Source of the DNA: Anaerofilum sp. An201 | GTDB lineage: Bacteria; Bacillota; Clostridia; Oscillospirales; Ruminococcaceae | NCBI RefSeq assembly: GCF_002160015.1 | Contig: NZ_NFJT01000018.1 | Coordinates: forward strand, 1 to 64,000 | DNA: 64,000 bases | Direction: 5' to 3' | Shown: piece by piece, positions 1-64,000 of the stretch | Numbering within the stretch: the first letter of the stretch is position 1 | How the letters are laid out: every line of letters starts with the position of its first letter | Translations under genes and position numbers: made by a program | Notes under the pieces: generated by a model | Databases searched by the model: none | What the model was told of the DNA's origin: nothing | Seen by the model: only the letters and a program-made list of their open reading frames with translations

Positions 1-122
1 GGCCCCCAGGGCAGCAGGTACGGGCAGCCCTCGCAGCCGGCTGTATCCCGGTTGCCGGTGTTGTCGGCGGTGGTGGATTTCTCCACCACCCGGCCGCACT
101 TGCAGATATACTTTGTTTTCAT
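1..122 (-). CDS. Small cysteine-rich phage protein (3' part outside window)
   Basis: The first 40 codons of a leftward gene; the end lies beyond base 1. The start ATG (122-120) overlaps the stop of the DUF3846 gene by four bases, the coupling used along this early operon. The visible part has a CKCG near residue 7 and a CEGCPY near residue 34, spaced like a zinc ribbon, with polar residues between. Small zinc-ribbon proteins are common in phage early regions. Nothing more specific can be said from the fragment. Confidence 0.55.
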   Translation of the reverse strand, partial: MKTKYICKCGRVVEKSTTADNTGNRDTAGCEGCPYLLPWG

Positions 123-415
123 GCCTTGCCCTCCAACATACGTTGCAGGAGATCCGCTGCCTCATCCGACAAGCCGCACATCTCGCAGCCATCAACGCCT
201 ACGGCGAGGACAGGACCGACAAAATCCACGCCTATCACCGTGCAGTTATAGGGCATCCCCTGCAGTCCTCCCTCCTCATTGCACAGGATCGCGGCGTCCG
301 AAAACGCGGTGACTGTTTCGATATATCCGCCCACCGCCTCCTGGAGCGCCTGCAGACTGTTTTCGATCTCCACGATCCGGGCCGCTTTGCCCGGTTCCTT
401 GTATACCGCCTTCAT
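119..415 (-). CDS. DUF3846 domain phage protein
   Basis: 98 aa. It opens with MKAVYKEPGKAARIVEIENS and continues with GGYIETV and CNEEGG, the pattern of DUF3846, a family of small cytosolic proteins common in phages and conjugative elements of Firmicutes. Function is not established. The start overlaps the previous gene's stop by four bases (412-415) and has a GGAGGGAAG site upstream, so translation is probably coupled within the leftward early operon. Family membership is judged from the motif pattern by eye. Confidence 0.75.
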   Translation of the reverse strand: MKAVYKEPGKAARIVEIENSLQALQEAVGGYIETVTAFSDAAILCNEEGGLQGMPYNCTVIGVDFVGPVLAVGVDGCEMCGLSDEAADLLQRMLEGKA

Positions 416-603
416 TGTTTTCTTCCCTCCAGCTGTATGGCCGTATCCATGCCGGCGACGAAGCCGGCCGCTTTGGCCAGGATGATGTCCAGCATGGCCA
501 GCTGGTCATTGTCGAAGATGTCGATACCGGCAAAATTATCCATAAAGGTCTGCAGACCCTCCACGCCGGTGTAAAGGTCTTTCGCCAACTTTTCCATGTT
601 CAT
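412..603 (-). CDS. Hypothetical phage protein, 63 aa
   Basis: 63 aa, acidic and probably helical, with no recognised domain. It is supported by four-base stop/start overlaps on both sides (412-415 with the DUF3846 gene, 600-603 with the upstream gene) and by its place in the operon. Nothing in the sequence indicates a function. Confidence 0.6.
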   Translation of the reverse strand: MNMEKLAKDLYTGVEGLQTFMDNFAGIDIFDNDQLAMLDIILAKAAGFVAGMDTAIQLEGRKQ

Positions 604-782
604 TTTCTCAACGCCTCCAGCAGCTGATTTTTTATAGTCAGGTAATCGGCGGCAGGAAGTTCCCGCCGGGCTTTCTCGATCATGTCCAGCGCCTGCACGG
701 CCAGCTCCCCGCGTGCGGTGGTGTACTGGCCGGTGGCGCGGATATCATCCGCCAGGGCATCGGCTTTTTCTTTCAAGCTCAT
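600..782 (-). CDS. Hypothetical phage protein, 60 aa
   Basis: 60 aa, rich in Ala, Glu, Lys and Leu, probably a helical hairpin (MSLKEKADALADDIRATG at the start). A GGAGGATAAC site precedes the ATG. Its stop overlaps the next gene's start by four bases. The ~97 bp upstream, to the excisionase-like gene, contains an imperfect hairpin (GGCGGA...TCCGCC, about 815-842) and no further gene. Function unknown. Confidence 0.6.
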   Translation of the reverse strand: MSLKEKADALADDIRATGQYTTARGELAVQALDMIEKARRELPAADYLTIKNQLLEALRK

Positions 783-879
783 TGATAGTTATCCTCCATT
801 TCGTTATAATAGAGGCGGACAGCGCTCTCACAGCTATCCGCCTTTGGCCGTTTCGGTGTTGTGGCACCGGGGCGGCCGC

Positions 880-1206
880 TCAGATCGGCCCGGGATTTTC
901 CCGGGTCGTTCTCTTTTTCAGCGCCCGGCGCGCCGGTGCTACGACAGTGCCGGTGTGGGTGGCGTCGTATAGCCGTACTCCATCAGCCGGGATGAGCAGA
1001 CCACGCTTGCCGGTGCGCACCACCTCGCCAAACTCGCCGGCGTTTACCCGGCGGCGGATGGTGTCCGGAGACGTGCTGTACCGCTCGGCCAGCGCGCCGA
1101 TAGTGTACAGCTTCGGTTGGCCAGCGGCGCCTTCCATCCGCTGGGCCAGTTTTTCGGCGATCAGGTCGGCCAGACGGTCGAGGTCGCATAAGTAGATCTG
1201 ATCCAC
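880..1206 (-). CDS. Helix-turn-helix (MerR/excisionase-like) DNA-binding protein
   Basis: 108 aa. Residues ~33-60 (YTIGALAERYSTSPDTIRRR) form a typical winged HTH of the excisionase/MerR type, followed by VNAGEFGEVVRTGKRGLLIP, the wing region of HTH_17-like proteins. The start is GTG at 1206, preceded by a strong GGAGG; no better ATG exists. In phage elements such proteins bind DNA as excisionases or early regulators. Which role applies here is open. It follows the BRO-N gene in the leftward operon with a 21-bp gap. Confidence 0.7.
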   Translation of the reverse strand: MDQIYLCDLDRLADLIAEKLAQRMEGAAGQPKLYTIGALAERYSTSPDTIRRRVNAGEFGEVVRTGKRGLLIPADGVRLYDATHTGTVVAPARRALKKRTTRENPGPI

Positions 1207-1227
1207 GGTTTCCTCCTTTCCGCCCCG

Positions 1228-1752
1228 TCAGTTCTGCAGGGCCTTGATCTCTGCCGCGATGGCCGTTTCATAGGCCTGCACATGCGCCCGGCATTTGTCC
1301 CGCCAATCGCGGTTGGATTCATACCACTTGCGGCTTTCGGTGGTCAGCCGGGAAAATTCGCGCTCCCTTTCGCGCCATTCCTCCAACCGGGCCTGCAGCT
1401 CGTTCAACTGAGCCAGACGCTCAGGCGGCACGCCGTAGGCGCCGGTGCGGCGGATGCTGGGCAGCACCTCGTGGGTCACCCAGCGCTTGAAAGCCTTGGC
1501 CTGCGGCTTATCGCTGCGCAAGATCACGGCATACAGGCCGGGTTCGTTGATGATGGTGACTTTCTGGTCTCCGCCAGGGGTGTGAATCAAACTCACACCC
1601 TTTTCGTCATCGTCTAAGCGTTCAGCCACTCTGGCAGGAGTGCTAAGCCCCAGAACCCGGCAAACATCCCGCAGCACCCACCACAGGCCGTCCGGCTGCT
1701 GGATGGTGCGCAGCTGCTCGCCGCCATAGATGAAAATTTGCAAATCGTTCAT
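1228..1752 (-). CDS. BRO-N domain (antirepressor-type) phage protein
   Basis: 174 aa. The N-terminal ~105 residues match the BRO-N domain: IFIYGGEQLRTI, WWVLRDVCRVLGL, GVSLIHTPGG, INEPGLYAVILRSDK and AFKRWVTHEVLPSIRRTG in order. The C-terminal ~65 residues are charged and likely coiled coil rather than a known Ant domain. BRO-N proteins are DNA-binding phage proteins, often antirepressors. An AAGGAA site precedes the ATG at 1752. Position and family suggest a role in the lytic switch; that is inference. Confidence 0.85.
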   Translation of the reverse strand: MNDLQIFIYGGEQLRTIQQPDGLWWVLRDVCRVLGLSTPARVAERLDDDEKGVSLIHTPGGDQKVTIINEPGLYAVILRSDKPQAKAFKRWVTHEVLPSIRRTGAYGVPPERLAQLNELQARLEEWREREREFSRLTTESRKWYESNRDWRDKCRAHVQAYETAIAAEIKALQN

Positions 1753-1814
1753 TGTGTAATTCCTTTCTGTTCCCTCCCGTGCTACAATAAACTCCAGAAG
1801 GGAGGTGAAAACTT

Positions 1815-2204
1815 ATGCGTCTTGATGCGGAATGTGTCCGTGATGTTTTGTTTACGATTGAATCAGCTGACCTCAGACAGAGAATTACTGTTGAATGGCT
1901 TGTGGCCAAAATTGAACGGTCGTTTGATGAGGTGTGGTATACCTGCATAAAGCTACAGGAAGCAGGATATATCGAGCTTAAATCCGTAAAGCAGTTGAGA
2001 TCGCCTTTGCCTGTTATCTCTGTTATTTGTGGTCTAACCTATCAGGGACACGAGTTTTTGAATCAAATCAGAGATGATACAAATTGGGCTAAAATCAAAG
2101 AGATTGGGAAAAAGGCCGGAGTAGTCTCACTTGGATATATTGCTGAAATAGCAAAAGCTGTAACTACCAGCGCAGTTACAGCTGCGCTTCAAGGGAATCG
2201 GTGA
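1815..2204 (+). CDS. DUF2513 protein
   Basis: 129 aa. It opens MRLDAECVRDVLFTIES and has a central LTYQGHEFLNQIRDD, both typical of DUF2513. That family is found in phages and mobile elements; its biochemistry is unknown. The domain resembles winged-helix proteins (VAKIERSFDEVWYTCIKLQE followed by a GYIEL strand). A GGGAGGTGAAAACTT site precedes the ATG. The gene runs rightward, against the early operon, and its 3' end overlaps the small leftward gene at 2176-2343 by 29 bp. GC content is lower than in its neighbours, as in a moron. Confidence 0.75.
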   Translation: MRLDAECVRDVLFTIESADLRQRITVEWLVAKIERSFDEVWYTCIKLQEAGYIELKSVKQLRSPLPVISVICGLTYQGHEFLNQIRDDTNWAKIKEIGKKAGVVSLGYIAEIAKAVTTSAVTAALQGNR

Positions 2205-2343
2205 CAGAAAAGCTGATCGAAACCTCAACGGGCTTTTCCGCCGATTCCTCAACACTGTACCTGGTGATGCCGTCGATTTTATTGCCGTCAACAATAATTT
2301 CGACGGTGTCTTTTTTTGATATGATAGAAACGTTACGTGCCAT
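2176..2343 (-). CDS. Small phage protein, 55 aa
   Basis: 55 aa, read directly from the minus strand: MARNVSIISKKDTVEIIVDG, then NKIDGITRYSVEESAEKP, ending EAQL. A strong GGAGGTG lies 11 bases before the ATG. The alternating hydrophobic pattern suggests a small beta protein. It lies between the 63-aa gene (2385-2576) and the BRO-N gene in the same direction. Its last 29 bases overlap the end of the converging DUF2513 gene. No family recognised; supported by the ribosome site and context. Confidence 0.55.
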   Translation of the reverse strand: MARNVSIISKKDTVEIIVDGNKIDGITRYSVEESAEKPVEVSISFSVTDSLEAQL

Positions 2344-2384
2344 CGTTATTGCCTTTCACCTCCTTCTCTTTCTTCTGGCGGGCT

Positions 2385-2576
2385 TCAGGCCGCCGGGGTG
2401 GGGGATTTGTCGTGCTGCTGCATTGCTTCCAGTTCACGCACCAGCTGGATGGCTTTGCCCGCCTCCAACAGCGTCTGACGGCTGGCATCGTCCATCTGCA
2501 GCGCCATCGCCACAATCCTGGCCAATGTTATAGTCTCGTCCGGAGACAGATCGTAAGTATTGATGGTTTCGCTCAT
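2385..2576 (-). CDS. First gene of the early operon, 63 aa hypothetical
   Basis: 63 aa, acidic (NTYDLSPDETITLARIVAMA), probably helical. The ATG has an AGGAGGTG site. It is the first gene after the leftward promoter at 2629-2657, the position held by cro or another early regulator in temperate phages, but no HTH is visible. Function unknown. Confidence 0.6.
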   Translation of the reverse strand: MSETINTYDLSPDETITLARIVAMALQMDDASRQTLLEAGKAIQLVRELEAMQQHDKSPTPAA

Positions 2577-2600
2577 AAGAACACCTCCTATTCTGCTGTA

Positions 2601-2693
2601 TTCACAAGATGTCTAACCTTGTGAGTATATAATATCACACAAAGTTAGATTTTTCAATACCTTTTTTTGCGAAAATAGTTGACCAAGTTAGAT
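2601..2693. promoter_or_regulatory. Repressor operators in the divergent control region
   Basis: Three related sites share TCTAAC(C/T)TTG: forward at 2612-2623, reverse at 2638-2649 and reverse at 2682-2693. The first is also embedded in the inverted repeat CACAAG-N9-CTTGTG (2603-2623). The second lies in the spacer of the leftward promoter, and the third covers the -35/spacer of the rightward promoter. This is what a self-regulating phage repressor switch needs. Sites are seen; binding by the XRE protein at 2728 is inferred. Confidence 0.7.
2629..2657 (-). promoter_or_regulatory. Leftward early promoter
   Basis: On the minus strand TTGAAA (2652-2657), 17 bp, then TATTAT (2629-2634). It drives the early operon starting at 2576. 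One operator copy occupies the spacer. Confidence 0.75.
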
Positions 2694-2707
2694 TTAAGTG
2701 ATATTAT
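2679..2707 (+). promoter_or_regulatory. Repressor promoter
   Basis: TTGACC (2679-2684), 17 bp, TATTAT (2702-2707). Transcription would begin near 2714, leaving a short leader before the GTG at 2728. An operator copy overlaps the -35 and spacer, consistent with autorepression. Confidence 0.75.
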
Positions 2708-2727
2708 ATGAACAAGGAGGTGAAGTT

Positions 2728-3090
2728 GTGAACGAAAGAATCGCTGAAGTCCGCAAACGGGCCGGACTTACTCAGGGGCAGTTCGCCGAAAGGATAGGTC
2801 TTACGAGGAACTATATGTGGATGATCGAAAAAGGCGAACGTACCCCCAGTGACCGCACTATTGCTGATATCTGCCGCGAATTTGCTGTAAATGAAAGCTG
2901 GCTCCGAACCGGTGAAGGCGAAATGCCGATGAATCTCGATAAACAAAAAAAAATAGCCGCCTTCGTCGGCGACTTGATGCGCGAAGAAAACGGCAGTTTT
3001 AAGGCTCAGCTTATCGAGATGCTATCGGAGATGGGGCCGGACGAATGGGCGTTGCTGGAGAAGATGGCCAGACGGCTTACTGGCCGGTAA
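2728..3090 (+). CDS. XRE-family phage repressor
   Basis: 120 aa. The HTH_3 domain is at residues ~1-65: IAEVRKRAGLTQGQFAERIG, then YMWMIEKGERTPSDRTIADI and NESWLRTGEGEM, the ending typical of Firmicute phage CI-like regulators. There is no peptidase domain, so SOS-type autocleavage is unlikely. The start is GTG at 2728, eight bases after AAGGAGG; an upstream in-frame ATG (2707-2709) lies inside the -10 and is rejected. It faces the early operon across the operator region and probably maintains lysogeny. Confidence 0.85.
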   Translation: MNERIAEVRKRAGLTQGQFAERIGLTRNYMWMIEKGERTPSDRTIADICREFAVNESWLRTGEGEMPMNLDKQKKIAAFVGDLMREENGSFKAQLIEMLSEMGPDEWALLEKMARRLTGR

Positions 3091-3184
3091 GGTGTTGAAG
3101 AAACTCCAGCGTGATCTGCGCTTCAGCAGCGCTGGCGGATTTCAGAAGCTCCACGATCTGGTCGATGACATTTTGTTTGTCCAT
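3077..3184 (-). CDS. Micro-protein, 35 aa
   Basis: 35 aa: MDKQNVIDQIVELLKSASAA followed by EAQITLEFLQHLTGQ. Short helical proteins of this composition occur beside repressors in many Firmicute prophages. GAGGAG sits seven bases before the ATG. The gene converges on the repressor gene, overlapping its last 14 bases. Function unknown; the ribosome site and typical position support it. Confidence 0.45.
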   Translation of the reverse strand: MDKQNVIDQIVELLKSASAAEAQITLEFLQHLTGQ

Positions 3185-3422
3185 ATGCACTCCTCATTTC
3201 TGACCCCACAAAAGGGGATTTAATCCTAAGGCGAACCCAATGCAAATGATACTGTGAGTAATCACAGAAATTTGCATCCCAAGCTGGAACTATTTTCTAT
3301 AGCAAGTATATCACAACTATAAGTTGTAGTAAATAGTTATTTTGGTGTATATGTACATTTTGTTGTACACTAAAACGGAGCCGTTCGCCCATCAAAGACG
3401 TGAAAATAGTTGGAGGATTATC
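3185..3422. promoter_or_regulatory. Palindrome-rich control region of the restriction-type gene
   Basis: The 238 bp hold three inverted repeats: ATGCAAAT...ATTTGCAT (3240-3277) with an inner TGTGA-N4-TCACA; the 15-bp ACAACT-ATA-AGTTGT (3313-3327); and TGTACA-N6-TGTACA (3352-3369). The region is AT-rich and no clear TTGACA/TATAAT pair was picked. The palindromes look like regulator sites for the gene at 3423. Confidence 0.5.
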
Positions 3423-4493
3423 ATGGATTTTAGCGCAAGCGCTCGTGAGCTGAGCGACCGCATTACCCGGTTGGCTCCCAATATCAAAACTGAAGAAGCA
3501 ACAAAGACATCTCTCATTATGCCGTTTTTCAGCATGCTGGGATACGATGTTTTCAATCCGTTGGAATTTTGCCCCGAGTACATTGCAGATTTCGGGATTA
3601 AGAAGGGCGAAAAGGTAGACTATGCTATCCTGGATCAGGAAGGCAAACCTGTAATCTTAATTGAGTGCAAAAGCTGTGACCAAAAGCTCGAAAAGCACGG
3701 CTCTCAGCTTTTTCGCTATTTTGGCGTCACCACCGCTAAATTTGCTATCCTGACAAACGGTATCATCTATCAGTTTTTTACCGATTTGGACGAGACCAAC
3801 AAAATGGATACCCGTCCATTTTTAGAGATCAACTTCCTTGACCTAAAAGAAAACCTTATCCCAGAACTCAAAAAATTCCGAAAAGATATTTTTGACTACG
3901 ATAAAATTTTTAGCACCGCGTCTGATCTGAAGTATACCAGCCTCATCAAAGACTGTCTGGTGGCCGAGATGGATTCGCCGTCTGATGACTTCGTAAAGTG
4001 TCTTATCGCCACTGTGCATGATGGTCCTAAAACTCAAAAAGTGATTGACAAATATCGCCCGCTGGTGAAAAAATCCTTTACCTCATTTGTGAATGAATTG
4101 GTGAACCAGAAGATTTCTTCGGCACTCAGTCAAGAAGAGCACGTCAATGCTACCAGTAAAGATCCCTCTACTGAAGATGTCGTGGAAGAAACACCCAAAA
4201 GTCGCATTGTAACGACCGAGGACGAATTGCAAGCATTTTATATCGTCAGGGGCCTTTTGGCAGAAACTGTACCGGTTGAAAGAATCTCACATCGAGACAC
4301 CGAGAGCTATTTCGGCATCCTTTTCGACGATAATAGCCGCAAACCTATTTGCCGGATCAATTTCGACACGAAGCAGAAGCAGCTTCTTATCCCGGACAAA
4401 AATAAAAAATTTACTCGTTATTACCTCGATACGATTAATAACATCTGCAACTACAAAGACTTGCTGATTGATGTTGTAAAGCGATACTTATAA
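3423..4493 (+). CDS. Type I restriction R-subunit N-terminal-like nuclease protein
   Basis: 356 aa. Residues ~20-140 match the HSDR_N_2 fold (PD-(D/E)XK): a conserved Glu near 24, GEKVDYAIL with D66, and LIECKS with E81 and K83. There are no helicase motifs, so it is a stand-alone protein of the COG4748 type and not a full HsdR. The C-terminal ~100 residues form a second unassigned domain. ATG 3423 is chosen because GGAGG lies eight bases upstream; the frame is open further left without a site. Such genes in prophages are thought to act in superinfection defence; that role is inferred here. Base composition is AT-richer than the chromosome. Confidence 0.75.
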   Translation: MDFSASARELSDRITRLAPNIKTEEATKTSLIMPFFSMLGYDVFNPLEFCPEYIADFGIKKGEKVDYAILDQEGKPVILIECKSCDQKLEKHGSQLFRYFGVTTAKFAILTNGIIYQFFTDLDETNKMDTRPFLEINFLDLKENLIPELKKFRKDIFDYDKIFSTASDLKYTSLIKDCLVAEMDSPSDDFVKCLIATVHDGPKTQKVIDKYRPLVKKSFTSFVNELVNQKISSALSQEEHVNATSKDPSTEDVVEETPKSRIVTTEDELQAFYIVRGLLAETVPVERISHRDTESYFGILFDDNSRKPICRINFDTKQKQLLIPDKNKKFTRYYLDTINNICNYKDLLIDVVKRYL

Positions 4494-4494
4494 A

Positions 4495-4533
4495 CAAAAA
4501 ATCCCGCCCCCTGCGCCAACAGGAAAGCGGGAT
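4495..4533. terminator. Hairpin after the restriction-type gene
   Basis: ATCCCGC (4501-4507) pairs with GCGGGAT (4527-4533). The A-run before it gives a good T-tail only on the minus strand. On the plus strand it can still end the gene's mRNA as a stem. Confidence 0.5.
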
Positions 4534-4632
4534 GACAGAACAGCTTACCCAAAGAGGATAAAGCAGCCCAACAACTGTATTATACCTCTTTTAGGCAGGC
4601 TTTGACAAGTGCACCCTGAAGGAGGTTTTTCT

Positions 4633-5715
4633 ATGCCCAAAAAGCGCGCAGACGGACGCTATCAGCGCAAGATTACTCTATCGGACGGTCGCCAAAAGAT
4701 TGTGTACGGCCGCACGCTGGCGGAGCTGGCCCGAGCCGAGGCCGAAGCTCGGGACGCCGACCGCAGCGGCCTGCAGGTAGGAGACCACACGCTGGTGGGG
4801 GAGTGGGCGAAAATCTGGCTGGAAACGTACAAATCCAACCTGCGTCCAAACACAGTGCGAATGTATCGCGGCGCCTACAACAAACACATCATGGCCACGC
4901 TGGGCGGCATGGAGCTGCAGAGCGTGCGGCCAGTGCATATCCGGGCGGTGATGGCTAAGGTAGCCGACAAATCCGAGAGCCTGCAGCACAAGGTGCTGCT
5001 CACCATGCGGCAGCTCTTTGCCGAGGCACGGCGCAATCATCTGGTAGCAGCTGACCCCACTGAAGGGGTCAAAATCACGGCTCATGCGTCGCCCGATAAG
5101 GTCAAATCGGTGGAGGTGGAGGACCAGCAGACTTTCGTGGCCGCTCTGCGCACGCTGGAAGACCGCAGGCCGCTCGCCTTTGTTGGATTATGTTTGTACT
5201 GCGGACTGCGCAAGGAGGAGGCCCTGGGCTTGCAGTGGAGCGATATAGCAGGGGATCGGCTGACGGTGCGCCGGGCAGTGGCGTTTTCGGCCGGCCATGT
5301 GGATGAAAGCATGCAGCTCAAAACCAAGGCGGCCCACCGCACGCTGCCCATTCCGCAGCCGCTGCAGGAGATCCTCGCCGCAGCGCCGCACACCAGCGAG
5401 TGGGTGGTGCCGACGTTTGACGGCCGACGTATGACTGACCAGGGATTCAAGAACATGTGGCGAAAAGCTGCTGCCGTGGCGCCTGTGCCGCTGCACCCGC
5501 ACATGCTGCGGCACAGCTATTGCATGGCACTGTTCCGCGCCGGCGTCGATCTGCGCACCGCCCAGGTGCTGATGGGGCATAGCAGCATCCAGGTCACAGC
5601 CAACATCTACACGCGCCTGGCCGAAGAGGATGCTATGGATGCGGCCGGCCAGCTGAACGCCTACTATGCCAAGGCAGCGAAGACCACGACCGGCAGAACG
5701 CTGGTGTGCGTCTGA
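4633..5715 (+). CDS. int: Tyrosine site-specific integrase
   Basis: 360 aa, the usual size for phage integrases. An AP2-like arm-binding start (GRYQRKITLSDGRQK) is followed by a SAM-like core-binding domain (~residues 53-140) and the catalytic domain. Catalytic residues are visible: R193 in CGLRKEE, K232 in LKTKAAHRT, H290 and R293 in HPHMLRHS, H316 in MGHSS and nucleophile Y326. ATG 4633 follows GGAGG; the longer GTG frame at 4609 has no site. It recombines attP with the 3' end of tRNA-Thr, shown by the attR 95 bp downstream. Confidence 0.95.
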   Translation: MPKKRADGRYQRKITLSDGRQKIVYGRTLAELARAEAEARDADRSGLQVGDHTLVGEWAKIWLETYKSNLRPNTVRMYRGAYNKHIMATLGGMELQSVRPVHIRAVMAKVADKSESLQHKVLLTMRQLFAEARRNHLVAADPTEGVKITAHASPDKVKSVEVEDQQTFVAALRTLEDRRPLAFVGLCLYCGLRKEEALGLQWSDIAGDRLTVRRAVAFSAGHVDESMQLKTKAAHRTLPIPQPLQEILAAAPHTSEWVVPTFDGRRMTDQGFKNMWRKAAAVAPVPLHPHMLRHSYCMALFRAGVDLRTAQVLMGHSSIQVTANIYTRLAEEDAMDAAGQLNAYYAKAAKTTTGRTLVCV

Positions 5716-5728
5716 CTACTTTTTGACT

Positions 5729-5752
5729 ACCGCGCCCTGCAAATTGGCGCGG
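5729..5752 (+). terminator. Hairpin after int
   Basis: ACCGCGCC pairs with GGCGCGGT around an 8-nt loop, followed by TTCG. It lacks a good T-run, so it is a weak terminator at best. Confidence 0.35.
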
Positions 5753-5770
5753 TTCGTGCATGAAAAAATT

Positions 5771-5807
5771 GCGATAAAACGCAATACAGGCTGCAATAAA
5801 ACGCAAT
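5771..5807. repeat. Direct repeats beside attR (possible integrase arm sites)
   Basis: GC(G/A)ATAAAACGCAAT occurs twice, at 5771-5785 and 5793-5807, each nearly palindromic. TGACTAC is also repeated at 5713-5730. Paired short repeats beside the core are typical arm-type binding sites of tyrosine integrases. Inferred from position. Confidence 0.45.
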
Positions 5808-5811
5808 TTCA

Positions 5812-5860
5812 CTGATTTGTAATCAGCAGGTTACGGGTTCGATTCCTGCCACCAGCTCCA
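5812..5860 (+). other. attR: 3' half of tRNA-Thr(TGT)
   Basis: From the anticodon loop (TTTGTAA, anticodon TGT) through the T arm (GGGTTCGATTC) to the acceptor strand CACCAGC and CCA at 5858-5860, this is the 3' part of a threonine tRNA. The upstream bases do not form the acceptor 5' strand or D arm, so this copy is not a tRNA gene. It marks the element/chromosome junction. Confidence 0.85.
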
Positions 5861-5862
5861 AA

Positions 5863-5898
5863 GGCCCCGGTACGCAAGACGCGTACCGGGGCCTTTTT
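5863..5898 (+). terminator. Original tRNA-Thr terminator
   Basis: A perfect 13-bp stem GGCCCCGGTACGC/GCGTACCGGGGCC with a 5-nt loop and T5, three bases after the tRNA fragment. It presumably ended the tRNA transcript before integration. Confidence 0.85.
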
Positions 5899-5903
5899 CG
5901 TGC

Positions 5904-5936
5904 AAAAAAACCGCCGGACCTGCTATGGTCCGGCGG
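5904..5936 (-). terminator. Terminator of the MATE gene
   Basis: CCGCCGGACC (5911-5920) pairs with GGTCCGGCGG (5927-5936). The A7 at 5904-5910 is a T-run on the minus strand. It lies ~150 bp past the stop of the MATE gene; the DNA between is GC-rich without a gene. Confidence 0.75.
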
Positions 5937-6086
5937 GGAACCGCCCGGTATCTTCGCCCGCCCCATGCCGCCCCCGTGCAAAATAACAGGGGGGAGGGGT
6001 ATGTGCCGCGGGTGGCGTGGGCATGCTACTGGAACAGGAGCGGAGCGGGGGGGAGGGAACAGGCAAATTTTTCCGGCCGGATCTGC

Positions 6087-7448
6087 TCAGCCCTCGGGCA
6101 GCAGGCGCTTGCGGTTCAGCAGGAACATCACCAGCGCGGTGCAGCTGGAGAGGATGTCGGCGATCGGCTCGGCCACATAGATGCTCAGCACGCTGTGGGT
6201 GATCAGCGGCAGCACCACCGCCAGCGGCACCAGCAGGATCACCTTTCGCAGCAGCGCCAGAAACAGGCTGATCTTCGCCTGTCCCAGGCCCATGAACAGG
6301 CTCTGGCAGGCCATCTGGCAGCCGAACGCCCAGATCCCGGCGAAGAAGATGGGCATCACCTGCTTCACCAGTTCGATCAGCTGGGCGTCGGGGGTGAAGA
6401 TGCGGGCAAACACGCCCGGCAGGCACACCACCACCAGACAGCACACGGTGGTGATGGACAGGGTTGTGCGCAGCAGCAGCCAGAAGGTGCGGCGCACACG
6501 GTGGTAGTTTCTGGCGCCGTAGTTGTAGCTCATGATGGGCTGCACGCCCTGCGTGATGCCCTGCATCGGCATAGTCAGCATCTGCATCACGCTCTGCAGC
6601 ACCGTCATGCTGCCCACATAGAGGTCGCCGCCGTAGCGCTGCAGGCCGCTGTTCAGGGTGATGGTGACGAGGCTCTCGGTGCTCTGCATGATGAAGGGAG
6701 CCACGCCCAGCGCCGCGATCGAGCCCATCACCTTCGCGCTGGAGCGCAGGTACTGCGGGCGGATGCGGATGCTGCTCTGCTTGCTGCACAGGAAGTACAC
6801 GGTCCAGGCCGCGCTGCATGCCTGGCTGAAAACGGTGGCCACCGCCGCGCCCTGCACGCCCATGTTCAGGCCGAAGATCAGGATGGGGTCCAGCACGATG
6901 TTGATCACCGCGCCGATCAGCACGCTGCACATCGCGATGCCCGGCCGCCCCTGGGCCGAGATGAAGGTGTTCAGGCCCAGCGCCAGCTGCACGAACACGG
7001 TGCCGCAGACGTAGATGGTGATGTAGTCCATCGCGTAGCCGATGGTCTGGTCGGACGCGCCGAACAGATACAGCAGCGGCCGGTTAAAGGCCAGGAAGAA
7101 CGCCGTCAGCACCACCGACAGCACCAGCAGCATCGAACAGCTGTTGCCCAGGATGCGCTCGGCCTTCTCGCGGTTGCCGGCGCCCAGCTGGATGCTGGCC
7201 AGCGGCGCGCCGCCCATGCCGGCAAAGGCCGCAAAGGCCGAGATCAGCATGATGATGGAGAAGGTCACCCCCACGCCGGTGAGCGCCAGACCGCCGGTGC
7301 CGGAGATATGGCCGATATAGATGCGGTCCACCACATTGTATAGGACGTTGATGAATTGGGCCATCACGGCCGGAGCCGCCATCTTCAGCATCAGCTTTCC
7401 CACCGGCGCGGTGGCGAGCTGCTGTTCGCGGCTTTGTGCTTGTGACAT
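6087..7448 (-). CDS. MATE family multidrug/metabolite exporter
   Basis: 453 aa, full length for MATE proteins, with 12 predicted membrane segments in two similar halves. The opening (GKLMLKMAAPAVMAQFINVL then YNVVDRIYIGHI) and GVTFSIIMLISAFAAFAGMGG are signatures of the NorM/DinF-like branch common in clostridia. It exports cationic compounds using Na+ or H+ gradients (known of the family); the substrate is unknown. ATG 7448 has an AAGGAG site. A TATAAT on the minus strand at 7499-7504 lies inside the palindrome at 7499-7532. It stands alone. Confidence 0.9.
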   Translation of the reverse strand: MSQAQSREQQLATAPVGKLMLKMAAPAVMAQFINVLYNVVDRIYIGHISGTGGLALTGVGVTFSIIMLISAFAAFAGMGGAPLASIQLGAGNREKAERILGNSCSMLLVLSVVLTAFFLAFNRPLLYLFGASDQTIGYAMDYITIYVCGTVFVQLALGLNTFISAQGRPGIAMCSVLIGAVINIVLDPILIFGLNMGVQGAAVATVFSQACSAAWTVYFLCSKQSSIRIRPQYLRSSAKVMGSIAALGVAPFIMQSTESLVTITLNSGLQRYGGDLYVGSMTVLQSVMQMLTMPMQGITQGVQPIMSYNYGARNYHRVRRTFWLLLRTTLSITTVCCLVVVCLPGVFARIFTPDAQLIELVKQVMPIFFAGIWAFGCQMACQSLFMGLGQAKISLFLALLRKVILLVPLAVVLPLITHSVLSIYVAEPIADILSSCTALVMFLLNRKRLLPEG

Positions 7449-7498
7449 GAATACAAACGCTCCTTTCTGCAGCCGGCAGCGCCGGGCTGTGCATCTCT

Positions 7499-7573
7499 AT
7501 TATACCATGAGGTGCAAGCGAAATGGTATAATTCGCCATCTTTTTCGGCCAGCCCGCAAGGGGCGAGAAAAAG
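7499..7573. repeat. Promoter-like palindrome plus dispersed 34-nt hairpin
   Basis: ATTATACCAT/ATGGTATAAT (7499-7508 and 7523-7532) is a perfect 10-bp inverted repeat carrying TATAAT. A near-copy lies at 28931-28964. Directly after it, the hairpin CTTTTTCGGC...CGAGAAAAAG (7540-7573) recurs inverted at 33863-33896. No gene lies in 7449-7745. Confidence 0.6.
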
Positions 7574-7640
7574 CCATACAGAAAAGCGGTATACGGGCCG
7601 CGGCGCGGCCGCTCCGCCTATCCCGAAACCCGGGCAGAGG

Positions 7641-7670
7641 TTGACAAAAACCGCTGTTTTTTTGTAAAAT
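7641..7670 (+). promoter_or_regulatory. Promoter of the lipoprotein-apbE pair
   Basis: TTGACA (7641-7646), 18 bp, TAAAAT (7665-7670). The leader runs about 70 nt to the ATG at 7746. Confidence 0.7.
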
Positions 7671-7745
7671 AAAATAATTATATGCATATCTGCCGCGCGT
7701 GCGCTGCGCGCGGGAAAAATAGGAGAATGCGAGAGGAGAAATTCC

Positions 7746-8777
7746 ATGAAAAAGCTCATTGCAATTGCACTGGCTGCGGGGCTGGCGCTGATCTGCTTCA
7801 CCAGCTGCTATACCGGCGGCCCGGTGAACAAACTGCCCAGCGTCACCGCCGAAGGCGACCTGAACACCGGCTTGGCCATCGCCGGCACCGTCAGCGGCAC
7901 TTCCGCGGCCGACGGCGAGAACGGCAAGGCCGGCGGCAACTTCAACGTGGCGGCTGTCCTGGTGGATCAGGACGGCGTCATCGTGGACTGCAAGCTGGAC
8001 GTGCTGCAGACCGAACTTCCCTTCACCGCCGACGGCCAGCTGGCCTTTGACGGCACCCTGGAGCTGCCCACCAAGAACGAGCGCGGCGACGACTACGGCA
8101 TGAAGGATATTTCCGGCATCGGCAAGGAGTGGTTCGAGCAGGCCGACTACCTCAGCAAGTACGTGCTGGGCAAGACCGCCGATGAGGTGGCCGCCATGCC
8201 TGTGGGCGAGGACGGCAAGAGCACCGACGCCGACCTGCTGGCCGGCTGTACCGTGGCGGTGGGCGACTACCTGAGCGTGATCGCCGAAGCTGCCCGCAAT
8301 GCCACCAGCCGCGGCGCCGCCGCCGGCGACACCCTGGGCCTGGGCATCGTTGCCGACACCCAGACCAACTCCAAGGCGGCTGCCGACGGGGCGGACGGCA
8401 ACGCCGAGGTGGACGTGACCGTGGTGGCCCTCACCCGCGGCGCCGACGGCACCATCACCAGCGCCGTCACCGACGCCGTGCAGGCTCCCCTGGCCTTCAC
8501 CGCCGCCGGCGAGGCCAGCTCCGACACGGTCACCCTGACCACCAAGTACGCGCTGGGCAACGACTACCACATGAAGGACGCCTCCGGCATCGGTCTGGAG
8601 TGGTTCGAGCAGGCCGACGCCTTCTGCGCCTTCATGCGCGGCAAGACCATCGACCAGGTGAGCGGCGCCGTGACCGACGGCTATGCCACCGACGCCGACC
8701 TGAAGGCTGGCTGCACCATCAATATGTATGGGTTCCTGGGCGCGGCTGCCAAGGCCGACGCCAACGCGCAGGCGTAA
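7746..8777 (+). CDS. Duplicated FMN-binding-type lipoprotein
   Basis: 343 aa. Signal peptide and lipobox (LICFTSC, Cys near 19) indicate a lipoprotein on the outer membrane face. The mature part is two ~140-residue repeats. Each ends with MKD(I/A)SGIG, EWFEQAD and a closing TDADL-x-AGCT segment (first Thr169, second Thr324). The closing segment resembles the covalent flavinylation motif Dxx(S/T)GA(S/T) as DxxAGCT, with the acceptor Thr kept. The next gene is ApbE, the enzyme that attaches FMN to such threonines. Inferred: a two-flavin electron carrier. The Ala and Cys substitutions make this uncertain. Possible alternative: a non-flavin surface lipoprotein. Confidence 0.6.
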   Translation: MKKLIAIALAAGLALICFTSCYTGGPVNKLPSVTAEGDLNTGLAIAGTVSGTSAADGENGKAGGNFNVAAVLVDQDGVIVDCKLDVLQTELPFTADGQLAFDGTLELPTKNERGDDYGMKDISGIGKEWFEQADYLSKYVLGKTADEVAAMPVGEDGKSTDADLLAGCTVAVGDYLSVIAEAARNATSRGAAAGDTLGLGIVADTQTNSKAAADGADGNAEVDVTVVALTRGADGTITSAVTDAVQAPLAFTAAGEASSDTVTLTTKYALGNDYHMKDASGIGLEWFEQADAFCAFMRGKTIDQVSGAVTDGYATDADLKAGCTINMYGFLGAAAKADANAQA

Positions 8778-8792
8778 GGTCCTGTGTGCTCT

Positions 8793-8830
8793 GCGGCCTC
8801 TCCCTGCCCGGGGGGACGGCCGCTTTTTTT
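8793..8830 (+). terminator. Hairpin between the lipoprotein gene and apbE
   Basis: GCGGCC (8793-8798) and GGCCGC (8818-8823) enclose an inner CCC/GGG pair and are followed by T7. It likely ends or attenuates the lipoprotein mRNA, giving less ApbE than lipoprotein. Confidence 0.65.
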
Positions 8831-8852
8831 GAAAGGAAGGAGAGGTTTTTTC

Positions 8853-9905
8853 ATGCGACGCATCCTGTGTGTGCTGCTTGCGCTGGCGATGCTGACGGGG
8901 CTGGGCGGCTGTGCCCGCCAGCCGCAGCGGCAGAGCGTGACCTGGTTCGACCTGTTCGACACCGTGACCATCCTGCTGGGCTACACCGATACCGAGGCCG
9001 CGTTCAGCGAGCAGGCCGCGGCCGTCTACCAGGATCTGGAGCACTACCACCGCCTGTTCGATATCTACAACACCTACGAGGGCATGAACAACCTCAAGAC
9101 CATCAACGACAACGCGGGCGTTGCGCCGGTGGAGGTGGAGCAGCCGGTGATCGACCTGATCCTGCTGGCAAAGCGGCTGTACGAACAGACCGACGGGCAG
9201 GTGAACATCGCGATGGGCAGCGTGCTGGAGCTGTGGCACGACGCCCGCGAAGCGGCCGAAGCCGATCCGTCGGCGGCCTATGTCCCAAACGAGCAGGCGC
9301 TGCGCGAGGCCGCCGCCCACACCGACATCAGCCGGGTGATCGTGGACGAGCAGGCGGGCACCGTCTTTCTCGAGGACCCGGAGATGAGGCTGGACGTGGG
9401 CAGCGTGGGCAAGGGCTACGCGGTGGAGCTGGCGGCCCGGGCGGCGGAGGAGCGCGGGCTGACCAGCGCGCTGCTGAGCGTGGGCGGCAACCTGCGCGCC
9501 ATCGGCCAGAAGCCGGGCGATCAGAAATGGACCGGCGCCATCCAGGACCCGTGGACGCAGGAGCCGAATGCCGTGTCCCCATATACGGTGGAGCTGTCGG
9601 ACGGCATCGCGCTGGTGACCAGCGGCGACTACCAGCGCTATTTCACGGTGGACGGCGTGCGCTACCACCACATCATCGACCCCGACACCCTGCAGCCGGC
9701 GGCGTGGGCGAACGCGGTGAGCGTATTGTATCCCGATTCGGGCGTGGCCGACGCGCTGTCCACCGCGCTGTTCAACATGCCGCCGGAGGACGGCCTGGCG
9801 CTGATCGAGAGCATCGACGGCGCCGAAGCGATGTGGATGCTGCCCAGCCGCGAGGTGATCTTCTCGTCCGGCTTTGCCGAGAGCCTGCGCGAAAACACAG
9901 AATAA
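8853..9905 (+). CDS. apbE: FAD:protein FMN transferase ApbE
   Basis: 350 aa. It transfers FMN from FAD to a Thr/Ser of acceptor proteins outside the membrane (known of ApbE). Seen: lipoprotein signal ending GLGGC, an early TWFDLFDTVTILLGY strand, DVGSVGKGYAVELAA (the Mg/FAD-binding DxGxxxKG motif), SVGGNLRAIG, and YHHIIDPDTLQP. ATG 8853 is chosen because GGAAGGAGAGG precedes it and the signal peptide starts there; the frame is open 23 codons further. It follows its probable substrate, the duplicated lipoprotein. Confidence 0.93.
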   Translation: MRRILCVLLALAMLTGLGGCARQPQRQSVTWFDLFDTVTILLGYTDTEAAFSEQAAAVYQDLEHYHRLFDIYNTYEGMNNLKTINDNAGVAPVEVEQPVIDLILLAKRLYEQTDGQVNIAMGSVLELWHDAREAAEADPSAAYVPNEQALREAAAHTDISRVIVDEQAGTVFLEDPEMRLDVGSVGKGYAVELAARAAEERGLTSALLSVGGNLRAIGQKPGDQKWTGAIQDPWTQEPNAVSPYTVELSDGIALVTSGDYQRYFTVDGVRYHHIIDPDTLQPAAWANAVSVLYPDSGVADALSTALFNMPPEDGLALIESIDGAEAMWMLPSREVIFSSGFAESLRENTE

Positions 9906-9920
9906 AAATCAAAAAAAGCG

Positions 9921-9949
9921 TTGACAAAACGGGCAGGATGTGGTATCAT
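9921..9949 (+). promoter_or_regulatory. Promoter of the serine tRNA pair
   Basis: TTGACA (9921-9926), 17 bp, TATCAT (9944-9949), about 41 bp before the first tRNA. The consensus -35 and spacing fit a strong stable-RNA promoter. Confidence 0.85.
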
Positions 9950-9990
9950 CTTTCTTGCGTTACAAAGATTGCAGTGACAAAAACCACTGT

Positions 9991-10077
9991 GGAGAGGTGT
10001 CCGAGTGGTTTAAGGAGCCGGTCTTGAAAACCGGTGACCCGCAAGGGCCGTGGGTTCGAATCCCACCCTCTCCGCCA
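9991..10077 (+). tRNA. tRNA-Ser(TGA)
   Basis: 87 nt, class II with a long variable arm (TGACCCGCAAGGGCCG region). Acceptor GGAGAGG/CCTCTCC, anticodon loop CTTGAAA (anticodon TGA), T arm GGGTTCGAATCCC, CCA encoded at 10075-10077. It reads UCA and related serine codons. Confidence 0.96.
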
Positions 10078-10120
10078 TCTTTTTAACAGACAAGTGAAGA
10101 GATATCACATACTTTGCTCT

Positions 10121-10211
10121 GGAGAAGTACTCAAGAGGTCGAAGAGGCGCCCCTGCTAAGGGCGTAGGTCGGGTAACCGGCGCGAGGGTTCAAATCCCTC
10201 CTTCTCCGCCA
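10121..10211 (+). tRNA. tRNA-Ser(GCT)
   Basis: 91 nt, class II. Acceptor GGAGAAG/CTTCTCC, anticodon loop CTGCTAA (anticodon GCT, reading AGC/AGU), T arm GGGTTCAAATCCC, CCA encoded. Cotranscribed with the preceding tRNA, 43 bp apart. Confidence 0.96.
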
Positions 10212-10313
10212 GTCAAATCCACAACACGGTTTCGTGTTGTGGATTTTTCTTTTTGTTTTTCTTTGCTTTGAACCAATCCGGCAAAACGGACGATCGACCA
10301 AATCCCCCGCTGT
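10211..10313 (+). repeat. Flanking repeat, left copy
   Basis: Begins at the last base of tRNA-Ser(GCT) and includes the terminator hairpin plus ~60 further bases (GAACCAATCCGG..., CGATCGACCAAATCCCCC). About 80% identical by eye to 13318-13420. The two copies bracket the AlbA_2/PepSY/DUF3795 genes. Confidence 0.75.
10215..10255 (+). terminator. tRNA operon terminator
   Basis: A 14-bp stem AAATCCACAACACG/CGTGTTGTGGATTT with loop GTTT, then a T-rich tail. From 10256 to 10486 the DNA is AT-rich with no gene. Confidence 0.85.
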
Positions 10314-10486
10314 AAAAATGAATCCATCATGGAAAACTGCAAGAACCGGCAAACCAAAAATGAAATTTTTCTCTCATTTGTTCAAAACTTAAAATTAAAG
10401 TTTGGAAAAATTTAAATTTTTGAAATTGAAACTCAAATCATTGAGAAAAAACAAAACAAAAATCAAAAAGAATCGAACGCTTTTCA

Positions 10487-10515
10487 TTGACATTTCAAAA
10501 AAATGCTAATAAAAT
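10487..10515 (+). promoter_or_regulatory. Promoter of the AlbA_2 gene
   Basis: TTGACA (10487-10492), 17 bp, TAAAAT (10510-10515), 25 bp before the ATG. It sits in a markedly AT-rich stretch (10340-10520) unlike the surrounding chromosome. Confidence 0.75.
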
Positions 10516-10539
10516 AAAAAGCAGAAGGGAGGGGATTTT

Positions 10540-11985
10540 ATGCTTGCAGAAGAATTGCTGGAGCTTGTTGCCCGCACAACCCGCCAAAAATGCGAGAGCC
10601 AGGTTCTGGAAGTAAAGGCCGCCCATGTGGACTGTCCCAAGCGGCTGTATGATACGCTTTCCAGCTTCTCCAACCAGGACAGTGGCGGCGTGCTGCTGTT
10701 TGGGCTGGACGAAACGCAGGATTTCAAGATTGTCGGCGTCTATGATCTGCAGTCTCTGCAAAAAAAGGTGACCGAGCAGTGCAAGCAGATGGAACCGCCG
10801 GTGCGCGCCGTGTTTACGATTGCGGAAATAGAGGGGCTTGCCGTCTGCGCGGCGGAGATCCCCGCCATCGACCTGTCGGAACGGCCCTGCTATTACAAAG
10901 GGGCCGGGCGGGTGAAAGGTTCGTATGTGCGGGTGGGCGATGCCGACCTGCCCATGACCGATTATGAATTGTACAGCTACGAGGCGTTTCGGAAGCATCT
11001 GCACGATGACGAGAGGCCCATCGAGCGGGCAGCGCTCGACACTCTGCACCAGGATGCGATACAGAGATATGTGCTGGACCGCCGATTGGAACGCCCGGGT
11101 TTTGGAAGGCTGTCGGAAGAACAGCAGCTGGAAATGCTGAATATCACCCGCGGCGGTGTGCCGACCTTGGCTGCTGTTTTGAATTTTGGCCTTTACCCGC
11201 AGGGGTATCTCCCCCAGCTTTTCATCAGCGCGGTCGTGGTGCCGGGAACGGAGATCGGCGATGTGGCCGAGGACGATGCCGCGCGTTTTCTGGACAACAA
11301 ACGGATCGAGGGCACCATTGCGGAAATGACCGAAGAGGCGCTCGCCTTCTGCAAACGGAACATGAAAACCCGCACCGTGGTGGATCCGTTCACGGGCCGC
11401 CGCACCGACCGAACCGAATACCCCATCCATGCACTGCGCGAGGCCATTCTGAACGCGCTGATCCATCGGGATTACAGCCCTTATACCGAGGGGACCTCTG
11501 TGCAGCTGGCCTTCTTTGCGGATCGGCTGGAGGTGCACAGCCCAGGCAGCCTGTACGGCCGCACAACGGTGGAACAGCTGGGACACGCACGGCCGGATCG
11601 GCGCAATCCCGCTTTGGCGGTGATGGCGGAAATTCTCACCGATGCAGAGAACCGCTATTCCGGTATTCCCACCATCCGGAGGGAGATGGCCGCCTATGGT
11701 CTGCCGGAACCCGTGTTTGAAAATCGCCGCAGCGAATTCGTGGTGATCCTGTATAATGGCAGCACCGCAAAACAGCCGGCTGCGAAAGAGCCGGAGGAAG
11801 CGGCAGACCTGCTGGAGTTTTGCAGCACACCGCGCAGCCGGGGGGAGATCGCCGCCTTTCTGGGCGTTAAAACGATCTCCTACGCCATCAGCCGGTATGT
11901 CAATCCGCTGCTGAAAGCGGGAACGCTCAAAATGACGCTCCCCGATCGTCCCGGCAGTCCCCGGCAAAAATATTATCGGGCGTAA
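10540..11985 (+). CDS. AlbA_2 (Schlafen-type) domain ATPase/regulator
   Basis: 481 aa. The N-terminal ~130 residues are an AlbA_2 domain: LEVKAA, then SNQDSGGVLLFGLDE (the G-G-x-x-x-x-G-x strand) and GSYVRVGDAD. The middle, ~300-400, matches the RecG-like HATPase_c_4 domain: HALREAILNALIHRDYS and RLEVHSPGSLYG. The C-terminus is a winged helix (TPRSRGEIAAFLGVKT). Proteins of this architecture are annotated as putative DNA-binding ATPases or transcriptional regulators; some related genes lie in defence or mobile contexts. GGGAGGGG precedes the ATG. Function here is unknown; the flanking repeats suggest acquisition with the island. Confidence 0.8.
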   Translation: MLAEELLELVARTTRQKCESQVLEVKAAHVDCPKRLYDTLSSFSNQDSGGVLLFGLDETQDFKIVGVYDLQSLQKKVTEQCKQMEPPVRAVFTIAEIEGLAVCAAEIPAIDLSERPCYYKGAGRVKGSYVRVGDADLPMTDYELYSYEAFRKHLHDDERPIERAALDTLHQDAIQRYVLDRRLERPGFGRLSEEQQLEMLNITRGGVPTLAAVLNFGLYPQGYLPQLFISAVVVPGTEIGDVAEDDAARFLDNKRIEGTIAEMTEEALAFCKRNMKTRTVVDPFTGRRTDRTEYPIHALREAILNALIHRDYSPYTEGTSVQLAFFADRLEVHSPGSLYGRTTVEQLGHARPDRRNPALAVMAEILTDAENRYSGIPTIRREMAAYGLPEPVFENRRSEFVVILYNGSTAKQPAAKEPEEAADLLEFCSTPRSRGEIAAFLGVKTISYAISRYVNPLLKAGTLKMTLPDRPGSPRQKYYRA

Positions 11986-12122
11986 AAACTGCATGGAAAT
12001 GCAGCTGTTTTCATTGGTTTCACGCGATATTCCTTTCCATTTCTGTTATGGGGTTTGAAAACCGTCTGGAAAAGGAGAAAGTTCAAACTGCGATCAACAC
12101 ACAATTTTGCGGGTGGTATGAT

Positions 12123-12791
12123 ATGAAAAGAAACAGATGGATGGCCGCTATACTGGCCATGCTGTGTATGCTGGCGGCGGGATGCGGCACGGAGCTGAAA
12201 GGGCCGGAATCAGCCCCTTCGCACGATGGTTCTGCCGGCAGCCGAAACACGGAGGAGGCGATATCCTCTGCGCCGCAAAAGGCGGATGCGGAAATGGGCG
12301 AGGCCCAGAGCGGTGCGGGATCGCCGGAAAGCAGCAGTGCCGGAACAGCGGCGGAAATAGACCGGGATGCCGCTCTGCGTTTGGCTTTTGAGAACGCCGG
12401 AGTCCGGAAAGAGGATGCGTATAACGTACAGGTGGAACGGGACCGGGAGAACGATATTTCGATTTTCCAGGTCGAATTTGAGACCGAGTATGGCGACTAT
12501 GATTTTGAAATTGCAGCTGCAGACGGCCGGATCGTAGGCGCCGATTATGAAGTGGACGAGGAATGGCTGGACAAACTGGGGGGAAGCCCCGTTTCCCTGG
12601 AAGAAGCCAGGCGCATCATTCAAAGCAAGGTGCCAGGTTCCGATGCGGCGGATATACGGATCTGGGAAGAAAGCGGAGATGGCCGCGGCCGCTTTGAGGG
12701 GGAGCTGCTGCACGAAGGCATCCAGTATGAATTTGAGATCGACCCGAAAACCGGCGTCGTGTTTGACTGGAATGCAGATATGCGGGAATAA
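12123..12791 (+). CDS. PepSY-domain lipoprotein
   Basis: 222 aa. Signal peptide with lipobox MLAAGC (Cys near 21), a low-complexity Ser/Ala/Glu linker to ~75, then two PepSY domains: DRDAALRLAFENAGV through YDFEIAAADGRIVGADYE, and SLEEARRIIQSKVPG through QYEFEIDPKTGVVFDWN. PepSY domains bind or inhibit peptidases and act as sensors at the membrane surface (known of the family). ATG 12123 fits the signal peptide; the frame is open 25 codons upstream with little ribosome site at either start. The next gene begins 28 bp downstream. Confidence 0.85.
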   Translation: MKRNRWMAAILAMLCMLAAGCGTELKGPESAPSHDGSAGSRNTEEAISSAPQKADAEMGEAQSGAGSPESSSAGTAAEIDRDAALRLAFENAGVRKEDAYNVQVERDRENDISIFQVEFETEYGDYDFEIAAADGRIVGADYEVDEEWLDKLGGSPVSLEEARRIIQSKVPGSDAADIRIWEESGDGRGRFEGELLHEGIQYEFEIDPKTGVVFDWNADMRE

Positions 12792-12819
12792 AGGATTCAC
12801 AAGATCAAGCAGGTGGAAT

Positions 12820-13275
12820 ATGAAAACAATATGTGGAATCGACTGTGCCGGGTGCCGCTGGAAAGAGACCTGCAAAGGCTGCGCAGAGACAGGCGGTCGT
12901 CCGTTCGGCAGTGAATGTGTGGCGGCCGCATGTTATAAATCGGGCGGAGAAACCTGTTATCGCGCATATAAAAATCGGCTCATCGAGGATTTTAATGCGC
13001 TTGGAATCCTCGATATGCCGACGGTGACAGAGCTTTGCCAGCTGAACGGCGCCTATGTGAACCTGGAATATACCCTTCCCAGCGGGCAGAAAATCAGATT
13101 GCTGGATGACAGGAAAGTATATCTCGGCTATCAGCTGGAGAAAGAAAACAGCGACAGATGCTACGGGCTCGTTGCAGATGATCATTTTTTGCTTGTCTGC
13201 GAGTATGGCTGCAATGGCGCAGACCCTGAAATCATCGTATACAAAAAACGAGGATTGCATTCCCCCCACACCTAA
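12820..13275 (+). CDS. DUF3795 cysteine-rich protein
   Basis: 151 aa. It starts MKTICGIDCAGCRWKETCKG, the CxxxCxxC-type head of DUF3795, then CVAAACYKSGG and CYRAYKNRLIEDFNALGI. Later strands carry EYTLPSGQKIRLLDD and CYGLVADDHFLLVCEYGCNG. The cysteines probably bind zinc. ATG 12820 follows AGGTGG. It forms an operon with the PepSY gene and ends just before the right flanking repeat. The family has no known activity. Confidence 0.75.
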   Translation: MKTICGIDCAGCRWKETCKGCAETGGRPFGSECVAAACYKSGGETCYRAYKNRLIEDFNALGILDMPTVTELCQLNGAYVNLEYTLPSGQKIRLLDDRKVYLGYQLEKENSDRCYGLVADDHFLLVCEYGCNGADPEIIVYKKRGLHSPHT

Positions 13276-13317
13276 CAAGAGTTCGGCCCCCGCCGCCGAA
13301 ACGCCGGAAATGTCTAC

Positions 13318-13420
13318 AGTCAAATCCACAGCACGGTCTCGTGCTGTGGATTTTTCTTTTGTCTTTCTCTGTTCTGAACCGATCCGGTATGACGATCGGC
13401 CAAATCCCCCTGTGTTTTTA
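13318..13420 (+). repeat. Flanking repeat, right copy
   Basis: Second copy of 10211-10313, starting AGTCAAATCC, with the same terminator hairpin and the following GAACC-GATCCGG and GATCGGCCAAATCCCCC. No tRNA precedes this copy. Confidence 0.75.
13322..13360 (+). terminator. Terminator of the PepSY/DUF3795 operon
   Basis: A 14-bp stem AAATCCACAGCACG/CGTGCTGTGGATTT, loop GTCT, then TTCTTTT. Part of the flanking repeat. Confidence 0.85.
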
Positions 13421-13452
13421 TTCAGAGGGGGAAGGCTTGGCCGGCCGCCTTC

Positions 13453-13490
13453 TTGACAATCAATAATATTATATAGTATAATCCTATATA
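13453..13490 (+). promoter_or_regulatory. Promoter and palindromic operator of the MarR operon
   Basis: TTGACA (13453-13458), 18 bp, TATAAT (13477-13482). The -10 lies between the arms of TATATAG (13470-13476) and CTATATA (13484-13490), a likely MarR site for autoregulation. Confidence 0.7.
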
Positions 13491-13502
13491 GGAGGATTTC
13501 GC

Positions 13503-13958
13503 ATGAAAACACAGGGCGGATTTTTGACCTCGCAGATCAAACAGATCAGCTCCAGGATCTTTGAACAGATGCTGGAGGACTATGGCATCCGGGAATTCAA
13601 CGGCGCGCAGGGGAAGATCCTGTATGTGCTGTGGGAGTCGGGGGAGATCCCGATCTCGCGGATCGCCCACTGCACCTCGCTGGCCAGGACCACCCTGACC
13701 AGTATGCTGGACCGGATGGAACAGGGGGGCCTGGTAAAAAGGCGGCAGAACCCGGAGAACCGGCGGGAAATCCTGGTCTCCATCACGCCGGAAGCGCAGC
13801 GCCTGCGCGAAGGATACAACGCCGTCTTGCAGCAGATCAATGAAGTGTATTACCGTGGATTCACCGAGGAGGAAATTCAACAGCATGAGACCTATCTGGC
13901 CCGCATCCTGGCCAACCTGGAGGAGTGCGAGGCCCTGAACGGGAGGAAAACAACATGA
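13503..13958 (+). CDS. MarR family regulator
   Basis: 151 aa. Winged HTH at ~45-105: ILYVLWESGEIPISRIAHCT, then LARTTLTSMLDRMEQGGLVK and NPENRREILVSITPEAQRL with the typical wing. The ends form the dimerisation helices. AGGAGG lies eight bases before the ATG. Its stop overlaps the start of the flavin reductase gene (ATGA at 13955-13958), so both come from the promoter with the TATATAG/CTATATA operator. Likely a local repressor relieved by a small molecule; the ligand is unknown. Confidence 0.9.
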   Translation: MKTQGGFLTSQIKQISSRIFEQMLEDYGIREFNGAQGKILYVLWESGEIPISRIAHCTSLARTTLTSMLDRMEQGGLVKRRQNPENRREILVSITPEAQRLREGYNAVLQQINEVYYRGFTEEEIQQHETYLARILANLEECEALNGRKTT

Positions 13959-14512
13959 AAGTATCACTGCCGGTCCCCTCGAACGCGTGCTGCCCCCAGG
14001 CGTTTTACACCTATGGGACCTATAAGGAGGACGGGACCCCGAACTTTGGTCTGTTCTGCTGGTTCGGCTTTTGCTGGGACGGAGAGCTGAGCGTCATGGC
14101 CTGCATCGGAGGCGAAAAGCTGACCAAGGATCGCATCCGCGCCACCGGCCGGTTTTCGGCCAATCTGGTCACGGAGGAGCTGCTCCCCCTTGCCAGCTAT
14201 TTCGGAGCCAAATCCGGCTACGATTCCGACAAGATGCAGGTGGACGCCGCCATTTCCAAAGGGCGCGTTTTGGACGTTCCGGTTTTGGAACAAAGCCCGT
14301 GGATCTTTGAGCTGGAGGTCAAGCAGACGATCCCGCTGGACGACAGCGAAGTTTACATCTGCAAGATCCGGAACACGCTGGTGGAAGAGCGGTTTGCGGA
14401 AAAAGCCAGGGAAAACAAAGGACCGATGCCCGTCGACGAACTCAAGCCGGTGGTGGGCTGGGGCGGCGGCACCTTTTTCAAGGTGGGCGAACGGATCCTC
14501 CCCGATGCCTGA
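13955..14512 (+). CDS. Flavin reductase-like (FMN-binding split barrel) protein
   Basis: 185 aa. It matches the DIM6/NTAB flavin reductase fold: an early CCPQAFYTYGTYKEDGTPNF, WDGELSVMACIGGEKLT, IRATGRFSANLVTEEL and a C-terminal VVGWGGGTFFKVGE. Members bind FMN and reduce flavin or substrates with NAD(P)H. Coupled by ATGA to the MarR gene, so probably its regulated target. The 90 bp after it hold a partial copy of the dispersed repeat and a terminator. Confidence 0.85.
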   Translation: MKVSLPVPSNACCPQAFYTYGTYKEDGTPNFGLFCWFGFCWDGELSVMACIGGEKLTKDRIRATGRFSANLVTEELLPLASYFGAKSGYDSDKMQVDAAISKGRVLDVPVLEQSPWIFELEVKQTIPLDDSEVYICKIRNTLVEERFAEKARENKGPMPVDELKPVVGWGGGTFFKVGERILPDA

Positions 14513-14606
14513 CGAACCAGCGACTGTCTTTGCGCGGCGGGGCAGCTTCTCCTGCAAGGGGAAAGCCTTTGGACAGCGCAGACCATCTCATTTTCCATAC
14601 GCTGTC

Positions 14607-14635
14607 GCCGCAGCCCATCGGGCTGCGGCTTTTTT
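14607..14635 (+). terminator. Terminator of the MarR operon
   Basis: GCCGCAGCCC/GGGCTGCGGC with a 3-nt loop, then T6. Confidence 0.85.
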
Positions 14636-14786
14636 GCGTGCGCGCAGGGGGACGGAAGAATTTGGACGGGTGTTTTGCGCAAAAAACAGCCAATCCGGCG
14701 GTATAAAGGGGCGAAAAATTTACATTTATGTGATACAATAGAACGCATCCCGCAACAAACCCCACCCACAGAAAAGGAGACGCCCC

Positions 14787-17414
14787 GTGGACAAGCCCAA
14801 TGTATCGCCGCACCAGCGGCTGAAAAAGTATGCCTCCCAGGATATCGACGAGATCCGCCAGGAGCTGCACCTGTCGCCGGGCGGCCTGCGCGAAGACCAG
14901 GCCGACCGCATGCGCCGCCGCTATGGCGCCAACCGGGTGGGGTATTCGCTGCGCGCGCCGCTGTGGCACCATTTCGCGCGCGCGTTCGTGAACCCGTTCA
15001 GCATCATCCTGCTGGTGATGGCGGGGGTCACCTTCGCCGCCGACCGCCTGCTGCCCGCCGGTTTCAGCCGCAACGGCGCCACCGTGGCGGTCACCTTGTG
15101 GATGCTGCTGCTCAGCGGCGTCATCCGTCTGGCGCAGGAGCTGCGGGCCGGGCATGACGCCGGCGCGCTGCTGGCGCGCATCCAGACCACCGTACAGGTG
15201 CGCCGGCAGAGCGGCGTGGTGCAGATCCCGGCCGAGGAGCTGGCGGTGGGGGACATCGTTCTGCTGTCTGCCGGCGACCGCGTCCCCGCCGACCTGCGCC
15301 TCACCTGCACACGGGAGCTGTTCGTCTCCCAGTCGGTGCTCACCGGCGAAAGCCGGGTGCTGCAGAAGGGCGCCGCCCCGCTGGACACCGCCGGCCTTTC
15401 CTCGCTGGACAGCTTTTCCAACCTCGCCTTTATGGGCAGCGTGGTGCTCAGCGGCACCGCCGAGGGCATCGTGGTGGAGGTGGGCGCGAACACCGTCTAC
15501 GGCAGCTACCTCCACGAGCTGCAGAAAACCAAGCACAGCTTCGACCAGGGCTCGGCCTCGATCGCGCGGGTGCTGGTGCGCTTTATGGCCGCGCTGGTCC
15601 CCTTCGTCTTTCTGTTCACCGGCCTGACCAAAGGGCACTGGCTGGCCTCGCTGCTGTTCGCCCTGTCGGCGGCGGTGGGCCTCATCCCCGAGCTGCTGCC
15701 GATGGCGATCAACGCCTGCCTCATCAAGGGCGGCCTGCGGATGGGGCGCAGGCAGACCATCGTCAAAAACATCAACGCCATGCAGAGCTTCGGCGGCATG
15801 GACATGCTGTGCGTGGACAAGACCGGCACCCTCACCGGCGACGAGGTGCACCTGGCGCGCTGGGTGGACGTGGCGGGGCAGGAAAGCGACCGGGTGCTGG
15901 ACTATGCCTATCTGAACGGCTTTTATCACTCGGGCATCTCGAACCACCTCGACCAGGCTATCCTGCGATGCAGCCATATCCCCCAGCGGCAGCCGCATTT
16001 CCACGAGCTGGCCGCCTGCACCCACCGCCTGGACGAGCTGCCCTTCGACCATCTGCGCAAGCGGGTGAGCGTGCTGCTGGATGCGCCCGAGGGGCGTCTG
16101 CTGCTCACCAAGGGCAGCGTGGACCAGGTGCTGGGCTGCTGCACCTCCTTCTGGCGCGACGGACAGGCATATCCCATCGACCGCCGGAACCGCGCCGGCC
16201 TGCGCCGCACCGCCGACGGGATGGCGCGGGAGGGGATGAAGGTGCTGGCGGTGGCCTTCCGCCCGGCGGACGGCCTCGACCGGCTGCGCCCGCAGGACGA
16301 GAGCGGCCTGACCCTGCTGGGATACGTGGCGCTGTACGACGCGCCCAAGGCGTCGGCCGCCGCCGCGCTGGAGGCGCTGCGCGGGCTGCATGTGGGGGTC
16401 AAGGTGCTCACCGGCGACCTCAGGGAGGTGGCGCTGTCGGTGTGCGGGCAGCTGGGCGTGCCCGCCGCGCAGGCGCTGACCGGCGAGGAGCTGGAGGCGA
16501 TGGACCCCGCACAGCGGGCGGCGGCGGTGGAGCAGACCTCCATCTTTGCCGAGCTGGCCCCGGCACAGAAGGCGCTGGTGGTGCGCCTTCTGCGGGAAAA
16601 CGGCCACACGGTGGGATTTTTGGGCGACGGCATGAACGATCTGCTGGGCATGGCGGCGTCCGACGTGGGCATCTCGGTGGACACGGCGGTGCCGGCGGCC
16701 AAGGAATGGGCCGACGTGATCCTGCTGAAAAAGGATCTGGGCGTGCTGAAACAGGGCATCCTGGAGGGGCGCCGGGCCTTTGCGAACATGGTGAAGTATG
16801 TGCGCATCACCGCCTCGTCCAACTTCGGCAGCGTGCTGTCGATCGTGCTGGCGGGGGTGCTGCTGCCCGTTGTGCCGATGAGCTCGGTGCAGCTGCTCTG
16901 GCTGCACCTGCTGTACAACATCCTCTGCATGACCCTGCCGTGGGACCGGGTGGACGACGAGGTGCTGGCCCGGCCGTGCGTCTGGTCGGGCCGGACGCTG
17001 GGGCGGTTCATGCGGGTGTTCGGCGCCATCCGCTCGGTGTTCGACCTTGTCTGCTTCGCCTTTTTGTATTTTGTGGTCTGCCCGCCGGCAGTGGAACAGC
17101 GGCAGTTCGTGACGCTGTTCCACACCGGATGGTTCCTGTTCGCGCTGTGGACGCAGGTGGCGGTGCTGCACGTGCTGCGCACCCACCGGACGCCCTTTGT
17201 CAAAAGCCGGGCGTCGGGCGTGGTGTGGGCGGTCACGGCGGCGGGGCTGGCCCTCTGCACCGCGGCGGCCTACACGCCCGCCGGGGCCTGGCTGGGCCTT
17301 GTGCCGCTGCCGGGGATCTATTTCGCCTTCCTGGCGGCGGCGGTGCCGGCCTATCTGCTGACGGTGGGGCTGGCCAAGCGCTGGTATGTAAAGACCTTCG
17401 GCGAGCTGCTCTGA
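14787..17414 (+). CDS. mgtA: Mg2+-type (P3B) P-type ATPase
   Basis: 875 aa. Seen in order: cation-ATPase N-terminus, actuator TGES in VLTGESRVLQ, GLIPELLPMAINACL (PE(M/L)LPM is typical of MgtA/MgtB), phosphorylation site DKTGTLTGDE with D344, nucleotide domain with KGSVDQVL, VLTGDLREVALSV, the hinge FLGDGMNDLLGM, then ASSNFGSVLSIVLA and C-terminal membrane helices. It would import Mg2+ (known of P3B ATPases). Oddity: GDGMNDLLGM replaces the common GDGINDAPAL. The start is GTG 14787 after AAGGAGA. A TACAAT -10 lies at 14734-14739; no Mg riboswitch is evident. Confidence 0.88.
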   Translation: MDKPNVSPHQRLKKYASQDIDEIRQELHLSPGGLREDQADRMRRRYGANRVGYSLRAPLWHHFARAFVNPFSIILLVMAGVTFAADRLLPAGFSRNGATVAVTLWMLLLSGVIRLAQELRAGHDAGALLARIQTTVQVRRQSGVVQIPAEELAVGDIVLLSAGDRVPADLRLTCTRELFVSQSVLTGESRVLQKGAAPLDTAGLSSLDSFSNLAFMGSVVLSGTAEGIVVEVGANTVYGSYLHELQKTKHSFDQGSASIARVLVRFMAALVPFVFLFTGLTKGHWLASLLFALSAAVGLIPELLPMAINACLIKGGLRMGRRQTIVKNINAMQSFGGMDMLCVDKTGTLTGDEVHLARWVDVAGQESDRVLDYAYLNGFYHSGISNHLDQAILRCSHIPQRQPHFHELAACTHRLDELPFDHLRKRVSVLLDAPEGRLLLTKGSVDQVLGCCTSFWRDGQAYPIDRRNRAGLRRTADGMAREGMKVLAVAFRPADGLDRLRPQDESGLTLLGYVALYDAPKASAAAALEALRGLHVGVKVLTGDLREVALSVCGQLGVPAAQALTGEELEAMDPAQRAAAVEQTSIFAELAPAQKALVVRLLRENGHTVGFLGDGMNDLLGMAASDVGISVDTAVPAAKEWADVILLKKDLGVLKQGILEGRRAFANMVKYVRITASSNFGSVLSIVLAGVLLPVVPMSSVQLLWLHLLYNILCMTLPWDRVDDEVLARPCVWSGRTLGRFMRVFGAIRSVFDLVCFAFLYFVVCPPAVEQRQFVTLFHTGWFLFALWTQVAVLHVLRTHRTPFVKSRASGVVWAVTAAGLALCTAAAYTPAGAWLGLVPLPGIYFAFLAAAVPAYLLTVGLAKRWYVKTFGELL

Positions 17415-17431
17415 GCGCCGGGCAGCTGATA

Positions 17432-17520
17432 AAAATGCCCCCTTCGATTTGTGCAGTCTGCACCTGTGAAACCGTGTATAATGGAAGCAGGAAGCGATGC
17501 ACAACGAAAGGGGGCATTTT
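17432..17520 (+). promoter_or_regulatory. Promoter enclosed by a long inverted repeat
   Basis: TATAAT at 17477-17482 lies between a left arm at 17432-17454 (AAAATGCCCCCTTCG...TTGTGC) and a right arm at 17499-17520 (GCACAACGAAAGGGGGCATT). The right arm contains the ribosome site of the MBL gene. The arms can pair only in transcripts that read through from mgtA. Confidence 0.65.
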
Positions 17521-17522
17521 GT

Positions 17523-19121
17523 ATGAAACTCACCTTTTTGGGCGCCAACCACGAGGTCACCGGCAGCTGTACGCTGGTGCAGGCGGGCGGCAAAAACATC
17601 CTCATCGACTGCGGCATGGAGCAGGGGCCGGACGAATACGAGAACCAGCCGCTGCCGCTTGCGCCGGGGGATGTGGACGCGCTGCTGCTCACCCATGCGC
17701 ACATCGACCATTCGGGGCGCATCCCGCTGCTGTGCCGGCAGGGGTTCCGCGGCCCGGTGCTCTGCACGCCGCCCACCGCCAGCCTGTGCGACATCATGCT
17801 GCGCGACTCGGCGCACATCCAGGAGTTCGAGGCCGAATGGCGCAACCGCAAGGCCCGCCGCGCCGGCCTGCCGGAATATGTGCCGCTGTACACGGTGCAG
17901 GACGCGATGAACGCCATGAAGCAGTTCCGCCCCTGCGAATACGACACGGCGGTGCAGGTGTGCGAGGGGGTCACCGCCCGCTTTATCGACGTGGGGCACC
18001 TGCTCGGCTCGGCCAGCATCCTGCTCACCGTGGAAGAGGAGGGGGAGACGCGCCGCATCGCCTTTTCGGGCGACATCGGCAACAAGAACCAGCCGCTGCT
18101 GAAAGACCCCACCTATCTGCACGCCGCCGACGTGGTGGTGATGGAGTCCACCTACGGCGTGCGCAGCCACGGCCCGCAGCCCGACTACCCGGCCCAGCTG
18201 GCCAAGGTGCTGCAGCGCACCTTCGACCGGGGCGGCAACGTGGTGGTGCCCTGCTTCGCGGTGGGCCGCACCCAGGAGATGCTGTATTTCCTGCGCCAGA
18301 TCAAGCAGAACAACCTGGTGCACGGCCACGAGGATTTCCCGGTGTATGTGGACAGTCCGCTGGCGGTGGAGGCCACCGGCATCTTCCGCGAGACCCCGGC
18401 CCCCAACTTCGACGAGGACACCCGCCGCCTTCTGGATTCCGGCATCGACCCGCTGCGCTGCCCGGGCCTTGTGCTGGCGGTGACCAGCGAGGAGTCCCGC
18501 GCCATCAACGCAGACCGCCGCTGCAAGGTGATCCTGTCGGCCAGCGGCATGTGCGAGGCGGGGCGCATCAAGCACCACCTGAAGCACAACCTGTGGCGGC
18601 CGGAGAGCACGATCCTGTTTGTGGGCTACCAGGCCGAGGCCACGCTGGGCCGCGCGCTGGTGGAGGGGGCCACCGACGTGAAGCTGTTCGGCGAAAAGAT
18701 CGAGGTGCGCGCCGAGGTGTGCCGTCTGCCGGGCATGAGCGGCCACGCCGACCGGGAGGGCCTGCTGGAATGGCTGGGGCATTTCGACCCACCGCCCGCC
18801 CAGGTGTATGTGAACCACGGCGACGACGCGGTGTGCGACGAATTCACCGCCCAGCTGTGCCGGATGGGCTACGCCGCCCGCAGCCCCTACAACGGCGCGG
18901 AATACGACCTTGTCACCGGCGAGATGCTGGCCGAGGGCAACCGGGTGCGGCGGGAGCACCGGACCGAGGAGGCCGGGCGCGCCGCAACGATGTTCCGCCG
19001 CCTGGTGGAGGCGGGCAAGCGCCTGATGACGGTCATCAGCCACAACCAGGGCGGCGCCAACAAGGACCTGGCCAAATTCGCCAGCCAGATCGACGCGCTG
19101 TGCGAAAAGTGGGACCGGTGA
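17523..19121 (+). CDS. MBL-fold/beta-CASP RNA-processing-type hydrolase
   Basis: 532 aa. Metallo-beta-lactamase core with HAHIDH (H58, H60, D62, H63), a DVGHLLGSAS ligand region, FSGDIGNKNQPLL, then the beta-CASP domain (~240-370) and RMMBL end (SASGMCEAGRIKHHL, LPGMSGHADREGLLEWL). This is the Ysh1/COG1236 class of putative exonucleases or endonucleases acting on RNA, distinct from RNase J. Zinc-binding residues appear intact. ATG 17523 is set by AAGGGGG. It is followed by a partial dispersed repeat (19135). Confidence 0.9.
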   Translation: MKLTFLGANHEVTGSCTLVQAGGKNILIDCGMEQGPDEYENQPLPLAPGDVDALLLTHAHIDHSGRIPLLCRQGFRGPVLCTPPTASLCDIMLRDSAHIQEFEAEWRNRKARRAGLPEYVPLYTVQDAMNAMKQFRPCEYDTAVQVCEGVTARFIDVGHLLGSASILLTVEEEGETRRIAFSGDIGNKNQPLLKDPTYLHAADVVVMESTYGVRSHGPQPDYPAQLAKVLQRTFDRGGNVVVPCFAVGRTQEMLYFLRQIKQNNLVHGHEDFPVYVDSPLAVEATGIFRETPAPNFDEDTRRLLDSGIDPLRCPGLVLAVTSEESRAINADRRCKVILSASGMCEAGRIKHHLKHNLWRPESTILFVGYQAEATLGRALVEGATDVKLFGEKIEVRAEVCRLPGMSGHADREGLLEWLGHFDPPPAQVYVNHGDDAVCDEFTAQLCRMGYAARSPYNGAEYDLVTGEMLAEGNRVRREHRTEEAGRAATMFRRLVEAGKRLMTVISHNQGGANKDLAKFASQIDALCEKWDR

Positions 19122-19134
19122 ACAGCAAACGCCT

Positions 19135-19229
19135 TCCCCTGGGGAAGGTGCCCCCGAAGGGGGCGGATGAGGTCGAAGCTGCCCCCCTCCTCCGCGCCCA
19201 TCGCTCGGCGCAAAGGGACAGGCCCTCCC
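19135..19229 (-). repeat. Dispersed 150-bp repeat, one-ended copy
   Basis: Holds one terminal module (GCCTTCCCCTGGGGAAGG, then GGGGGCGGATGAGGTCGAAG) and the central CGCTCGGCGCAAAGGGACAG, in inverted orientation relative to 24070 and 58449. The other end is missing. Confidence 0.75.
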
Positions 19230-19296
19230 TATATCTGGTGGAAAAACGGACGGGCACGCCCGGTTTTCCACAAGTTTTTAAAAACTTGTGGAAAAC

Positions 19297-20709
19297 TCAG
19301 TCCCCTTCGCTGGCCAGACGGCGGCCCATCAGCACGCCCATCACGCTGGCCATCATCAGGCCGCGGGTCCAGCCGCTGGAATCGCCCAGACAGGCGAGGC
19401 CGGGCAGACTGGTGTGGAACTGCGGGTCCATCTCAATGCGGTTGGAGTAAAATTTCAGCTCGGGCGAATAGAGCAGCGTCTCGGACGAGGCAAAGCCCGG
19501 CACCACCTGGTCCACCGCCTGGATGAAGTTGATGATGTTGGTCATCGTGCGGTAGGGCATGGCCGAGGTGATGTCGCCCGCCACCGCGTCGGGCAGGGTG
19601 GGGCGCAGGTTGCTGCGGGAAAGCTCCTCCTGCCAGGTGCGCTTGCCGTCCAGGATGTCGCCGTAGCGCTGCACCAGGATGTGGCCCGCGCCCAGCATGT
19701 TGGTCAGCTCGCCCACCTTGCGGGCGTAGTCGATGGGGCGGTCGAAGGGGACGCGGAAGTGGTGGGTGCAGAGGATGGAGAGGTTCGTGTTGCTGGACTT
19801 GGTCTCTTTATAGGAATGCCCGTTCACCACCGCCAGGTCGTTGTCGTAGTTCTCCTGGCTGACAAAGCCGCCGGGGTTCTGGCAGAAGGTGCGCACCTTG
19901 TTTTTGAAGGGCGCGGGGTAGCCGATCAGCTTCGACTCATAGAGGACCTCGTTGACCTCCTCCATGATCTCGTTGCGCACCTCCACCCGCACGCCGATGT
20001 CCACGTTGCCGCTGGAGCGCTCCACGCCGTGCACCCGGCACAGCCCCTCCAGCCAGCCCGCGCCGCGGCGGCCGGCGGCGATCACGGTGTGCGCCGCGCG
20101 GATCTCCTGCCGGTCCTTGCCGGGGTCGCCCGCCCTGTGCACCGTCACGCCCACACAGCGGCCGTTTTCCACGATGAGGTCCTCGCAGTCGGCGCCGAAC
20201 AGCATCTGCACGCCCTTTTCCTCCAGATACTGCTGGATGGCGTAGTAGATCTCCTGGGCCTTCTCGGTGCCCAGATGGCGGATGGGACAGTCCACCAGCT
20301 TCAGGCCGGCGCGGATGGCCCGGCGGCGGATCTGCTTGACCTTCTCCGGCTGGCCGACGCCCTCCACATGGGGGTCGGCGCCGAACTCCAGATAGATGCC
20401 GTCGGTGTAGTCGATCATCTGCTGGGCCAGGTCTGCGCCGATCAGCTCGGGCAGCTCGCCGCCCACCTCGCAGCTCAGGCTCAGCTTTCCGTCCGAGAAG
20501 GCCCCCGCGCCCGAAAAGCCGGTGGTGATATGACAGCAGGGCTTGCAGTTCACACAGTGCCCTGTCTGCGCTTTGGGGCAATGCCGCTGCTGCACCGGGC
20601 GGCCTTTTTCCACCAGCACGATCTCGCGCGGGGCGCCCTTGCGCACCAGCTCCAGCGCGGTGAAGATGCCGGCGGGGCCGGCGCCAACGATCACAACGTC
20701 ACATTTCAT
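19297..20709 (-). CDS. FAD-dependent dehydrogenase (COG2509 type)
   Basis: 470 aa. The N-terminal Rossmann motif VVIVGAGPAGIFTALEL binds FAD. A cysteine cluster CPKAQTGHCVNCKPC at ~45-60 could hold a metal, and GFSGAGAFSDGKL is typical of COG2509. The C-terminal GLACLGDSSGWTRGLMMASV is the second FAD contact. Such proteins are predicted NAD(P)/FAD oxidoreductases without a defined substrate. ATG 20709 has an AGGAGGGC site. Transcription would start near 20915 from the promoter at 20923-20951, leaving a ~200-nt leader. Confidence 0.88.
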   Translation of the reverse strand: MKCDVVIVGAGPAGIFTALELVRKGAPREIVLVEKGRPVQQRHCPKAQTGHCVNCKPCCHITTGFSGAGAFSDGKLSLSCEVGGELPELIGADLAQQMIDYTDGIYLEFGADPHVEGVGQPEKVKQIRRRAIRAGLKLVDCPIRHLGTEKAQEIYYAIQQYLEEKGVQMLFGADCEDLIVENGRCVGVTVHRAGDPGKDRQEIRAAHTVIAAGRRGAGWLEGLCRVHGVERSSGNVDIGVRVEVRNEIMEEVNEVLYESKLIGYPAPFKNKVRTFCQNPGGFVSQENYDNDLAVVNGHSYKETKSSNTNLSILCTHHFRVPFDRPIDYARKVGELTNMLGAGHILVQRYGDILDGKRTWQEELSRSNLRPTLPDAVAGDITSAMPYRTMTNIINFIQAVDQVVPGFASSETLLYSPELKFYSNRIEMDPQFHTSLPGLACLGDSSGWTRGLMMASVMGVLMGRRLASEGD

Positions 20710-20922
20710 TTTTCATTGCCCTCCTGTATGTTTTTGTCCGGGCTTACAGCCGCAAAACGGCGCAAGAAAACGCCGCCCGCGGCTGCCGACAGGCCGTCCT
20801 CCCCCCGGCGGGAGAGGTCCAACTCGCAGTCAGCTGTTCCGGCAGCTGGCAGAAACATCCGTCCGGATCTTGGATGCATCCAAAGCATGGAGCGGCCAGG
20901 CCGCCCCCGGACCCGAGGAGCT
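20710..20922 (-). other. Long structured leader of the FAD dehydrogenase gene
   Basis: No gene. On the minus strand, GTCCGG and CCGGAC close a region holding GCGGC-CTG-GCCGC and TGGAT-GC-ATCCA hairpins. No known riboswitch was recognised. It may be a cis-regulatory RNA. Confidence 0.3.
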
Positions 20923-20951
20923 ATTATGCCACACCCTCCGCCCGAAAGCAA
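20923..20951 (-). promoter_or_regulatory. Promoter of the FAD dehydrogenase gene
   Basis: Minus strand TTGCTT (20946-20951), 17 bp, CATAAT (20923-20928). Confidence 0.5.
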
Positions 20952-21039
20952 GCGAAAAATGTTGGAAGTTTTGTGATTTTCACTTTTGTACAATCCGGCG
21001 CTTTCCCGCTTGGCACAAATGCCCATACCAAAATCCCCT

Positions 21040-21068
21040 TTGCGCCCGCCCGCGCCCTGTGATACAAT
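21040..21068 (+). promoter_or_regulatory. Promoter of the Nudix operon
   Basis: TTGCGC (21040-21045), 17 bp, TACAAT (21063-21068). The ATG at 21108 follows GGGGAGGAAACGAG. Confidence 0.55.
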
Positions 21069-21107
21069 AGAGTCTGCGCGGAGCTGCCGCGCCGGGGAGG
21101 AAACGAG

Positions 21108-21548
21108 ATGAGCATGCTGCTGCGCATGGAACTGACAATGGAAAACGACGAGGTGCTGGTGGTGCCCGGTCCGCTGGTGCCCTTTTTGGAGATCGGGCAT
21201 GTGTGGGACTGGAACGACCCGCTCCCGAGCGGCGAGGACAACATCGTCACCACCTTCGAGCACGCGGTGATCTGCATCGCGGCGCTGGCCGACGGCGTGT
21301 ATCCCACCGCCAGCGGCGTGTCCACGATGGGCCAGCTGGAGCGCATCGCGCGCTTCCGGGACATCAGCTGGATCGACCTGTTCTACGAGGGCGAGGACGC
21401 CCCGCAGAGTTTTTTCGTGCCCTATGAGGACGACCGTCCCACCCCGGTGGGCACCCCCAACCGGCTGATGCAGACCGCCTTCGACGAGGCGGGCAACCTG
21501 TGGATCTACATCGACGGCGACAAGCCGCCGCAGGAGGGCGAAGCATGA
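21108..21548 (+). CDS. Hypothetical acidic protein
   Basis: 146 aa, strongly acidic, soluble, no recognised domain. Notable segments are VVPGPLVPFLEIGHVWDWND and FEHAVICIAALADGVYPTAS. It is the first gene of a three-gene operon; its stop overlaps the Nudix start (ATGA at 21545). Function unknown; operon position suggests a housekeeping link to the Nudix protein. Confidence 0.65.
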   Translation: MSMLLRMELTMENDEVLVVPGPLVPFLEIGHVWDWNDPLPSGEDNIVTTFEHAVICIAALADGVYPTASGVSTMGQLERIARFRDISWIDLFYEGEDAPQSFFVPYEDDRPTPVGTPNRLMQTAFDEAGNLWIYIDGDKPPQEGEA

Positions 21549-22015
21549 ACACGAGCCTTTGTTATCTGGAGCGGGACGGCCGCTGGCTGCTGCTGCACCG
21601 CACCAAAAAACAGCACGACCCCAACGCCGGCAAATGGATCGGGGTGGGCGGCAAGTTCGAGCCGGGCGAAAGCCCCGACGACTGCGTCTGCCGCGAGGTG
21701 CGGGAGGAGACCGGCCTGGTGCTGACCCGCTGGCAGTTCCGGGGGATCGTGACCTTTGTGTCGGACACCTGGCCCACCGAATACATGCACCTGTTCACCG
21801 CCGACGGCTTTTCGGGCGAGATGCGCGCCGACTGCCCCGAAGGGCAGCTGGCCTGGGTGGAGAAGGACAAGGTGGAACAGCTGCCGCTGTGGGAGGGCGA
21901 CCGGGTATTCCTGCGCCTGCTGCGCCGGCGGGAGCGCTTTTTCTCGCTGAAGCTGGTCTATAAAGGCGACGCGCTCACCGGCGCGGTGCTGGACGGCCGT
22001 CCGCTGGAGGTGTAA
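21545..22015 (+). CDS. NUDIX hydrolase (MutT-like)
   Basis: 156 aa. The Nudix box is complete: GGKFEPGESPDDCVCREVRE followed by ETGL, giving GX5EX7REVXEEXGL. The opening LCYLERDGRWLLLHRTKK and W(V)EKDKVEQLPLWEGDR suit the 8-oxo-dGTP diphosphatase MutT/YtkD-like group, so nucleotide-pool cleaning is likely. The start at 21545 is set by the ATGA overlap with the upstream gene; the in-frame region before it is the end of that gene in another frame. Confidence 0.9.
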   Translation: MNTSLCYLERDGRWLLLHRTKKQHDPNAGKWIGVGGKFEPGESPDDCVCREVREETGLVLTRWQFRGIVTFVSDTWPTEYMHLFTADGFSGEMRADCPEGQLAWVEKDKVEQLPLWEGDRVFLRLLRRRERFFSLKLVYKGDALTGAVLDGRPLEV

Positions 22016-22018
22016 AGG

Positions 22019-22465
22019 ATGGAGAAGATCCTGGTGAGCGCCTGTCTTTTGGGGGTGCGCTGCCGGTACGACGGCCGGAGCGTGCCCTGTGAAGCCCTTT
22101 TGCAGCGCCTCGGCGAGCTGGAGGCGGTGCCGGTCTGCCCGGAAATTCTGGGCGGGCTCCCCACCCCGCGCACCCCGGCCGAGCGGCAGGACGGCCGGGT
22201 GGTGGCCAAAGACGGCCGGGACGTCACCGCGCAGTACCGCCGCGGCGCCGGGGAGACGCTGCGGCTGGCCCGGCTGTTCGGGTGCCGGTACGCGCTGCTC
22301 AAGGAGCGCAGCCCCAGCTGCGGCTGCGGGGCCATCTACGACGGCAGCTTCACCGGGACGCTCACCGGCGGCGACGGGACCGCCGCCGAGCTGCTGTGCG
22401 CCAATGGAGTACAGGTGTTTGGGGAGACCCGGCTGGAGGAGCTGCTGGCGCGGCTGAACGGGTGA
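22019..22465 (+). CDS. DUF523 family protein
   Basis: 148 aa. It opens ILVSACLLGVRCRYDGRS, followed by CPEILGGLPTPRTPAER and KERSPSCGCGAIYDG, the three conserved blocks of DUF523. Conserved cysteines suggest metal or redox chemistry; no activity is established. It begins three bases after the Nudix stop and ends the operon, with a terminator 20 bp on. Confidence 0.88.
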   Translation: MEKILVSACLLGVRCRYDGRSVPCEALLQRLGELEAVPVCPEILGGLPTPRTPAERQDGRVVAKDGRDVTAQYRRGAGETLRLARLFGCRYALLKERSPSCGCGAIYDGSFTGTLTGGDGTAAELLCANGVQVFGETRLEELLARLNG

Positions 22466-22485
22466 GGATCCCCCCCTGTCAAAAT

Positions 22486-22519
22486 GCCCGCGGGAGAGGC
22501 GTCTGCCGCGGGCTTTTTT
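22486..22519 (+). terminator. Terminator of the Nudix operon
   Basis: GCCCGCGG/CCGCGGGC around a 12-nt loop, then T6. Confidence 0.85.
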
Positions 22520-22569
22520 GTACCCTTTTCCGGTTTTGGCAAAACGGGGATTTTCTTTGCAAAATCGCA

Positions 22570-22597
22570 TTGACTTTTTGCGCCGCTGCGATATGAT
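22570..22597 (+). promoter_or_regulatory. Promoter of the second MATE gene
   Basis: TTGACT (22570-22575), 16 bp, TATGAT (22592-22597). Confidence 0.6.
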
Positions 22598-22691
22598 AGA
22601 TTGCGTTTGAAATCGCGGAGACACGGCCGCCGCACCCCTTTGCCCGGGGCCGTCCCGCACCCATCCCGAGCAACAAACAGAGGTGTTTCGT

Positions 22692-24044
22692 ATGGTCAAA
22701 TCCATGACAAGCGGCTCGCCCGCAAAGCTGATCCTGCTGTTCGCGCTGCCGCTGTTCGTCGGCAACCTGTTCCAGCAGCTGTACAACATGGCCGACGCCT
22801 TCATCGTGGGGCGCATTCTGGGTGTGGACGCGCTGGCAGCCGTGGGCTGCACCGGCAGCCTGTCCTTTTTCATCATCGGCTTCGCGCAGGGTCTTTCGGC
22901 CGGGTTCTCGATGCTCACCGCCCAGCGGTTCGGCGCGAACGACGCCGAGGGCGTGCGCCGCAGCTACGCCGCCAGCCTGGTGCTGGGCGGCATCATCGGC
23001 GTGATCCTGACGGTGCCCAGCGTGCTGTTCGCGCGCGACCTGCTGGTGCTGCTGCAGACCCCGCCCCAGATCCTGGACGACGCGGTGGCCTACATCGTGG
23101 TGGTGTTCGGCGGCATCCTGGCCACCATGCTGTTCAACATCGTGTCCAACGTGCTGCGCGCGCTGGGCGACAGCAAAACGCCGCTGTATTTCCTGGTGGT
23201 GGGCTGCGTGGTGAACGTGGTGCTGGACATCCTGCTGATCCTCTACACCCCGCTGGGCGTGATGGGCGCCGGCGTTGCCACCGTGATCGCACAGGTGGTG
23301 TCGGGCCTTGCCTGCGTGTGGTATATCCACGTGAAATTCCCCATCCTGCGCCTGACCCGTGAAAGCTGGAAGATCACCCGCAAGGACGTGGCGGAGCACC
23401 TGCACATGGGCCTGCCGATGGGCTTCCAGACCAGCATCATCGCCATCGGCTCGCTGATGCTGCAATACGCGCTGAACGGCCTGGGCAGTACGGCGGTGGC
23501 GGCCTTCACGGCGGCCAGCAAGCTGGAAACGCTGGCTACCCTGCCGCTGATGAGCTTCGGCCTTGCCATCGGCACCTATGTGGCCCAGAACTACGGCGCC
23601 GGCAAGCTGCACCGCATCCGCAAGGGAGTGCTGCAGTGCAGCGCCATGTCGCTGGCCTGGGCGGTGTTCATGGGGGCGGTGTTCCTGGTGTTCGGCAGGC
23701 CGCTGTCCACCCTGTTCGTCGGCAAGGACGCCCAGGTGCTGGACCTGTCCTACACCTACCTGTGCATCGTGGCGGTGGCGCTGTGGGTGCTGGGGCTGCT
23801 GTTTGTGTTCCGCTACTCGCTGCAGGGGCTGGGCCAGAGCTTCGTGCCCACCTTTGCGGGCGTGATGGAGCTGGTGATGCGCGGCGCCTGCGCCGTGTGG
23901 CTGGTGGTGCCGCTGGGCTTTGCCGGCGCCTGCATGGCCAGCCCGATGGCCTGGGTGGGCAGCGCGGTGCCGCTGGTGATCTCCTTTTTCCTCACGATGC
24001 GTCAGCTGGCGCTGCGCATCCCCGAACCCGACCCCGCCGAATAA
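22692..24044 (+). CDS. MATE family exporter (second copy type)
   Basis: 450 aa, 12 predicted membrane segments. The opening GSPAKLILLFALPLFVGNLF, then QQLYNMADAFIVGRILG, and FCxLP-like GLPMGFQTSIIAIGS are standard for the clostridial MATE branch. It shares the fold but little sequence with the protein at 6087, so the two are paralogues. ATG 22692 lies seven bases after GAGGTG; an in-frame GTG at 22683 overlaps that site and is rejected. Substrate unknown. Followed by a full copy of the 150-bp repeat. Confidence 0.92.
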   Translation: MVKSMTSGSPAKLILLFALPLFVGNLFQQLYNMADAFIVGRILGVDALAAVGCTGSLSFFIIGFAQGLSAGFSMLTAQRFGANDAEGVRRSYAASLVLGGIIGVILTVPSVLFARDLLVLLQTPPQILDDAVAYIVVVFGGILATMLFNIVSNVLRALGDSKTPLYFLVVGCVVNVVLDILLILYTPLGVMGAGVATVIAQVVSGLACVWYIHVKFPILRLTRESWKITRKDVAEHLHMGLPMGFQTSIIAIGSLMLQYALNGLGSTAVAAFTAASKLETLATLPLMSFGLAIGTYVAQNYGAGKLHRIRKGVLQCSAMSLAWAVFMGAVFLVFGRPLSTLFVGKDAQVLDLSYTYLCIVAVALWVLGLLFVFRYSLQGLGQSFVPTFAGVMELVMRGACAVWLVVPLGFAGACMASPMAWVGSAVPLVISFFLTMRQLALRIPEPDPAE

Positions 24045-24069
24045 GCGCCGCCGGGCGGTTTTCTCCAAA

Positions 24070-24219
24070 GGCTTCCCCCTGGGGGGAAGCTGTCGCCGTA
24101 TGGCGACGGATGAGGGGGAGGGCCTGCCCCTTTGCGCCGAGCGCGGGCGCGGAGGAGGGGGAAAGATTCGACCTCATCCGCCCCGCTTTGCGGGGCACCT
24201 TCCCCTGCCAGGGGAAGGC
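24070..24219 (+). repeat. Dispersed 150-bp repeat, complete copy 1
   Basis: Left end GGCTTCCCCCTGGGGGGAAG then GTCGCC-N4-GGCGAC and GGATGAGG. Right end CCTCATCCGCCCC, GGGGCACCTTCCCC and GCCAGGGGAAGGC. The ends are inverted repeats of ~46 bp, each made of two hairpins. The centre carries GCCCCTTTGCGCCGAGCG. Same length as the copy at 58449-58598. MITE-like; no coding capacity. Confidence 0.8.
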
Positions 24220-24262
24220 TTGCCGTGCCGCCGGCTTCCCCAAACCCTCCCGGCAAAAGCAC

Positions 24263-24298
24263 AAGGCCCCGGCTTTCCTTGCGGAAAGCCGGGGCCTT
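24263..24298. terminator. Bidirectional hairpin between the MATE gene and the small membrane gene
   Basis: A perfect 16-bp stem AAGGCCCCGGCTTTCC/GGAAAGCCGGGGCCTT with loop TTGC. Pyrimidine-rich tail on the plus strand (GCCTTCTTTTTCTC). Confidence 0.7.
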
Positions 24299-24310
24299 GC
24301 CTTCTTTTTC

Positions 24311-24592
24311 TCATTTCACGGGGATCGCCAGCGCGACCAGCGCCGCCGCCAGGAACACCAGGCACAGCGCCAGCCCCACCGCTTCCGAGAACGGGAACAC
24401 CAGCGTGGCGGTGATCGCCGCGCCGAAGCAGACGCGGGAAACACCCTGTTTTTTGCACCATTTGCGGAACTGCTCGTCGGTGGCAAAGGTGCGGCGCACC
24501 GCTTCGGGCATGCTCTTTTTGCCCTGCATCATCTGCACGCCGCTCCACACCTGCCAGAAGGCCAGCACGGCCATCAGAATAAAAAAGATCAT
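24311..24592 (-). CDS. Small membrane protein
   Basis: 93 aa. Membrane helix at ~2-20 (MIFFILMAVLAFWQVWSG), a charged cytosolic loop (KKSMPEAVRRTFATDEQFRK), then a longer hydrophobic stretch (~55-92) that may form two helices. No recognised family; function unknown. It stands alone between the repeat and the ABC operon, 74 bp past the ABC stop, with a CAAATG-type weak start context (AGGAGC upstream). Confidence 0.6.
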   Translation of the reverse strand: MIFFILMAVLAFWQVWSGVQMMQGKKSMPEAVRRTFATDEQFRKWCKKQGVSRVCFGAAITATLVFPFSEAVGLALCLVFLAAALVALAIPVK

Positions 24593-24666
24593 TTGGCTGC
24601 TCCTCTCCGCCGCCGGGGCGGCTGTACACTGGCTCTATGATAGCAGGTTTTGGGCCGGGCCGCAAG

Positions 24667-26553
24667 TCATTCCAGCTCGAACACGCCGGTGTAGAGCTGG
24701 TAGTAGCGGCCTTTCTTCTCCATCAGAGCCTCGTGGTTGCCGCGCTCGACGATCCGCCCCGCGTCCATCACCATGATGACGTCCGAGTTCTGGATGGTGG
24801 ACAGCCGGTGCGCGATGACAAACACGGTGCGGCCGGTCATTAGAGCGTCCATGCCCTGCTGCACCAACGATTCGGTGCGGGTGTCGATGCTGCTGGTGGC
24901 CTCGTCCAGCACCATCACGGGCGGGTCGGCCACCGCGGCGCGCGCGATGTTCAGCAGCTGGCGCTGGCCCTGCGAAAGGCCCGCGCCGTCGCCGGTGAGC
25001 ACCGTCTGATAGCCCTGCGGCAGGCGGCGGATGAAGCGGTCGGCGTTGGCCAGCTTGGCCGCCGCCACACACTCCTCGTCGGTGGCGTCCAGGCGGCCGT
25101 AGCGGATGTTCTCCAGCACGGTGCCGGTGAACAGGTGGGTGTCCTGCAGCACCATGCCCAGCGCCCGGCGCAGGTCGGGCTTTTTGATGCGGGCGATGTC
25201 GATGCCGTCGTAGGTGATGCGGCCGGCGTCGATGTCGTAGAACCGGTTCAGCAGGTTGGTGATGGTGGTCTTGCCGGCGCCGGTGTGCCCCACGAAGGCC
25301 ACCTTGTCGCCGGGATGGGCATACAGGTTGATCCCGTGCAGGATCTGCTTGCCGGGCTGGTAGCTGAAATCCACGCTCTCCATCCGCACGTCGCCCTCCA
25401 GCGGAACATACCGGAAGCTGCCGCCCTCCGGCACCTTCCAGGCCCAGTGCAGGCTGTGGGCGCTGGTCTCCACCAGGCGGCCGTCCTTCTGCTCCACGCT
25501 CACCAGGGTCACCTCGCCGCCGTCGGTCTCCGGCTGCTCGTCCATCATGGCAAAGATGCGCTCGGCGCCGGCCAGCGCCATGACCACCGAGTTGGTCTGC
25601 TGGGCGATCTGGCTGATGGGCATCGAGAAGGAGCGGGTCAGCTGCAGGAAGGAGGCCAGCGCGCCCAGGGTCAGCCCGCCGGCGCCCAGCGCCAGCGCGC
25701 CGCCGGCCAGCGCGGCCAGCACATACATCAGGTTGCCCAGGTTCGCCATGATGGGCATCATCATGTTGGCGAAGGCGTTGGCGCCCGCGGCGCTGGCGCA
25801 CAGCTCGTCGTTCAGGCGGTCGAACTGCTCCATCGCCTTTTCCTCGTGGCAGAACACCTTCACCACCTTCTGGCCGTCCATCATCTCCTCGATGTAGCCG
25901 TTCACAAGGCCCAGGTCCTTCTGCTGGCGGGTGAAGAAATAGCCGCTCCTGCCGCCGATGAACCGGGTGACCAGGAACATCAGCGCCACCATCGCCAGCA
26001 CCAGCACCGTCAGCAGCGGCGAGGTGTAGATCAGCGCGCACAGCACGCCCACCACCGTCACGCTGGACGAGATCAGGGTGGGCAGGCTCTGGTTGATCAT
26101 CTGGCGCAGGGTGTCGGTATCGTTGGTGTAGCGGCTCATCACGTCGCCGAAGGCGTGGGTGTCGAAATACCCCACCGGCAGCGCCTGCATCTTGGCGAAC
26201 ATCTCGTCGCGGATGTCGCGCAGCACGCCCTGGCCGATGGTGACCATCGCGCGGTTATACAGCCAGGTGCACACAACGCCCAGCAGGTAGATGCCGGCCA
26301 TGATGCACAGCGCCTGCGCCAGCGGCCCGAAATCGGGGGTCTCGCTCCGGGTGAGGGGGGTGATGAAGTTGTCGATCAGCGGCTGCAGGAACATCGAGCC
26401 GGCCACGCCGGCCAGCGCGCTGACGAGGATGCAGACCAGCACCACCGCCATCTGCACTTTATAGGGGCGGAACACATATCCCAAAAGCCGCCGCGCGGTG
26501 CGGGGGTTGAAGCCTGCCCGGCGCGGCTTGTGCGGCATTCGTTCAGTTTTCAT
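24667..26553 (-). CDS. ABC exporter half-transporter, catalytically complete subunit
   Basis: 628 aa. Six-helix exporter membrane domain (~25-330) with an insert, then the ATPase: Walker A VGHTGAGKTT, Q-loop MVLQDTHLF, signature LSQGQRQ, Walker B VMVLDEATSS with catalytic Glu, H-loop IAHRLST. The signature departs from LSGGQ, as expected for the partner of a subunit with a dead site. It overlaps the upstream ABC gene by 11 bp, so they form one heterodimeric exporter of the multidrug/peptide type. Substrate unknown. Confidence 0.93.
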   Translation of the reverse strand: MKTERMPHKPRRAGFNPRTARRLLGYVFRPYKVQMAVVLVCILVSALAGVAGSMFLQPLIDNFITPLTRSETPDFGPLAQALCIMAGIYLLGVVCTWLYNRAMVTIGQGVLRDIRDEMFAKMQALPVGYFDTHAFGDVMSRYTNDTDTLRQMINQSLPTLISSSVTVVGVLCALIYTSPLLTVLVLAMVALMFLVTRFIGGRSGYFFTRQQKDLGLVNGYIEEMMDGQKVVKVFCHEEKAMEQFDRLNDELCASAAGANAFANMMMPIMANLGNLMYVLAALAGGALALGAGGLTLGALASFLQLTRSFSMPISQIAQQTNSVVMALAGAERIFAMMDEQPETDGGEVTLVSVEQKDGRLVETSAHSLHWAWKVPEGGSFRYVPLEGDVRMESVDFSYQPGKQILHGINLYAHPGDKVAFVGHTGAGKTTITNLLNRFYDIDAGRITYDGIDIARIKKPDLRRALGMVLQDTHLFTGTVLENIRYGRLDATDEECVAAAKLANADRFIRRLPQGYQTVLTGDGAGLSQGQRQLLNIARAAVADPPVMVLDEATSSIDTRTESLVQQGMDALMTGRTVFVIAHRLSTIQNSDVIMVMDAGRIVERGNHEALMEKKGRYYQLYTGVFELE

Positions 26554-28273
26554 GCTCTTCGTCTCCTTTCTGCTGCGACTGCCACACCTCGCGGTAGAGC
26601 GGGCAGCTCTTCAGCAGCTCTTCGTGGGTGCCCTTGGCGGCGATGCGGCCGCCGTCCATCACCAGGATCATGTCGGCGTGCTCCACCGAGGAGATGCGCT
26701 GCGCAATGATGAGCTTGGTGGTCTGGGGCATATAGCGGGCCATCGCCTCGCGGATCAGCGCGTCGGTGCGGGTGTCCACGGCGCTGGTGGAGTCGTCCAG
26801 GATGAGGATGCGGGGCTGCTTGAGCAGAGCGCGCGCGATGCACAGCCGCTGCTTCTGCCCGCCCGACACGTTGCTGCCGCCCTGCTCGATGCGGCTCTCG
26901 TAGCCGCCGGGCAGCTGGCGGATGAACTCGTCGGCCTGTGCCATGCGGCAGGCCTCCCGCAGCTGCTCGTCGGTGGCGTTTTCATTGCCCCAGCGCAGGT
27001 TTTCGCTGATGGTGCCGGCAAACAGCTGGTTGTTCTGCAGCACCATCGCCACCTGGTCGCGCAAGGCGTGCAGGCCGTACCGGCGCACGTCCACACCGCC
27101 CACCAGCACCCGGCCGCGGGTGGCGTCGTACAGGCGGGGGATCAGCTGCACCAGGCTGGTCTTGGCGCTGCCGGTGCCGCCCACGATGCCCACCGTGGAG
27201 CCGGACGGTATGTAGAGGTCGATGTCGGCCAGGGTCTCGGGGCCGCTGCCGTAGGCAAAGCCCACCTGTTCAAAGACGATGGAACCGTCGGCCACCTTCT
27301 CAACGGGGTGCTCGGGGTCGGTGATGGTGCTCTCCTCGTCCAGCACCTCCGCCACGCGCTCGCCCGACGCACGGGACATGATGATCATCACGAACACCAT
27401 CGAGATCATCATCAGGCTGGACAGGATCTGCATGGCGTAGCTGATCATGCTCATCAGCTTGCCGGTGGTGAAGGTCCCGCCCACGATCATCTGCGCGCCC
27501 AGCCAGCTGATGAGGATCATGCAGGTGTACATCGCCAGCTGCATGCTGGGCGAGTTGAAGGCCAAAAGACGCTCGGCGCGGGAGAACAGCTTGTAGATCT
27601 TCTGCGAAACACCGTCGAATTTTTCGATCTCCTTGTCCTGGCGCACAAAGCTCTTCACCACGCGGATGCCGCGCAGGTTCTCCTGCACCACCTGGTTGAG
27701 GCGGTCGTAGGTGCGGAACACCTTTTCAAACAGCGGATGGGCGCGGGAGGCGATCAGCAGCAGCACGCCGCCCAGCAGCGGGATGCAGGCCAGATACACC
27801 AGCCCCAGCCGCGCGTTGATGGAAAAAGCCATGCCCAGCGCCGCCAGCAGCATCACCGGCGCGCGCACCGCGATGCGGATGACCATCATAAAGGCCATCT
27901 GCAGGTTGGTGACGTCGGTGGTCATACGGGTGACCAGGCCCGAGGTGGAGAAATGGTCGATGTTGGCGAACGAGAACTGCTGCACCCGGCTGTACTGGGC
28001 ACGGCGCAGGTTCCGCCCGAACCGCGCGGCGGCGTGGGCGGAGAAATGCCCCGCCAGCGCGCCGCAGACAAGGCTGGCCACCGTTGCCAGCACCAGCCAC
28101 AGGCCGGTGGAGCGCAGCCGGGCCGCGTCGCCCATCTGGACGCCGTTGTCGATGATGTCGGCCATCAGCAGCGGGATCAGCACCTCCATCACCACTTCGC
28201 CCACCACGAACACCGGCGACAGGATGGCGTCCCGCTTTGCGTCGCCCAGGCAGGCCATCAGTTTTTTGACCAT
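26543..28273 (-). CDS. ABC exporter half-transporter with degenerate site
   Basis: 576 aa. Membrane domain with six helices, then ATPase: Walker A GGTGSAKTSL (Ala for the last Gly), signature VSGGQKQR (canonical), Walker B LILDDSTSAVD, where Asp replaces the catalytic Glu. These changes mark the degenerate half of heterodimeric exporters such as TM287/288 and BmrCD (known of the family). ATG 28273 follows GGAGGGACC. The MarR-type operator at 28309-28324 lies just upstream, so the exporter is probably controlled by the MarR protein at 28353. Confidence 0.93.
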   Translation of the reverse strand: MVKKLMACLGDAKRDAILSPVFVVGEVVMEVLIPLLMADIIDNGVQMGDAARLRSTGLWLVLATVASLVCGALAGHFSAHAAARFGRNLRRAQYSRVQQFSFANIDHFSTSGLVTRMTTDVTNLQMAFMMVIRIAVRAPVMLLAALGMAFSINARLGLVYLACIPLLGGVLLLIASRAHPLFEKVFRTYDRLNQVVQENLRGIRVVKSFVRQDKEIEKFDGVSQKIYKLFSRAERLLAFNSPSMQLAMYTCMILISWLGAQMIVGGTFTTGKLMSMISYAMQILSSLMMISMVFVMIIMSRASGERVAEVLDEESTITDPEHPVEKVADGSIVFEQVGFAYGSGPETLADIDLYIPSGSTVGIVGGTGSAKTSLVQLIPRLYDATRGRVLVGGVDVRRYGLHALRDQVAMVLQNNQLFAGTISENLRWGNENATDEQLREACRMAQADEFIRQLPGGYESRIEQGGSNVSGGQKQRLCIARALLKQPRILILDDSTSAVDTRTDALIREAMARYMPQTTKLIIAQRISSVEHADMILVMDGGRIAAKGTHEELLKSCPLYREVWQSQQKGDEEHEN

Positions 28274-28308
28274 GTTTGAGGTCCCTCCTTATTCATTTGC
28301 TTTCGTAC

Positions 28309-28324
28309 TGTAAGCATCCTAACA
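28309..28324. promoter_or_regulatory. MarR operator in front of the ABC genes
   Basis: TGTAAG-CATC-CTAACA, one base from a perfect inverted repeat and matching the operator at 28812-28827. Located 36 bp before the ABC start. Confidence 0.65.
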
Positions 28325-28342
28325 GCGCACCCGAAAAAATGG

Positions 28343-28364
28343 GCCGCCCCGTTCACAGGGCGGC
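28343..28364 (-). terminator. Terminator between marR and the ABC genes
   Basis: GCCGCCC/GGGCGGC stem overlapping the marR stop. On the minus strand it is followed by CCATTTTTT. It would separate marR mRNA from the ABC operon. Confidence 0.6.
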
Positions 28365-28793
28365 ATTTTTTGCAACGATGTCCAACAGGCGGTGCAGCTC
28401 GGCGATCTCCCCGTCCGACAGGCCCTGTTCCAGCTGCGCTTCCATCTCGCGCAGGCCGCGGCGGATCTCGTCGTTCAGCTGCACGGCGGCGGGGGTCAGC
28501 CGCAGCCGTTTCAGCCGGGCGTCGTAGGGGACCGGTTCGCGCACGATCAGCCCCTTTTTCTCCATCAGCTGCAGCAGGCCGGTGACGGTGGAGCGGCGGA
28601 CGGAAAACTCCTTTTCCAGATCCCGCTGGAACACGTCCTGGCCGGCCTGTGCGCGGTCGTACAGGGTGCCGATGATGATCCGCTGCATCATGGTGAGGTT
28701 CTCCCCGTCGTACACGGCCGGGATCGCCCCGATGCGCCGTCCGATCAGATTGGCTGTCATTTTGATCTGCCTTCCCAATGGCTGCACGTGCAC
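28353..28793 (-). CDS. MarR family regulator of the ABC exporter
   Basis: 146 aa. MarR fold: MTANLIGRRIGAIPAVYDGE dimer helix, then VFQRDLEKEFSVRRSTVTGL and LQLMEKKGLIVREPVPYDAR (HTH and wing), KRLRLTPAA. The start is taken as GTG 28793 because GAGGAAGC precedes it. The upstream in-frame ATG (28844) lies between the -35 and -10 of the promoter and cannot be used. Operators match in its own promoter and before the ABC genes, so autorepression plus exporter control is likely. Confidence 0.88.
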   Translation of the reverse strand: MHVQPLGRQIKMTANLIGRRIGAIPAVYDGENLTMMQRIIIGTLYDRAQAGQDVFQRDLEKEFSVRRSTVTGLLQLMEKKGLIVREPVPYDARLKRLRLTPAAVQLNDEIRRGLREMEAQLEQGLSDGEIAELHRLLDIVAKNAAL

Positions 28794-28811
28794 CGCTTCC
28801 TCGTCTTTTTC

Positions 28812-28855
28812 TGTTAGGCTGCTAACATTATACCTGCGCGTCATCGTTTCGTCAA
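28812..28855 (-). promoter_or_regulatory. marR promoter with operator
   Basis: Minus strand TTGACG (28850-28855), 17 bp, TATAAT (28827-28832). Operator TGTTAG-GCTG-CTAACA (28812-28827), a perfect 6-bp inverted repeat touching the -10 and start point. Confidence 0.8.
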
Positions 28856-28930
28856 GCCCCTCTCGATGATTTTTCCATATCCTACATATCCCCGCCAAAG
28901 CAGGGCGGCCGGGTCCGGCTGTGTTTGTTC

Positions 28931-28964
28931 TATTATACCATGAAGAAGGGGCGGAATGGTAGAA
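28931..28964. repeat. Second copy of the promoter-like palindrome
   Basis: ATTATACCAT/ATGGTAGAAT with a 14-nt centre, one mismatch from the copy at 7499-7532. The rest of 28865-29164 contains no gene, only this palindrome and, near 29140-29165, a GCCGCCATCCGG hairpin belonging to the transposase remnant. Confidence 0.5.
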
Positions 28965-29164
28965 TTTGCATTTTTTGGGGGGTGCCGACGGTACGAACGC
29001 TTCCCCCTGTGGGGAGCTCAGCCTGTAGAAAAATCTGCTGGTACAATCAAGCCAGAGCAGGTTTTTGGTTTGCAAACCGGAGCAAAAAGGGAAAAAACAG
29101 CGAAATGTCCGGAATATTTCCGCGCAATCCGGACCGTCTGCCGCCATCCGGTGCCGGATGGCGG

Positions 29165-29945
29165 CTATTCCATTTCCGGGCGGCCGGTTTTCTTCAGATT
29201 CATGGCAGCAAATTTAAGATTCACCCGGTTTGTTGCCTGAGCCAAGCCTCTGTACTGTGTGTAGCGCATACCGTGCTTTGCCTTCGCATCGGCAAACACA
29301 CGCTCAATCTTCTCTTTTCGCAGCCGGTACAACTCTTTGTACCTCACCATGTGCCGGACGTGCTCCGCCATCTCCACATAGTTCTGCCAGACATGGCGCA
29401 AGACTGTTTTCTCGCACTTGGCATTTTCAGTACACATCCCTCTGGTGGGACAGCCTTTGCAAAGATAGGCCCGGCTCTTGCATTCCCGGTTTGTGGTGGA
29501 ATCATGCAACGCACGATACTCCGGGCAGATCACATCATCAGAGTATTCGTCATACAAAGGATCAAACGCGACACTGTCGTGGACATTGCCGGGAGTGACG
29601 TGAACATCAAGAACAAAATGGTGTTTGTCGCAGGCGGCGTGTGCTCTGTAGGCAAAGCATTTTTTGTGTTCTCCCTTTTTCCGGGTTGGTGGTGGACACC
29701 ACCGTTTCCTTTTCGGGCGGCTTTTTGTCACTGTCATCCGAAAACGGCTTTCCCCGGTCTTTGTTTACCTCCTCAAACAGCTCTTTCGTATGCCGTTTTG
29801 CCGGTTTGGGAACTGCCTTTTTGGCCTGCTTTTTCAGATTGGCATTTGCTTTGATGTGGGTTCCGTCCACAAGCAAGTGCTCCTGTGGGACCATGTCCTC
29901 CAAACTTGCAAATTCAAGCTGTTCTCGATTCTCTGCGTTCTTTAC
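29165..29945 (-). pseudogene. IS1182-type transposase remnant
   Basis: The N-terminal piece (REQLEFASLEDMVPQEHLL) joins directly to VDGTHIKANANLKK, which lies more than 100 residues later in intact IS1182 transposases, so an internal deletion is present. The frame then shifts near 29690; the C-terminal part continues in another frame with CFAYRAHAACDKHHFVLDVH, VTPGNVHDSVAFDPL and KIERVFADAKAKHGMRYT, including part of the DDE catalytic core. No inverted ends were found. Non-functional. Its N-terminal end abuts the folT promoter. Confidence 0.85.
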
Positions 29946-29977
29946 CGGTGTTTCTATCTCTCCCCGCCGCTTTCCCG

Positions 29978-30006
29978 TTGCAAAGCGGCAGAGGCTGGGG
30001 TATAAT
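29978..30006 (+). promoter_or_regulatory. folT promoter
   Basis: TTGCAA (29978-29983), 17 bp, TATAAT (30001-30006). Transcription begins near 30013, upstream of the riboswitch. Confidence 0.8.
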
Positions 30007-30037
30007 AAACGGGTACGACGGGCGCTTTGCGGCGCCC

Positions 30038-30142
30038 GGAGCAGAGTAGGCCAGTGCGCGTGAAGTGCCGGCGGGACGGGGAGTTGCCTGCCGGACGAAA
30101 AGAGTCTTTCTTGCGGTGCGCTGGCCGCATCCCGCTGCTGCC
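30038..30142 (+). promoter_or_regulatory. THF (tetrahydrofolate) riboswitch
   Basis: Matches the THF aptamer in order: GGAGCAGAGTAGG, GCGCGTGAAGTGCC, GGGACGGGGAGTTG, CCGGACGAAAAG, TGCGGTGCGCTGGCC, GCATCCCGCTGCTG. P1 pairs AGCAG with CTGCT. It lies 96 nt before the folate transporter gene. Downstream, GCCTTCC (30163-30169) can pair either with GAAGGGC before it or with the Shine-Dalgarno GGAAGGC (30225-30231), suggesting translational control. Confidence 0.88.
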
Positions 30143-30237
30143 CATATAGAAGGGCAATCCTTGCCTTCCTGTACAAGCAGCATCCCACAGGCGGTGCCGC
30201 TTGCAGTGCCGCCGCACACCGAAAGGAAGGCTTTTGT

Positions 30238-30804
30238 ATGAAACAGCTCTATGCCCGCTTCTGCGCGTCGGCCGCCGGCCTGCGCCAGCCCCGCACCCTC
30301 GCCATGACCGCCATGCTGGTGGCGCTGAACGTGACGCTGGATCTTTTGAACATCCGCATCCAGATCACCCCCGAGCAGCGCATCGGCGTGGGCTTTCTCA
30401 CCAGCGCCATGATCGGCATGCTGTTCGGCCCGGTGCCCGCCATGACCGCCGGCGCGGCCAGCGATATCCTGGGCTGGCTGGTGAACACCGGCGGCGGCTC
30501 CTACTATCCCGGCTTCACCGTCACCGCCATCCTGGCGGGGCTGGTGTGGGGCGTGTGGCTCTACGGCGCAAAGCCGAATTTCTGGCGCTGCCTGGGCGCG
30601 CGCGCCACCGTCAGCGTGGTGCTGAACATCGGGCTGAACAATGTGTGGAAATATCTGTATTTCGGCAAGGGCTACACCTTTGTGGCGGTGGTCACCAGCA
30701 TCGTGAAGAACCTGGTGCTGCTGCTGCCCGAAACCATCCTGCTGCTGGCCTGTGCGCGGCTTGTCTGGGAGATCGACGCCCGGCTGCGCCGCCAGCGCGC
30801 ATGA
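30238..30804 (+). CDS. folT: Folate ECF transporter S component FolT
   Basis: 188 aa. Six predicted helices. Seen: ALNVTLDLLNIRIQITPEQR, IGVGFLTSAMIGMLFGPVPA and GLNNVWKYLYFGKGY, all typical of FolT. It binds folate in the membrane and works with the shared ECF T/A components, which are not in this window. ATG 30238 follows GGAAGGC. Regulation by the THF riboswitch upstream is strongly indicated. Confidence 0.93.
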   Translation: MKQLYARFCASAAGLRQPRTLAMTAMLVALNVTLDLLNIRIQITPEQRIGVGFLTSAMIGMLFGPVPAMTAGAASDILGWLVNTGGGSYYPGFTVTAILAGLVWGVWLYGAKPNFWRCLGARATVSVVLNIGLNNVWKYLYFGKGYTFVAVVTSIVKNLVLLLPETILLLACARLVWEIDARLRRQRA

Positions 30805-30827
30805 TCCGCCGCGGGCGGACGTTTTTT
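30805..30827 (+). terminator. folT terminator
   Basis: TCCGCC-GCG-GGCGGA directly after the stop, then GTTTTTT (T6 at 30822-30827). The GCG loop is very short. Confidence 0.7.
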
Positions 30828-30883
30828 CTCCCCGCGCGCCGCCCATACTGTATCTCAACATCCCAAACTGGAGGGACCTGCCC

Positions 30884-32590
30884 ATGAAATTTTCCCAGAT
30901 GCCCTATCAGCGGCCGGACCTGGCCGCCCTGCTGGACGAGTACGCCGCGCTGGCAGAACAGGCCGCCGGCGCCGACGCCGAGCGCCTTGCGGAGATCTAT
31001 CTGCGCCACAACCGGCTGGCCGCCGGGTATGAGACGGCCGCCTCGCTGGTGATGATCCGCCACACCTGCGACACCACCGACAGCTTCTACGACGCCGAAA
31101 ACGACTGGTTCGACCAGGTGTCGCCCCAGGTGTCGGACGCGGTGCTGGAGCTCTACCGCGGCATCCTGCAAAACCCGCACAAGGAGGCGCTGGCCGCGCG
31201 GTTCGGGCAGATCCTGCTGGACAAGATGGAGGTGAACGTGAAGAGCGCCACCCCCGAAATTTTGCAGCTGCGCCAGGAGGAGAACGCCCTCACCACCGCC
31301 TACGAAAAGCTGTATGCCTCGGCGAAGATCCCCTTCGACGGCAAGGTGCTGAACGTCTCCCAGCTGGGCCCCTACAAGGAATCCCCCGACGCCGCCGTGC
31401 GCCGCGCCGCCTACGAGGCCGAGGCGGGCTTCTTCGACGAAAACCGCGCGCAGCTGGACGAGCTGTACGACAAGCTGGTGAAAAACCGCACCGAGCAGGC
31501 GAAAAAGCTGGGCTATGAAAACTTCATCCCGCTGGGCTATATCCGCATGGAGCGCCTGGGCTACGGCCAGCGCGAGGTGGAGCAGTACCGCGCGCAGGTG
31601 GCGTCCGACGTCACCCCGCTGGCGGCGCAGGTGATGCAGCGCCGGATGGCGCGCCTGGGCATCGAAAAGCCCACCTTCTGCGATCTGAACATGCAGTTCG
31701 TGGGCGGCAACCCCATCCCGATGGGCCAGCCGGAGGACATCCTGCACGCCGGGCGGGAGATGTACCACCATCTCAGCCCCGAAACCGCCGACTTCATCGA
31801 CCGCATGATGGACGACGGTCTGTTCGACGTGGTGTCCCGTCCGGGCAAGGCGCCGGGCGGCTACTGCACCACCATCCCGGACCACCGCGCGCCCTTCATC
31901 TTCTCCAACTTCAACGGCACCAGCGGCGACGTGGACGTGCTCACCCACGAGGCCGGCCACGCCTTCGCCGCCTATATGGCCTATAAGGAGAACCTGCCCG
32001 GCGAGCTGCAGAACCCCGGCCTGGAGAGCTGCGAGATCCATTCCATGAGCATGGAGTTCCTCACCAGCGACTACCACACCGCCTTCTTCGGCCCCGACAC
32101 CGGCAAATACGCGCTGGCCCACGCCGAGGACGCGCTGCTGTTTCTGCCCTACGGCTGCATGGTGGACGAGTTCCAGCACATCGTCTACGCCAACCCCGAC
32201 CTCACCCCCGACGAGCGCAACGCCGCCTGGAAGAAGCTGGAGGAGAAATACCGCCCCTGGGTGGATTTCGACGGCCTGCCCTTCTACGGCCGGGGCGCGG
32301 GCTGGCAGCGCCAGACCCACATCTACCAGGACCCCTTCTATTATATCGACTACTGCCTGGCCCAGACGGTGGCGCTGCAGTTCTTCGCGGCCTGGCTGGC
32401 CGACAAGAAGGACGCCTGGACCCGCTATCTGGCCCTTGTGCGCCAGGGCGGACGCCGCACCTACGCCGGGCTGGTGGAATCGGCCGGCTTTGCGGTGCCG
32501 TTCGAGCCGGGCAGCCTGAAAGGCATGGTGGAGACGGTGGAGCAATGGACCGCCGCCCATCCCTGCAACCGGCCGCCGGAACAGAACTGA
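30884..32590 (+). CDS. M3-family oligoendopeptidase (PepF-type)
   Basis: 568 aa, cytosolic (no signal). Zinc site HEAGH with H355, E356, H359, and third ligand Glu probably E384 in ESCEIHSMSMEF, standard for M3B. The N-terminal helical domain and GKAPGGYCTTI, APFIFSNFNGTSGDVDVL complete the family pattern. It degrades short peptides. ATG 30884 follows GGAGGGACC; the open frame extends 44 codons into the folT end. The gene is followed by a strong terminator. Confidence 0.93.
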   Translation: MKFSQMPYQRPDLAALLDEYAALAEQAAGADAERLAEIYLRHNRLAAGYETAASLVMIRHTCDTTDSFYDAENDWFDQVSPQVSDAVLELYRGILQNPHKEALAARFGQILLDKMEVNVKSATPEILQLRQEENALTTAYEKLYASAKIPFDGKVLNVSQLGPYKESPDAAVRRAAYEAEAGFFDENRAQLDELYDKLVKNRTEQAKKLGYENFIPLGYIRMERLGYGQREVEQYRAQVASDVTPLAAQVMQRRMARLGIEKPTFCDLNMQFVGGNPIPMGQPEDILHAGREMYHHLSPETADFIDRMMDDGLFDVVSRPGKAPGGYCTTIPDHRAPFIFSNFNGTSGDVDVLTHEAGHAFAAYMAYKENLPGELQNPGLESCEIHSMSMEFLTSDYHTAFFGPDTGKYALAHAEDALLFLPYGCMVDEFQHIVYANPDLTPDERNAAWKKLEEKYRPWVDFDGLPFYGRGAGWQRQTHIYQDPFYYIDYCLAQTVALQFFAAWLADKKDAWTRYLALVRQGGRRTYAGLVESAGFAVPFEPGSLKGMVETVEQWTAAHPCNRPPEQN

Positions 32591-32605
32591 ATCCAAACAA
32601 AAAAC

Positions 32606-32646
32606 GCCCGCCGCGTCCTGCAAAACAGGATGCGGCGGGCATTTTT
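32606..32646. terminator. Bidirectional terminator between pepF-type gene and threonine aldolase gene
   Basis: GCCCGCCGCGTCCTG/CAGGATGCGGCGGGC stem (15 bp, one G-T pair), T5 on the plus strand and T-rich on the minus strand. Confidence 0.9.
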
Positions 32647-32659
32647 ATATTCTGCGGCA

Positions 32660-33676
32660 TCAGTCCAGCGCCGCCACAAAGGCCTGCACCGCCTCGGGGC
32701 GGGTGGCCCAGCTGGTCACCAGGCGGATGACGGTGTGGGCGTCGTCGGCGCGGCCCATCACCTCCCAGTGGAACCTGCCTTCCAGTTTTTCCAGCAGGGC
32801 GTCGGGCAGCACCGGGAACTGCTGGTTGGAGGGGCTTTCGGGGGCAAAGCGGTATCCGTGCGCCGCCAGCCCCTCCCGCAGCGCCGCCGCCATCCCGTTG
32901 GCGTGGGCGGCCATCTCCAGATAGAGCGCCGCGCCGTTCTCCATCAGCTTTTCGTACTGCACGCCCAGCAGCCAGCCCTTGGCCAGCAGCGCGCCCCGCT
33001 GCTTGACGATGTAGCGGAAATCCTTCTGCAGCGCCGGGTTCACGATCACCATCGCCTCGCCGAACAGCGCGCCGTTCTTGGTGCCGCCGATCGAAAAGGC
33101 GTCGCACAGGCGGGCGAGGTCGGCAAAGGTGGTGCAGCCCAGCGCCAGCGCGCTGCCCAGCCGCGCGCCGTCCAGATACAGCAGCAGGTCCAGCTCGTCG
33201 CACACCGCGCGGATCTCCTCCAGCTGGGCGGTGGTGTAGACGGTGCCCACCTCGGTGGTGTTGCTGATATACACCATCCGGGGCTTCACCATGTGCTCGT
33301 CGGGATGCTGTTCCACCGCCGCGCGGATGGCGGCAGGGGTCAGGCGGCCGTCCTCGGCCGGCATCGCCACGCACTTGTGGCCGGTGGCCTCGATCGCGCC
33401 GGTCTCGTGCACGCAGACATGGCCGCTCTGGGCCGCGATGATCGCTTCGTGCGGGCGCAGGAACGCTGCCGCCGCCAGGAGGTTCGTCTGGGTCCCGCCC
33501 ACCAGGAACTGCACAAGGGCGTCCGGCGCGGCGCACACCTCGCGCACCAGCGCGGCGGCACGGGCGGTGTGTTCGTCGCAGCCGTAGCCGAAATTGCCCT
33601 CGCAGCTGGTCTCGGCGATGGCCTGCAGGATGGCCGGATGGGCGGCCTCGGAATAGTCGTTGGTAAAGCGATACAT
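32660..33676 (-). CDS. ltaE: Low-specificity L-threonine aldolase
   Basis: 338 aa. PLP-dependent fold type I: NDYSEAAHPAILQAI at the start, GNFGYGCDEHT, VGGTQTNLLAAAAFL, SGHVCVHETGAIEATGHK, YLDGARLGSALA, and the PLP lysine in SIGGTKNGALFGEA. It cleaves threonine/allo-threonine to glycine and acetaldehyde. AAAGGAGC precedes the ATG. A minus-strand TATAAT lies at 33712-33717 with no clear -35. Stand-alone gene; the substrate could also be another beta-hydroxy amino acid. Confidence 0.9.
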   Translation of the reverse strand: MYRFTNDYSEAAHPAILQAIAETSCEGNFGYGCDEHTARAAALVREVCAAPDALVQFLVGGTQTNLLAAAAFLRPHEAIIAAQSGHVCVHETGAIEATGHKCVAMPAEDGRLTPAAIRAAVEQHPDEHMVKPRMVYISNTTEVGTVYTTAQLEEIRAVCDELDLLLYLDGARLGSALALGCTTFADLARLCDAFSIGGTKNGALFGEAMVIVNPALQKDFRYIVKQRGALLAKGWLLGVQYEKLMENGAALYLEMAAHANGMAAALREGLAAHGYRFAPESPSNQQFPVLPDALLEKLEGRFHWEVMGRADDAHTVIRLVTSWATRPEAVQAFVAALD

Positions 33677-33795
33677 GGCGAAAATGCTCCTTTTTGCATT
33701 GTTTTTTCCCTATTATACCCCCGCCGTGCGCCGCGCGCCAGTGGCAAGGACATGAAAAATTCACAAAACAGGAAACAAAAAACAGGGCGGTTTTT

Positions 33796-33824
33796 TTGAT
33801 TTTGGCCCAAAGCTGTGGTATAAT
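33796..33824 (+). promoter_or_regulatory. proBA promoter
   Basis: TTGATT (33796-33801), 17 bp, TATAAT (33819-33824). The ~140-nt leader contains the dispersed hairpin at 33863-33896. Confidence 0.75.
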
Positions 33825-33862
33825 AGCCGCAGTATGGCTATTATACCGTTATCTTTTATGCC

Positions 33863-33896
33863 CTTTTTCTCGCCCCTTGCGGGGCAACCGAAAAAG
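33863..33896 (+). repeat. Dispersed 34-nt hairpin in the proBA leader
   Basis: CTTTTTCTCGCCCC-TTG-CGGGGC...CGAAAAAG, the inverse of 7540-7573. It is enclosed by TATGCCC (33858-33864) and GGGCATA (33907-33913), giving a longer stem in the mRNA. Confidence 0.65.
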
Positions 33897-33968
33897 ACGG
33901 CAAATAGGGCATACCGTATATGTGATTTTAGGGGGCAGCGCTCTGCCCTGTGCAAAGGGGGGAGACGT

Positions 33969-34739
33969 GTGCGCATCGTGGTAAAGGTGGGCACCTCCAC
34001 GCTGGCCCATTCCACCGGCCGGCTGAACATCCGCCGGGTGGAGCACCTGTGCAAGGTGCTGGCCGACCTGAAAAACGCAGGCCATGAGGTGGTGCTGGTG
34101 TCGTCCGGCGCCATCGGCATGGGCGCGGGCAAGCTGGGCATGCCCCGCCCGTCCGACATGCCCACCAAGCAGGCCGCCGCGGCGGTGGGCCAGTGCGAGC
34201 TGATGTATACATACGACAAGCTGTTTGCCGAGTACAGCCACACGGTGGCCCAGCTGCTGCTGACCGGCGACGACATCACCGGCGAGCGCCGCCACCATGT
34301 GGAGAACACCCTGTTCCGCCTGCTGGAGCTGGGGGCGCTGCCCATCATCAACGAGAACGACACCGTCGCCACCGAGGAGATCGAGATCGGCGACAACGAC
34401 ACGCTGGCCGCCGTGGTGGCCGTGTCGGTGAAGGCCGATCTGGTGGTGCTGCTCACCGACATCGACGGCCTCTACACCGCCGACCCCCACACGGACCCGA
34501 GCGCCCGGATGATCCGCCTGGTGGAACGGCTCACCGACGACATCCTGGCGCTGGCCGGCGGCAGCGTCAGCGGCATGGGCACCGGCGGCATGGCCACCAA
34601 GCTCGGCGCCGCCCGCATTGCCACCGACGCCGGGTGTGATCTGGTGATCGCAAACGGCGCCCAGCCCGAGCTTTTGTATCAGATCGTGGCCGGGGAGCCG
34701 GTGGGCACCCGGTTCGTGGGCAGGAGGGAAGAAGTATGA
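33969..34739 (+). CDS. proB: Glutamate 5-kinase
   Basis: 256 aa. First step of proline synthesis: ATP-dependent phosphorylation of glutamate. Seen: [63 protein letters not shown], and the [13 protein letters not shown] loop. It ends after the kinase domain, so the PUA domain of E. coli ProB is absent, as in many Firmicutes. The start is GTG 33969 after GGGGGAGA; the upstream open frame covers the leader hairpin and is rejected. Coupled to proA by ATGA. Confidence 0.95.
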
Positions 34740-35992
34740 GCATCACCGAACAGCTGCAGGCCGCCCGCGCCGCCTGCCGTGCGCTGGCGCTGGCCGATAC
34801 CGGCGCCAAAAACCGTCTGCTGTCCGCGATGGCCGACGCGCTGCTGGCCGCCGAGGAGAGCATCCTCGCCGCCAACGCCGCCGACCTCGCCGCCGCCAGG
34901 GGCACCGTGCCCGACGTCATGCTCGACCGTCTGGCGCTGTCCAAAGCCCGCATCGCGGACATGGCCGCGGGCATGCGCCAGGTGGCCGCCCTGCCCGACC
35001 CGGTGGGCCGGGTGCTGGAGCGGCGCACACTGGACGATGGCCTGGTGCTGGAAAAGACGGCGGTGCCGATGGGCGTCATCGCCATCATCTACGAGAGCCG
35101 TCCCAACGTCACCAGCGACGCCGCCGCCCTCGCGCTGAAAAGCGGCAGCGCCTGTGTGCTGCGCGGCGGCAAGGAGGCCTTCCGCTCCAACAACGCCATC
35201 GTCGCCGCCCTGCGCGAAGGGGTGCAGGAGGCAGGCTTCGCGCCCGCCCTCGTGTCGCTGGTGCAGGACACCAGCCGCGACAGCGCCCGCGCCCTGATGA
35301 CCGCCAGCGGCCTGGTGGACCTGCTGATCCCGCGCGGCGGTGCGGGGCTGATCCGCAGCTGTGTGGAGAACGCCACCGTGCCCTGCATCCAGACCGGCAC
35401 CGGCATCTGCCACATCTATGTGGACGCCGCCGCCGACCTGGACATGGCGCTGGAGATCCTCGACAATGCCAAGACCAGCCGCCCGTCGGTGTGCAACGCC
35501 GCCGAGGTGTGCCTGGTGCACCGCGACGTCGCCGCCGTATTCCTGCCGATGCTCCGCCGCCGTCTGGTGGAGGAGCGAAAGGAAAAGGGCTTTGTGCCGG
35601 TGCAGCTGCGCCTGGACGGGCGCGCCGGCGCCATCATCGAGGGAACGCCCGCCGGCCCGGCCGACTTCGACACCGAATTTCTGGACTACATCCTGGCGGT
35701 GGCGGTGGTGGACAGCGTGCAGGCGGCGGAGGACCACATCGCGGCCCATTCCACCGGCCACAGCGAGGCGATCGTCACCGCCGACACAGCGGCTGCCGCG
35801 CATTTCACGGCGGCGGTGGATTCGGCGGCGGTGTATGTGAACGCCTCCACCCGCTTCACCGACGGCGGCCAGTTCGGGCTGGGGTGCGAGATGGGCATTT
35901 CCACCCAGAAGCTGCACGCGCGCGGACCGATGGGTCTGGCCGAGCTGACCAGCTACAAGTACATCATCCGGGGCAATGGCCAGGTGCGCTGA
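34736..35992 (+). CDS. proA: Gamma-glutamyl phosphate reductase
   Basis: 418 aa. NADPH-dependent reduction of gamma-glutamyl phosphate to the semialdehyde. Seen: [71 protein letters not shown] and the catalytic Cys in SVCNAAE, with [15 protein letters not shown] near the end. Starts inside the proB stop (ATGA). The pair gives the semialdehyde that ProC would finish; no proC is in the window. Confidence 0.96.
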
Positions 35993-36023
35993 ACGCCCCC
36001 TTTTGCAAGGAGAGTGAACCGAT

Positions 36024-36887
36024 ATGGCACATAATTTCAGAACCAAGGAGGAGACCGCGCGCCACAACCGCCGTCTGCGCCGCCAGGCGCTGGGCGTGGT
36101 GCTGAGCGTTCTGGTGGTGGTGGGCCTGGTGACGGTGGTCGCCGCCAGCAGCCGCGCCGTTGCCGCCCTGTTCGACAACACCAAACAGAAAGAGGAGTTC
36201 GCCAGCCGGCTGAACACCCTCGTCATGCTGGACCCGCTGCCCTTCGGCACGCTGGACCAGGCCAATCCCGACACCCTGAAAACCGCCGCGCTGTGGGCGG
36301 GCATCACCGCCGCGCGCGAGAACGGCACGCTGGACCTCTACGAGCGCGACCCCGACGACATGAGCCTGTACATGCCGGAGGTGGACGTGGACGCGGCTGC
36401 CGCCGCCCTCTACGGCCCCGACTACAAGCTGCAGCACGGCACCTTCAGCAACGACGGCCTGGAGTTCGTCTACATGCCGGACAAGAAGGCCTATAAGATC
36501 CCGGTCACCAGCCAGAGCGGCCTGTACTACCCCGAGGTGGAGAGCATGAAGACCCAGCACGGGGTGCTGCGCGTGACGGTGGGGTATCTGTCGGCCTACA
36601 GCCTGGACGAGTTCGGCCTGCCCACCAGCAGCACGCCCGAGAAATATATGGACTATCTGTTCCAGAAAAAGAACGGTGTGTGGTATCTTTCTGCCCTCGA
36701 GGAGAGCCAGATGAAGGTGGCCTCCAGCAGCAGCGCGCCCTCGTCGCTGCCCACCGACCCCATCCCCGACTCCGCTTTGCAGGAGCAGCTGCAGCAGCAG
36801 ACCTCCAGCGCGGTGCAGAGCCAGCCGTCCAGCGCCGCCCAGAGCGACAGCCAGCCGGCCGAGGACAACGCCAGCAGCGCCGAATAA
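36024..36887 (+). CDS. Membrane-anchored hypothetical protein
   Basis: 287 aa. A basic N-terminus (RHNRRLRRQA), one membrane helix (~22-45) and an extracytoplasmic domain with alternating strands (LEFVYMPDKKAYKIPVTS, TQHGVLRVTVGYLSAYSLDE). The C-terminal ~55 residues are low-complexity Ser/Gln/Ala/Pro. Similar small anchored proteins are common in this group without assigned function. AGGAGAG precedes the ATG, 31 bp after proA, so it may be cotranscribed. Confidence 0.7.
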   Translation: MAHNFRTKEETARHNRRLRRQALGVVLSVLVVVGLVTVVAASSRAVAALFDNTKQKEEFASRLNTLVMLDPLPFGTLDQANPDTLKTAALWAGITAARENGTLDLYERDPDDMSLYMPEVDVDAAAAALYGPDYKLQHGTFSNDGLEFVYMPDKKAYKIPVTSQSGLYYPEVESMKTQHGVLRVTVGYLSAYSLDEFGLPTSSTPEKYMDYLFQKKNGVWYLSALEESQMKVASSSSAPSSLPTDPIPDSALQEQLQQQTSSAVQSQPSSAAQSDSQPAEDNASSAE

Positions 36888-36905
36888 CCGATTGCCAAAT
36901 ATGCA

Positions 36906-36940
36906 CAGCGCCTTCCCATTTGTGGAAGGCGCTGTTGTTT
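36906..36940 (+). terminator. Terminator after the anchored protein
   Basis: CAGCGCCTTCC/GGAAGGCGCTG, loop CATTTGT, tail TTGTTT. The same hairpin occurs inverted at 55198-55226. Confidence 0.75.
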
Positions 36941-36994
36941 GCTGAAAAAAGGGAGAGCCTCGTTCAGCCCGCCGCAAAAACACGATCTTGGCCA

Positions 36995-37042
36995 AAAAGC
37001 GCCGGCCGGGACAGACATCGCTCTGTCCCGGCCGGCGCTTTT
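36995..37042. terminator. Bidirectional terminator at the end of the P-ATPase-like gene
   Basis: A 20-bp stem AAAAGCGCCGGCCGGGACAG with its complement to 37042; tails of T on both strands. Confidence 0.88.
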
Positions 37043-37051
37043 CCGTTTTTC

Positions 37052-39262
37052 TCAATATTGGCGGCTCATCGGCATCACCAGCTGCAGCACCGTCCAGGCG
37101 CACTGGTACAGCACCACGGCCGGCAGCACCAGCGTGCTCAGCCCGCCGGTGACCGTCATCAGCACGGCCAGCACGCAGCTCAGCAGCACCGCCGCTTTCT
37201 GCACCGCCATCGCCAGCTTTTCGCCCGCCGCCGCGCCTTCCGCTGCCCGCAGGCCGCCGATGAAGCTGGCAAACGGCCCCTGATGGGTCATCAGGCCCTC
37301 GCTCTCGGGGCGGAAGTTCAGCTCGGCCCCGATCGCCTTGCGCTCGGCGGTATCCAGCACCTTCACGCATCCCTCGGGCAGCTCGTACACCTCGGCGATC
37401 ATCCGGCTGGTGATCAGGCAGTCCTCCGCTTTCACCAGCAGCGAGATGCCCCGCTGGTGCAGCGTGTGGATCACCTGCTGCACCTCCTCGTCCGGCTGGT
37501 GGGTCACGCCGAACACGCCGAACAGCTTGCCGTTCACCGCCAGATACAGCAGCTGGCGGCGTCCGTTCTGGGTGTAGTGCGCCTCCCACTCGGCGTCGGG
37601 CGTGTTCACCTCGTGCCCCAGCATCATCTCGCGGCTGCCCACCAGCACCAGGTCTCCGTTGACGGTGGCCGAATAGCCGCGCCCGTCCTCCCGGGTGAAC
37701 CGCTCCACCGGGTAGAGGATGTCGGTGCGCTGCTCGATGATCTGCAAAAATACGTCGCGCATGATGTCGCCGCCCGCCACCACCACCGAGGCGGCGTAGA
37801 GGATGGCCAGGTCGATGCGCTCCTTTTCAAAGGTCTTGATGCCGCGCAGCTGCACGCTGCCGGACGGGAACAGGTCCCGCGCCTCCACCAGCACCATATT
37901 CGCCTTTCCCAGCTCCTCGATCGAGCTCCAGCCCGGCACCACCGCGCCCATCCGGGCGGCGTGCTTCTGCATCAGCAGGGCGGGCACCGCCGCCAGCAGG
38001 GTGCTGGCAAAGGGGGCGCCCAGGCAGAGCACCGCCGTGCAGACGGTGATGGAGGTCATCGCGCCGGCCTTGAGGTAGAGGGCGGTATAGCCGGTGCACG
38101 CCGCCGCCGCCGCCAGCAGCACCCAGCACAGGCGGCGGGAGGTGTATTCGGAGGCGTGGCAGGAAAAGCTCTGGCGCAGGAAATCCCGCACGAGCCCGGT
38201 GGGACGGCTGACCACCAGCACCGGGTCCGGCTCGTCCATCCCCTTGGCCACCGCCGCCACCCGCTGGCGGTCCTTGACCAGACAGGCCGCCCAGTGGGTC
38301 ATGCGGGTGCTGGCCATCTGGAAGTTGCGGCTGACCACCTGGCTCTGGATCAGCTTGCCCAGCGCGTTGGTGCACAGGCCCAGCGCCGCCACGCCCGACA
38401 GGAGCGTCGAGGCGGTGGGGTCGTAGCTGCCGGACATCGCCAGCAGCGCGCCGCTCTGGACCAGCGCGGCCAGCGCGGCGAGGGTGGGCATGGTGTCGGC
38501 GCTGGGCTCCTTGAACAGACCCACGATGCCGCTCTTCACCGTCCCCGGCGACAGCAGCACACACAGCGCCAGCAGCCCCAGGTTCACGCCCAGAAAGAGC
38601 ATCGGCTCGCCGGCCGGGTCGACATACGGCAGGGTGATCTGCCCGCCGGCAGCCAGGCCCAGCCCCAGCAGTGCCAGCCCGAACAGCCCGCACAGCACCG
38701 CCCGCAGGCCAAACCGCGCGCTCATGCCGGACAGGCGCTCCTGCACGGCCTCGGCGTCGCGGGGGTCGTCAAACTCCTCCAGCTCGCCGTCGTCCTCTTC
38801 CCCTTCGCCGTCCTCCCCGTCCTCCGGTTCCGGCGCGGCGTAGGGGGGCTTGTCGTCGTTTTCCAGCGGGCCGTCCAGCATCCCGCAGGCTTTTTTCAGC
38901 CAGGGGTGTTCCGGCTTTTTCTCTCCGGCCTCCCCGGCGGTGCGGGTGGGTTCCTCCGGCAGCTCCTCCGGTTCGGCCGGCGGGAACTGCCCGGTGACCA
39001 CTTCGCGGATCAACTCCTCGGTGGGGATGGTGGGCTGCAGATCCGGCACCGGGGCGTGGGCCGGGGCCTCTTTTTCCGGCGCGGGCGCCTCCGACGCCTT
39101 CTTCACCAGCTCGGCGGCCTCCTTTTCCCGGCGTTGCTGCTCCAGCTTCAGCAGGATGCGGTCGATCTCCACCGTGTCCTGCCGCTGCACGCTGGGCTCC
39201 ACCCGGCGCAGGTTCTCCAGGATGCGGTCGACATCCGTGCTGGACACAGGCTGCTTGTTCAT
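37052..39262 (-). CDS. P1B-type ATPase-like membrane protein lacking catalytic motifs
   Basis: 736 aa. A disordered, Glu/Pro-rich cytosolic N-terminus (~1-180) precedes membrane helices at ~185-310 and 378-432. The layout after that follows P1B ATPases: CLGAPFASTLLA where CPCALG is expected, HAARMGAVVPGWSSIEELG where a linker to the P-domain is expected, then ARDLFPSGSV (~461-470) in place of DKTGTLT. The nucleotide domain keeps GRGYSATVNGDLVLVGSR (~527-544). TGDN is KAED (611-614), and no GDGxND exists. Inferred: a non-pumping homologue, maybe regulatory or scaffold. ATGA overlap with rlmB upstream. Intact frame, so not simple decay. Confidence 0.7.
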   Translation of the reverse strand: MNKQPVSSTDVDRILENLRRVEPSVQRQDTVEIDRILLKLEQQRREKEAAELVKKASEAPAPEKEAPAHAPVPDLQPTIPTEELIREVVTGQFPPAEPEELPEEPTRTAGEAGEKKPEHPWLKKACGMLDGPLENDDKPPYAAPEPEDGEDGEGEEDDGELEEFDDPRDAEAVQERLSGMSARFGLRAVLCGLFGLALLGLGLAAGGQITLPYVDPAGEPMLFLGVNLGLLALCVLLSPGTVKSGIVGLFKEPSADTMPTLAALAALVQSGALLAMSGSYDPTASTLLSGVAALGLCTNALGKLIQSQVVSRNFQMASTRMTHWAACLVKDRQRVAAVAKGMDEPDPVLVVSRPTGLVRDFLRQSFSCHASEYTSRRLCWVLLAAAAACTGYTALYLKAGAMTSITVCTAVLCLGAPFASTLLAAVPALLMQKHAARMGAVVPGWSSIEELGKANMVLVEARDLFPSGSVQLRGIKTFEKERIDLAILYAASVVVAGGDIMRDVFLQIIEQRTDILYPVERFTREDGRGYSATVNGDLVLVGSREMMLGHEVNTPDAEWEAHYTQNGRRQLLYLAVNGKLFGVFGVTHQPDEEVQQVIHTLHQRGISLLVKAEDCLITSRMIAEVYELPEGCVKVLDTAERKAIGAELNFRPESEGLMTHQGPFASFIGGLRAAEGAAAGEKLAMAVQKAAVLLSCVLAVLMTVTGGLSTLVLPAVVLYQCAWTVLQLVMPMSRQY

Positions 39263-40068
39263 ACCGCTCCCTCCCCGGCGCCGCGCTGGCGCATGATCTC
39301 ATACAGAATGATGCCGGCCGCCACCGACACGTTGAAGCTGTCCACGCCGGTGCCGCGCGCCGCCATCGGCAGCGAGATCACACCGTCGCACAGCTTCTTC
39401 ACCAGCGGCGACACGCCGCTCCCCTCGCTGCCCATCACCAGCGCGATGGGGCCGGTGAGGTTGTTGCGGCAGAGCGGGGCGCCGTCCATGTCGGCGCAGT
39501 AGACAAAGACGTTCTCCTCCTTCAGCCGGCGGATGGTCTCGCCGATGTTGGCCACCCGGGCCACCGGCAGCCGCGCGGCCGCCCCGGCCGAGGACTTCAT
39601 CACGGTGGGGGTCACCGGCGCGCCGCCCCGCTTGGGGATGACCACGCCGTGCGCGCCGCACAGCAGCGCCGTGCGCATGATCGCGCCCAGGTTGTGCGGG
39701 TCCTCGATGCCGTCGGCCAGCACCAGGAAGGGCGGCTCGCCCTTTTCCCGCGCCAGCTCCAGCAGGGCCGCCAGGTCGGTGTAGGTGATGCTGCTGGCCC
39801 AGGCGGCCACGCCCTGGTGGCTGTCGGTGCCGCACATGCCGCGCAGCTTGGCCGCGTGCACCTGCTTGGCCACCGCGCCGGCCTGCTTGGCCAGCGCGCC
39901 GTAGTAGGCCGCCACCTGCGGCGGCAGCGTGTCGGCCAGAAATACCGTGTCCACCCCCGCGCCGCTCTTCAGCAGCTCGGCCACCGGGTTTTTGCCGTAC
40001 ACCAGCTGGGTGTCCTGTTCGGGGCGGGCGTTTTCGCGGGCGGGACGTCTGTTCGTACGCTGTTCCAT
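39259..40068 (-). CDS. rlmB: SpoU-family rRNA 2'-O-methyltransferase (RlmB-type)
   Basis: 269 aa. N-terminal substrate-binding domain with VYGKNPVAELLKSG, then the SPOUT methylase: motif 1 EDPHNLGAIMRTALL, motif 2 ALVMGSEGSGVSPLV, motif 3 SLPMAARGTGVDSFNVSVAA. It methylates 23S rRNA G2251 in RlmB; related TrmH proteins act on tRNA, so the exact target is inferred. The stop overlaps the start of the P-ATPase-like gene (39259-39262). Confidence 0.88.
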   Translation of the reverse strand: MEQRTNRRPARENARPEQDTQLVYGKNPVAELLKSGAGVDTVFLADTLPPQVAAYYGALAKQAGAVAKQVHAAKLRGMCGTDSHQGVAAWASSITYTDLAALLELAREKGEPPFLVLADGIEDPHNLGAIMRTALLCGAHGVVIPKRGGAPVTPTVMKSSAGAAARLPVARVANIGETIRRLKEENVFVYCADMDGAPLCRNNLTGPIALVMGSEGSGVSPLVKKLCDGVISLPMAARGTGVDSFNVSVAAGIILYEIMRQRGAGEGAV

Positions 40069-40193
40069 CTGTTTCCTCCGTCTATGTATCCGGGCGCAAG
40101 AGCGCCCGGGGGCTGTTTTTTTATCCTGTGCTTTTCATTATAGCAGATACGACGATGCTTTTCCATCGTTTGAGCCGGTTTTCTTTCACAGTC

Positions 40194-40439
40194 TCACAGT
40201 ATCCAGACGAGCAGCAGCGCAAGGCCTGCCGCCGCGCCGCCCAGCAGCGCCAGCTGCCAGCGGCTCAGCCACGGACGGCGGCGCCAGCACACAAGGCTGC
40301 CGGCCAGCCGCTCGGCCTCCTGGCGGCTCTGGGCCAGATGGGTCTGTTCGGCGCCGGGGCGCAGCACCACCCAGATGCTCTCGATGCAGTCGCTCTGCTG
40401 CGGGTGCAGCTCGATCACCCGCCGGTTCACTCCCTTCAT
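40194..40439 (-). CDS. Small tail-anchored membrane protein
   Basis: 81 aa. MKGVNRRVIELHPQQSDCIE, IWVVLRPGAEQTHLAQSRQE, then a C-terminal helix LALLGGAAAGLALLLVWIL. ATG 40439 is chosen over the longer frame because GGAGGTGAGG lies just before it. Resembles small clostridial proteins of unknown function. Between it and rlmB (40069-40193) no gene is seen. Confidence 0.65.
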   Translation of the reverse strand: MKGVNRRVIELHPQQSDCIESIWVVLRPGAEQTHLAQSRQEAERLAGSLVCWRRRPWLSRWQLALLGGAAAGLALLLVWIL

Positions 40440-40540
40440 CCACACCTCACCTCCGCCGTACAGCATGGGCAAAACCGCCGCTGGATAATCCGCCCCGCCC
40501 TTTGCCGCCCTCCGGTTATACCTTGCGTAAAACCGACAGT

Positions 40541-40827
40541 TTTTCCACGTGTTGAAAACACAGTTGAAAAAGTGGAAAATCCCCACCGTTTTGGGATTTC
40601 TACCCTGTTGGAGGCGAGTTTTGCACATAGTTCTCAACAGCATGTTGAAAACTATAAACTCAACTGTGCGTTGATATTCGACTGTCAAATTGGAAATTCG
40701 GCAAAATTCCCCCTGCTTTTCTGGTAAAATTTACCCGAACTGCCCGCTCTTTTGCCGCACGAAAAACCAAAAAATGGAAATTTGTCGGCCGCTTTTTCTT
40801 TCCACATTTTCCCACGGATTTTCCACA
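40541..40827. other. AT-rich region with DnaA-box-like 9-mers
   Basis: The 471 bp between 40440 and 40910 hold no gene. Sites resembling TTTTCCACA or its Firmicute variant TTTTCAACA: 40541-40549, 40550-40558 (reverse), 40562-40570 (reverse), 40571-40579 (reverse), 40619-40627, 40631-40639, 40643-40651 (reverse), 40798-40806 and 40819-40827. The clustering in AT-rich DNA is seen; DnaA binding is inferred. Confidence 0.4.
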
Positions 40828-40828
40828 T

Positions 40829-40858
40829 TTGACAAGCCCCGGCGGGCGGGTGTATAAT
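40829..40858 (+). promoter_or_regulatory. sdpR-sdpI promoter
   Basis: TTGACA (40829-40834), 18 bp, TATAAT (40853-40858). TTTAGAAGATATTCAAATTG follows and may hold the ArsR-type operator (ATATTCAAAT). Confidence 0.8.
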
Positions 40859-40910
40859 TCATTTAGAAGATATTCAAATTGTTTTACCCAGGAGAAAGGA
40901 GGCCGTCCGC

Positions 40911-41189
40911 ATGGGGTTTGAAGACACCTTCAAGGCGCTGTCCGACCCGACCCGCCGCCAGATCCTGCAAATGCTGCGCAGCGGGCGCAAGAGCGCCGGG
41001 GAGATCGGCGAGCAGTTCGGCCTGACCGGCGCCACCATCAGCCACCACCTGAACGTGCTGAAGGGCGCGGGGCTTGTGAGCGACGAGCGGGAAGGGAAAT
41101 ACATCTACTACACGCTGGACACCAGCGTCGTGGAGGACCTGATGGCCTGGCTGATGCAGCTGCGGGGAGGGAACGACGATGAAGCATAA
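40911..41189 (+). CDS. sdpR: ArsR-family regulator (SdpR-like)
   Basis: 92 aa. The whole protein is one winged HTH: TFKALSDPTRRQILQMLRSG, KSAGEIGEQFGLTGATISHH, LNVLKGAGLVSDEREGKYIY. No metal-binding cysteines, unlike metal sensors. AAGGAGG precedes the ATG. Overlap of 11 bp with sdpI downstream and the pairing itself match Bacillus SdpR/SdpI, in which SdpI recruits SdpR to the membrane to relieve repression (known). Confidence 0.85.
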   Translation: MGFEDTFKALSDPTRRQILQMLRSGRKSAGEIGEQFGLTGATISHHLNVLKGAGLVSDEREGKYIYYTLDTSVVEDLMAWLMQLRGGNDDEA

Positions 41190-41829
41190 ACGCACATACG
41201 AGATCCTGGTCTGGGTGCTGGCGCTGCTGCCGCTGGCGGTCACCCTGGCGCTGTATGGCCGGCTGCCCGAGCAGGTGCCCATCCACTGGAACATGCAGGG
41301 CCGGGTGGACGAATACGGCCCGCGCATCCAGCTGATATGGCTGGCCCTGGTGCCGCTGGGCATCCACCTGATGATGCTCCTGCTGCCCAGGATCGACCCC
41401 AAAAAGGACAACTATGCCCGGTTCGGGCGGGTGTACGGCATCCTGCGGCTGGCGATGGTGCTGTTTTTCCTGCTCATGCAGGGCATCACGCTGTATGCCG
41501 CCCTTGCGCCCGCGCCGCCGCAGGCCGGGCGCCTGATCCTGGCGGCGGTGGGGCTGCTGCTGTGTGTGATCGGCAATTTCATGCCCAAGTTCAAGCACAA
41601 CTATTTCTGCGGCGTGAAAACCCCGTGGGCGCTGGCCAGCGCGGAAAACTGGCGGCGCACCCATCGCCTGGCCGGGCCGCTGTGGTTCTGGACGGGGCTG
41701 GCCTTTGCCGCGGCGGGGCTGGCGCTGCCCGAGGCCGTGGCCGGCGCGGTTCTGCTGGCGGGCATCCTGCCGCTGATCGCGATCCCCATCGCGTATTCCT
41801 GGTGGCTGTGGCACACGAAACAGTGCTGA
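41179..41829 (+). CDS. sdpI: SdpI-family membrane protein (DUF1648)
   Basis: 216 aa, six predicted helices. DUF1648 at the start (LALYGRLPEQVPIHWNMQGR then VDEYGP) and the SdpI domain with MPKFKHNYFCGVKTPWALAS and NWRRTHRLAGPLW. In B. subtilis SdpI gives immunity to the SDP toxin and senses it. No toxin genes (sdpABC) are nearby, so here it may defend against others' toxins or act as a general sensor. Confidence 0.87.
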   Translation: MKHKRTYEILVWVLALLPLAVTLALYGRLPEQVPIHWNMQGRVDEYGPRIQLIWLALVPLGIHLMMLLLPRIDPKKDNYARFGRVYGILRLAMVLFFLLMQGITLYAALAPAPPQAGRLILAAVGLLLCVIGNFMPKFKHNYFCGVKTPWALASAENWRRTHRLAGPLWFWTGLAFAAAGLALPEAVAGAVLLAGILPLIAIPIAYSWWLWHTKQC

Positions 41830-41909
41830 TTTTTGCCCTGAAAACCGCCCATGCTCCGCACATCCGGCAGCGATTTTTTTGTACGAAAGGCCCAAAGCGG
41901 CGGTTTGCG

Positions 41910-41938
41910 TTGATTTTGCGCGCAAGATAGGCTATACT
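41910..41938 (+). promoter_or_regulatory. fba promoter
   Basis: TTGATT (41910-41915), 17 bp, TATACT (41933-41938). A TGGGAGGTACAAC ribosome site precedes the ATG at 41994. Confidence 0.75.
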
Positions 41939-41993
41939 GTATGTTAGAAAAATAACGGGCCGGTGCCCGCACAATTCTGGGAGGTACAACATT

Positions 41994-42857
41994 ATGCTGG
42001 TAAGCGCAACCGAAATGCTGAAAAAAGCCCGCGACGGCCACTATGCCGTGGGCCAGTTCAACATCAACAACCTGGAGTGGACCAAAGCCATCCTGCTCAC
42101 CGCGCAGGAACTGAACAGCCCGGTGATCCTGGGCGTGTCCGAGGGCGCCGGCAAATACATGACCGGCTTCAAGACCGTTGCCGCGATGGTGGACGCCATG
42201 GTGGACAGCCTGGGCATCACCGTTCCCGTTGCCCTGCATCTGGACCACGGCAGCTACGAGGGCGCCAAGGCCTGCATCGAGGCCGGCTTCTCCTCCATCA
42301 TGTTCGACGGCAGCCACTATCCCATCGAGGAGAACGTGGCCAAGACCACCGAGCTGGTTGAGCTGGCCCATTCCAAGGGCCTGTCCATCGAGGCCGAGGT
42401 GGGCTCCATCGGCGGCGAGGAAGACGGCGTTGTGGGCGCCGGCGAAGTGGCCGACCCCGCCGAGTGCGCCAAGATCGCCGCTCTGGGCATCGACTTCCTG
42501 GCTGCCGGCATCGGCAACATCCACGGCAAGTACCCCGCCAACTGGAAGGGCCTGGACTTCGAGGCGCTGGACAAGATCCACGCCGCCACCGACGGCATCC
42601 CCCTGGTGCTGCACGGCGGCACCGGCATCCCCGCCGAGATGATCCAGAAGGCCATCAGCCTGGGCGTGTCCAAGATCAACGTGAACACCGAGTGCCAGCT
42701 GTCCTTCGCTGCCGCCACCCGCGAGTATATCGAGGCCGGCAAGGATCAGCAGGGCAAGGGCTTCGACCCCCGCAAGCTGCTGGCTCCCGGCTTTGAGGCC
42801 ATCAAGGCTACCGTCAAGGAGAAGATGGAGCTGTTCGGCAGCGTGAACAAGGCCTGA
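41994..42857 (+). CDS. fba: Class II fructose-1,6-bisphosphate aldolase
   Basis: 287 aa. Zinc aldolase of glycolysis: GQFNINNLEWTKAIL, ALHLDHGSYEG (zinc His and catalytic Asp), SIMFDGSHYPIEENV, EAEVGSIGGEEDG, GIGNIHGKYP, LVLHGGTGIP and VNTECQLSF (phosphate loop). Similar in length to Bacillus FbaA. Strong codon bias (GGC, AAG, CTG) suits high expression. Tagatose-bisphosphate aldolases share the fold, so sugar specificity is inferred. Single-gene unit between promoter and terminator. Confidence 0.92.
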   Translation: MLVSATEMLKKARDGHYAVGQFNINNLEWTKAILLTAQELNSPVILGVSEGAGKYMTGFKTVAAMVDAMVDSLGITVPVALHLDHGSYEGAKACIEAGFSSIMFDGSHYPIEENVAKTTELVELAHSKGLSIEAEVGSIGGEEDGVVGAGEVADPAECAKIAALGIDFLAAGIGNIHGKYPANWKGLDFEALDKIHAATDGIPLVLHGGTGIPAEMIQKAISLGVSKINVNTECQLSFAAATREYIEAGKDQQGKGFDPRKLLAPGFEAIKATVKEKMELFGSVNKA

Positions 42858-42888
42858 GTTCCGGTTTTGTGAAACCTGTATAAATAGA

Positions 42889-42936
42889 GGCGGCCGTCCG
42901 TGGGCACACGGGCGGCCGCCTTCTGTTTATTTTTTG
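42889..42936 (+). terminator. fba terminator
   Basis: GGCGGCCGTCCGTG/CACGGGCGGCCGCC, 4-nt loop, then TTCTGTTTATTTTTT. Confidence 0.88.
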
Positions 42937-43073
42937 TCGGTGCGTTCCAGGAGATAATCCACGCTGACCCCGTAGAAATCCGCCAGCGCGCACAGCACGC
43001 GGGGCGGGATCATCCGCTGGCCGCTCTCGTAGTAGGCATAGGTCCTCTGCGGCACATTGATCGCCGCGCCCAT
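42927..43073 (-). pseudogene. XRE regulator remnant (N-terminus lost)
   Basis: 48 codons: MGAAINVPQRTYAYYESGQR, then PPRVLCALADFYGVSVDYLL. This is the second half of an XRE HTH; the preceding AQ and missing TQ-type helix show that the first ~20 residues are gone. A stop stands just upstream. The break at about 43075-43080 coincides with an abrupt change to AT-rich DNA, so an insertion or rearrangement removed the start. Confidence 0.75.
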
Positions 43074-43104
43074 CTGTGCTTACACATAAAACTTCTGTTT
43101 TCTA

Positions 43105-43133
43105 TTGACATAAAACAATACGCATGATATATT
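43105..43133 (+). promoter_or_regulatory. Promoter of the low-GC secreted protein gene
   Basis: TTGACA (43105-43110), 17 bp, TATATT (43128-43133). Confidence 0.7.
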
Positions 43134-43213
43134 GTGATTGTGATGTACATCAATATTTAATGTTCGTTTATTTTACTATATGTTTTCATTCAGGAAAGAT
43201 GTGTGACTGTTTT

Positions 43214-43756
43214 ATGAAACGTGTTTTTAGCCTTTTGTTATTGCTTACTTTCGTGTTTTCTTTCAGCAGTATCGCATTTGCTTCAGAAACAGAACCTATT
43301 GTAGATCCCACCACCGAACCTGAGATTGCTTCCATTCCCGTTGGCAGTAAATTTTATAAGGACGGTACAGAATATACCTTCGGCGGCTCTTTTATTCTGA
43401 GTGATAACCTTACAGTTTATGTTACCAGAGTTTCTGAGGGGACAACACGTGGATACCCCGAAAAGGAAACCAGCGCTCGCTTCGCCTTTGATTTTTTTGG
43501 CGACAACGGCGATTTCTTGGCTACCGCTAAAGCTGACATCAAAGGTGTCTTTTCTCAGGCAGAAAACAATGCATATTTTACAAGCATTAATGTGGAGCTT
43601 TCCAGCCCCTATGCTAATCGCTTTACTACACAGTCTTCTTTTAACGGCAATGTCGGTCAAACAAAGGTTTTCTATTATGTAAGAAATAACGTAATTTTCC
43701 ACTACTCTATCGCTACAAATGGTCATATCTCGTTCGATGTCGAGAAAATATACTGA
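43214..43756 (+). CDS. Secreted protein of unknown function, low GC
   Basis: 180 aa. A clear signal peptide (RVFSLLLLLTFVFSFSSIAF then ASE) is followed by a beta-rich domain (FGGSFILSDNLTVYVTRVSE, ARFAFDFFGDNGDFLATAKA, TKVFYYVRNNVIFHYSIATN). No family recognised. The start is placed at 43214 for the signal peptide; the frame is open to 43124 and no strong ribosome site exists. Codon use and GC are far lower than the neighbours, indicating transfer. It lies at the break of the XRE remnant. Confidence 0.65.
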   Translation: MKRVFSLLLLLTFVFSFSSIAFASETEPIVDPTTEPEIASIPVGSKFYKDGTEYTFGGSFILSDNLTVYVTRVSEGTTRGYPEKETSARFAFDFFGDNGDFLATAKADIKGVFSQAENNAYFTSINVELSSPYANRFTTQSSFNGNVGQTKVFYYVRNNVIFHYSIATNGHISFDVEKIY

Positions 43757-43839
43757 GCTGCGGCTGGCGGCCAAAGCGGGCGACCCGCCCGGCGTCCCCG
43801 CGCCCCATCCCCCTGCGAACCAATAAGCCGAACGCAAAA

Positions 43840-43877
43840 AACAGGCGCTCTCCCGGCCCGGGAAAGCGCCTGTTTTG
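43840..43877. terminator. Bidirectional terminator before nrdJ end
   Basis: AACAGGCGCT-C-TCCCGG pairs with CCGGGA-A-AGCGCCTGTT; T-runs on both strands (TTTTG plus, TTTTTTGCG minus). Confidence 0.8.
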
Positions 43878-43883
43878 TTGGAT

Positions 43884-46226
43884 TCACCGCACCGGGCACA
43901 CGCCGTTCGCACAGTCGGAGGCGCCGATGTCCAGCTCGGTCTCCTCGTGCTCATACTTGGCGATCAGCGCCGGGTTGAAGGGTTTCATCGCCGCCTTGCG
44001 CCGCTCATACTCCTCTTTGGTGATGGTCTCGTAGGGCAGCAGCTCGTAGAAGCTGTCGTCGTAGCTGAGGAACGACAGGGCCACGATATCGTCCCAGTTG
44101 TTCCACACCCATTCCTCCACCGCGTCCCACTCGTTGTCCCGCACATGCACCGTGATGGAACAGTTGTGGTCCACATAGTGGGTCATGAACAGCTTGTAGT
44201 TTTCCAGCTGTTCGATGGCGCTCACGTCGCCCTTCACCCGGCCGGCCGGCGCCTGCACCGGGAACTCCACCACCTTGGTCTTGCAGGTGTCGGGGTCCTG
44301 TCCCACCTCGGGGAACACCGGATACCCCAGCTCCTCGCACACACGGCAGAGCGGGTCGCTGGAGGAGATGCGCACCCGGCGGATGTAGTAGGGCGCGTGG
44401 GAATAGTGCACCCCGCTGGACACGGTGGGCAGCAGGCTGAGGGTGCCCTCCGGCTTGACGGTGGTCACCAGCAGCGGGGGATTCTGGCCCAGCTTTTCGG
44501 CCATCTCGCGGGCGGCGGCATGGGCCGTTTCGCGCAGTTTGTCCAGCAGGGCGGCCTGGCCCTCGCGGTCCATCCGGGTGGCGTTCACCATGTCCTGCCA
44601 GCCGGTGAGCGAGCAGCCCAGCAGGCGGTCGCGCTGCTGCACGGTGTTCCAGCGGTGCAGCTCCAGCTCGCGGCAGGTCATGCGGTAGCCCGCCCGCGCC
44701 GACAGCCGCTGCGCCCGCAGCAGGCCCTCCTCGTCCAGGCTCCCGTTTTGCACAAAGGCCATCACGTTGACGGTGGTGAGGTTGCACAGGCCGTGGCTGT
44801 CCAGCAGGATCTCGCCGCAGGGGTTGCAGCCGCGGAAATTGGGCCGCCGGCGCAGGCCGGCCTCTTCGTTGATCCAGCCCGGTTCGCCCGAATAGCGCAT
44901 CTGGCCGATGTGCCAGTGCAGCTGTTCGCGGGTGGGCTTGCGGCGGTAGAAGATGGAGTTGTTGCTCATCTGGCGGTGGGCGATGGCCGGGTCGATCTCC
45001 CAGCGGCCGTTCACCTGGCGGTAGAGGTTGGATTTCGCCTGGATGCAGGCGGGGTCGTCCTGGTCCACCAGGCCGATCTCGGAGGTGCGCCGCACCCCGC
45101 CCGACACCACGTTCTCGCCGATGATGTTGGCGATGTCCAAAAGGTCGATGGGCTGCAGCCGGGTGCGCGCCTCGCCGCTGCGCACCCCCGCCAGGGCGAT
45201 CACCCGGTGGATCTTGTCCAGCATGGTCATCATGGATTCATAGCCGCTGGCGGTGCCGCCGAACACCTTCAGCCGCTCGCCGCGCGGGCGGATCGAGTCG
45301 TACTCCACAATGATGGTATGTACCTTTGTGTATTCGCGGTTGGTGAGGATGTCGAAGTAGTGGGCCAGCGCCTGCGCCCAGCCCTCCTTGGAGTCGCCGA
45401 TGGCGATGGTCACGTCATCCCCGGCAAAGGAGAGGTTCGTGTATTCCAGCCGGTCCTCCGGGCGGCGGGGCGAATAGGCCTTGTGCAGGATCTGGATGTC
45501 GGTGCGGATGGGGGGCAGCTTGTCGGCGTCCTCCTTCAGCACCCGCACGCCCACGCCCGCGCCCACCATCAGCAGGTAGAACAGGTCGTGGTAGGCGGCG
45601 AAATCGTCGATCACCTCAAAGGCGCAGTTGTAGTTTGCCATCGGGTAGGCGTCGGCCACCGGCGTCTGGCCCACCCACAAAGTGCGCCCGGACAAAAACT
45701 GCCGCATGTGGTAGATGTTATCAAAGAGGGCCTCGGCCTCCTCGCGGCTGGTGGGCGCCAGCGAGCAGTTGTATTCCACCGCCCGGCGCACCGTCTCCCA
45801 CCAGAATTCCCGCCGCCCCTGCCGGGGCAGATAGCGGGAATAGGTGCGGGAATAGACGAACGACCCCAGCTGCTGCATCGGGCTGGGCGCGTGCTTGTAG
45901 GGGCTGAGGAACTCGCGGCTGAGCAGCCCTTCCTTCCACTCCTCCCTGCCGCGCATCTTGTCCTTTTCCAGCCGGTAGAGGATATAGGCCTTGGCGGTGG
46001 CGAAGCGGTGCAGCTCGAACAGCGTCTGCTCCACCAGATCCTGGATCTGCTCGATCTCCACCAGATCCGCGCCGTCCTGCAGCAGCTTTGCCTCCACGGC
46101 GTCGGCTGCGGCGGCGGCCATGTCGTCGTCGTGCTCGCCGGCGGCAGCCGCCGCCAGCCCCACCGCACGGCGGATGAATTCCTTGTCGAACGGAACGATC
46201 GCCCCGCTCCTCTTGCGCACCTTCAT
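43884..46226 (-). CDS. nrdJ: Adenosylcobalamin-dependent ribonucleotide reductase
   Basis: 780 aa. N-terminal ATP-cone (MKVRKRSGAIVPFDKEFIRR through ~95), then the class II barrel: NYNCAFEVIDDFAAYHDLFY, MVGAGVGVRVLKED, GGTASGYESMMTMLDKIHRV, FRGCNPCGEILLDSHGLCNL (catalytic NPCGE) and VKPEGTLSLLPTVSSGVHYS. The C-terminus DCANGVCPVR carries the redox cysteines. It reduces ribonucleotides without oxygen using B12, probably the triphosphate-type (RTPR-like). The leader is short; no B12 riboswitch is present. AGGCAGGG precedes ATG 46226. Confidence 0.93.
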   Translation of the reverse strand: MKVRKRSGAIVPFDKEFIRRAVGLAAAAAGEHDDDMAAAAADAVEAKLLQDGADLVEIEQIQDLVEQTLFELHRFATAKAYILYRLEKDKMRGREEWKEGLLSREFLSPYKHAPSPMQQLGSFVYSRTYSRYLPRQGRREFWWETVRRAVEYNCSLAPTSREEAEALFDNIYHMRQFLSGRTLWVGQTPVADAYPMANYNCAFEVIDDFAAYHDLFYLLMVGAGVGVRVLKEDADKLPPIRTDIQILHKAYSPRRPEDRLEYTNLSFAGDDVTIAIGDSKEGWAQALAHYFDILTNREYTKVHTIIVEYDSIRPRGERLKVFGGTASGYESMMTMLDKIHRVIALAGVRSGEARTRLQPIDLLDIANIIGENVVSGGVRRTSEIGLVDQDDPACIQAKSNLYRQVNGRWEIDPAIAHRQMSNNSIFYRRKPTREQLHWHIGQMRYSGEPGWINEEAGLRRRPNFRGCNPCGEILLDSHGLCNLTTVNVMAFVQNGSLDEEGLLRAQRLSARAGYRMTCRELELHRWNTVQQRDRLLGCSLTGWQDMVNATRMDREGQAALLDKLRETAHAAAREMAEKLGQNPPLLVTTVKPEGTLSLLPTVSSGVHYSHAPYYIRRVRISSSDPLCRVCEELGYPVFPEVGQDPDTCKTKVVEFPVQAPAGRVKGDVSAIEQLENYKLFMTHYVDHNCSITVHVRDNEWDAVEEWVWNNWDDIVALSFLSYDDSFYELLPYETITKEEYERRKAAMKPFNPALIAKYEHEETELDIGASDCANGVCPVR

Positions 46227-46291
46227 CTGAATCCCTGCCTTTTCATTTCTATATATAGTGTATTTTGCGTTCCGAAATTGCTACATCTGGT

Positions 46292-46320
46292 ATTATAGCG
46301 GCGGGCAGGCGGTTTTGCAA
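46292..46320 (-). promoter_or_regulatory. nrdJ promoter
   Basis: Minus strand TTGCAA (46315-46320), 17 bp, TATAAT (46292-46297). Confidence 0.75.
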
Positions 46321-46339
46321 CTGGCAGGATGCACAAAAA

Positions 46340-47128
46340 TCACACAAGGCTCTCCAGCGGCAGGCGGGGCAGCTCGTCCAGCAGCGAGGCGGGGGTGGCG
46401 TTCACCAGGCGCACCCCCTGCTGCCCGGCCCAGGCGTAGAGCCAGCGGTATTGCTGGCAGGCGATGGCGCACCCCTGCAGGTCGCGGTAGAGCGGGACGG
46501 TGCGCGCCCGGCCCGTCTCCTCGTAGAAATGGGTCTGCTTCTGGCGGGCAAAAAAGCTGAAATCGTTCCCCACCAGCGCCACCGTGCGGTAGCCCATATA
46601 CATCGCGCAGAGCGCCGCCTGGGGCAGCACGTTGATGAACCCGGTGGCCGGGCGGGTGAGGTCGGCGCGGATGCTGCCGGCCGAGCAGGGCGACAGGGTG
46701 CCGTAGAGGTAAAAGGCGTTCGGCGCAAGGCCCACCGCGTGCAGCCCGCTGCGGTGCAGCAGAAAGGCCGGGCTGCCCGGCCTGCGCGCGAGCCGGGCGA
46801 GGAGGGGCGCCAGCTCGGCCAGCACCGCGCGGTCCTGCACCAGGTGTACCCGCGGGCGCAGCTGCGCAAACAGCGGGGTGTTCACCATCGCGTTCACCGT
46901 GATGACGTCCCGGCCCTCCAGCAGCGACAGGTCGGTCTGGTTCAGCGACGGCCCGTTGCCCACCACAAAGCAGGTGTCGTGGCGGCGCAGATCGCGCAGG
47001 CGCGCGTTTTTTTGCAGGATATGCCCCCATTTGTGCCGCCCGGACAGCGCGTATTCCGCCCTGGCCGCGGCGCTCAGGCCCCGGTAGAACAGGCGGCTGC
47101 CCCGCTCATTGCATGCGATCAGATCCAT
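46340..47128 (-). CDS. MptE/DUF115-like protein of the polysaccharide operon
   Basis: 262 aa. The key motif is CFVVGNGPSLNQTDLSLLEG then DVITVNAM, shared by DUF115/MptE-like proteins and GT42 sialyltransferases, with a later TGFINVLPQAALCAMYMGY and VALVGNDFSFF. In capsule clusters such proteins probably act on nucleotide-sugar or polyprenol substrates; the reaction is not known. Last gene of the operon; its start lies 23 bp inside the flippase gene. The frame is open upstream antisense to nothing real, and ATG 47128 is the first credible start. Confidence 0.72.
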   Translation of the reverse strand: MDLIACNERGSRLFYRGLSAAARAEYALSGRHKWGHILQKNARLRDLRRHDTCFVVGNGPSLNQTDLSLLEGRDVITVNAMVNTPLFAQLRPRVHLVQDRAVLAELAPLLARLARRPGSPAFLLHRSGLHAVGLAPNAFYLYGTLSPCSAGSIRADLTRPATGFINVLPQAALCAMYMGYRTVALVGNDFSFFARQKQTHFYEETGRARTVPLYRDLQGCAIACQQYRWLYAWAGQQGVRLVNATPASLLDELPRLPLESLV

Positions 47129-48497
47129 CTCTCTTCCTCCTTCTTGTCCACAGGATGCCCACCCCCGCCAGGTAGAGCGCCGTCCAGACGCCCGCCGCCG
47201 CCCAGACGCCGAGCCGCCCCAGCAGGTAAAAGACCGCGGTGCCGGCCAGCTCCACCGCCAGCCAGCCGCCGCCCGGCAGGCCGCACCGGCGGTGCAGATA
47301 CCATTCCGCCAGCATCGCCCGCACCGCCGACGCGGCCACCACCGCCGCCACGATGCCGCCCAGCCGCCCGCTCCACTCCGCCAGCAGGCAGCCGCCCACG
47401 CTGATGCCCGCCGCCAGCAGGTTGAGCCACAAAAGCGCCTTCTGCCGGTGCAGCGCCTTGAGGAAGGTGGAGTAGAGCAGCTGCATCTTGCCGTCGAAGA
47501 GGCACAGCGGCGCCAGCTGCACGAACCAGGCCGCGCTTTGGGCGTAGGCGGGCAGCCACAGCCGCACCAGCGCCGACGCGGGCAGCACCAGCCCGTATGC
47601 CGCCAGCAGCGCCAGCGCCAGCCCCCGCCGCAGGCGGGCATACAGCGCCGCGCGACGGGCGGGGGCGTCGATCCGGCGCAGCGCCGGGAAGAGGACCAGC
47701 CCCGCCTGGTTCAGAAAGGCCAGCAGCACCGCCGCCAGCGACAGCGCGAACGACACCTGCCCGAAGGCCTCCAGCCCCCACCCGGCGTCGGCGGTGAGCT
47801 TGCCCGCGCCGGTGACCAGCGCGCCGGCCAGGGTGGCGGCGGTGACCGGGAGGCCGCGGCGGATGTCGGTCAGGCAGGCCCGCGCCGCGCCCGGCTGCGG
47901 CGCGGCCGCCAGCAGAAAGCGCGACCGGTATCCCAGCCAGACCAGCGACACCCCCATCGCCAGCGGCACCGCCAGCACGAACAGACGCCAGTCGCGCACC
48001 TGCCCGGCCAGCAACAGGCACACGCAGCCCAGCATCACGCCGCGGTCGAGCAGCGAGGAGGCGGAGAACACCCGCGTGTGCCCCGCCGCGAGGAACAGGT
48101 ATCCCAAAAAGCGGCTGGCGTTGTACAGCACCAGGTAGGCCGCCGCGGCAAACCAGACGAACCGCCGCCCGGCGTCCGGCTGGAACGCCTGCCAGCCCGC
48201 CAGCAGCAGCCCGGCCAGCAGCTGGAATGCGAGGTACAGCCGGTACTGGCCGTGCAGCCGCCCGGCCTCCAGCCCTTCCAGGCCGCGCCCGCCCAGACGC
48301 AGATACAGGCCGTCCACCAGCCCCAGCTGTGCCAGGCTGACGTAGTTGCTGTAAAAGACGAACAGCTGCCAGTAGGCGAAGGCCTCCACATCCCCCAGCA
48401 GGCGCGGCACCACCAGCGAGGTGAGCAGGCTCACCCCCAGCGCCGCGCCCTGGGCGGCAAAGGCGGCGATCAGGTTCCCCCGCCAGCTGCGCTGCAT
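47106..48497 (-). CDS. Polysaccharide flippase (Wzx/MATE-like)
   Basis: 463 aa, 12-14 predicted helices. It starts MQRSWRGNLIAAFAAQGAAL and GVSLLTSLVVPRLLG, the usual head of O-antigen/exopolysaccharide translocases; FVFYSNYVSLAQLGLVDGLY fits too. It would flip lipid-linked repeat units outward. ATG 48497 is preceded by GGGGGGG; a GTG nine codons earlier is possible. Next gene overlaps its end. Confidence 0.85.
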   Translation of the reverse strand: MQRSWRGNLIAAFAAQGAALGVSLLTSLVVPRLLGDVEAFAYWQLFVFYSNYVSLAQLGLVDGLYLRLGGRGLEGLEAGRLHGQYRLYLAFQLLAGLLLAGWQAFQPDAGRRFVWFAAAAYLVLYNASRFLGYLFLAAGHTRVFSASSLLDRGVMLGCVCLLLAGQVRDWRLFVLAVPLAMGVSLVWLGYRSRFLLAAAPQPGAARACLTDIRRGLPVTAATLAGALVTGAGKLTADAGWGLEAFGQVSFALSLAAVLLAFLNQAGLVLFPALRRIDAPARRAALYARLRRGLALALLAAYGLVLPASALVRLWLPAYAQSAAWFVQLAPLCLFDGKMQLLYSTFLKALHRQKALLWLNLLAAGISVGGCLLAEWSGRLGGIVAAVVAASAVRAMLAEWYLHRRCGLPGGGWLAVELAGTAVFYLLGRLGVWAAAGVWTALYLAGVGILWTRRRKRDGSDRMQ

Positions 48498-48520
48498 CGT
48501 ATCCCCCCCTTTTTCTGCAT

Positions 48521-49798
48521 TCACGGCACGGTGCGCGGAAAGCTGCGCTTGAGCCGGGCGTCCAGCCAGCCGGCTGCCGCCACGCCCACCGCCACCAGCA
48601 CCGCGCCGCGCACCAGCTGGGAGGGCGAATACAGATACCAGCGCGGGCAGCTGGCCACCAGATACAGCCCCAGATAGCAGCGCACCGGGTGCGCGCGGTC
48701 CAGCCGGCAGCCCCGGCGCAGCAGCGCGGCGGCGCCCAGCGCCAGCAGCACCGTGCCCGGCGCGCCCAGCCAGAAATGGCCGTAGAAGGGCAGCCAGCCG
48801 CCGCCCCAGTTGTGGCTGTTTTCGGCCGCCAGCACGCTGAGGTTGCTGTCCGGCACCGCCGATCCAAAAACCAGATACAAAAGATACGCCCCCAGCTGCC
48901 CCAGGCGCCCCGCCCAGCCCCACACGGCTTCCAGCCGCCGGATGGACAGGCCCGACTGGTAGGCAAAATAGGCGGTGTCGTTGGCGAGGCGGCGTTCGGC
49001 CAGGGCTTCCAGCGCCTCGCGCAGCGCCCCCGGCTGCCAGCTGGCCGCGCCGCGGAACATCCCCGCCAGCGTGAGCAGCACCAGCCCGGCCGCCGCCGCG
49101 GCCAGCATCGTGCGCACCGTCAGGCGGTGCAGCAGCAGGTACAGCCCCCACACGATGGCCGCCTGCATGACGGTGATGCGCTCGCCGTACACAAGGCTGT
49201 GCAGGCAGTAGAGGCCCGACGCCGCCCCCAGCAGCGCCAGCTGCCCCGGCCGCCGCCCGCACACCGACAACCCCACCACCAGCACGATGACGGCATATTC
49301 ATACAGGGTGCTGCCGCTGCCGCGCACCCCGAAGGCGGAGCTGCGGTAGAACAGCACCGGCGCCAGCGCGATATAGGCCGCGCAGGGGGCGCTCAGCAGC
49401 GGGTTTCCGGCGCTTTTCCGGGAAAAGACGGCGAGGTCGGGCCTGTGCGCCCCCGGCAAAACCGCCGTCAGCGCCGCCCAGAACAGCAGCACCACCCCCG
49501 CCCCGCTCAGCAGCTCGGCGCGGGAGTAGCGGGCGAAGATGGCGGGCACCGCGTCCGGCTTCCAGTAGACGGCGGCGGCCACGCTGTAGTGGAAATACAG
49601 CAGCAGCCCCGCCACCACCAGCAGCGGAAAGTGCCGCCGCACCCGCACCGCCGTCCAGAGCGGCAGCGCCGTGAGCAAAACGCCCGCCGCCGCCAGCTGG
49701 CCGTTCGACACCGCGCCCTGCGCCGCCAGCATGCACCACACGGCCGCGGCCAGCGCCACCGCCGCCGCGCCCGCGTCAGCTGCCCGTATGCCGCGCAT
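48521..49798 (-). CDS. O-antigen polymerase-like membrane protein
   Basis: 425 aa, about 11 helices with a large periplasm-type loop (SDNSLSV...NWGGGWLPFYGHFWLGAPG region). FGVRGSGSTLYEYAVIVLV and SLVYGERITVMQAAIVWGLY resemble Wzy-type oligosaccharide repeat polymerases, which vary too much for certain assignment. Position between flippase and glycosyltransferases supports the role. ATG 49798 is inside the end of the upstream glycosyltransferase gene (23-bp overlap). Confidence 0.7.
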   Translation of the reverse strand: MRGIRAADAGAAAVALAAAVWCMLAAQGAVSNGQLAAAGVLLTALPLWTAVRVRRHFPLLVVAGLLLYFHYSVAAAVYWKPDAVPAIFARYSRAELLSGAGVVLLFWAALTAVLPGAHRPDLAVFSRKSAGNPLLSAPCAAYIALAPVLFYRSSAFGVRGSGSTLYEYAVIVLVVGLSVCGRRPGQLALLGAASGLYCLHSLVYGERITVMQAAIVWGLYLLLHRLTVRTMLAAAAAGLVLLTLAGMFRGAASWQPGALREALEALAERRLANDTAYFAYQSGLSIRRLEAVWGWAGRLGQLGAYLLYLVFGSAVPDSNLSVLAAENSHNWGGGWLPFYGHFWLGAPGTVLLALGAAALLRRGCRLDRAHPVRCYLGLYLVASCPRWYLYSPSQLVRGAVLVAVGVAAAGWLDARLKRSFPRTVP

Positions 49799-50906
49799 CG
49801 CTCCGCCCCCTCTCCCACGCCGCCCACACCTGGCGGCACATGTCCTCCAGGTCGCCGCAGGCCACCGCCCGCCCGTTTTCGTCCAGCGTCTCCCGCGCGC
49901 CGCCGGTGTCGTAGGTGACCACCGGCGTGCCGCAGGCCGCCGCCTCAAGGTTCACGGTGGGGAAGGTGTCGGCCCGGGTGGGGTTCACGAACACATCCGC
50001 TGCCGTGTACAGGGCGGCCAGCTCCCTCGGGTCCTCCACCGGCCCCAGCGCCAGCACCCCGGCCGGCGCCTGTTTTTGCTGCGCCGGCGACAGCCCCACC
50101 GCCGCCACCGCCCACTCGCTGCCCAAAAGGCCCGCCAGGCGGTATACGTCGGCAAGGCCCTTGTCGGGGCCCCAGCTGCCCGCCGCCGCCAGCGCCAGCT
50201 TTTTGTCTTCCAGGCCGTACCGGCGGCGGAAATCCCCGGCGGTGGGCCGAAAGATGCGCTTGTCCACCTGGTTCGGCACCACCCGGCGGGGGTATTCGGC
50301 CAGAAAGCCGGCCGCCGCCTGCCGTTCCAGCCAGCGGCAGGGAAACAGCAGCGTCATGTTCTCCACCCCGCAGAAGGCGGCCCGTTTGCGCGCAAAGTTG
50401 CGGCGGCTCCTGTCGGCCACCAGACTGGCCGGATAGGACCGGCGCAGCGGGCACTCCCCGCACCCGGTGCGCCAGCGATTGCAGTTTGCGGGCAGGAAAT
50501 GGGCGCAGTGGCCGGTGAAGGCCCAGCAGTCGTGCAGGGTCCAGAAGATGCGCTTTCGGCAGGTTTTCAGGTAGGAAAACAACATCTCCACGTTGATGTA
50601 ATACCCGTGGAGATTGTGCATCCAGATGATGTCGGGGTCGTACCGGCGCACCTTGTCCAGGAAGCGCCGGGTGGCGCCGCGCCCGGCAAAGCCGTGGGCG
50701 TCGTCCAGGCGGGTGGCGGCGGCGTGCAGCCATGCCTCGGCGGCGGTGCCGATGCGCCAGGTGTCCACGTCCGGGCAGCTGCGCGCGTCCCCGCGCCCGT
50801 AGGCCAGCACACACTCGTGCCCGGCCGTCTGCAATCGGCGGCAGGCGGCCGCTGCGATCCGCCCGGTGCTGCCGCCCGCCGTCACGTTGAGGAACAGGTA
50901 TTTCAA
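49776..50906 (-). CDS. Glycosyltransferase family 4
   Basis: 376 aa. GT-B fold: N-terminal MKYLFLNVTAGGSTGRIAAA, YDPDIIWMHNLHGYYINVEM, TLHDCWAFTGHC with cysteine-rich CGECPLRRSYPAS; C-terminal GSWGPDKGLADVYRLAGLL and DVFVNPTRADTFPTVNLEAA (the E-x7-E type donor site). It adds one sugar to the lipid-linked repeat unit; sugar identity unknown. Overlaps neighbours by 4 and 23 bp. Confidence 0.9.
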   Translation of the reverse strand: MKYLFLNVTAGGSTGRIAAAACRRLQTAGHECVLAYGRGDARSCPDVDTWRIGTAAEAWLHAAATRLDDAHGFAGRGATRRFLDKVRRYDPDIIWMHNLHGYYINVEMLFSYLKTCRKRIFWTLHDCWAFTGHCAHFLPANCNRWRTGCGECPLRRSYPASLVADRSRRNFARKRAAFCGVENMTLLFPCRWLERQAAAGFLAEYPRRVVPNQVDKRIFRPTAGDFRRRYGLEDKKLALAAAGSWGPDKGLADVYRLAGLLGSEWAVAAVGLSPAQQKQAPAGVLALGPVEDPRELAALYTAADVFVNPTRADTFPTVNLEAAACGTPVVTYDTGGARETLDENGRAVACGDLEDMCRQVWAAWERGRSDARHTGS

Positions 50907-52111
50907 GGCGTTTTCTTCCCTTCTTCCCGCAGCGCCTCCAGCATCCGTTCCAGACGCGACAGATGGCGCTCGGCGGTGAACTCCTGTTCAAAGTATGCCC
51001 GGCCGCGCCGCCCGCAATCCGCGAAATCCTGCGGGCGGCGCACAAAATCGGCCAGCAGGGCGGCAAATCCCGCCTCGTCCCCCGCCGGCACGCACCGCCC
51101 GCAGCCGCTCTGTTCGATCACCTGCCTGCCCGCGCCGTCGATGGCGGCCAGCACCGGCTTGCCCGCCGCGAGGTAGGTCTGCAATTTCCCGGGCAATGTC
51201 TGGCCGATCATATCCCCGCCCCGCAGCGCCAGCAGGCAGGCGTCGGCCCGGCGGTAGAAGCCGCCGGTGCGCTCGGGCGGGCAGCTGCCGTGGAACTGCA
51301 CCGCCTCGCCCAGATCGAGCTGCCGCGCCAGCGCTTTGCACCGCTCCAGCTCGCTGCCGCCGCCCACGATGTGCAGCGTCCATCCGCCCCGCGCAAGGCG
51401 GGCGCAGGCGCGCAGCAGCAGGTCCACCTGCTGCACCTTGCCCACGTTGCCGATGAACAGAAAATCGATGTGGCCGTTCGGCGGTTTCACCGGCAGCGTT
51501 TCGGGCAGCGGCGCGTACTGGTACAGCAGCGGGAGGCGCCCGGCGTCCAGCCCGGCTGTGCGCACGAGATACTCCCGGAACGGCTCCGACGACACCGCCA
51601 CGAGGTCGCACCGGCGGTAGATCCAGCGGCTGAGCCTGGCCACCGTGCCGAACAGCAGCCCGCCCTCCTCGAACCCCATCGCCTTCACGCTCTCCGGCCA
51701 CAGGTCCATACAATACAAAAACAGCGGTTTGTGATACCGCTGTTTGAGCCGGATGGCGGGAATGGCCATCGTGACAGGCGACACCTGCCAGACATAGATC
51801 GCGTCGAAGTCCCGCCAGCGCAGAAAACCGGCCGCCAGCCAGCCGGACACCGCAAAGGACAGATAGTTCAAGCTGCGCCACACCGGCCCGGTGCGCCGCG
51901 CGATGGTGGACACCCGGTACACCTGCGCGCCCTCGTACACCTCGCGGCGGCGGCGAAACCAGCGGTATTCGCGCGGGATGCGGCCGGTGGTGTAGTCGGG
52001 CAGGCCGGTGAGCACCGTGACCCGGTGCCCCCTCTGCACCAGCCGGCGCACAAGGTCGTTGACGGCGTAGATGTCGGGGGCAAAGCACTGGGTCACGATC
52101 AGCAGTTTCAT
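50903..52111 (-). CDS. Glycosyltransferase family 4 (WbuB-like)
   Basis: 402 aa. KLLIVTQCFAPDIYAVNDLV, VTVLTGLPDYTTGRIPREYR, YCMDLWPESVKAMGFEEGG and FLFIGNVGKVQQVDLLLRAC match the WbuB/Cps-type GT4 group; the donor site is LPGKLQTYLAAGKPVLAAID. The WPES motif is typical of amino-sugar transferases (known of close families), so an N-acetylated sugar is plausible. Overlaps the next gene by four bases. Confidence 0.9.
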   Translation of the reverse strand: MKLLIVTQCFAPDIYAVNDLVRRLVQRGHRVTVLTGLPDYTTGRIPREYRWFRRRREVYEGAQVYRVSTIARRTGPVWRSLNYLSFAVSGWLAAGFLRWRDFDAIYVWQVSPVTMAIPAIRLKQRYHKPLFLYCMDLWPESVKAMGFEEGGLLFGTVARLSRWIYRRCDLVAVSSEPFREYLVRTAGLDAGRLPLLYQYAPLPETLPVKPPNGHIDFLFIGNVGKVQQVDLLLRACARLARGGWTLHIVGGGSELERCKALARQLDLGEAVQFHGSCPPERTGGFYRRADACLLALRGGDMIGQTLPGKLQTYLAAGKPVLAAIDGAGRQVIEQSGCGRCVPAGDEAGFAALLADFVRRPQDFADCGRRGRAYFEQEFTAERHLSRLERMLEALREEGKKTP

Positions 52112-52118
52112 GGGCGCA

Positions 52119-52796
52119 TCAAACCTCCAGAATGGGGGCGGGGGCCGCGGCGCGTCCCTCGCGGTAGCCGGCGCGGGACAGCACCGTCCGCACCGTGCGG
52201 CATGCCAGATGCAAATCCTGCGCGGGGCCGAGGCGGCGCAGATACTCGCGGTCCAGATGCAGCTTTTCGTAGTTGTCCAGCAGGTCGCGCCCGCTCACCT
52301 GCGCAAGGCCGGTGATGCCGGGACGCACCTGGTACACCCCATACCAGCGCCGCAGCAGGCGCATCTCGCGCTCGGTCCAGACCAGCGGGCGCGGGCCGAC
52401 CAGGCTCATCTCGCCGCGCAGCACGTTGAACAGCTGGGGCAGCTCGTCCAGACTGGCGCGGCGCAGGATGCGGCCCAGCGGGGTGATGTACCGATGCGCG
52501 TCGTCCAGCTGGGAGGTGGCGCAGCTGCGGGGGGCGGCGGCATGCATGGTGCGGAACTTGTACAGCCGGAAGCTGCGGTAGCCGATCCCCACCCGCGGCT
52601 GACAGAACAGCACCGGTTCTGCGGGGGATTCCAGCTTGATGGCCAGGGCCACCAGCACCATCACCGGAGCGGCGGCCGTGAGCAGCAGCGCGGCGGCGAG
52701 GGTGTCGAAGGCGCGCTTGCAGCCCAGATACAGCTTCTGGGTGCGGTCCAGCCGCACCTGATACGGAAGGGGCATCTGTTTATATGTGCGTTTCAA
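52119..52796 (-). CDS. Polyprenyl-phosphate sugar-1-phosphate transferase (priming)
   Basis: 225 aa. One membrane helix (DTLAAALLLTAAAPVMVLVA) and the bacterial sugar transferase domain: VLFCQPRVGIGYRSFRLYKF then RTMH, LRRASLDELPQLFNVLRGEM and SLVGPRPLV, PGITGLAQVSGRDLLDNYEK. It loads the first sugar phosphate on undecaprenyl phosphate and starts the polymer. The start is taken as TTG 52796, nine bases after AGGAG; the alternative ATG at 52775 lacks a site. First gene of the operon. Confidence 0.92.
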   Translation of the reverse strand: MKRTYKQMPLPYQVRLDRTQKLYLGCKRAFDTLAAALLLTAAAPVMVLVALAIKLESPAEPVLFCQPRVGIGYRSFRLYKFRTMHAAAPRSCATSQLDDAHRYITPLGRILRRASLDELPQLFNVLRGEMSLVGPRPLVWTEREMRLLRRWYGVYQVRPGITGLAQVSGRDLLDNYEKLHLDREYLRRLGPAQDLHLACRTVRTVLSRAGYREGRAAAPAPILEV

Positions 52797-52846
52797 TCTG
52801 AATTTCTCCTTTCAAAGTCGCCCGCAACGGGCGCTTTCCCTTTGTG

Positions 52847-52875
52847 ATTGTAGGGTAGAAAAGAGGTGTTTTCAA
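52847..52875 (-). promoter_or_regulatory. Exopolysaccharide operon promoter
   Basis: Minus strand TTGAAA (52870-52875), 17 bp, TACAAT (52847-52852). A GCCCGTTGCGGGC hairpin (about 52820-52832) lies in the leader. Confidence 0.7.
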
Positions 52876-52923
52876 CGCTGCGGCAGCATTTTCCATGCAC
52901 CAAATACTGGAAGGCGGGGATAG

Positions 52924-52953
52924 AAAAAAGCGGCAGACCCTGTGGTCTGCCGC
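52924..52953 (-). terminator. Terminator for transcription arriving from the right
   Basis: GCGGCAGACC/GGTCTGCCGC, loop CTGT, with A6 giving T6 on the minus strand. It shields the polysaccharide operon from the DUF4097 operon. Confidence 0.8.
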
Positions 52954-52975
52954 TTTGGCCTGCCGAAAAAATGGT

Positions 52976-53250
52976 TTTTGCGGGGTTTGTGCGGGCCGGG
53001 GGCTTTCCCCTCATCAGTCACGCTTTGCGTGACAGCTTCCCCCCCCAGGGGGAAGCCAACGGTACGGCAAGCCTTCCCCTGGCAGGGGAAGGTGCCCCCG
53101 ACAGGGGGCGGATGAGGTCGAAGCCCTCCCGCCGCACAGAGCCTGCCCGCTTACTGAATCGTGCTTTTGCGGGGGATCGTGTGAACCGGGGGCTTTCCCC
53201 CTCATCAGTCACGCTTTGCGTGACAGCTTCCCCCCAGGGGGAAGCCTTCC
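52976..53250. repeat. Compound cluster of dispersed-repeat modules
   Basis: Holds a left module reversed (CTCATCAGTCACGC...GGGGGAAGCC, 53011-53058), a right module reversed (GCCTTCCCCTGGCAGGGGAA..., about 53070-53130), and a second near-identical left module (53199-53250). About 80 bp (TTTTGCGGGG...GACAGCTTCCCCCC) is thereby repeated directly at 52976-53054 and 53165-53238. The 500 bp 52797-53297 contain no gene. Confidence 0.7.
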
Positions 53251-53297
53251 CGCTGCTTGGAAACACACACAGGTCCCGGCAAAGGCGATCCGGTCTG

Positions 53298-54191
53298 TCA
53301 GCTGAAATTCACCGTGATGCTGCCCATCTCGGTCTCCAGATCGAACATCGGCGTGCCGGAGCCGTTTTTCTGGCGGGTCCCGGAGCCGAATTCCTGCCCG
53401 TCGATGGTCACGCTGCCCATCTCGGTCTCGATCTGCCAGCCGTACTGCTGCGGGCGGGGAATGTTCAGCTCGATGCCGCCCATCTCGGTGTCGGCCTCGG
53501 TGTATCCCGGCAGATCGCCGGTGAAGGTCACATCCCCCATCTCGGCGCTGAAAGAAGCGCTCTGTGCGGTGGTGTCGGTGATCACGATGCTGCCCAGCTC
53601 GGCGTCCGCCTCCAGCTTCTCCAGCGTGAACCCGCCGGCCTGGATGCTGGCCATCTCACTCTGCAGCTTGAGCGCCCTGGTGCTGTCGGGCGGGAGGATC
53701 AGCTCGGCCTTTGCATTTTTCGGCACCTGCGCCCCGTGCAGATCGGTGCACAGGTCGATCTCCAGCCATCCCTCGTCCGTTCTCCAGCGGACCCAGTTTT
53801 CCTGGATGTTCTGCACGCGCAGCACCGGCTCGCTGCCCGGCTCGCCCGCCTTCACCACCAGCTCGCACAATCCGGTCTCCACGTCGAACCGGTCGGCGGC
53901 GGACAGCGCATATTCGGTCCAGCCGTCGACTTCGATGGGAGAGGAAACCGAGCTGTCTGTGCCCGGTTGAGAGGATACGCCGGAGGGGACGGAAACCGGA
54001 CTGTCCGCTCCCTGCTGGGGGGAGAAGCTGGAGGGCGCGTGCGCGTCCCACCGTTCCACCCGCAGCATGCCGTTCTGCACCACCATGCTGGAGGGACGCC
54101 CGCCCATCGCAAAGGCTGCCACGCTCAGCACCACGCCCATACACAGCACGCCGGCGCCGGCCGCCAGAATCATCTTTTCCACACGCTTCAT
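53298..54191 (-). CDS. DUF4097 membrane-anchored beta-repeat protein
   Basis: 297 aa. An N-terminal membrane anchor (MILAAGAGVLCMGVVLSVAA), a Ser/Pro linker, then a DUF4097 right-handed beta repeat with rungs such as LEADAELGSIVITDTTAQSA, FSAEMGDVTFTGDLPG, TEMGGIELNI and IETEMGSVTIDG. Such proteins sit at the membrane surface in PadR/DUF1700/DUF4097 operons linked to envelope stress (known association). Third gene of that operon, 29 bp after the DUF1700 gene. Confidence 0.88.
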   Translation of the reverse strand: MKRVEKMILAAGAGVLCMGVVLSVAAFAMGGRPSSMVVQNGMLRVERWDAHAPSSFSPQQGADSPVSVPSGVSSQPGTDSSVSSPIEVDGWTEYALSAADRFDVETGLCELVVKAGEPGSEPVLRVQNIQENWVRWRTDEGWLEIDLCTDLHGAQVPKNAKAELILPPDSTRALKLQSEMASIQAGGFTLEKLEADAELGSIVITDTTAQSASFSAEMGDVTFTGDLPGYTEADTEMGGIELNIPRPQQYGWQIETEMGSVTIDGQEFGSGTRQKNGSGTPMFDLETEMGSITVNFS

Positions 54192-54220
54192 TCGTCACAC
54201 TTCCTTTCTCTGCTCTTGGT

Positions 54221-54772
54221 TTATTCGTTGATCCATCGTTCCATTTTTGCAAAACCGCGGCGCAGCCAGCCAAAAGCGGCCCGCAGCAGCACCCATACGC
54301 CGCCGCTCCACACGATGCCCAGGCCCAGCACCGCCAGCGAAATGCCCGCCAGCAGCAGCGCGTCCATGCCGGCCGCCGCGATCTGGAACAGGGACAGCAC
54401 CGTGCACACCAGGCCCACCAGCGCCATCACGACACCGGCAACGGCAAACCCGAACACGCCGCCCAGAATGCCCAGCAGGAGGGGCGCGGCCACCAGTGCG
54501 ATCAGCACCACCACGAGGATGCGCTCCACCCTGTGCGAACCGGGCCGCGGCGGCGGACTCCAGGTGCGCCGCCCCATCGGAGCGCCTGCGGTGGCGTGGA
54601 TCTGGGCGGCCAGCTGCTCGGGGCTGCCCAGATCGGCCAGCACCGCCTGCTCGTTCTCCGGGCCGGCCTCCTCCAGATATTCACGGTAATAGGTCATGGC
54701 GCTGTCGCGCTCTTCATACGGCAGATCGGCCAGAAGCTGTTCCAGCCGCTGCAAAAACTCTTGTTTTGTCAT
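54221..54772 (-). CDS. DUF1700 membrane protein
   Basis: 183 aa. The N-terminal MTKQEFLQRLEQLLADLPYE then EERDSAMTYYREYLEEAGPE is the DUF1700/HAAS helical domain, followed by four predicted membrane helices (IALVAAPLLLGILGGVFGFA and on). Starts within the PadR stop (ATGA, 54769-54772). Family members work with PadR regulators in membrane-stress responses; mechanism unresolved. Confidence 0.9.
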   Translation of the reverse strand: MTKQEFLQRLEQLLADLPYEERDSAMTYYREYLEEAGPENEQAVLADLGSPEQLAAQIHATAGAPMGRRTWSPPPRPGSHRVERILVVVLIALVAAPLLLGILGGVFGFAVAGVVMALVGLVCTVLSLFQIAAAGMDALLLAGISLAVLGLGIVWSGGVWVLLRAAFGWLRRGFAKMERWINE

Positions 54773-55086
54773 GATTCCACCTCATTAAATAGCACGGTGT
54801 GCACCTTTTTTTCATACTCCAGCCACTCCTGCCGGTACCTCGCCAGCTGCCCGCGTCCCTGCTCGGTGATGTGGTAATACCGGCGGTTCCGTCCGGCATA
54901 GGCCTGGTCGTAGGTCTCCAGGCAGCCGTCCTTTTGCAGCCGCCGCAGCACCGGGTACAGTGTGCTCTCGCTCACCGCCATCACATGCCTCACGTCCTGG
55001 GTGATCTTGTAGCCGTATGTGTCTTCGTTGCTGGCCACGCTCAGCACCAGTGCGTCCAAAAGCGCCGCGCCTGTATTGAATGCCAT
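54769..55086 (-). CDS. PadR family transcriptional regulator
   Basis: 105 aa. PadR winged HTH: ALLDALVLSVASNEDTYGYK then ITQDVRHVMAVSESTLYPVL, RRLQKDGCLETYDQAYAG and RRYYHITEQGRGQLARYRQE. First gene of the DUF1700/DUF4097 operon and likely its autorepressor. AAGGAGGCG precedes the ATG. A palindrome overlaps the promoter -10. Confidence 0.93.
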   Translation of the reverse strand: MAFNTGAALLDALVLSVASNEDTYGYKITQDVRHVMAVSESTLYPVLRRLQKDGCLETYDQAYAGRNRRYYHITEQGRGQLARYRQEWLEYEKKVHTVLFNEVES

Positions 55087-55134
55087 CTGCGTATCGCCTC
55101 CTTTGGATCACCGTCCAATATTGTTCCTTTTCTT

Positions 55135-55165
55135 ATATTATATGCAATATAATATAAAATGTCAA
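55135..55165 (-). promoter_or_regulatory. PadR operon promoter and palindromic operator
   Basis: Minus strand TTGACA (55160-55165), 17 bp, TATAAT (55137-55142). ATATTATA (55135-55142) and TATAATAT (55148-55155), 5 bp apart, form a perfect inverted repeat over the -10. Confidence 0.8.
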
Positions 55166-55190
55166 TATAGTATTATACAAATTTGCAGGC

Positions 55191-55226
55191 AAAAAAACAG
55201 CGCCTTCCACAAATGGGAAGGCGCTG
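55191..55226 (-). terminator. Terminator of the 149-aa lipoprotein gene
   Basis: CAGCGCCTTCC/GGAAGGCGCTG with A7 before it (T7 on minus). Inverse of the hairpin at 36906-36934. Confidence 0.75.
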
Positions 55227-55307
55227 ACCGGCTGTTGCTATCGTTGGCGGACTTGCGAAATGGGAAGCGCCCCGCCGCACAAAGCGAATCGTCTGCTGGA
55301 CAGCCCA

Positions 55308-55345
55308 ACAGCCCGGCGGCAGGGCCGCCGGGCTGTATTTGTTTG
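55308..55345. terminator. Hairpin just past the lipoprotein stop
   Basis: ACAGCCCGGCGG/CCGCCGGGCTGT, 5-nt loop; ATTTGTTT follows on the plus strand only. Between 55227 and 55307 nothing is seen. Confidence 0.55.
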
Positions 55346-55348
55346 ACG

Positions 55349-55798
55349 TTATTCAGCCAGGGAATTGCTTATTTCATGAAAATAGGAAACCTTCCCGTCT
55401 CGATCCAGTTCTATCTGGCCGGAAAAATCCACGCTTTCGCCGTTTAGATCCACCGTAACCGTATAGGTATAGGTTTCCCCGCCGCCTTCTAACGCAACTT
55501 CTTTTACGACGGTCTCCACGCCTTTTTCTGCACACAGCTTATCGTACTTATACGGTGTGCGGTTGGCTTTCAAGCTCTCCAGCACATCCTCACTGACCAG
55601 CGCGCCAAAAATCGCATCATATGTTTCGCCGTATGCCTGTGCATCAGAAGCGGAAGAATACCGGCCTTCGTAATCGCTGGTATAATAGTTCGTCAGGAAT
55701 TCTTCTGCTGTATCCGTGTTCGTCTGTGCAGCGCAGCACACCATCAAAAAGGCGCACAGCACCAGCACCATTATGGAGAGTACCCTTCCAATTTTCAT
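55349..55798 (-). CDS. Small lipoprotein of unknown function
   Basis: 149 aa. Lipobox LMVCC (Cys near 21) after a hydrophobic signal, then an acidic domain with TAEEFLTNYYTSDYEGRYSS and strands ending SYFHEISNSLAE. The shape (helix, Tyr-rich, then beta strands) recalls NTF2-like lipoproteins but no firm match was made. GGAGACTGC precedes the ATG. GC is somewhat lower than the neighbours. Stand-alone gene. Confidence 0.65.
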   Translation of the reverse strand: MKIGRVLSIMVLVLCAFLMVCCAAQTNTDTAEEFLTNYYTSDYEGRYSSASDAQAYGETYDAIFGALVSEDVLESLKANRTPYKYDKLCAEKGVETVVKEVALEGGGETYTYTVTVDLNGESVDFSGQIELDRDGKVSYFHEISNSLAE

Positions 55799-55913
55799 AC
55801 GCAGTCTCCCTTCATCCCCAAGCTCCGCTCAGGAAAAACTTATATCCATTTACCATCAGTCTTTAGCTTGTTTCAAACCCTTTTCTTCCACATTTGTCAA
55901 GTATTTTTATCTA

Positions 55914-57080
55914 TTACGTATACGAATTTTCCACCGTCATCACACACTCCCAATGCGGGTTCTCCTTTTTGGCCAGCGCGGCCACCTCGGCTTTCAGGCG
56001 GCAGACGGGCATCTCGAAGTCGTGCGGCACCACCAGGTCGAAGATCAGGTTGGTATGGGTGTGGCCGGGCACCATCCGCAGGTCGTGGATGGTCAGGCGG
56101 GGGTCGATGGATTTCACCGCGCGCGCCAGATAGTCGCGGGCATAGGCGGTCTGGCCGTCGCCGGTGACGATGGGGTCGTAGTGGATGATGACGTGCAGGC
56201 CGTCCTGCGCCAGAAAGCGGCGCTCGATCTGGTCGATGATGTCGTGGCTGCGCAGCACGTCGCCGGCGGCGTCCATCTCCACATGCAGGCTGGCGAACCG
56301 CCGGCCGGGACCGTAGTCGTGCACGATCAGGTCGTGGATGCCCAGCACGCCCGGGTATTCGCGGGTGACCTCCAGGATGTGGGCCACCAGCTCGGGGTCG
56401 GGCGCCTGGCCCAGCAGCGGCGCGATGGCGTCCTTGACCAGGCCCCAGCCGCTGTACAGGATGAACAGCGCCACCGCGAGGCCCATCCAGCCGTCCAGCT
56501 GCCAGTGGAAGGCCATCTGCAGCAGGGTGGCGGCGAGCACCGCGCCGGTGCTGATGACGTCGTTGCGGCTGTCGGCGGCGGTGGCCTCCAGCGCGGGAGA
56601 GGCGATCAGACGGCCGAGCTTGCGGTTGAAGGCGGCCATCCACAGCTTGACGAGGATGGACACCGACAAGATCACCACCGGCAGCACACCGGCCTCGATG
56701 GGCGCGGGATGGAGGATCTTTTCCACGCTGCTCTTCACCAGCTCGAGGCCGATCAGCAGGATCATCACGCTCACCGCCAGGCCCGACAGGTATTCGGTGC
56801 GCCCGTGGCCGTAGGGGTGCTCGGCGTCGGCGGGCTTGGCCGACATACGGAAGCCCAGCAGGGTGATGATGCTGGACGATGCATCGGACAAATTGTTCAC
56901 GGCATCGGCCGAGATGGCTACGCTGCCGGTGACGATGCCGGCCAGGAACTTGAAGCCGCACAGCAGCAGGTTGCACACGATGCCCACCGCACCGGCCATG
57001 TTGCCGCAGGCCGTGCGGGATTCGGGGCGGGACACATCGGGGTAGCCGCGCACAAAGCGGCGCAGCAGGAATTCGGTCAT
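55914..57080 (-). CDS. Cation diffusion facilitator, Mn-type signature
   Basis: 388 aa. Six helices and a C-terminal cytoplasmic ferredoxin-like domain (HIVIHYDPIVTGDGQ... region). The metal site in TM2 reads N62-x3-D66 (VNNLSD) and in TM5 D170-x3-D174 (DSRND). The DxxxD in TM5 replaces the HxxxD of zinc CDFs and is the mark of the Mn2+/Fe2+ group. It would export Mn2+ in exchange for protons. AAAGGAGAAAT precedes the ATG. ACTTGGCA/AGTTGGCA direct repeats lie in its upstream region (57122-57160). Confidence 0.87.
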   Translation of the reverse strand: MTEFLLRRFVRGYPDVSRPESRTACGNMAGAVGIVCNLLLCGFKFLAGIVTGSVAISADAVNNLSDASSSIITLLGFRMSAKPADAEHPYGHGRTEYLSGLAVSVMILLIGLELVKSSVEKILHPAPIEAGVLPVVILSVSILVKLWMAAFNRKLGRLIASPALEATAADSRNDVISTGAVLAATLLQMAFHWQLDGWMGLAVALFILYSGWGLVKDAIAPLLGQAPDPELVAHILEVTREYPGVLGIHDLIVHDYGPGRRFASLHVEMDAAGDVLRSHDIIDQIERRFLAQDGLHVIIHYDPIVTGDGQTAYARDYLARAVKSIDPRLTIHDLRMVPGHTHTNLIFDLVVPHDFEMPVCRLKAEVAALAKKENPHWECVMTVENSYT

Positions 57081-57215
57081 GGATGATTTCTCCTTTCAGT
57101 AAACAAAGCAATTTTTATACAACTTGGCATATCATATTCCGCGCACCGGGAAGTTGGCACAAAGGAAACCCGCCCTTCGCGCCGGTGGCGTTTTGGGGCG
57201 GGATGTGCTATACTT

Positions 57216-57422
57216 TCAGCTGCGGGGATGCAGGCGGCGCGGCTTTCCGTCCGGGTCGATCACCACGGTGTTGTCCAGCTGGGCTTTCAGGCTCTGCTTC
57301 ATGGCGTCGATGTATTCGCGGCGCAGGGCAGCCTGCTCGGCCTTTTCCTCTTCGGTGAGGCCGGCGGCGGTGCGGCTCTTTTGGGCCAGCTGGCTGATGC
57401 GGCGGATCTTTTCCTCGGTCAT
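57216..57422 (-). CDS. DUF896 protein (YnzC-like)
   Basis: 68 aa. MTEEKIRRISQLAQKSRTAA, GLTEEEKAEQAALRREYIDA and VVIDPDGKPRRLHPRS are the standard DUF896 blocks. The family includes Bacillus YnzC, induced in the SOS response; the activity is unknown. AGGAGGG precedes the ATG at 57422; the longer frame upstream has no site. Confidence 0.9.
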   Translation of the reverse strand: MTEEKIRRISQLAQKSRTAAGLTEEEKAEQAALRREYIDAMKQSLKAQLDNTVVIDPDGKPRRLHPRS

Positions 57423-57479
57423 GGCGGTCCCTCCTTTTTTCGCCGTGCGGATATGCTGTATATGATACCACATCCCCCG

Positions 57480-57690
57480 CCACAATGCAAACGGGGCGCC
57501 CCGTTTGCTTTCGGGGCGCCCTGTGCGCACATCTATATATAAACCCGGCCGTTTTGGGGCGGGATGTTTTTGGTCTGACCGCCCATGAACCTGCCGGTCC
57601 TCGCATCGGGCGGTGCAGTGAAGGCGCCTTGCCGGGATGCTTCCCGGCATGCACACGAGGTATATCAAAGAGAAAAGCGTCCGTGCTTTT
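57480..57690. ncRNA. Structured intergenic region, possible small RNA
   Basis: The 393 bp between 57423 and 57815 hold no gene but several strong pairings: palindrome GCAAACGGGGCGCCCCGTTT with GGGCGCCC after it (57486-57522), GACCGCCC/GGGCGGT (about 57578-57617), GCCGGGA-TGCT-TCCCGGC (57631-57649) and AAAAGC/GCTTTT. Either strand could encode an RNA of ~150-200 nt. It was not recognised as 6S, SRP or tmRNA. Confidence 0.25.
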
Positions 57691-57815
57691 GTTCGTCCTC
57701 TTGATTACAGTTCTTAGTATATGCCACGAGTATGAAGAAACTATGATGCGGGTTTGAACAGTCCGAGAAATCCTGTGAAACCTGTTTCACAATTCGCCGA
57801 AAGGAGCGTTTTTGT

Positions 57816-58427
57816 ATGGCAAATCCCGTCAACTGGCAGCGCGAGATGGAAAAAACACTCGCGGGCCTGCCCGAGGGCGCACGCCCGCGGCTGCTGCTGC
57901 ACGCCTGCTGCGGGCCCTGCTCCAGCGCGGTGCTGGAACAGCTGCGCCGCCGCTTCGACATCACCATCCTCTACTACAACCCCAACATCTGGCCCGAAGC
58001 CGAATACCGCCGCCGCGCCGACGAGCTGGCCGCCTTTGTGGCCCGCTTTGCGCCGGAGGGGGACGTGAAGCTGGTGGAGGACCGGTATCTCCCGGACGAG
58101 TTCTATGCCGCCGCCAGGGGGCTGGAGGAGGAGCCGGAGCGCGGCGCGCGCTGCACCCGGTGCTATGCCCTGCGGCTGGAGCGGGCGGCGGAATTCGCGG
58201 CGCAGCACGGATTCGACTATGTGTGCACCACCCTGTCCATCAGCCCGCACAAGGACGCCGAGCGCCTGAACCGGCTGGGCATGGCGGCCGCCGAGCGGCA
58301 GGGGGTGCGCTGGCTGCCGGGTGATTTCAAGAAAAAAGAGGGCTATAAGCGCAGTTTGCAGCTCTCGTCGGAATATGGGCTGTACCGGCAGGACTACTGC
58401 GGGTGCGAGTTCAGCGCGCGGAAATAA
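57816..58427 (+). CDS. queH: Epoxyqueuosine reductase QueH
   Basis: 203 aa. HACCGPCSSAVLEQL (CCGPC near 31-35), YYNPNIWPEAEYRRR, CTRCYALRLERAAEFA, TLSISPHKD and DYCGCEFS give the full cysteine set of QueH (DUF208), the non-QueG enzyme for the last step of queuosine formation in tRNA. AAAGGAGCG precedes the ATG. Single gene; terminator at 58638. Confidence 0.94.
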   Translation: MANPVNWQREMEKTLAGLPEGARPRLLLHACCGPCSSAVLEQLRRRFDITILYYNPNIWPEAEYRRRADELAAFVARFAPEGDVKLVEDRYLPDEFYAAARGLEEEPERGARCTRCYALRLERAAEFAAQHGFDYVCTTLSISPHKDAERLNRLGMAAAERQGVRWLPGDFKKKEGYKRSLQLSSEYGLYRQDYCGCEFSARK

Positions 58428-58448
58428 GCACCGGCGGGGCCCGCCAAA

Positions 58449-58598
58449 GGCTTCCTCCCTGGGGGGAAGCTGTGGCCGGATGGCAGCTGATGAGGGGAGG
58501 GCTTGTCCCTTTGCGCCGAGCGATGGGTGCAGAGAAAAGGGGAAAGACTCGACCTCATCCGCCCTCTTCGAGGGCGCCTTCCCCTGCCAGGGGAAGGC
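58449..58598 (+). repeat. Dispersed 150-bp repeat, complete copy 2
   Basis: Same layout and length as 24070-24219: GGCTTCCTCCCTGGGGGGAA, GCTGATGAGG, a centre with GTCCCTTTGCGCCGAGCG, then CCTCATCCGCCCTCTTCG and CTGCCAGGGGAAGGC. Ends form ~46-bp imperfect inverted repeats. Confidence 0.8.
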
Positions 58599-58637
58599 GT
58601 TCGGGCAGCGCAGATCATCCCGTTTTCGACAAGCGGA

Positions 58638-58668
58638 AGCCCGGCGGCAAAGCCGCCGGGCTTTTTTT
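58638..58668 (+). terminator. queH terminator
   Basis: AGCCCGGCGGC-AAA-GCCGCCGGGCT, then T7. Confidence 0.85.
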
Positions 58669-58774
58669 GTTGCACTTTGCGCCGGGGTGCTTTATAATAT
58701 ACAATGTATTGTTCTGCCGCGGCGCGCTTTCATTCGGCGCGAATTTTTTTGCGGCGGGAAAGGAAGATGGATTC

Positions 58775-60754
58775 ATGGAAAACAAAAAATTCTACATCAC
58801 CACCCCCATCTACTACCCCAGCGACAAGCTGCACATCGGCCACAGCTACACCACCGTGGCCTGCGACGCGCTGGCTCGTTATAAGCGGATGCAGGGCTAT
58901 GACGTGATGTTCCTCACCGGCACCGACGAGCACGGCCAGAAGATCCAGGACAAGGCCGCCGCCAAGGGCGTGACGCCGCAGCAGTATGTGGACGAGATCG
59001 TGGCCGGCATCAAAGAGCTGTGGAAGCTGATGAACATCTCGAACGACCGCTTTGTCCGCACCACCGACCCCTACCACGTCGAGACCGTGCAGAAGATCTT
59101 CAAGCGGCTGTACGAGCAGGGCGACATCTACAAGGGCTGCTACAAGGGCCACTACTGCAAGCCCTGCGAGAGCTTCTGGACCGACAGCCAGCTGAAGGAC
59201 GGCAAATGCCCCGACTGCGGCGGCGACGTGTACGAGGCCGAGGAGGAGGCGTACTTCTTCCGCACCAGCAAATACGCCGAGCGCCTCCTGAAGCTGTATG
59301 AGGAAGTCCCCGACTTCATCCAGCCGGAGACCCGCAAAAACGAGATGATCGCCTTCATCAACCAGGGCCTGCAGGACACCTGTGTCTCCCGCACCAGCGT
59401 GAAATGGGGCATCCCGGTGGACTTCGACCCCAGCCACACCGTCTATGTGTGGGTGGACGCTCTGTCCAACTACATCTCGGCGCTGGGCTACGGCAACGAC
59501 GCCTACGCCGACTACGAGAAATATTGGCCGGCCGACCTGCATATGGTGGGCAAGGAGATCCTTCGCTTCCACACCATCATCTGGCCCGCCATGCTGATGG
59601 CGCTCGACCTGCCGCTGCCCCGCCGGGTGTTCGGCCACGGCTGGCTGCTGCTGGACGGCGGCAAGATGAGCAAATCCAAGGGCAACGTGGTGGACCCGGT
59701 GGTCCTGTGCAGCCGCTACGGCGTGGACGCCATCCGCTACTTCCTGCTGCGCGAGATCCCCTTCGGCAACGACGGCATCTTCTCCAACGAAGCGCTCATC
59801 AACCGCATCAACGCCGACCTCGCCAACGACCTGGGCAACCTGCTGTCCCGCACCGTGTCGATGGTGGAGAAATACTTCGGCGGCACCCTGCCGGACGCCT
59901 CCGGCCGCGCCGAGGGCGACTTCGACGCCGAGCTGCGCGAGGTGATCTGCGCCATGCCCGAAAAGGTGACCGGCTGCATGGATAAGCTGCTGATCCCGCA
60001 GGCGCTGGCCGAGATCTTCCGCGGCATCCAGCGCGCCAACAAGTACATCGACGAGACCGCGCCCTGGCAGCTGGCCAAGGACGAGGCCAACCGCGCCCGC
60101 CTGGCCGGCGTGATGTACAACCTGTGCGAGAGCCTGCGCTTTGCCGCCACCCTGCTGCTGCCCTTCCTGCCCGACACCGCGCCCAAGATGGCCGCGCAGC
60201 TGGGCATCGACGCCGCCGCTCTCTCTTACTCGAACCTCACCTTCGGAGCCCCCTCCACCTACACCGTGCACAAGGGCGACCCCCTGTTCCCCCGCATCGA
60301 CGCCGCCAAGGAGCTGGCCGAGCTGGCCGCCGCCGACGAGGAAAAGCGCAAGGCCGCCGAGGCCGAAGCCGCCCGCAAGGCCGCCGAGGAGGCCGCGAAG
60401 GCCCAGCCCATCGAGCACCTGCCCGAGATCGCCTTCGACGACTTCTGCAAGGTGGAGATGCGCGTGGCCCGTGTGACCGCCTGCGAGAAGCTGAAGGAGA
60501 GCAAAAAGCTGCTGCTGCTGCGCCTGTTCGACGGCGAGCGCGAGCGCACCATCCTGTCCGGCATCGCCAAGTGGTACGAGCCGGAGGACCTGATCGGCAA
60601 AAACGTGGGCATCGTGGCCAACCTCGCCCCGCGCCCCATGCTGAAAGGCAAATACGTCAGCGAGGGCATGGTGATGGCGGCCGATCTGCCGGACGGCGGC
60701 GCCTCGGTGGCCTTCTTCCCGGACGACGTGCTGCCCGGCAGCGCCATCCACTAA
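58775..60754 (+). CDS. metG: Methionyl-tRNA synthetase with C-terminal tRNA-binding domain
   Basis: 659 aa. HIGH motif in LHIGHSYTTVACDALARY, zinc knuckle CYKGHYCKPCESFW and CPDCGGD (~125-150), KMSKS at 297-301 (GGKMSKSKGNVVDP), anticodon domain, then an Ala/Glu-rich linker and the Trbp111-type EMAP domain (IAFDDFCKVEMRVARVTACE) used for dimerisation. ATG 58775 follows AGGAAGATG; the open frame upstream covers the repeat and is rejected. The tatD gene starts 12 bp after the stop. Confidence 0.96.
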   Translation: MENKKFYITTPIYYPSDKLHIGHSYTTVACDALARYKRMQGYDVMFLTGTDEHGQKIQDKAAAKGVTPQQYVDEIVAGIKELWKLMNISNDRFVRTTDPYHVETVQKIFKRLYEQGDIYKGCYKGHYCKPCESFWTDSQLKDGKCPDCGGDVYEAEEEAYFFRTSKYAERLLKLYEEVPDFIQPETRKNEMIAFINQGLQDTCVSRTSVKWGIPVDFDPSHTVYVWVDALSNYISALGYGNDAYADYEKYWPADLHMVGKEILRFHTIIWPAMLMALDLPLPRRVFGHGWLLLDGGKMSKSKGNVVDPVVLCSRYGVDAIRYFLLREIPFGNDGIFSNEALINRINADLANDLGNLLSRTVSMVEKYFGGTLPDASGRAEGDFDAELREVICAMPEKVTGCMDKLLIPQALAEIFRGIQRANKYIDETAPWQLAKDEANRARLAGVMYNLCESLRFAATLLLPFLPDTAPKMAAQLGIDAAALSYSNLTFGAPSTYTVHKGDPLFPRIDAAKELAELAAADEEKRKAAEAEAARKAAEEAAKAQPIEHLPEIAFDDFCKVEMRVARVTACEKLKESKKLLLLRLFDGERERTILSGIAKWYEPEDLIGKNVGIVANLAPRPMLKGKYVSEGMVMAADLPDGGASVAFFPDDVLPGSAIH

Positions 60755-60766
60755 GGGAAACTGTCT

Positions 60767-61567
60767 ATGTATCGCAATATTTTTGACACCCACGCCCACT
60801 ACACCAGCCGCTGGTTCCGCGCCGACCGCCCCGAGCTGCTGAGCGTGCTGCCCTGGCTGGGGGTGGAGGCGGTCGTCGACTGCGGCACCGACTACGATTC
60901 CACGCTGCAGAGCATCGCGCTGGCCGAGCGGTACCCGTGGATCTACACCGCCGCCGGCATCCACCCCGAGAGCATCATCGAGGAGGACGCCTCCACCAAC
61001 GCCCGCTTCGGCGGCGACTGGAAAGCCGAGATGGACGCCATCCGCCCGCTGTATTCCCACCCCAAGGTGGTGGCGGTGGGCGAGGTGGGGCTGGACTACC
61101 ACTGGCCGGTCCCCAAAGACGCCCAGCTGGCGATGTTCGAGGCGCACCTGCAGCTGGCGCTGGAGCTGGATATGCCCATCATCGTGCACGACCGCGAGGC
61201 CCACGCCGACACCTACGCCCTGCTGGCGAAATACCGCCCCAGGGGCGTGGTGCACTGCTATTCCGGCTCGGCCGAGGACGCGGTGCGCCTGGTGGAGCAG
61301 GGGATGTACATCGGCTTCACCGGGGCATGCACCTTCAAGGGGGCAAAGCGGGCGCTGAAGGCCATCGAGGCCATCCCGGCCGACCGGCTGCTGCTGGAAA
61401 CCGACTGCCCCTACATGGCCCCCACCCCCCACCGCGGCAAGCGCTGCGATTCCTCCCTGATCCCCTTCACCGCCGAGGTGATGGCCCGGGTCAAGGGAAT
61501 GGATGTGCAGCAGATGCTGGATATCACCTGCGCCAACGCCGCCCGGCTGTTCGGCGTGAACATCTGA
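60767..61567 (+). CDS. tatD: TatD family metal-dependent hydrolase/DNase
   Basis: 266 aa. TIM-barrel with metal ligands in FDTHAHYTS, AVGEVGLDYHW, IIVHDREAH, VVHCYSGSAEDAV and LLETDCPYMAP. TatD/YcfH proteins are 3'-5' DNases; many Firmicute genomes keep tatD next to metG, as here. The start is ATG 60767. Weak ribosome site suggests coupling to metG. Confidence 0.93.
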   Translation: MYRNIFDTHAHYTSRWFRADRPELLSVLPWLGVEAVVDCGTDYDSTLQSIALAERYPWIYTAAGIHPESIIEEDASTNARFGGDWKAEMDAIRPLYSHPKVVAVGEVGLDYHWPVPKDAQLAMFEAHLQLALELDMPIIVHDREAHADTYALLAKYRPRGVVHCYSGSAEDAVRLVEQGMYIGFTGACTFKGAKRALKAIEAIPADRLLLETDCPYMAPTPHRGKRCDSSLIPFTAEVMARVKGMDVQQMLDITCANAARLFGVNI

Positions 61568-61588
61568 AACAACAGGAGGACTGCAACT

Positions 61589-61816
61589 ATGAAAGCCCGT
61601 ATCCCCATGCACCGCGAATTCATCATCGATTTCGGCAAAGACAGCGACGAGGCCCGCAACGAGGAGGCCTGGCAGAAGCTGAACCAGATCCTGGAGGACT
61701 ACAAGAAGGAGGGCAAGTCTGTCTACACCCCCACCTTCATCGAGGACAACGAGGAGAAGGTGAAGGCGCTGCAGGCCGAGTATGGCTTCACCTACACCGT
61801 GGAACTGGTGAAATAA
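61589..61816 (+). CDS. Small hypothetical protein, 75 aa
   Basis: 75 aa. MKARIPMHREFIIDFGKDSD, NQILEDYKKEGKSVYTPTFI and a C-terminal FTYTVELVK: a helix flanked by strands. It is conserved in style with small cytosolic proteins of the group but no family is recognised. CAGGAGGAC precedes the ATG; 21 bp after tatD, so third gene of the metG operon. Confidence 0.7.
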   Translation: MKARIPMHREFIIDFGKDSDEARNEEAWQKLNQILEDYKKEGKSVYTPTFIEDNEEKVKALQAEYGFTYTVELVK

Positions 61817-61861
61817 GCGGCGGAAGCCCTTTGCAGGCATCCCACACAACAGACAGAAAAG

Positions 61862-61893
61862 GGCCGCCCCCGCTTGTACAAGCGGGGGCGGCC
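61862..61893 (-). terminator. hsp20 terminator (perfect palindrome)
   Basis: A 32-nt perfect palindrome GGCCGCCCCCGCTTGT plus its complement, with TTTTC on the minus strand. It may also end the metG operon. Confidence 0.8.
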
Positions 61894-61913
61894 TGCGGTT
61901 TGGAGAGAACCGG

Positions 61914-62357
61914 TCATTCAATGGCGATCAGCGTGCTCTGGGGCAGCTGCTTCGGCGCCTGTTTGGGCAGCGAGATCTTCAGGATGCCGTCCTCATACTT
62001 GGCCGACACGTCCTTCGGCTGCACGTCGCCCACATAGAAGCTGCGGCTGCAGGCGCCCACATAGCGCTCCTGCCGGATGTATCTGCCTTCCTTGTCCTTC
62101 TGGTCGCGGTCCAGGCCCTTGGAGGCGCTGACGGTCAGGTAGCCGTCCTTCAGGTCCAGCTTCACCTCGTCCTTCTTGAAGCCAGGCAGGTCGATGTCCA
62201 GCTCGTAGGTGGAATCGGTCTCGCGCACATCGGTTTTCATCATGTTCTTGGCATGCTTGCCGTATAGCGCATTGCGGCTGTTCCACATGGGGATCATCGC
62301 AAAATCGTCGTTGAAGAAATCATCAAACAGGTTTTCACCAAAAATGCTGGGCAACAT
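61914..62357 (-). CDS. hsp20: Small heat-shock protein Hsp20
   Basis: 147 aa. Alpha-crystallin domain at ~42-135: MMKTDVRETDSTYELDIDLP, GFKKDEVKLDLKDGYLTVSA, YVGACSRSFYVGD and YEDGILKISLPK. The N-terminal arm is MLPSIFGENLFDDFFNDDF, and the C-terminal tail has LIAIE in place of a clear I-x-I. ATP-independent holdase. GGAGGAATGACTT precedes the ATG. Controlled by CIRCE. Confidence 0.95.
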   Translation of the reverse strand: MLPSIFGENLFDDFFNDDFAMIPMWNSRNALYGKHAKNMMKTDVRETDSTYELDIDLPGFKKDEVKLDLKDGYLTVSASKGLDRDQKDKEGRYIRQERYVGACSRSFYVGDVQPKDVSAKYEDGILKISLPKQAPKQLPQSTLIAIE

Positions 62358-62434
62358 AAGTCATTCCTCCGTTTCATTGCTTATCTTATGCCCTGCGGGG
62401 AGGCCCCTGGGGGCCTTTCCTTTGGAACACCTAC

Positions 62435-62477
62435 AGTATACATCTGAATTTTAGCACTGTCAAGCATAGAGTGCTAA
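62435..62477 (-). promoter_or_regulatory. hsp20 promoter with CIRCE operator
   Basis: Minus strand TTGACA (62458-62463), 17 bp, TATACT (62435-62440). CIRCE TTAGCACTG-N9-GAGTGCTAA at 62451-62477, one base off consensus (CTG for CTC), covers the -35. HrcA repression is expected. Confidence 0.92.
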
Positions 62478-62620
62478 TTTTAACAAAAGTAACACACTCT
62501 GTTCATAAATTGTGCGATTTTCCGCCCGGCAGGCCGGAGAAGCCTGCCCGGCATAGAATAAAAAGAAACGTCATATCGTATATATAAGAGTGCCGCGTCC
62601 GGCGGCAAAGGAGGGAAAAG

Positions 62621-63919
62621 ATGAGAGCAAAGCATTGGACAAGAAATCTGGCGGCAGTTCTGCTGACCCTGTGTTTAGCACTCTGCATGTGCAGCTGCTA
62701 TCAAGGAAGGCGGAGCGCGGCACAGGCGCAGGCGGGCAGCGGGACAGCGTCGGTCCGGCGGCGTCCCGCGCCCGAGCAGCCCACCGGGGGCCTGGATTCC
62801 GGCGAGGTGATCGAAAGCCGCCGTGCCGCCGCGGCGCAGGACGCCGCCAAACGGCAGGCGGGACGCCGGCAGGGCAGCAGCGACGACCTGCAGCCCACCC
62901 CAACACCGACGCCCGCCGCCACCGCCGCCCCGCAGTCCACCCCAACGCCGACGCCCGTCTCCACCGCCGCCCCGCAGCCGGAACAGCCGGCGGTGTACCG
63001 GCAGGTGGTCGAGGGGCTGCGCGAGGCCGCCTATCCGCTGCATCTGGAATGCAGCTATGAGGAGTTTCTGGAGGCGTACACGCTGGTGCAGCAGGACCCG
63101 GCGTTTTTCTGGGTGCGCGGATACGAGGCCAGCTACACCTCCACCGAGGTGGACGTCTACTTCCTCTACACCCACGACACCCCGCAGGCGATCGCCGAAG
63201 CACAGCAGCGCATCGACGCCGTGGCGGCGGAATTCCTGGCGGGAGTTCCGGCCGACGCCTCGGCGCAGGACAAGGCGCTGTATCTGCACGACTGGCTGAT
63301 CGAGCACATCGAGTATGTGTCGGACGGAGGATGGAACGACCAGACCCTGTACGGGGCGCTGGCGGAGGGAGAGAGCGTCTGTGCCGGGTTCAGCCAGGCG
63401 TTCACCTATCTGGGGCGCAGGATGGGTCTGGAGGCCTACACCATTATCGGATATGCCAGCGAAGAGCCGGTGACCACCACCGGCAACGAGCCGAACCATT
63501 CCTGGAACGCCGTCACCATCGACGGTTCCACCCGCTATTTCGACCCCACCTGGGACAACACCGACCGCACCGATGCCGCAGGACGGGAGTATGTGCCCCA
63601 CATGTGGTGCGGCGTGCCGCTGGAGGAGATGGAGCAGACCCACGCCGCGCAGAACAGCGCCGATCTCCGCCCCACCACCGACGGCGGCGGGGACTATTTT
63701 GCCGCCCACGGCTATGCGCCCGAGACCTTCCAGGTGGAGCAGGCGGCCGCACTGTACCGGCAGCAGGCACAGCAGGGAAAGAACGTGCTGGAGCTGCGCT
63801 TCCCCAGCGCGGCGGTGTTTGAGCAGGCACGGGCGCAGGTGGCCCAGCTGTCCGCCCAGGTGGAAGCGTCCTCCTATGGCATCCACGAAAGCCGCCGGGT
63901 GCTGTATTTCTGGGTCTGA
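62621..63919 (+). CDS. Transglutaminase-like lipoprotein
   Basis: 432 aa. Lipobox LCMCSC (Cys near 26), a long low-complexity linker to ~120 with a duplicated TPTPTP(A/V)(A/S)TAAPQ block, then a transglutaminase-core domain: ALYLHDWLIEHIEYVSD, GESVCAGFSQAFTYLG with the catalytic Cys, NHSWNAVTID with His, and YFDPTWDNTD with Asp. The triad is complete. Such surface proteins may be proteases or crosslinking enzymes acting on the cell wall; no substrate is indicated. AAAGGAGGGAAAAG precedes the ATG. Confidence 0.88.
   Translation: MRAKHWTRNLAAVLLTLCLALCMCSCYQGRRSAAQAQAGSGTASVRRRPAPEQPTGGLDSGEVIESRRAAAAQDAAKRQAGRRQGSSDDLQPTPTPTPAATAAPQSTPTPTPVSTAAPQPEQPAVYRQVVEGLREAAYPLHLECSYEEFLEAYTLVQQDPAFFWVRGYEASYTSTEVDVYFLYTHDTPQAIAEAQQRIDAVAAEFLAGVPADASAQDKALYLHDWLIEHIEYVSDGGWNDQTLYGALAEGESVCAGFSQAFTYLGRRMGLEAYTIIGYASEEPVTTTGNEPNHSWNAVTIDGSTRYFDPTWDNTDRTDAAGREYVPHMWCGVPLEEMEQTHAAQNSADLRPTTDGGGDYFAAHGYAPETFQVEQAAALYRQQAQQGKNVLELRFPSAAVFEQARAQVAQLSAQVEASSYGIHESRRVLYFWV
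62896..62985 (+). repeat. Tandem duplication in the linker coding region
   Basis: A unit of 48 bp (CCACCCCAACACCGACGCCC...) occurs almost twice in a row, coding TPTPTP and TAAPQ twice. In-frame, so the linker length can vary by whole units. Confidence 0.7.
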
Positions 63920-63944
63920 CCGCGGCCCCCTCGATCCATACAAA

Positions 63945-63999
63945 AAGGCTGCCGCCTTCCCGGCGCACAGAGCGTTGGGAAGGCGGCAGCCTTTGTTTG
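63945..63999 (+). terminator. Terminator of the transglutaminase-like gene
   Basis: AAGGCTGCCGCCTTCCC (63945-63961) pairs with GGGAAGGCGGCAGCCTT (63977-63993), tail TGTTTG. Confidence 0.85.
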
Positions 64000-64000
64000 T

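Follow-up and report, generated by a model that had tools for sequence, protein, structure and literature searches.

A degenerate homologue of P1B-type ATPases kept behind rlmB across one bacterial order

P1B-type ATPases are built on a helix plan composed of MA, MB with a short second helix, and M1 to M6. The pumps LpCopA (3rfu/4bbj), ZntA (4umv), and ATP7B (7si7) exhibit this eight-helix architecture, including the short helix after MB, and so does the protein described here, referred to as X, which also resembles them in holding P and N domains, the GxG and GN motifs, and the proline of M4. Unlike these pumps, X lacks DKTGT, GDGxND, the histidine of the HP motif, and the cysteines of CPC, and its A region is reduced.

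Another protein with which X can be compared is PcrP (PA2803), a member of the HAD superfamily. According to the available part of its report, this HAD-type protein has a non-catalytic function (PMC12632274), and it is likened to X by description only. The eukaryotic protein ERMA (TMEM94) has been characterized, in the accessible portion of the publication, as a P-type-like Mg2+ transporter of the ER with 10 transmembrane helices and A, P, and N domains, which keeps the Asp in a DKQGIL sequence and whose reported transport depends on Asp427 (PMC13322241). As far as that portion describes it, ERMA shares with X the P-type fold and a changed DKTGT; GDGVND is replaced in ERMA and the loop is lost in X, and TGES is absent in ERMA. 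In contrast to ERMA, X carries Glu460 instead of the Asp, DK is found at the DKTGT position in 0/138 X homologues, there are eight helices rather than 10, and the A region is reduced. A review of P-type ATPases indicates that undescribed diversity remains in prokaryotes, and the part of it that is available describes no family like X (PMC10654040). Among the matches listed in a literature search whose coverage leaves out most subscription journals and preprints, no paper on the X family was found.

The data presented below have been interpreted as follows: X would be a retired P1B pump kept as a membrane-anchored receptor or scaffold, an explanation to which we give about an even chance. The competing explanations are introduced together with the evidence that bears on them.

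The gene and its predicted fold

X is encoded in the window, that is, the whole 64,000-nucleotide stretch of DNA that was analysed, and the positions of its parts are collected in Table 1. Its ORF starts with ATG and contains no internal stops. The upstream gene is rlmB, which overlaps X by 4 nt (ATGA), the ATG of X lying over the rlmB stop codon; an intact frame coupled to rlmB is also what had been described when the sequence was first read. A 940-aa antisense frame over the X region is taken as an artefact of the G+C content. Convergent with X, a gene at 36024-36887 of the plus strand codes for a protein of 287 aa that seems to have a membrane helix at its N-terminus and that has no NCBIfam match.

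Table 1. Position in the window of X, its domains and motifs, and the adjacent rlmB gene (residues of X in brackets)
Feature	Position	Strand	Basis or remark
X, 736-aa degenerate P1B-type ATPase homologue	37052..39262	minus	whole ORF
rlmB, 23S rRNA G2251 2'-O-methyltransferase	39259..40068	minus	TIGR00186, 205.8 bits, above cut-off 160.15
Acidic N-terminal tail (1-165), inferred disordered	38768..39262	minus	44 D+E, 20 K+R, and 34 hydrophobic of 165 residues
Short helix motif copy 1, VDRILENL (11-18)	39209..39232	minus	aligned with VDxILxE of homologues
Possible second motif copy, IDRILLKL (33-40)	39143..39166	minus	sequence
MA, MB, M1, M2 (177-317)	38312..38734	minus	AF2 helices 21-59, 74-90, 93-104, 111-129, 143-171, model numbering
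Reduced actuator region between M2 and M3 (318-369), E344 a possible TGE remnant	38156..38311	minus	model, alignment
M3 and M4 (370-437), GAPF replacing CPC, Pro417 retained	37952..38155	minus	alignment, AF2 model
EARDLFPSG (460-468) at DKTGT position	37859..37885	minus	alignment; LFP conserved as family motif
N-domain (470-588), most conserved part of X	37499..37855	minus	conservation by part
GRG (527-529), GxG motif, second Gly invariant	37676..37684	minus	138/138
GSR (542-544), family G-N/S-R motif	37631..37639	minus	Gly 138/138, Arg 127/138
Second half of P-domain (589-663), GDGxND loop deleted	37274..37498	minus	alignment, 138/138
KAED (611-614) replacing TGD(N), D614 conserved	37421..37432	minus	alignment
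M5 and M6 (664-732)	37067..37273	minus	AF2 helices 518-559, 567-586, model numbering

Against NCBIfam, X matches TIGR01525 with an E value of 5.4e-13 and 48.7 bits, far under the curated cut-off of 346.25 and in this respect unlike functional P1B pumps; CopA, general P-type, and ZntA models rank after it, the CopA model PRK10671 with an E value of 1.5e-10, which is also far under its curated cut-off. The comparison with Pfam yielded a single sub-threshold HAD match, while a phmmer search of the PDB retrieved LpCopA (3rfu) with an E value of 9e-7. These scores point to a kinship with P1B pumps that is far beyond chance. When eight further members of the family were compared with NCBIfam, seven matched P1B models below the cut-off and one (L087) matched none, and against Pfam the eight gave nothing except one sub-threshold E1-E2_ATPase match.

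An AlphaFold2 model of residues 147-736, obtained with a 130-row alignment, has a mean pLDDT of 94.8 and a pTM of 0.90. Eight membrane helices can be read from its secondary structure, and their order agrees with the P1B plan. In a Foldseek search the top matches of the model were 4bbj and 3rfu (E 3.1e-17 and 2e-16, TM-score up to 0.58, rmsd 10-11), and VIA-align superposed 477 residues on LpCopA 3rfu with a Z of 24.1 and an rmsd of 7.5. Such large rmsd values would be expected if the domains were placed differently in X and in the pumps. A fold unrelated to P-type ATPases had been considered and is rejected by the Foldseek and VIA-align matches to LpCopA; the structure prediction proposed together with the sequence-only reading returned a P-type ATPase fold. 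The features named in that reading are all present in X. By descent and by fold, on both sequence and predicted structure, X is a member of the P1B superfamily.

Contrary to what had been claimed, the scaffold is not complete, because the A-domain is cut in the AlphaFold2 model to a segment of about 52 residues between M2 and M3. Aligned TGE occurs in 0/138 homologues, and X itself reads MDE there (E344); an unaligned TGE string is found close to the A region in a few homologues such as L010. Since a Glu is present at the E344 position in 63/130 homologues (rows of alignment A2, X included), and GxGEPxP, a sequence similar to the LTGE(S/P)xPV loop of real pumps, in 26/130 of the same rows, this Glu is possibly a remnant of the TGE loop. 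Residues 342-360 of X (38183-38239, minus strand) form a conserved EP.P...SRPT stretch within the reduced A region.

Catalytic and metal-binding motifs

The motif counts refer to 138 X homologues aligned with five true pumps, a set from which rows identical over their final 200 residues, two pieces of the broken locus L047, and the five true pumps have been removed; near-duplicates remain in it, as do three fragments some 300 aa long. At the DKTGT position of X, the catalytic Asp is replaced by Glu460, K by A, T by R, G by D, and the last T by L. Asp stands at this first position in 39 of the 138 homologues and Gly in 28, and Glu, Ser, and Thr each account for 17, so that 99/138 lack the Asp; the 39 that bear it show mostly DAxxLFP-like motifs, never DK. 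Close homologues with an intact DKTGT, which had been suggested as the sign of a recent loss, were sought, and no homologue found carries the motif, which indicates that the loss is not recent.

The GDGxND columns are gapped in every one of the 138 rows, and the string is not found in X. Similarly, the N-domain of 0/138 homologues contains the HP histidine, the residue by which P1B pumps recognise ATP. Both CPC cysteines are missing in 136/138, while the proline of M4 is retained in 120/138. With regard to TGD, the aligned triplet remains in 1/138 homologues, but the Asp corresponding to D614 is conserved in 137/138, the remaining one having a gap. The family holds motifs of its own, namely LFP, ERID, G-F/Y-xxW, GNR, and YLAVSG, and the Arg that follows the Gly of the GN motif is specific to it.

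According to these data, the sequence-only reading was right in placing ARDLFPSG at the DKTGT position and in noting the absence of GDGxND. Its replacement of TGDN by KAED holds for the position but not for the Asp, which is kept as D614. In the same way, its statement that every catalytic motif has been replaced applies to DKTGT, GDGxND, the HP His, and the CPC cysteines, but not to the TGD Asp, the GxG Gly, the GN Gly, or the M4 proline. Given the Asp in 39/138 homologues, D614, the one aligned TGD, and the Glu remnant, some residual chemistry may persist in X.

Retention across the order and gene order

The distribution of X was established with profile A2, built from X and 129 of the 134 homologue rows, at a threshold of E <= 1e-45. 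Under these settings X is found in 287/297 sampled genomes of the order, which we take to be Oscillospirales in GTDB naming, representing 143/146 genera and 22/22 families, with one match per genome except for G403, which has two. This result supersedes two previous counts: 195/198, made with a loose threshold and including some true-pump matches (G167, G190), and 234/297, made with a narrower profile. In the class sample, full-length matches appear in 14/15 genomes inside the order and in 0/278 outside it, where the best A2 match reaches 127 bits. The weaker outside-order matches that were listed cover only the M4-P-N part of A2 (about 230-513), and most of them lie in frames 700-880 aa long, while the true CopA of the genome that carries X scores 109 bits in the same search; for these reasons, the outside-order matches are read as true pumps. 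At the level of the phylum, 5/299 sampled genomes pass E <= 1e-45, and each of them belongs to the order. A single-protein query with X gave no match in the genome contigs, whereas an alignment query retrieved at least 79 loci. The named relatives belong to Anaerofilum, Gemmiger, Fournierella, Faecalibacterium, Ruthenibacterium, Pygmaiobacter, Subdoligranulum, Ruminococcus, and Oscillospiraceae.

X is retained after rlmB in six genomes of 0.7-1.2 Mb (G057, G074, G137, G149, G089, and G005). In G108 and G170 (L237 and L238), of one genus, rlmB is present with no X behind it, which implies that X is not strictly essential; a third member of this genus, G005, keeps both genes. G194, G167, and G190 have no clear X match, but in them rlmB lies within 900 bp of the contig end on the relevant side. 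In G219, the frame at L047, between rlmB and an EF-G-like gene, is interrupted by one in-frame TGA (1948-1950), apparently at a conserved Gly position, and is otherwise open; the TGA may be an error of sequencing, a nonsense mutation, or a codon that is recoded.

A simple ORF caller recovered X in 35/41 neighbourhoods, and stop-to-stop frames recovered it in 40/40 loci. In these 40 loci, belonging to 14 families, rlmB is always upstream of X on the same strand, and the gap between the two genes is under 150 nt in 36; in L071, L080, L081, and L095 it is larger, from 182 to 2670 nt by the starts chosen. The interval of about 2.7 kb at L081 (5330-8000) contains an 894-aa frame. An EF-G-like match, obtained with the NF009381 protein of L104 as the query, starts less than 700 bp downstream of X on the same strand in 15/40 loci, and most of the other neighbours vary among loci. 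In G160, a true P1B pump with DKTGT and GDGIND (L103:6638-8824, plus strand) adjoins X on the opposite strand.

The constancy of rlmB in all 40 loci while most other neighbours change, together with the EF-G-like gene downstream in 15 of them, has raised the possibility that X is a membrane factor of translation or ribosome maturation working physically with RlmB or the EF-G-like GTPase, which would be a specific form of the receptor or scaffold explanation. However, operon order may persist without physical contact, rlmB occurs without X in G108 and G170, the EF-G-like gene is not close in 25/40 loci, and the family scans of nine X members reported no ribosome-binding domain. We assign a fairly small chance to this proposal.

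It could also be postulated that X serves the cell's true P-type ATPases as a regulatory subunit, either forming dimers with them or competing against them. TIGR01525 matches occur in 60/60 sampled genomes of the family, above the cut-off in 58/60, and the pump adjoining X in G160 would fit this arrangement. Nevertheless, among the ORFs of the 41 neighbourhoods that pump is the only true one scoring with profile A1, X is present in G057 with just one TIGR01525 match (E 2.5e-60), and the constant neighbour of X is rlmB rather than a pump. The chances of this explanation are slim.

Constraint in X and its possible functions

The core of X shows dN/dS values of 0.02-0.25 in the 25 closest pairs listed (NG86), and X is under strong purifying selection. 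A recent pseudogene is rejected by these ratios, by the order-wide retention, and by the lack of DKTGT in every homologue found. The proposal that the changes in X reflect selection rather than decay is thus strongly supported by retention throughout the order, the dN/dS values, the six small genomes, and the presence of rlmB in 40/40 loci. The motif losses, the long antisense frames originated by the high G+C content, and the in-frame TGA of L047 are what a decaying pump or an annotation artefact might show; against the purifying selection, the order-wide retention, and the confident fold, the probability of such an origin is close to nil.

The conservation of each part was calculated as the mean frequency of the top residue, within approximate domain limits, for 30 X rows (taken from A2 by list and even steps, and unmatched to the pumps) and for 30 true pumps of the same family: the true pumps gave 0.85 for M4, 0.80 for P1, 0.75 for P2, 0.72 for A, and 0.57 for N, and X gave 0.62 for M4, 0.69 for P1, 0.58 for P2, 0.62 for the mini-A, and 0.70 for N. 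The N-domain is therefore the lowest of the parts tested in true pumps and the highest in X. With all 130 rows it stands at 0.56, narrowly above P1 (0.53), the other parts ranging from 0.34 to 0.47, and it holds 29 of the 48 columns that reach at least 0.80. Conservation in every membrane helix of X falls below that of the N-domain, and W723 is the only polar, charged, Trp, or Tyr position of these helices to reach 0.80. Constraint in X has shifted away from the sites of catalysis and metal binding and towards the N-domain, although the high conservation of this domain may reflect structure rather than binding.

X might still transport something by an unconventional cycle, like ERMA/TMEM94, which, in the accessible portion of its report, transports despite the loss of GDGVND and TGES (PMC13322241). 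The M4 proline (120/138), D614 (137/138), the Asp at the phosphorylation position (39/138), and the possible TGE Glu (63/130) would be in line with this idea. On the other hand, ERMA is reported there to need Asp427, and X has Glu at that place while 99/138 homologues have no Asp, which makes an ERMA-like cycle less likely; moreover, the A region is reduced, the metal cysteines are lost, and every membrane helix is less conserved than the N-domain. Transport by X is consequently rated as unlikely, though not negligible. With its A region cut down and with the phosphorylation motif, GDGxND, and the metal cysteines all gone, X probably does not pump. Of the selected, non-pumping role that had been put forward for X, selection is thus well supported, and the non-pumping part is inferential.

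The N-terminal tail, whose acidic character was already recognised in the sequence-only reading, has a median length of 303 residues and is net negative in 34/38 cases, counted in 38 of the 40 loci with start codons chosen by hand and with the tail of L078 mis-cut. A motif at the start of the homologues is recovered in 17/35 by a strict pattern, which does not fit the copy of X itself, and in 28/38 by a looser one; two copies are also seen in several homologues, and in the full-length alignment of 27 rows (A3) the Ile of the motif is at least 90% conserved. The strict protein pattern occurs in 0/699 other ORFs, a count limited to hits in ORFs of at least 100 aa, and the strict DNA pattern gave one match in three of four genomes, each of them X by position, and none in the fourth, with two matches in the reversed control, which leaves this comparison little power. 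It is possible that the motif is common to other proteins. In the model of the homologue L083 (mean pLDDT 79.2), residues 7-22 form a helix, with block pLDDT values of 64 and 83, and residues 25-182, almost all under a pLDDT of 50, precede the core. The tail may accordingly be modelled as a recognition helix on a disordered segment. One homologue of family f9 (L094:9479-11122, minus strand, 548 aa) has no N-terminal tail, and the other f9 frames listed measure 541-555 aa.

Returning to X as a retired pump kept as a receptor or scaffold, it is hypothesized that a CopA/ZntA-like P1B pump lost its activity no later than the common ancestor of one order and would then have been retained, as a rule in single copy, in the new role. 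A partner protein or a nucleotide-like ligand would bind to the cytosolic P-N module, chiefly to the N-domain with its invariant glycines and Arg544, and to Asp614 of the P-domain; a second partner would be recruited by the short helix at the N-terminal end of the tail, and the membrane part would anchor the assembly and may report its state. Among the ideas previously suggested for X, metal sensing is the weakest, with the CPC cysteines absent in 136/138 homologues and with W723 alone reaching 0.80 among the polar, charged, Trp, or Tyr positions of the membrane helices. The high conservation of the N-domain makes the binding of a nucleotide or a partner more plausible, but the HP His that recognises ATP in the pumps occurs in 0/138 homologues. 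Since rlmB always and an EF-G-like gene often flank X, the partner would most likely be found among translation or ribosome-maturation factors, a class which is a guess made from gene order alone. The whole chain, in which X would read a different ligand or partner through the old ATP-binding domain, the VDxILxE helix would recruit a second one, and RlmB and the EF-G-like GTPase would link the membrane to translation or to the maturation of ribosomes, is quite doubtful.

With 287/297 sampled genomes inside the order against 0/278 class genomes outside it, X looks like a lineage-defining core gene, and its relatives include gut commensals such as Faecalibacterium, Gemmiger, and Ruminococcus. 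Given this retention, and its place beside rlmB in all the loci examined, X probably does an important non-pumping job at the membrane, and its family constitutes a large natural experiment in the loss of the catalytic cycle and the reuse of a P-type ATPase.
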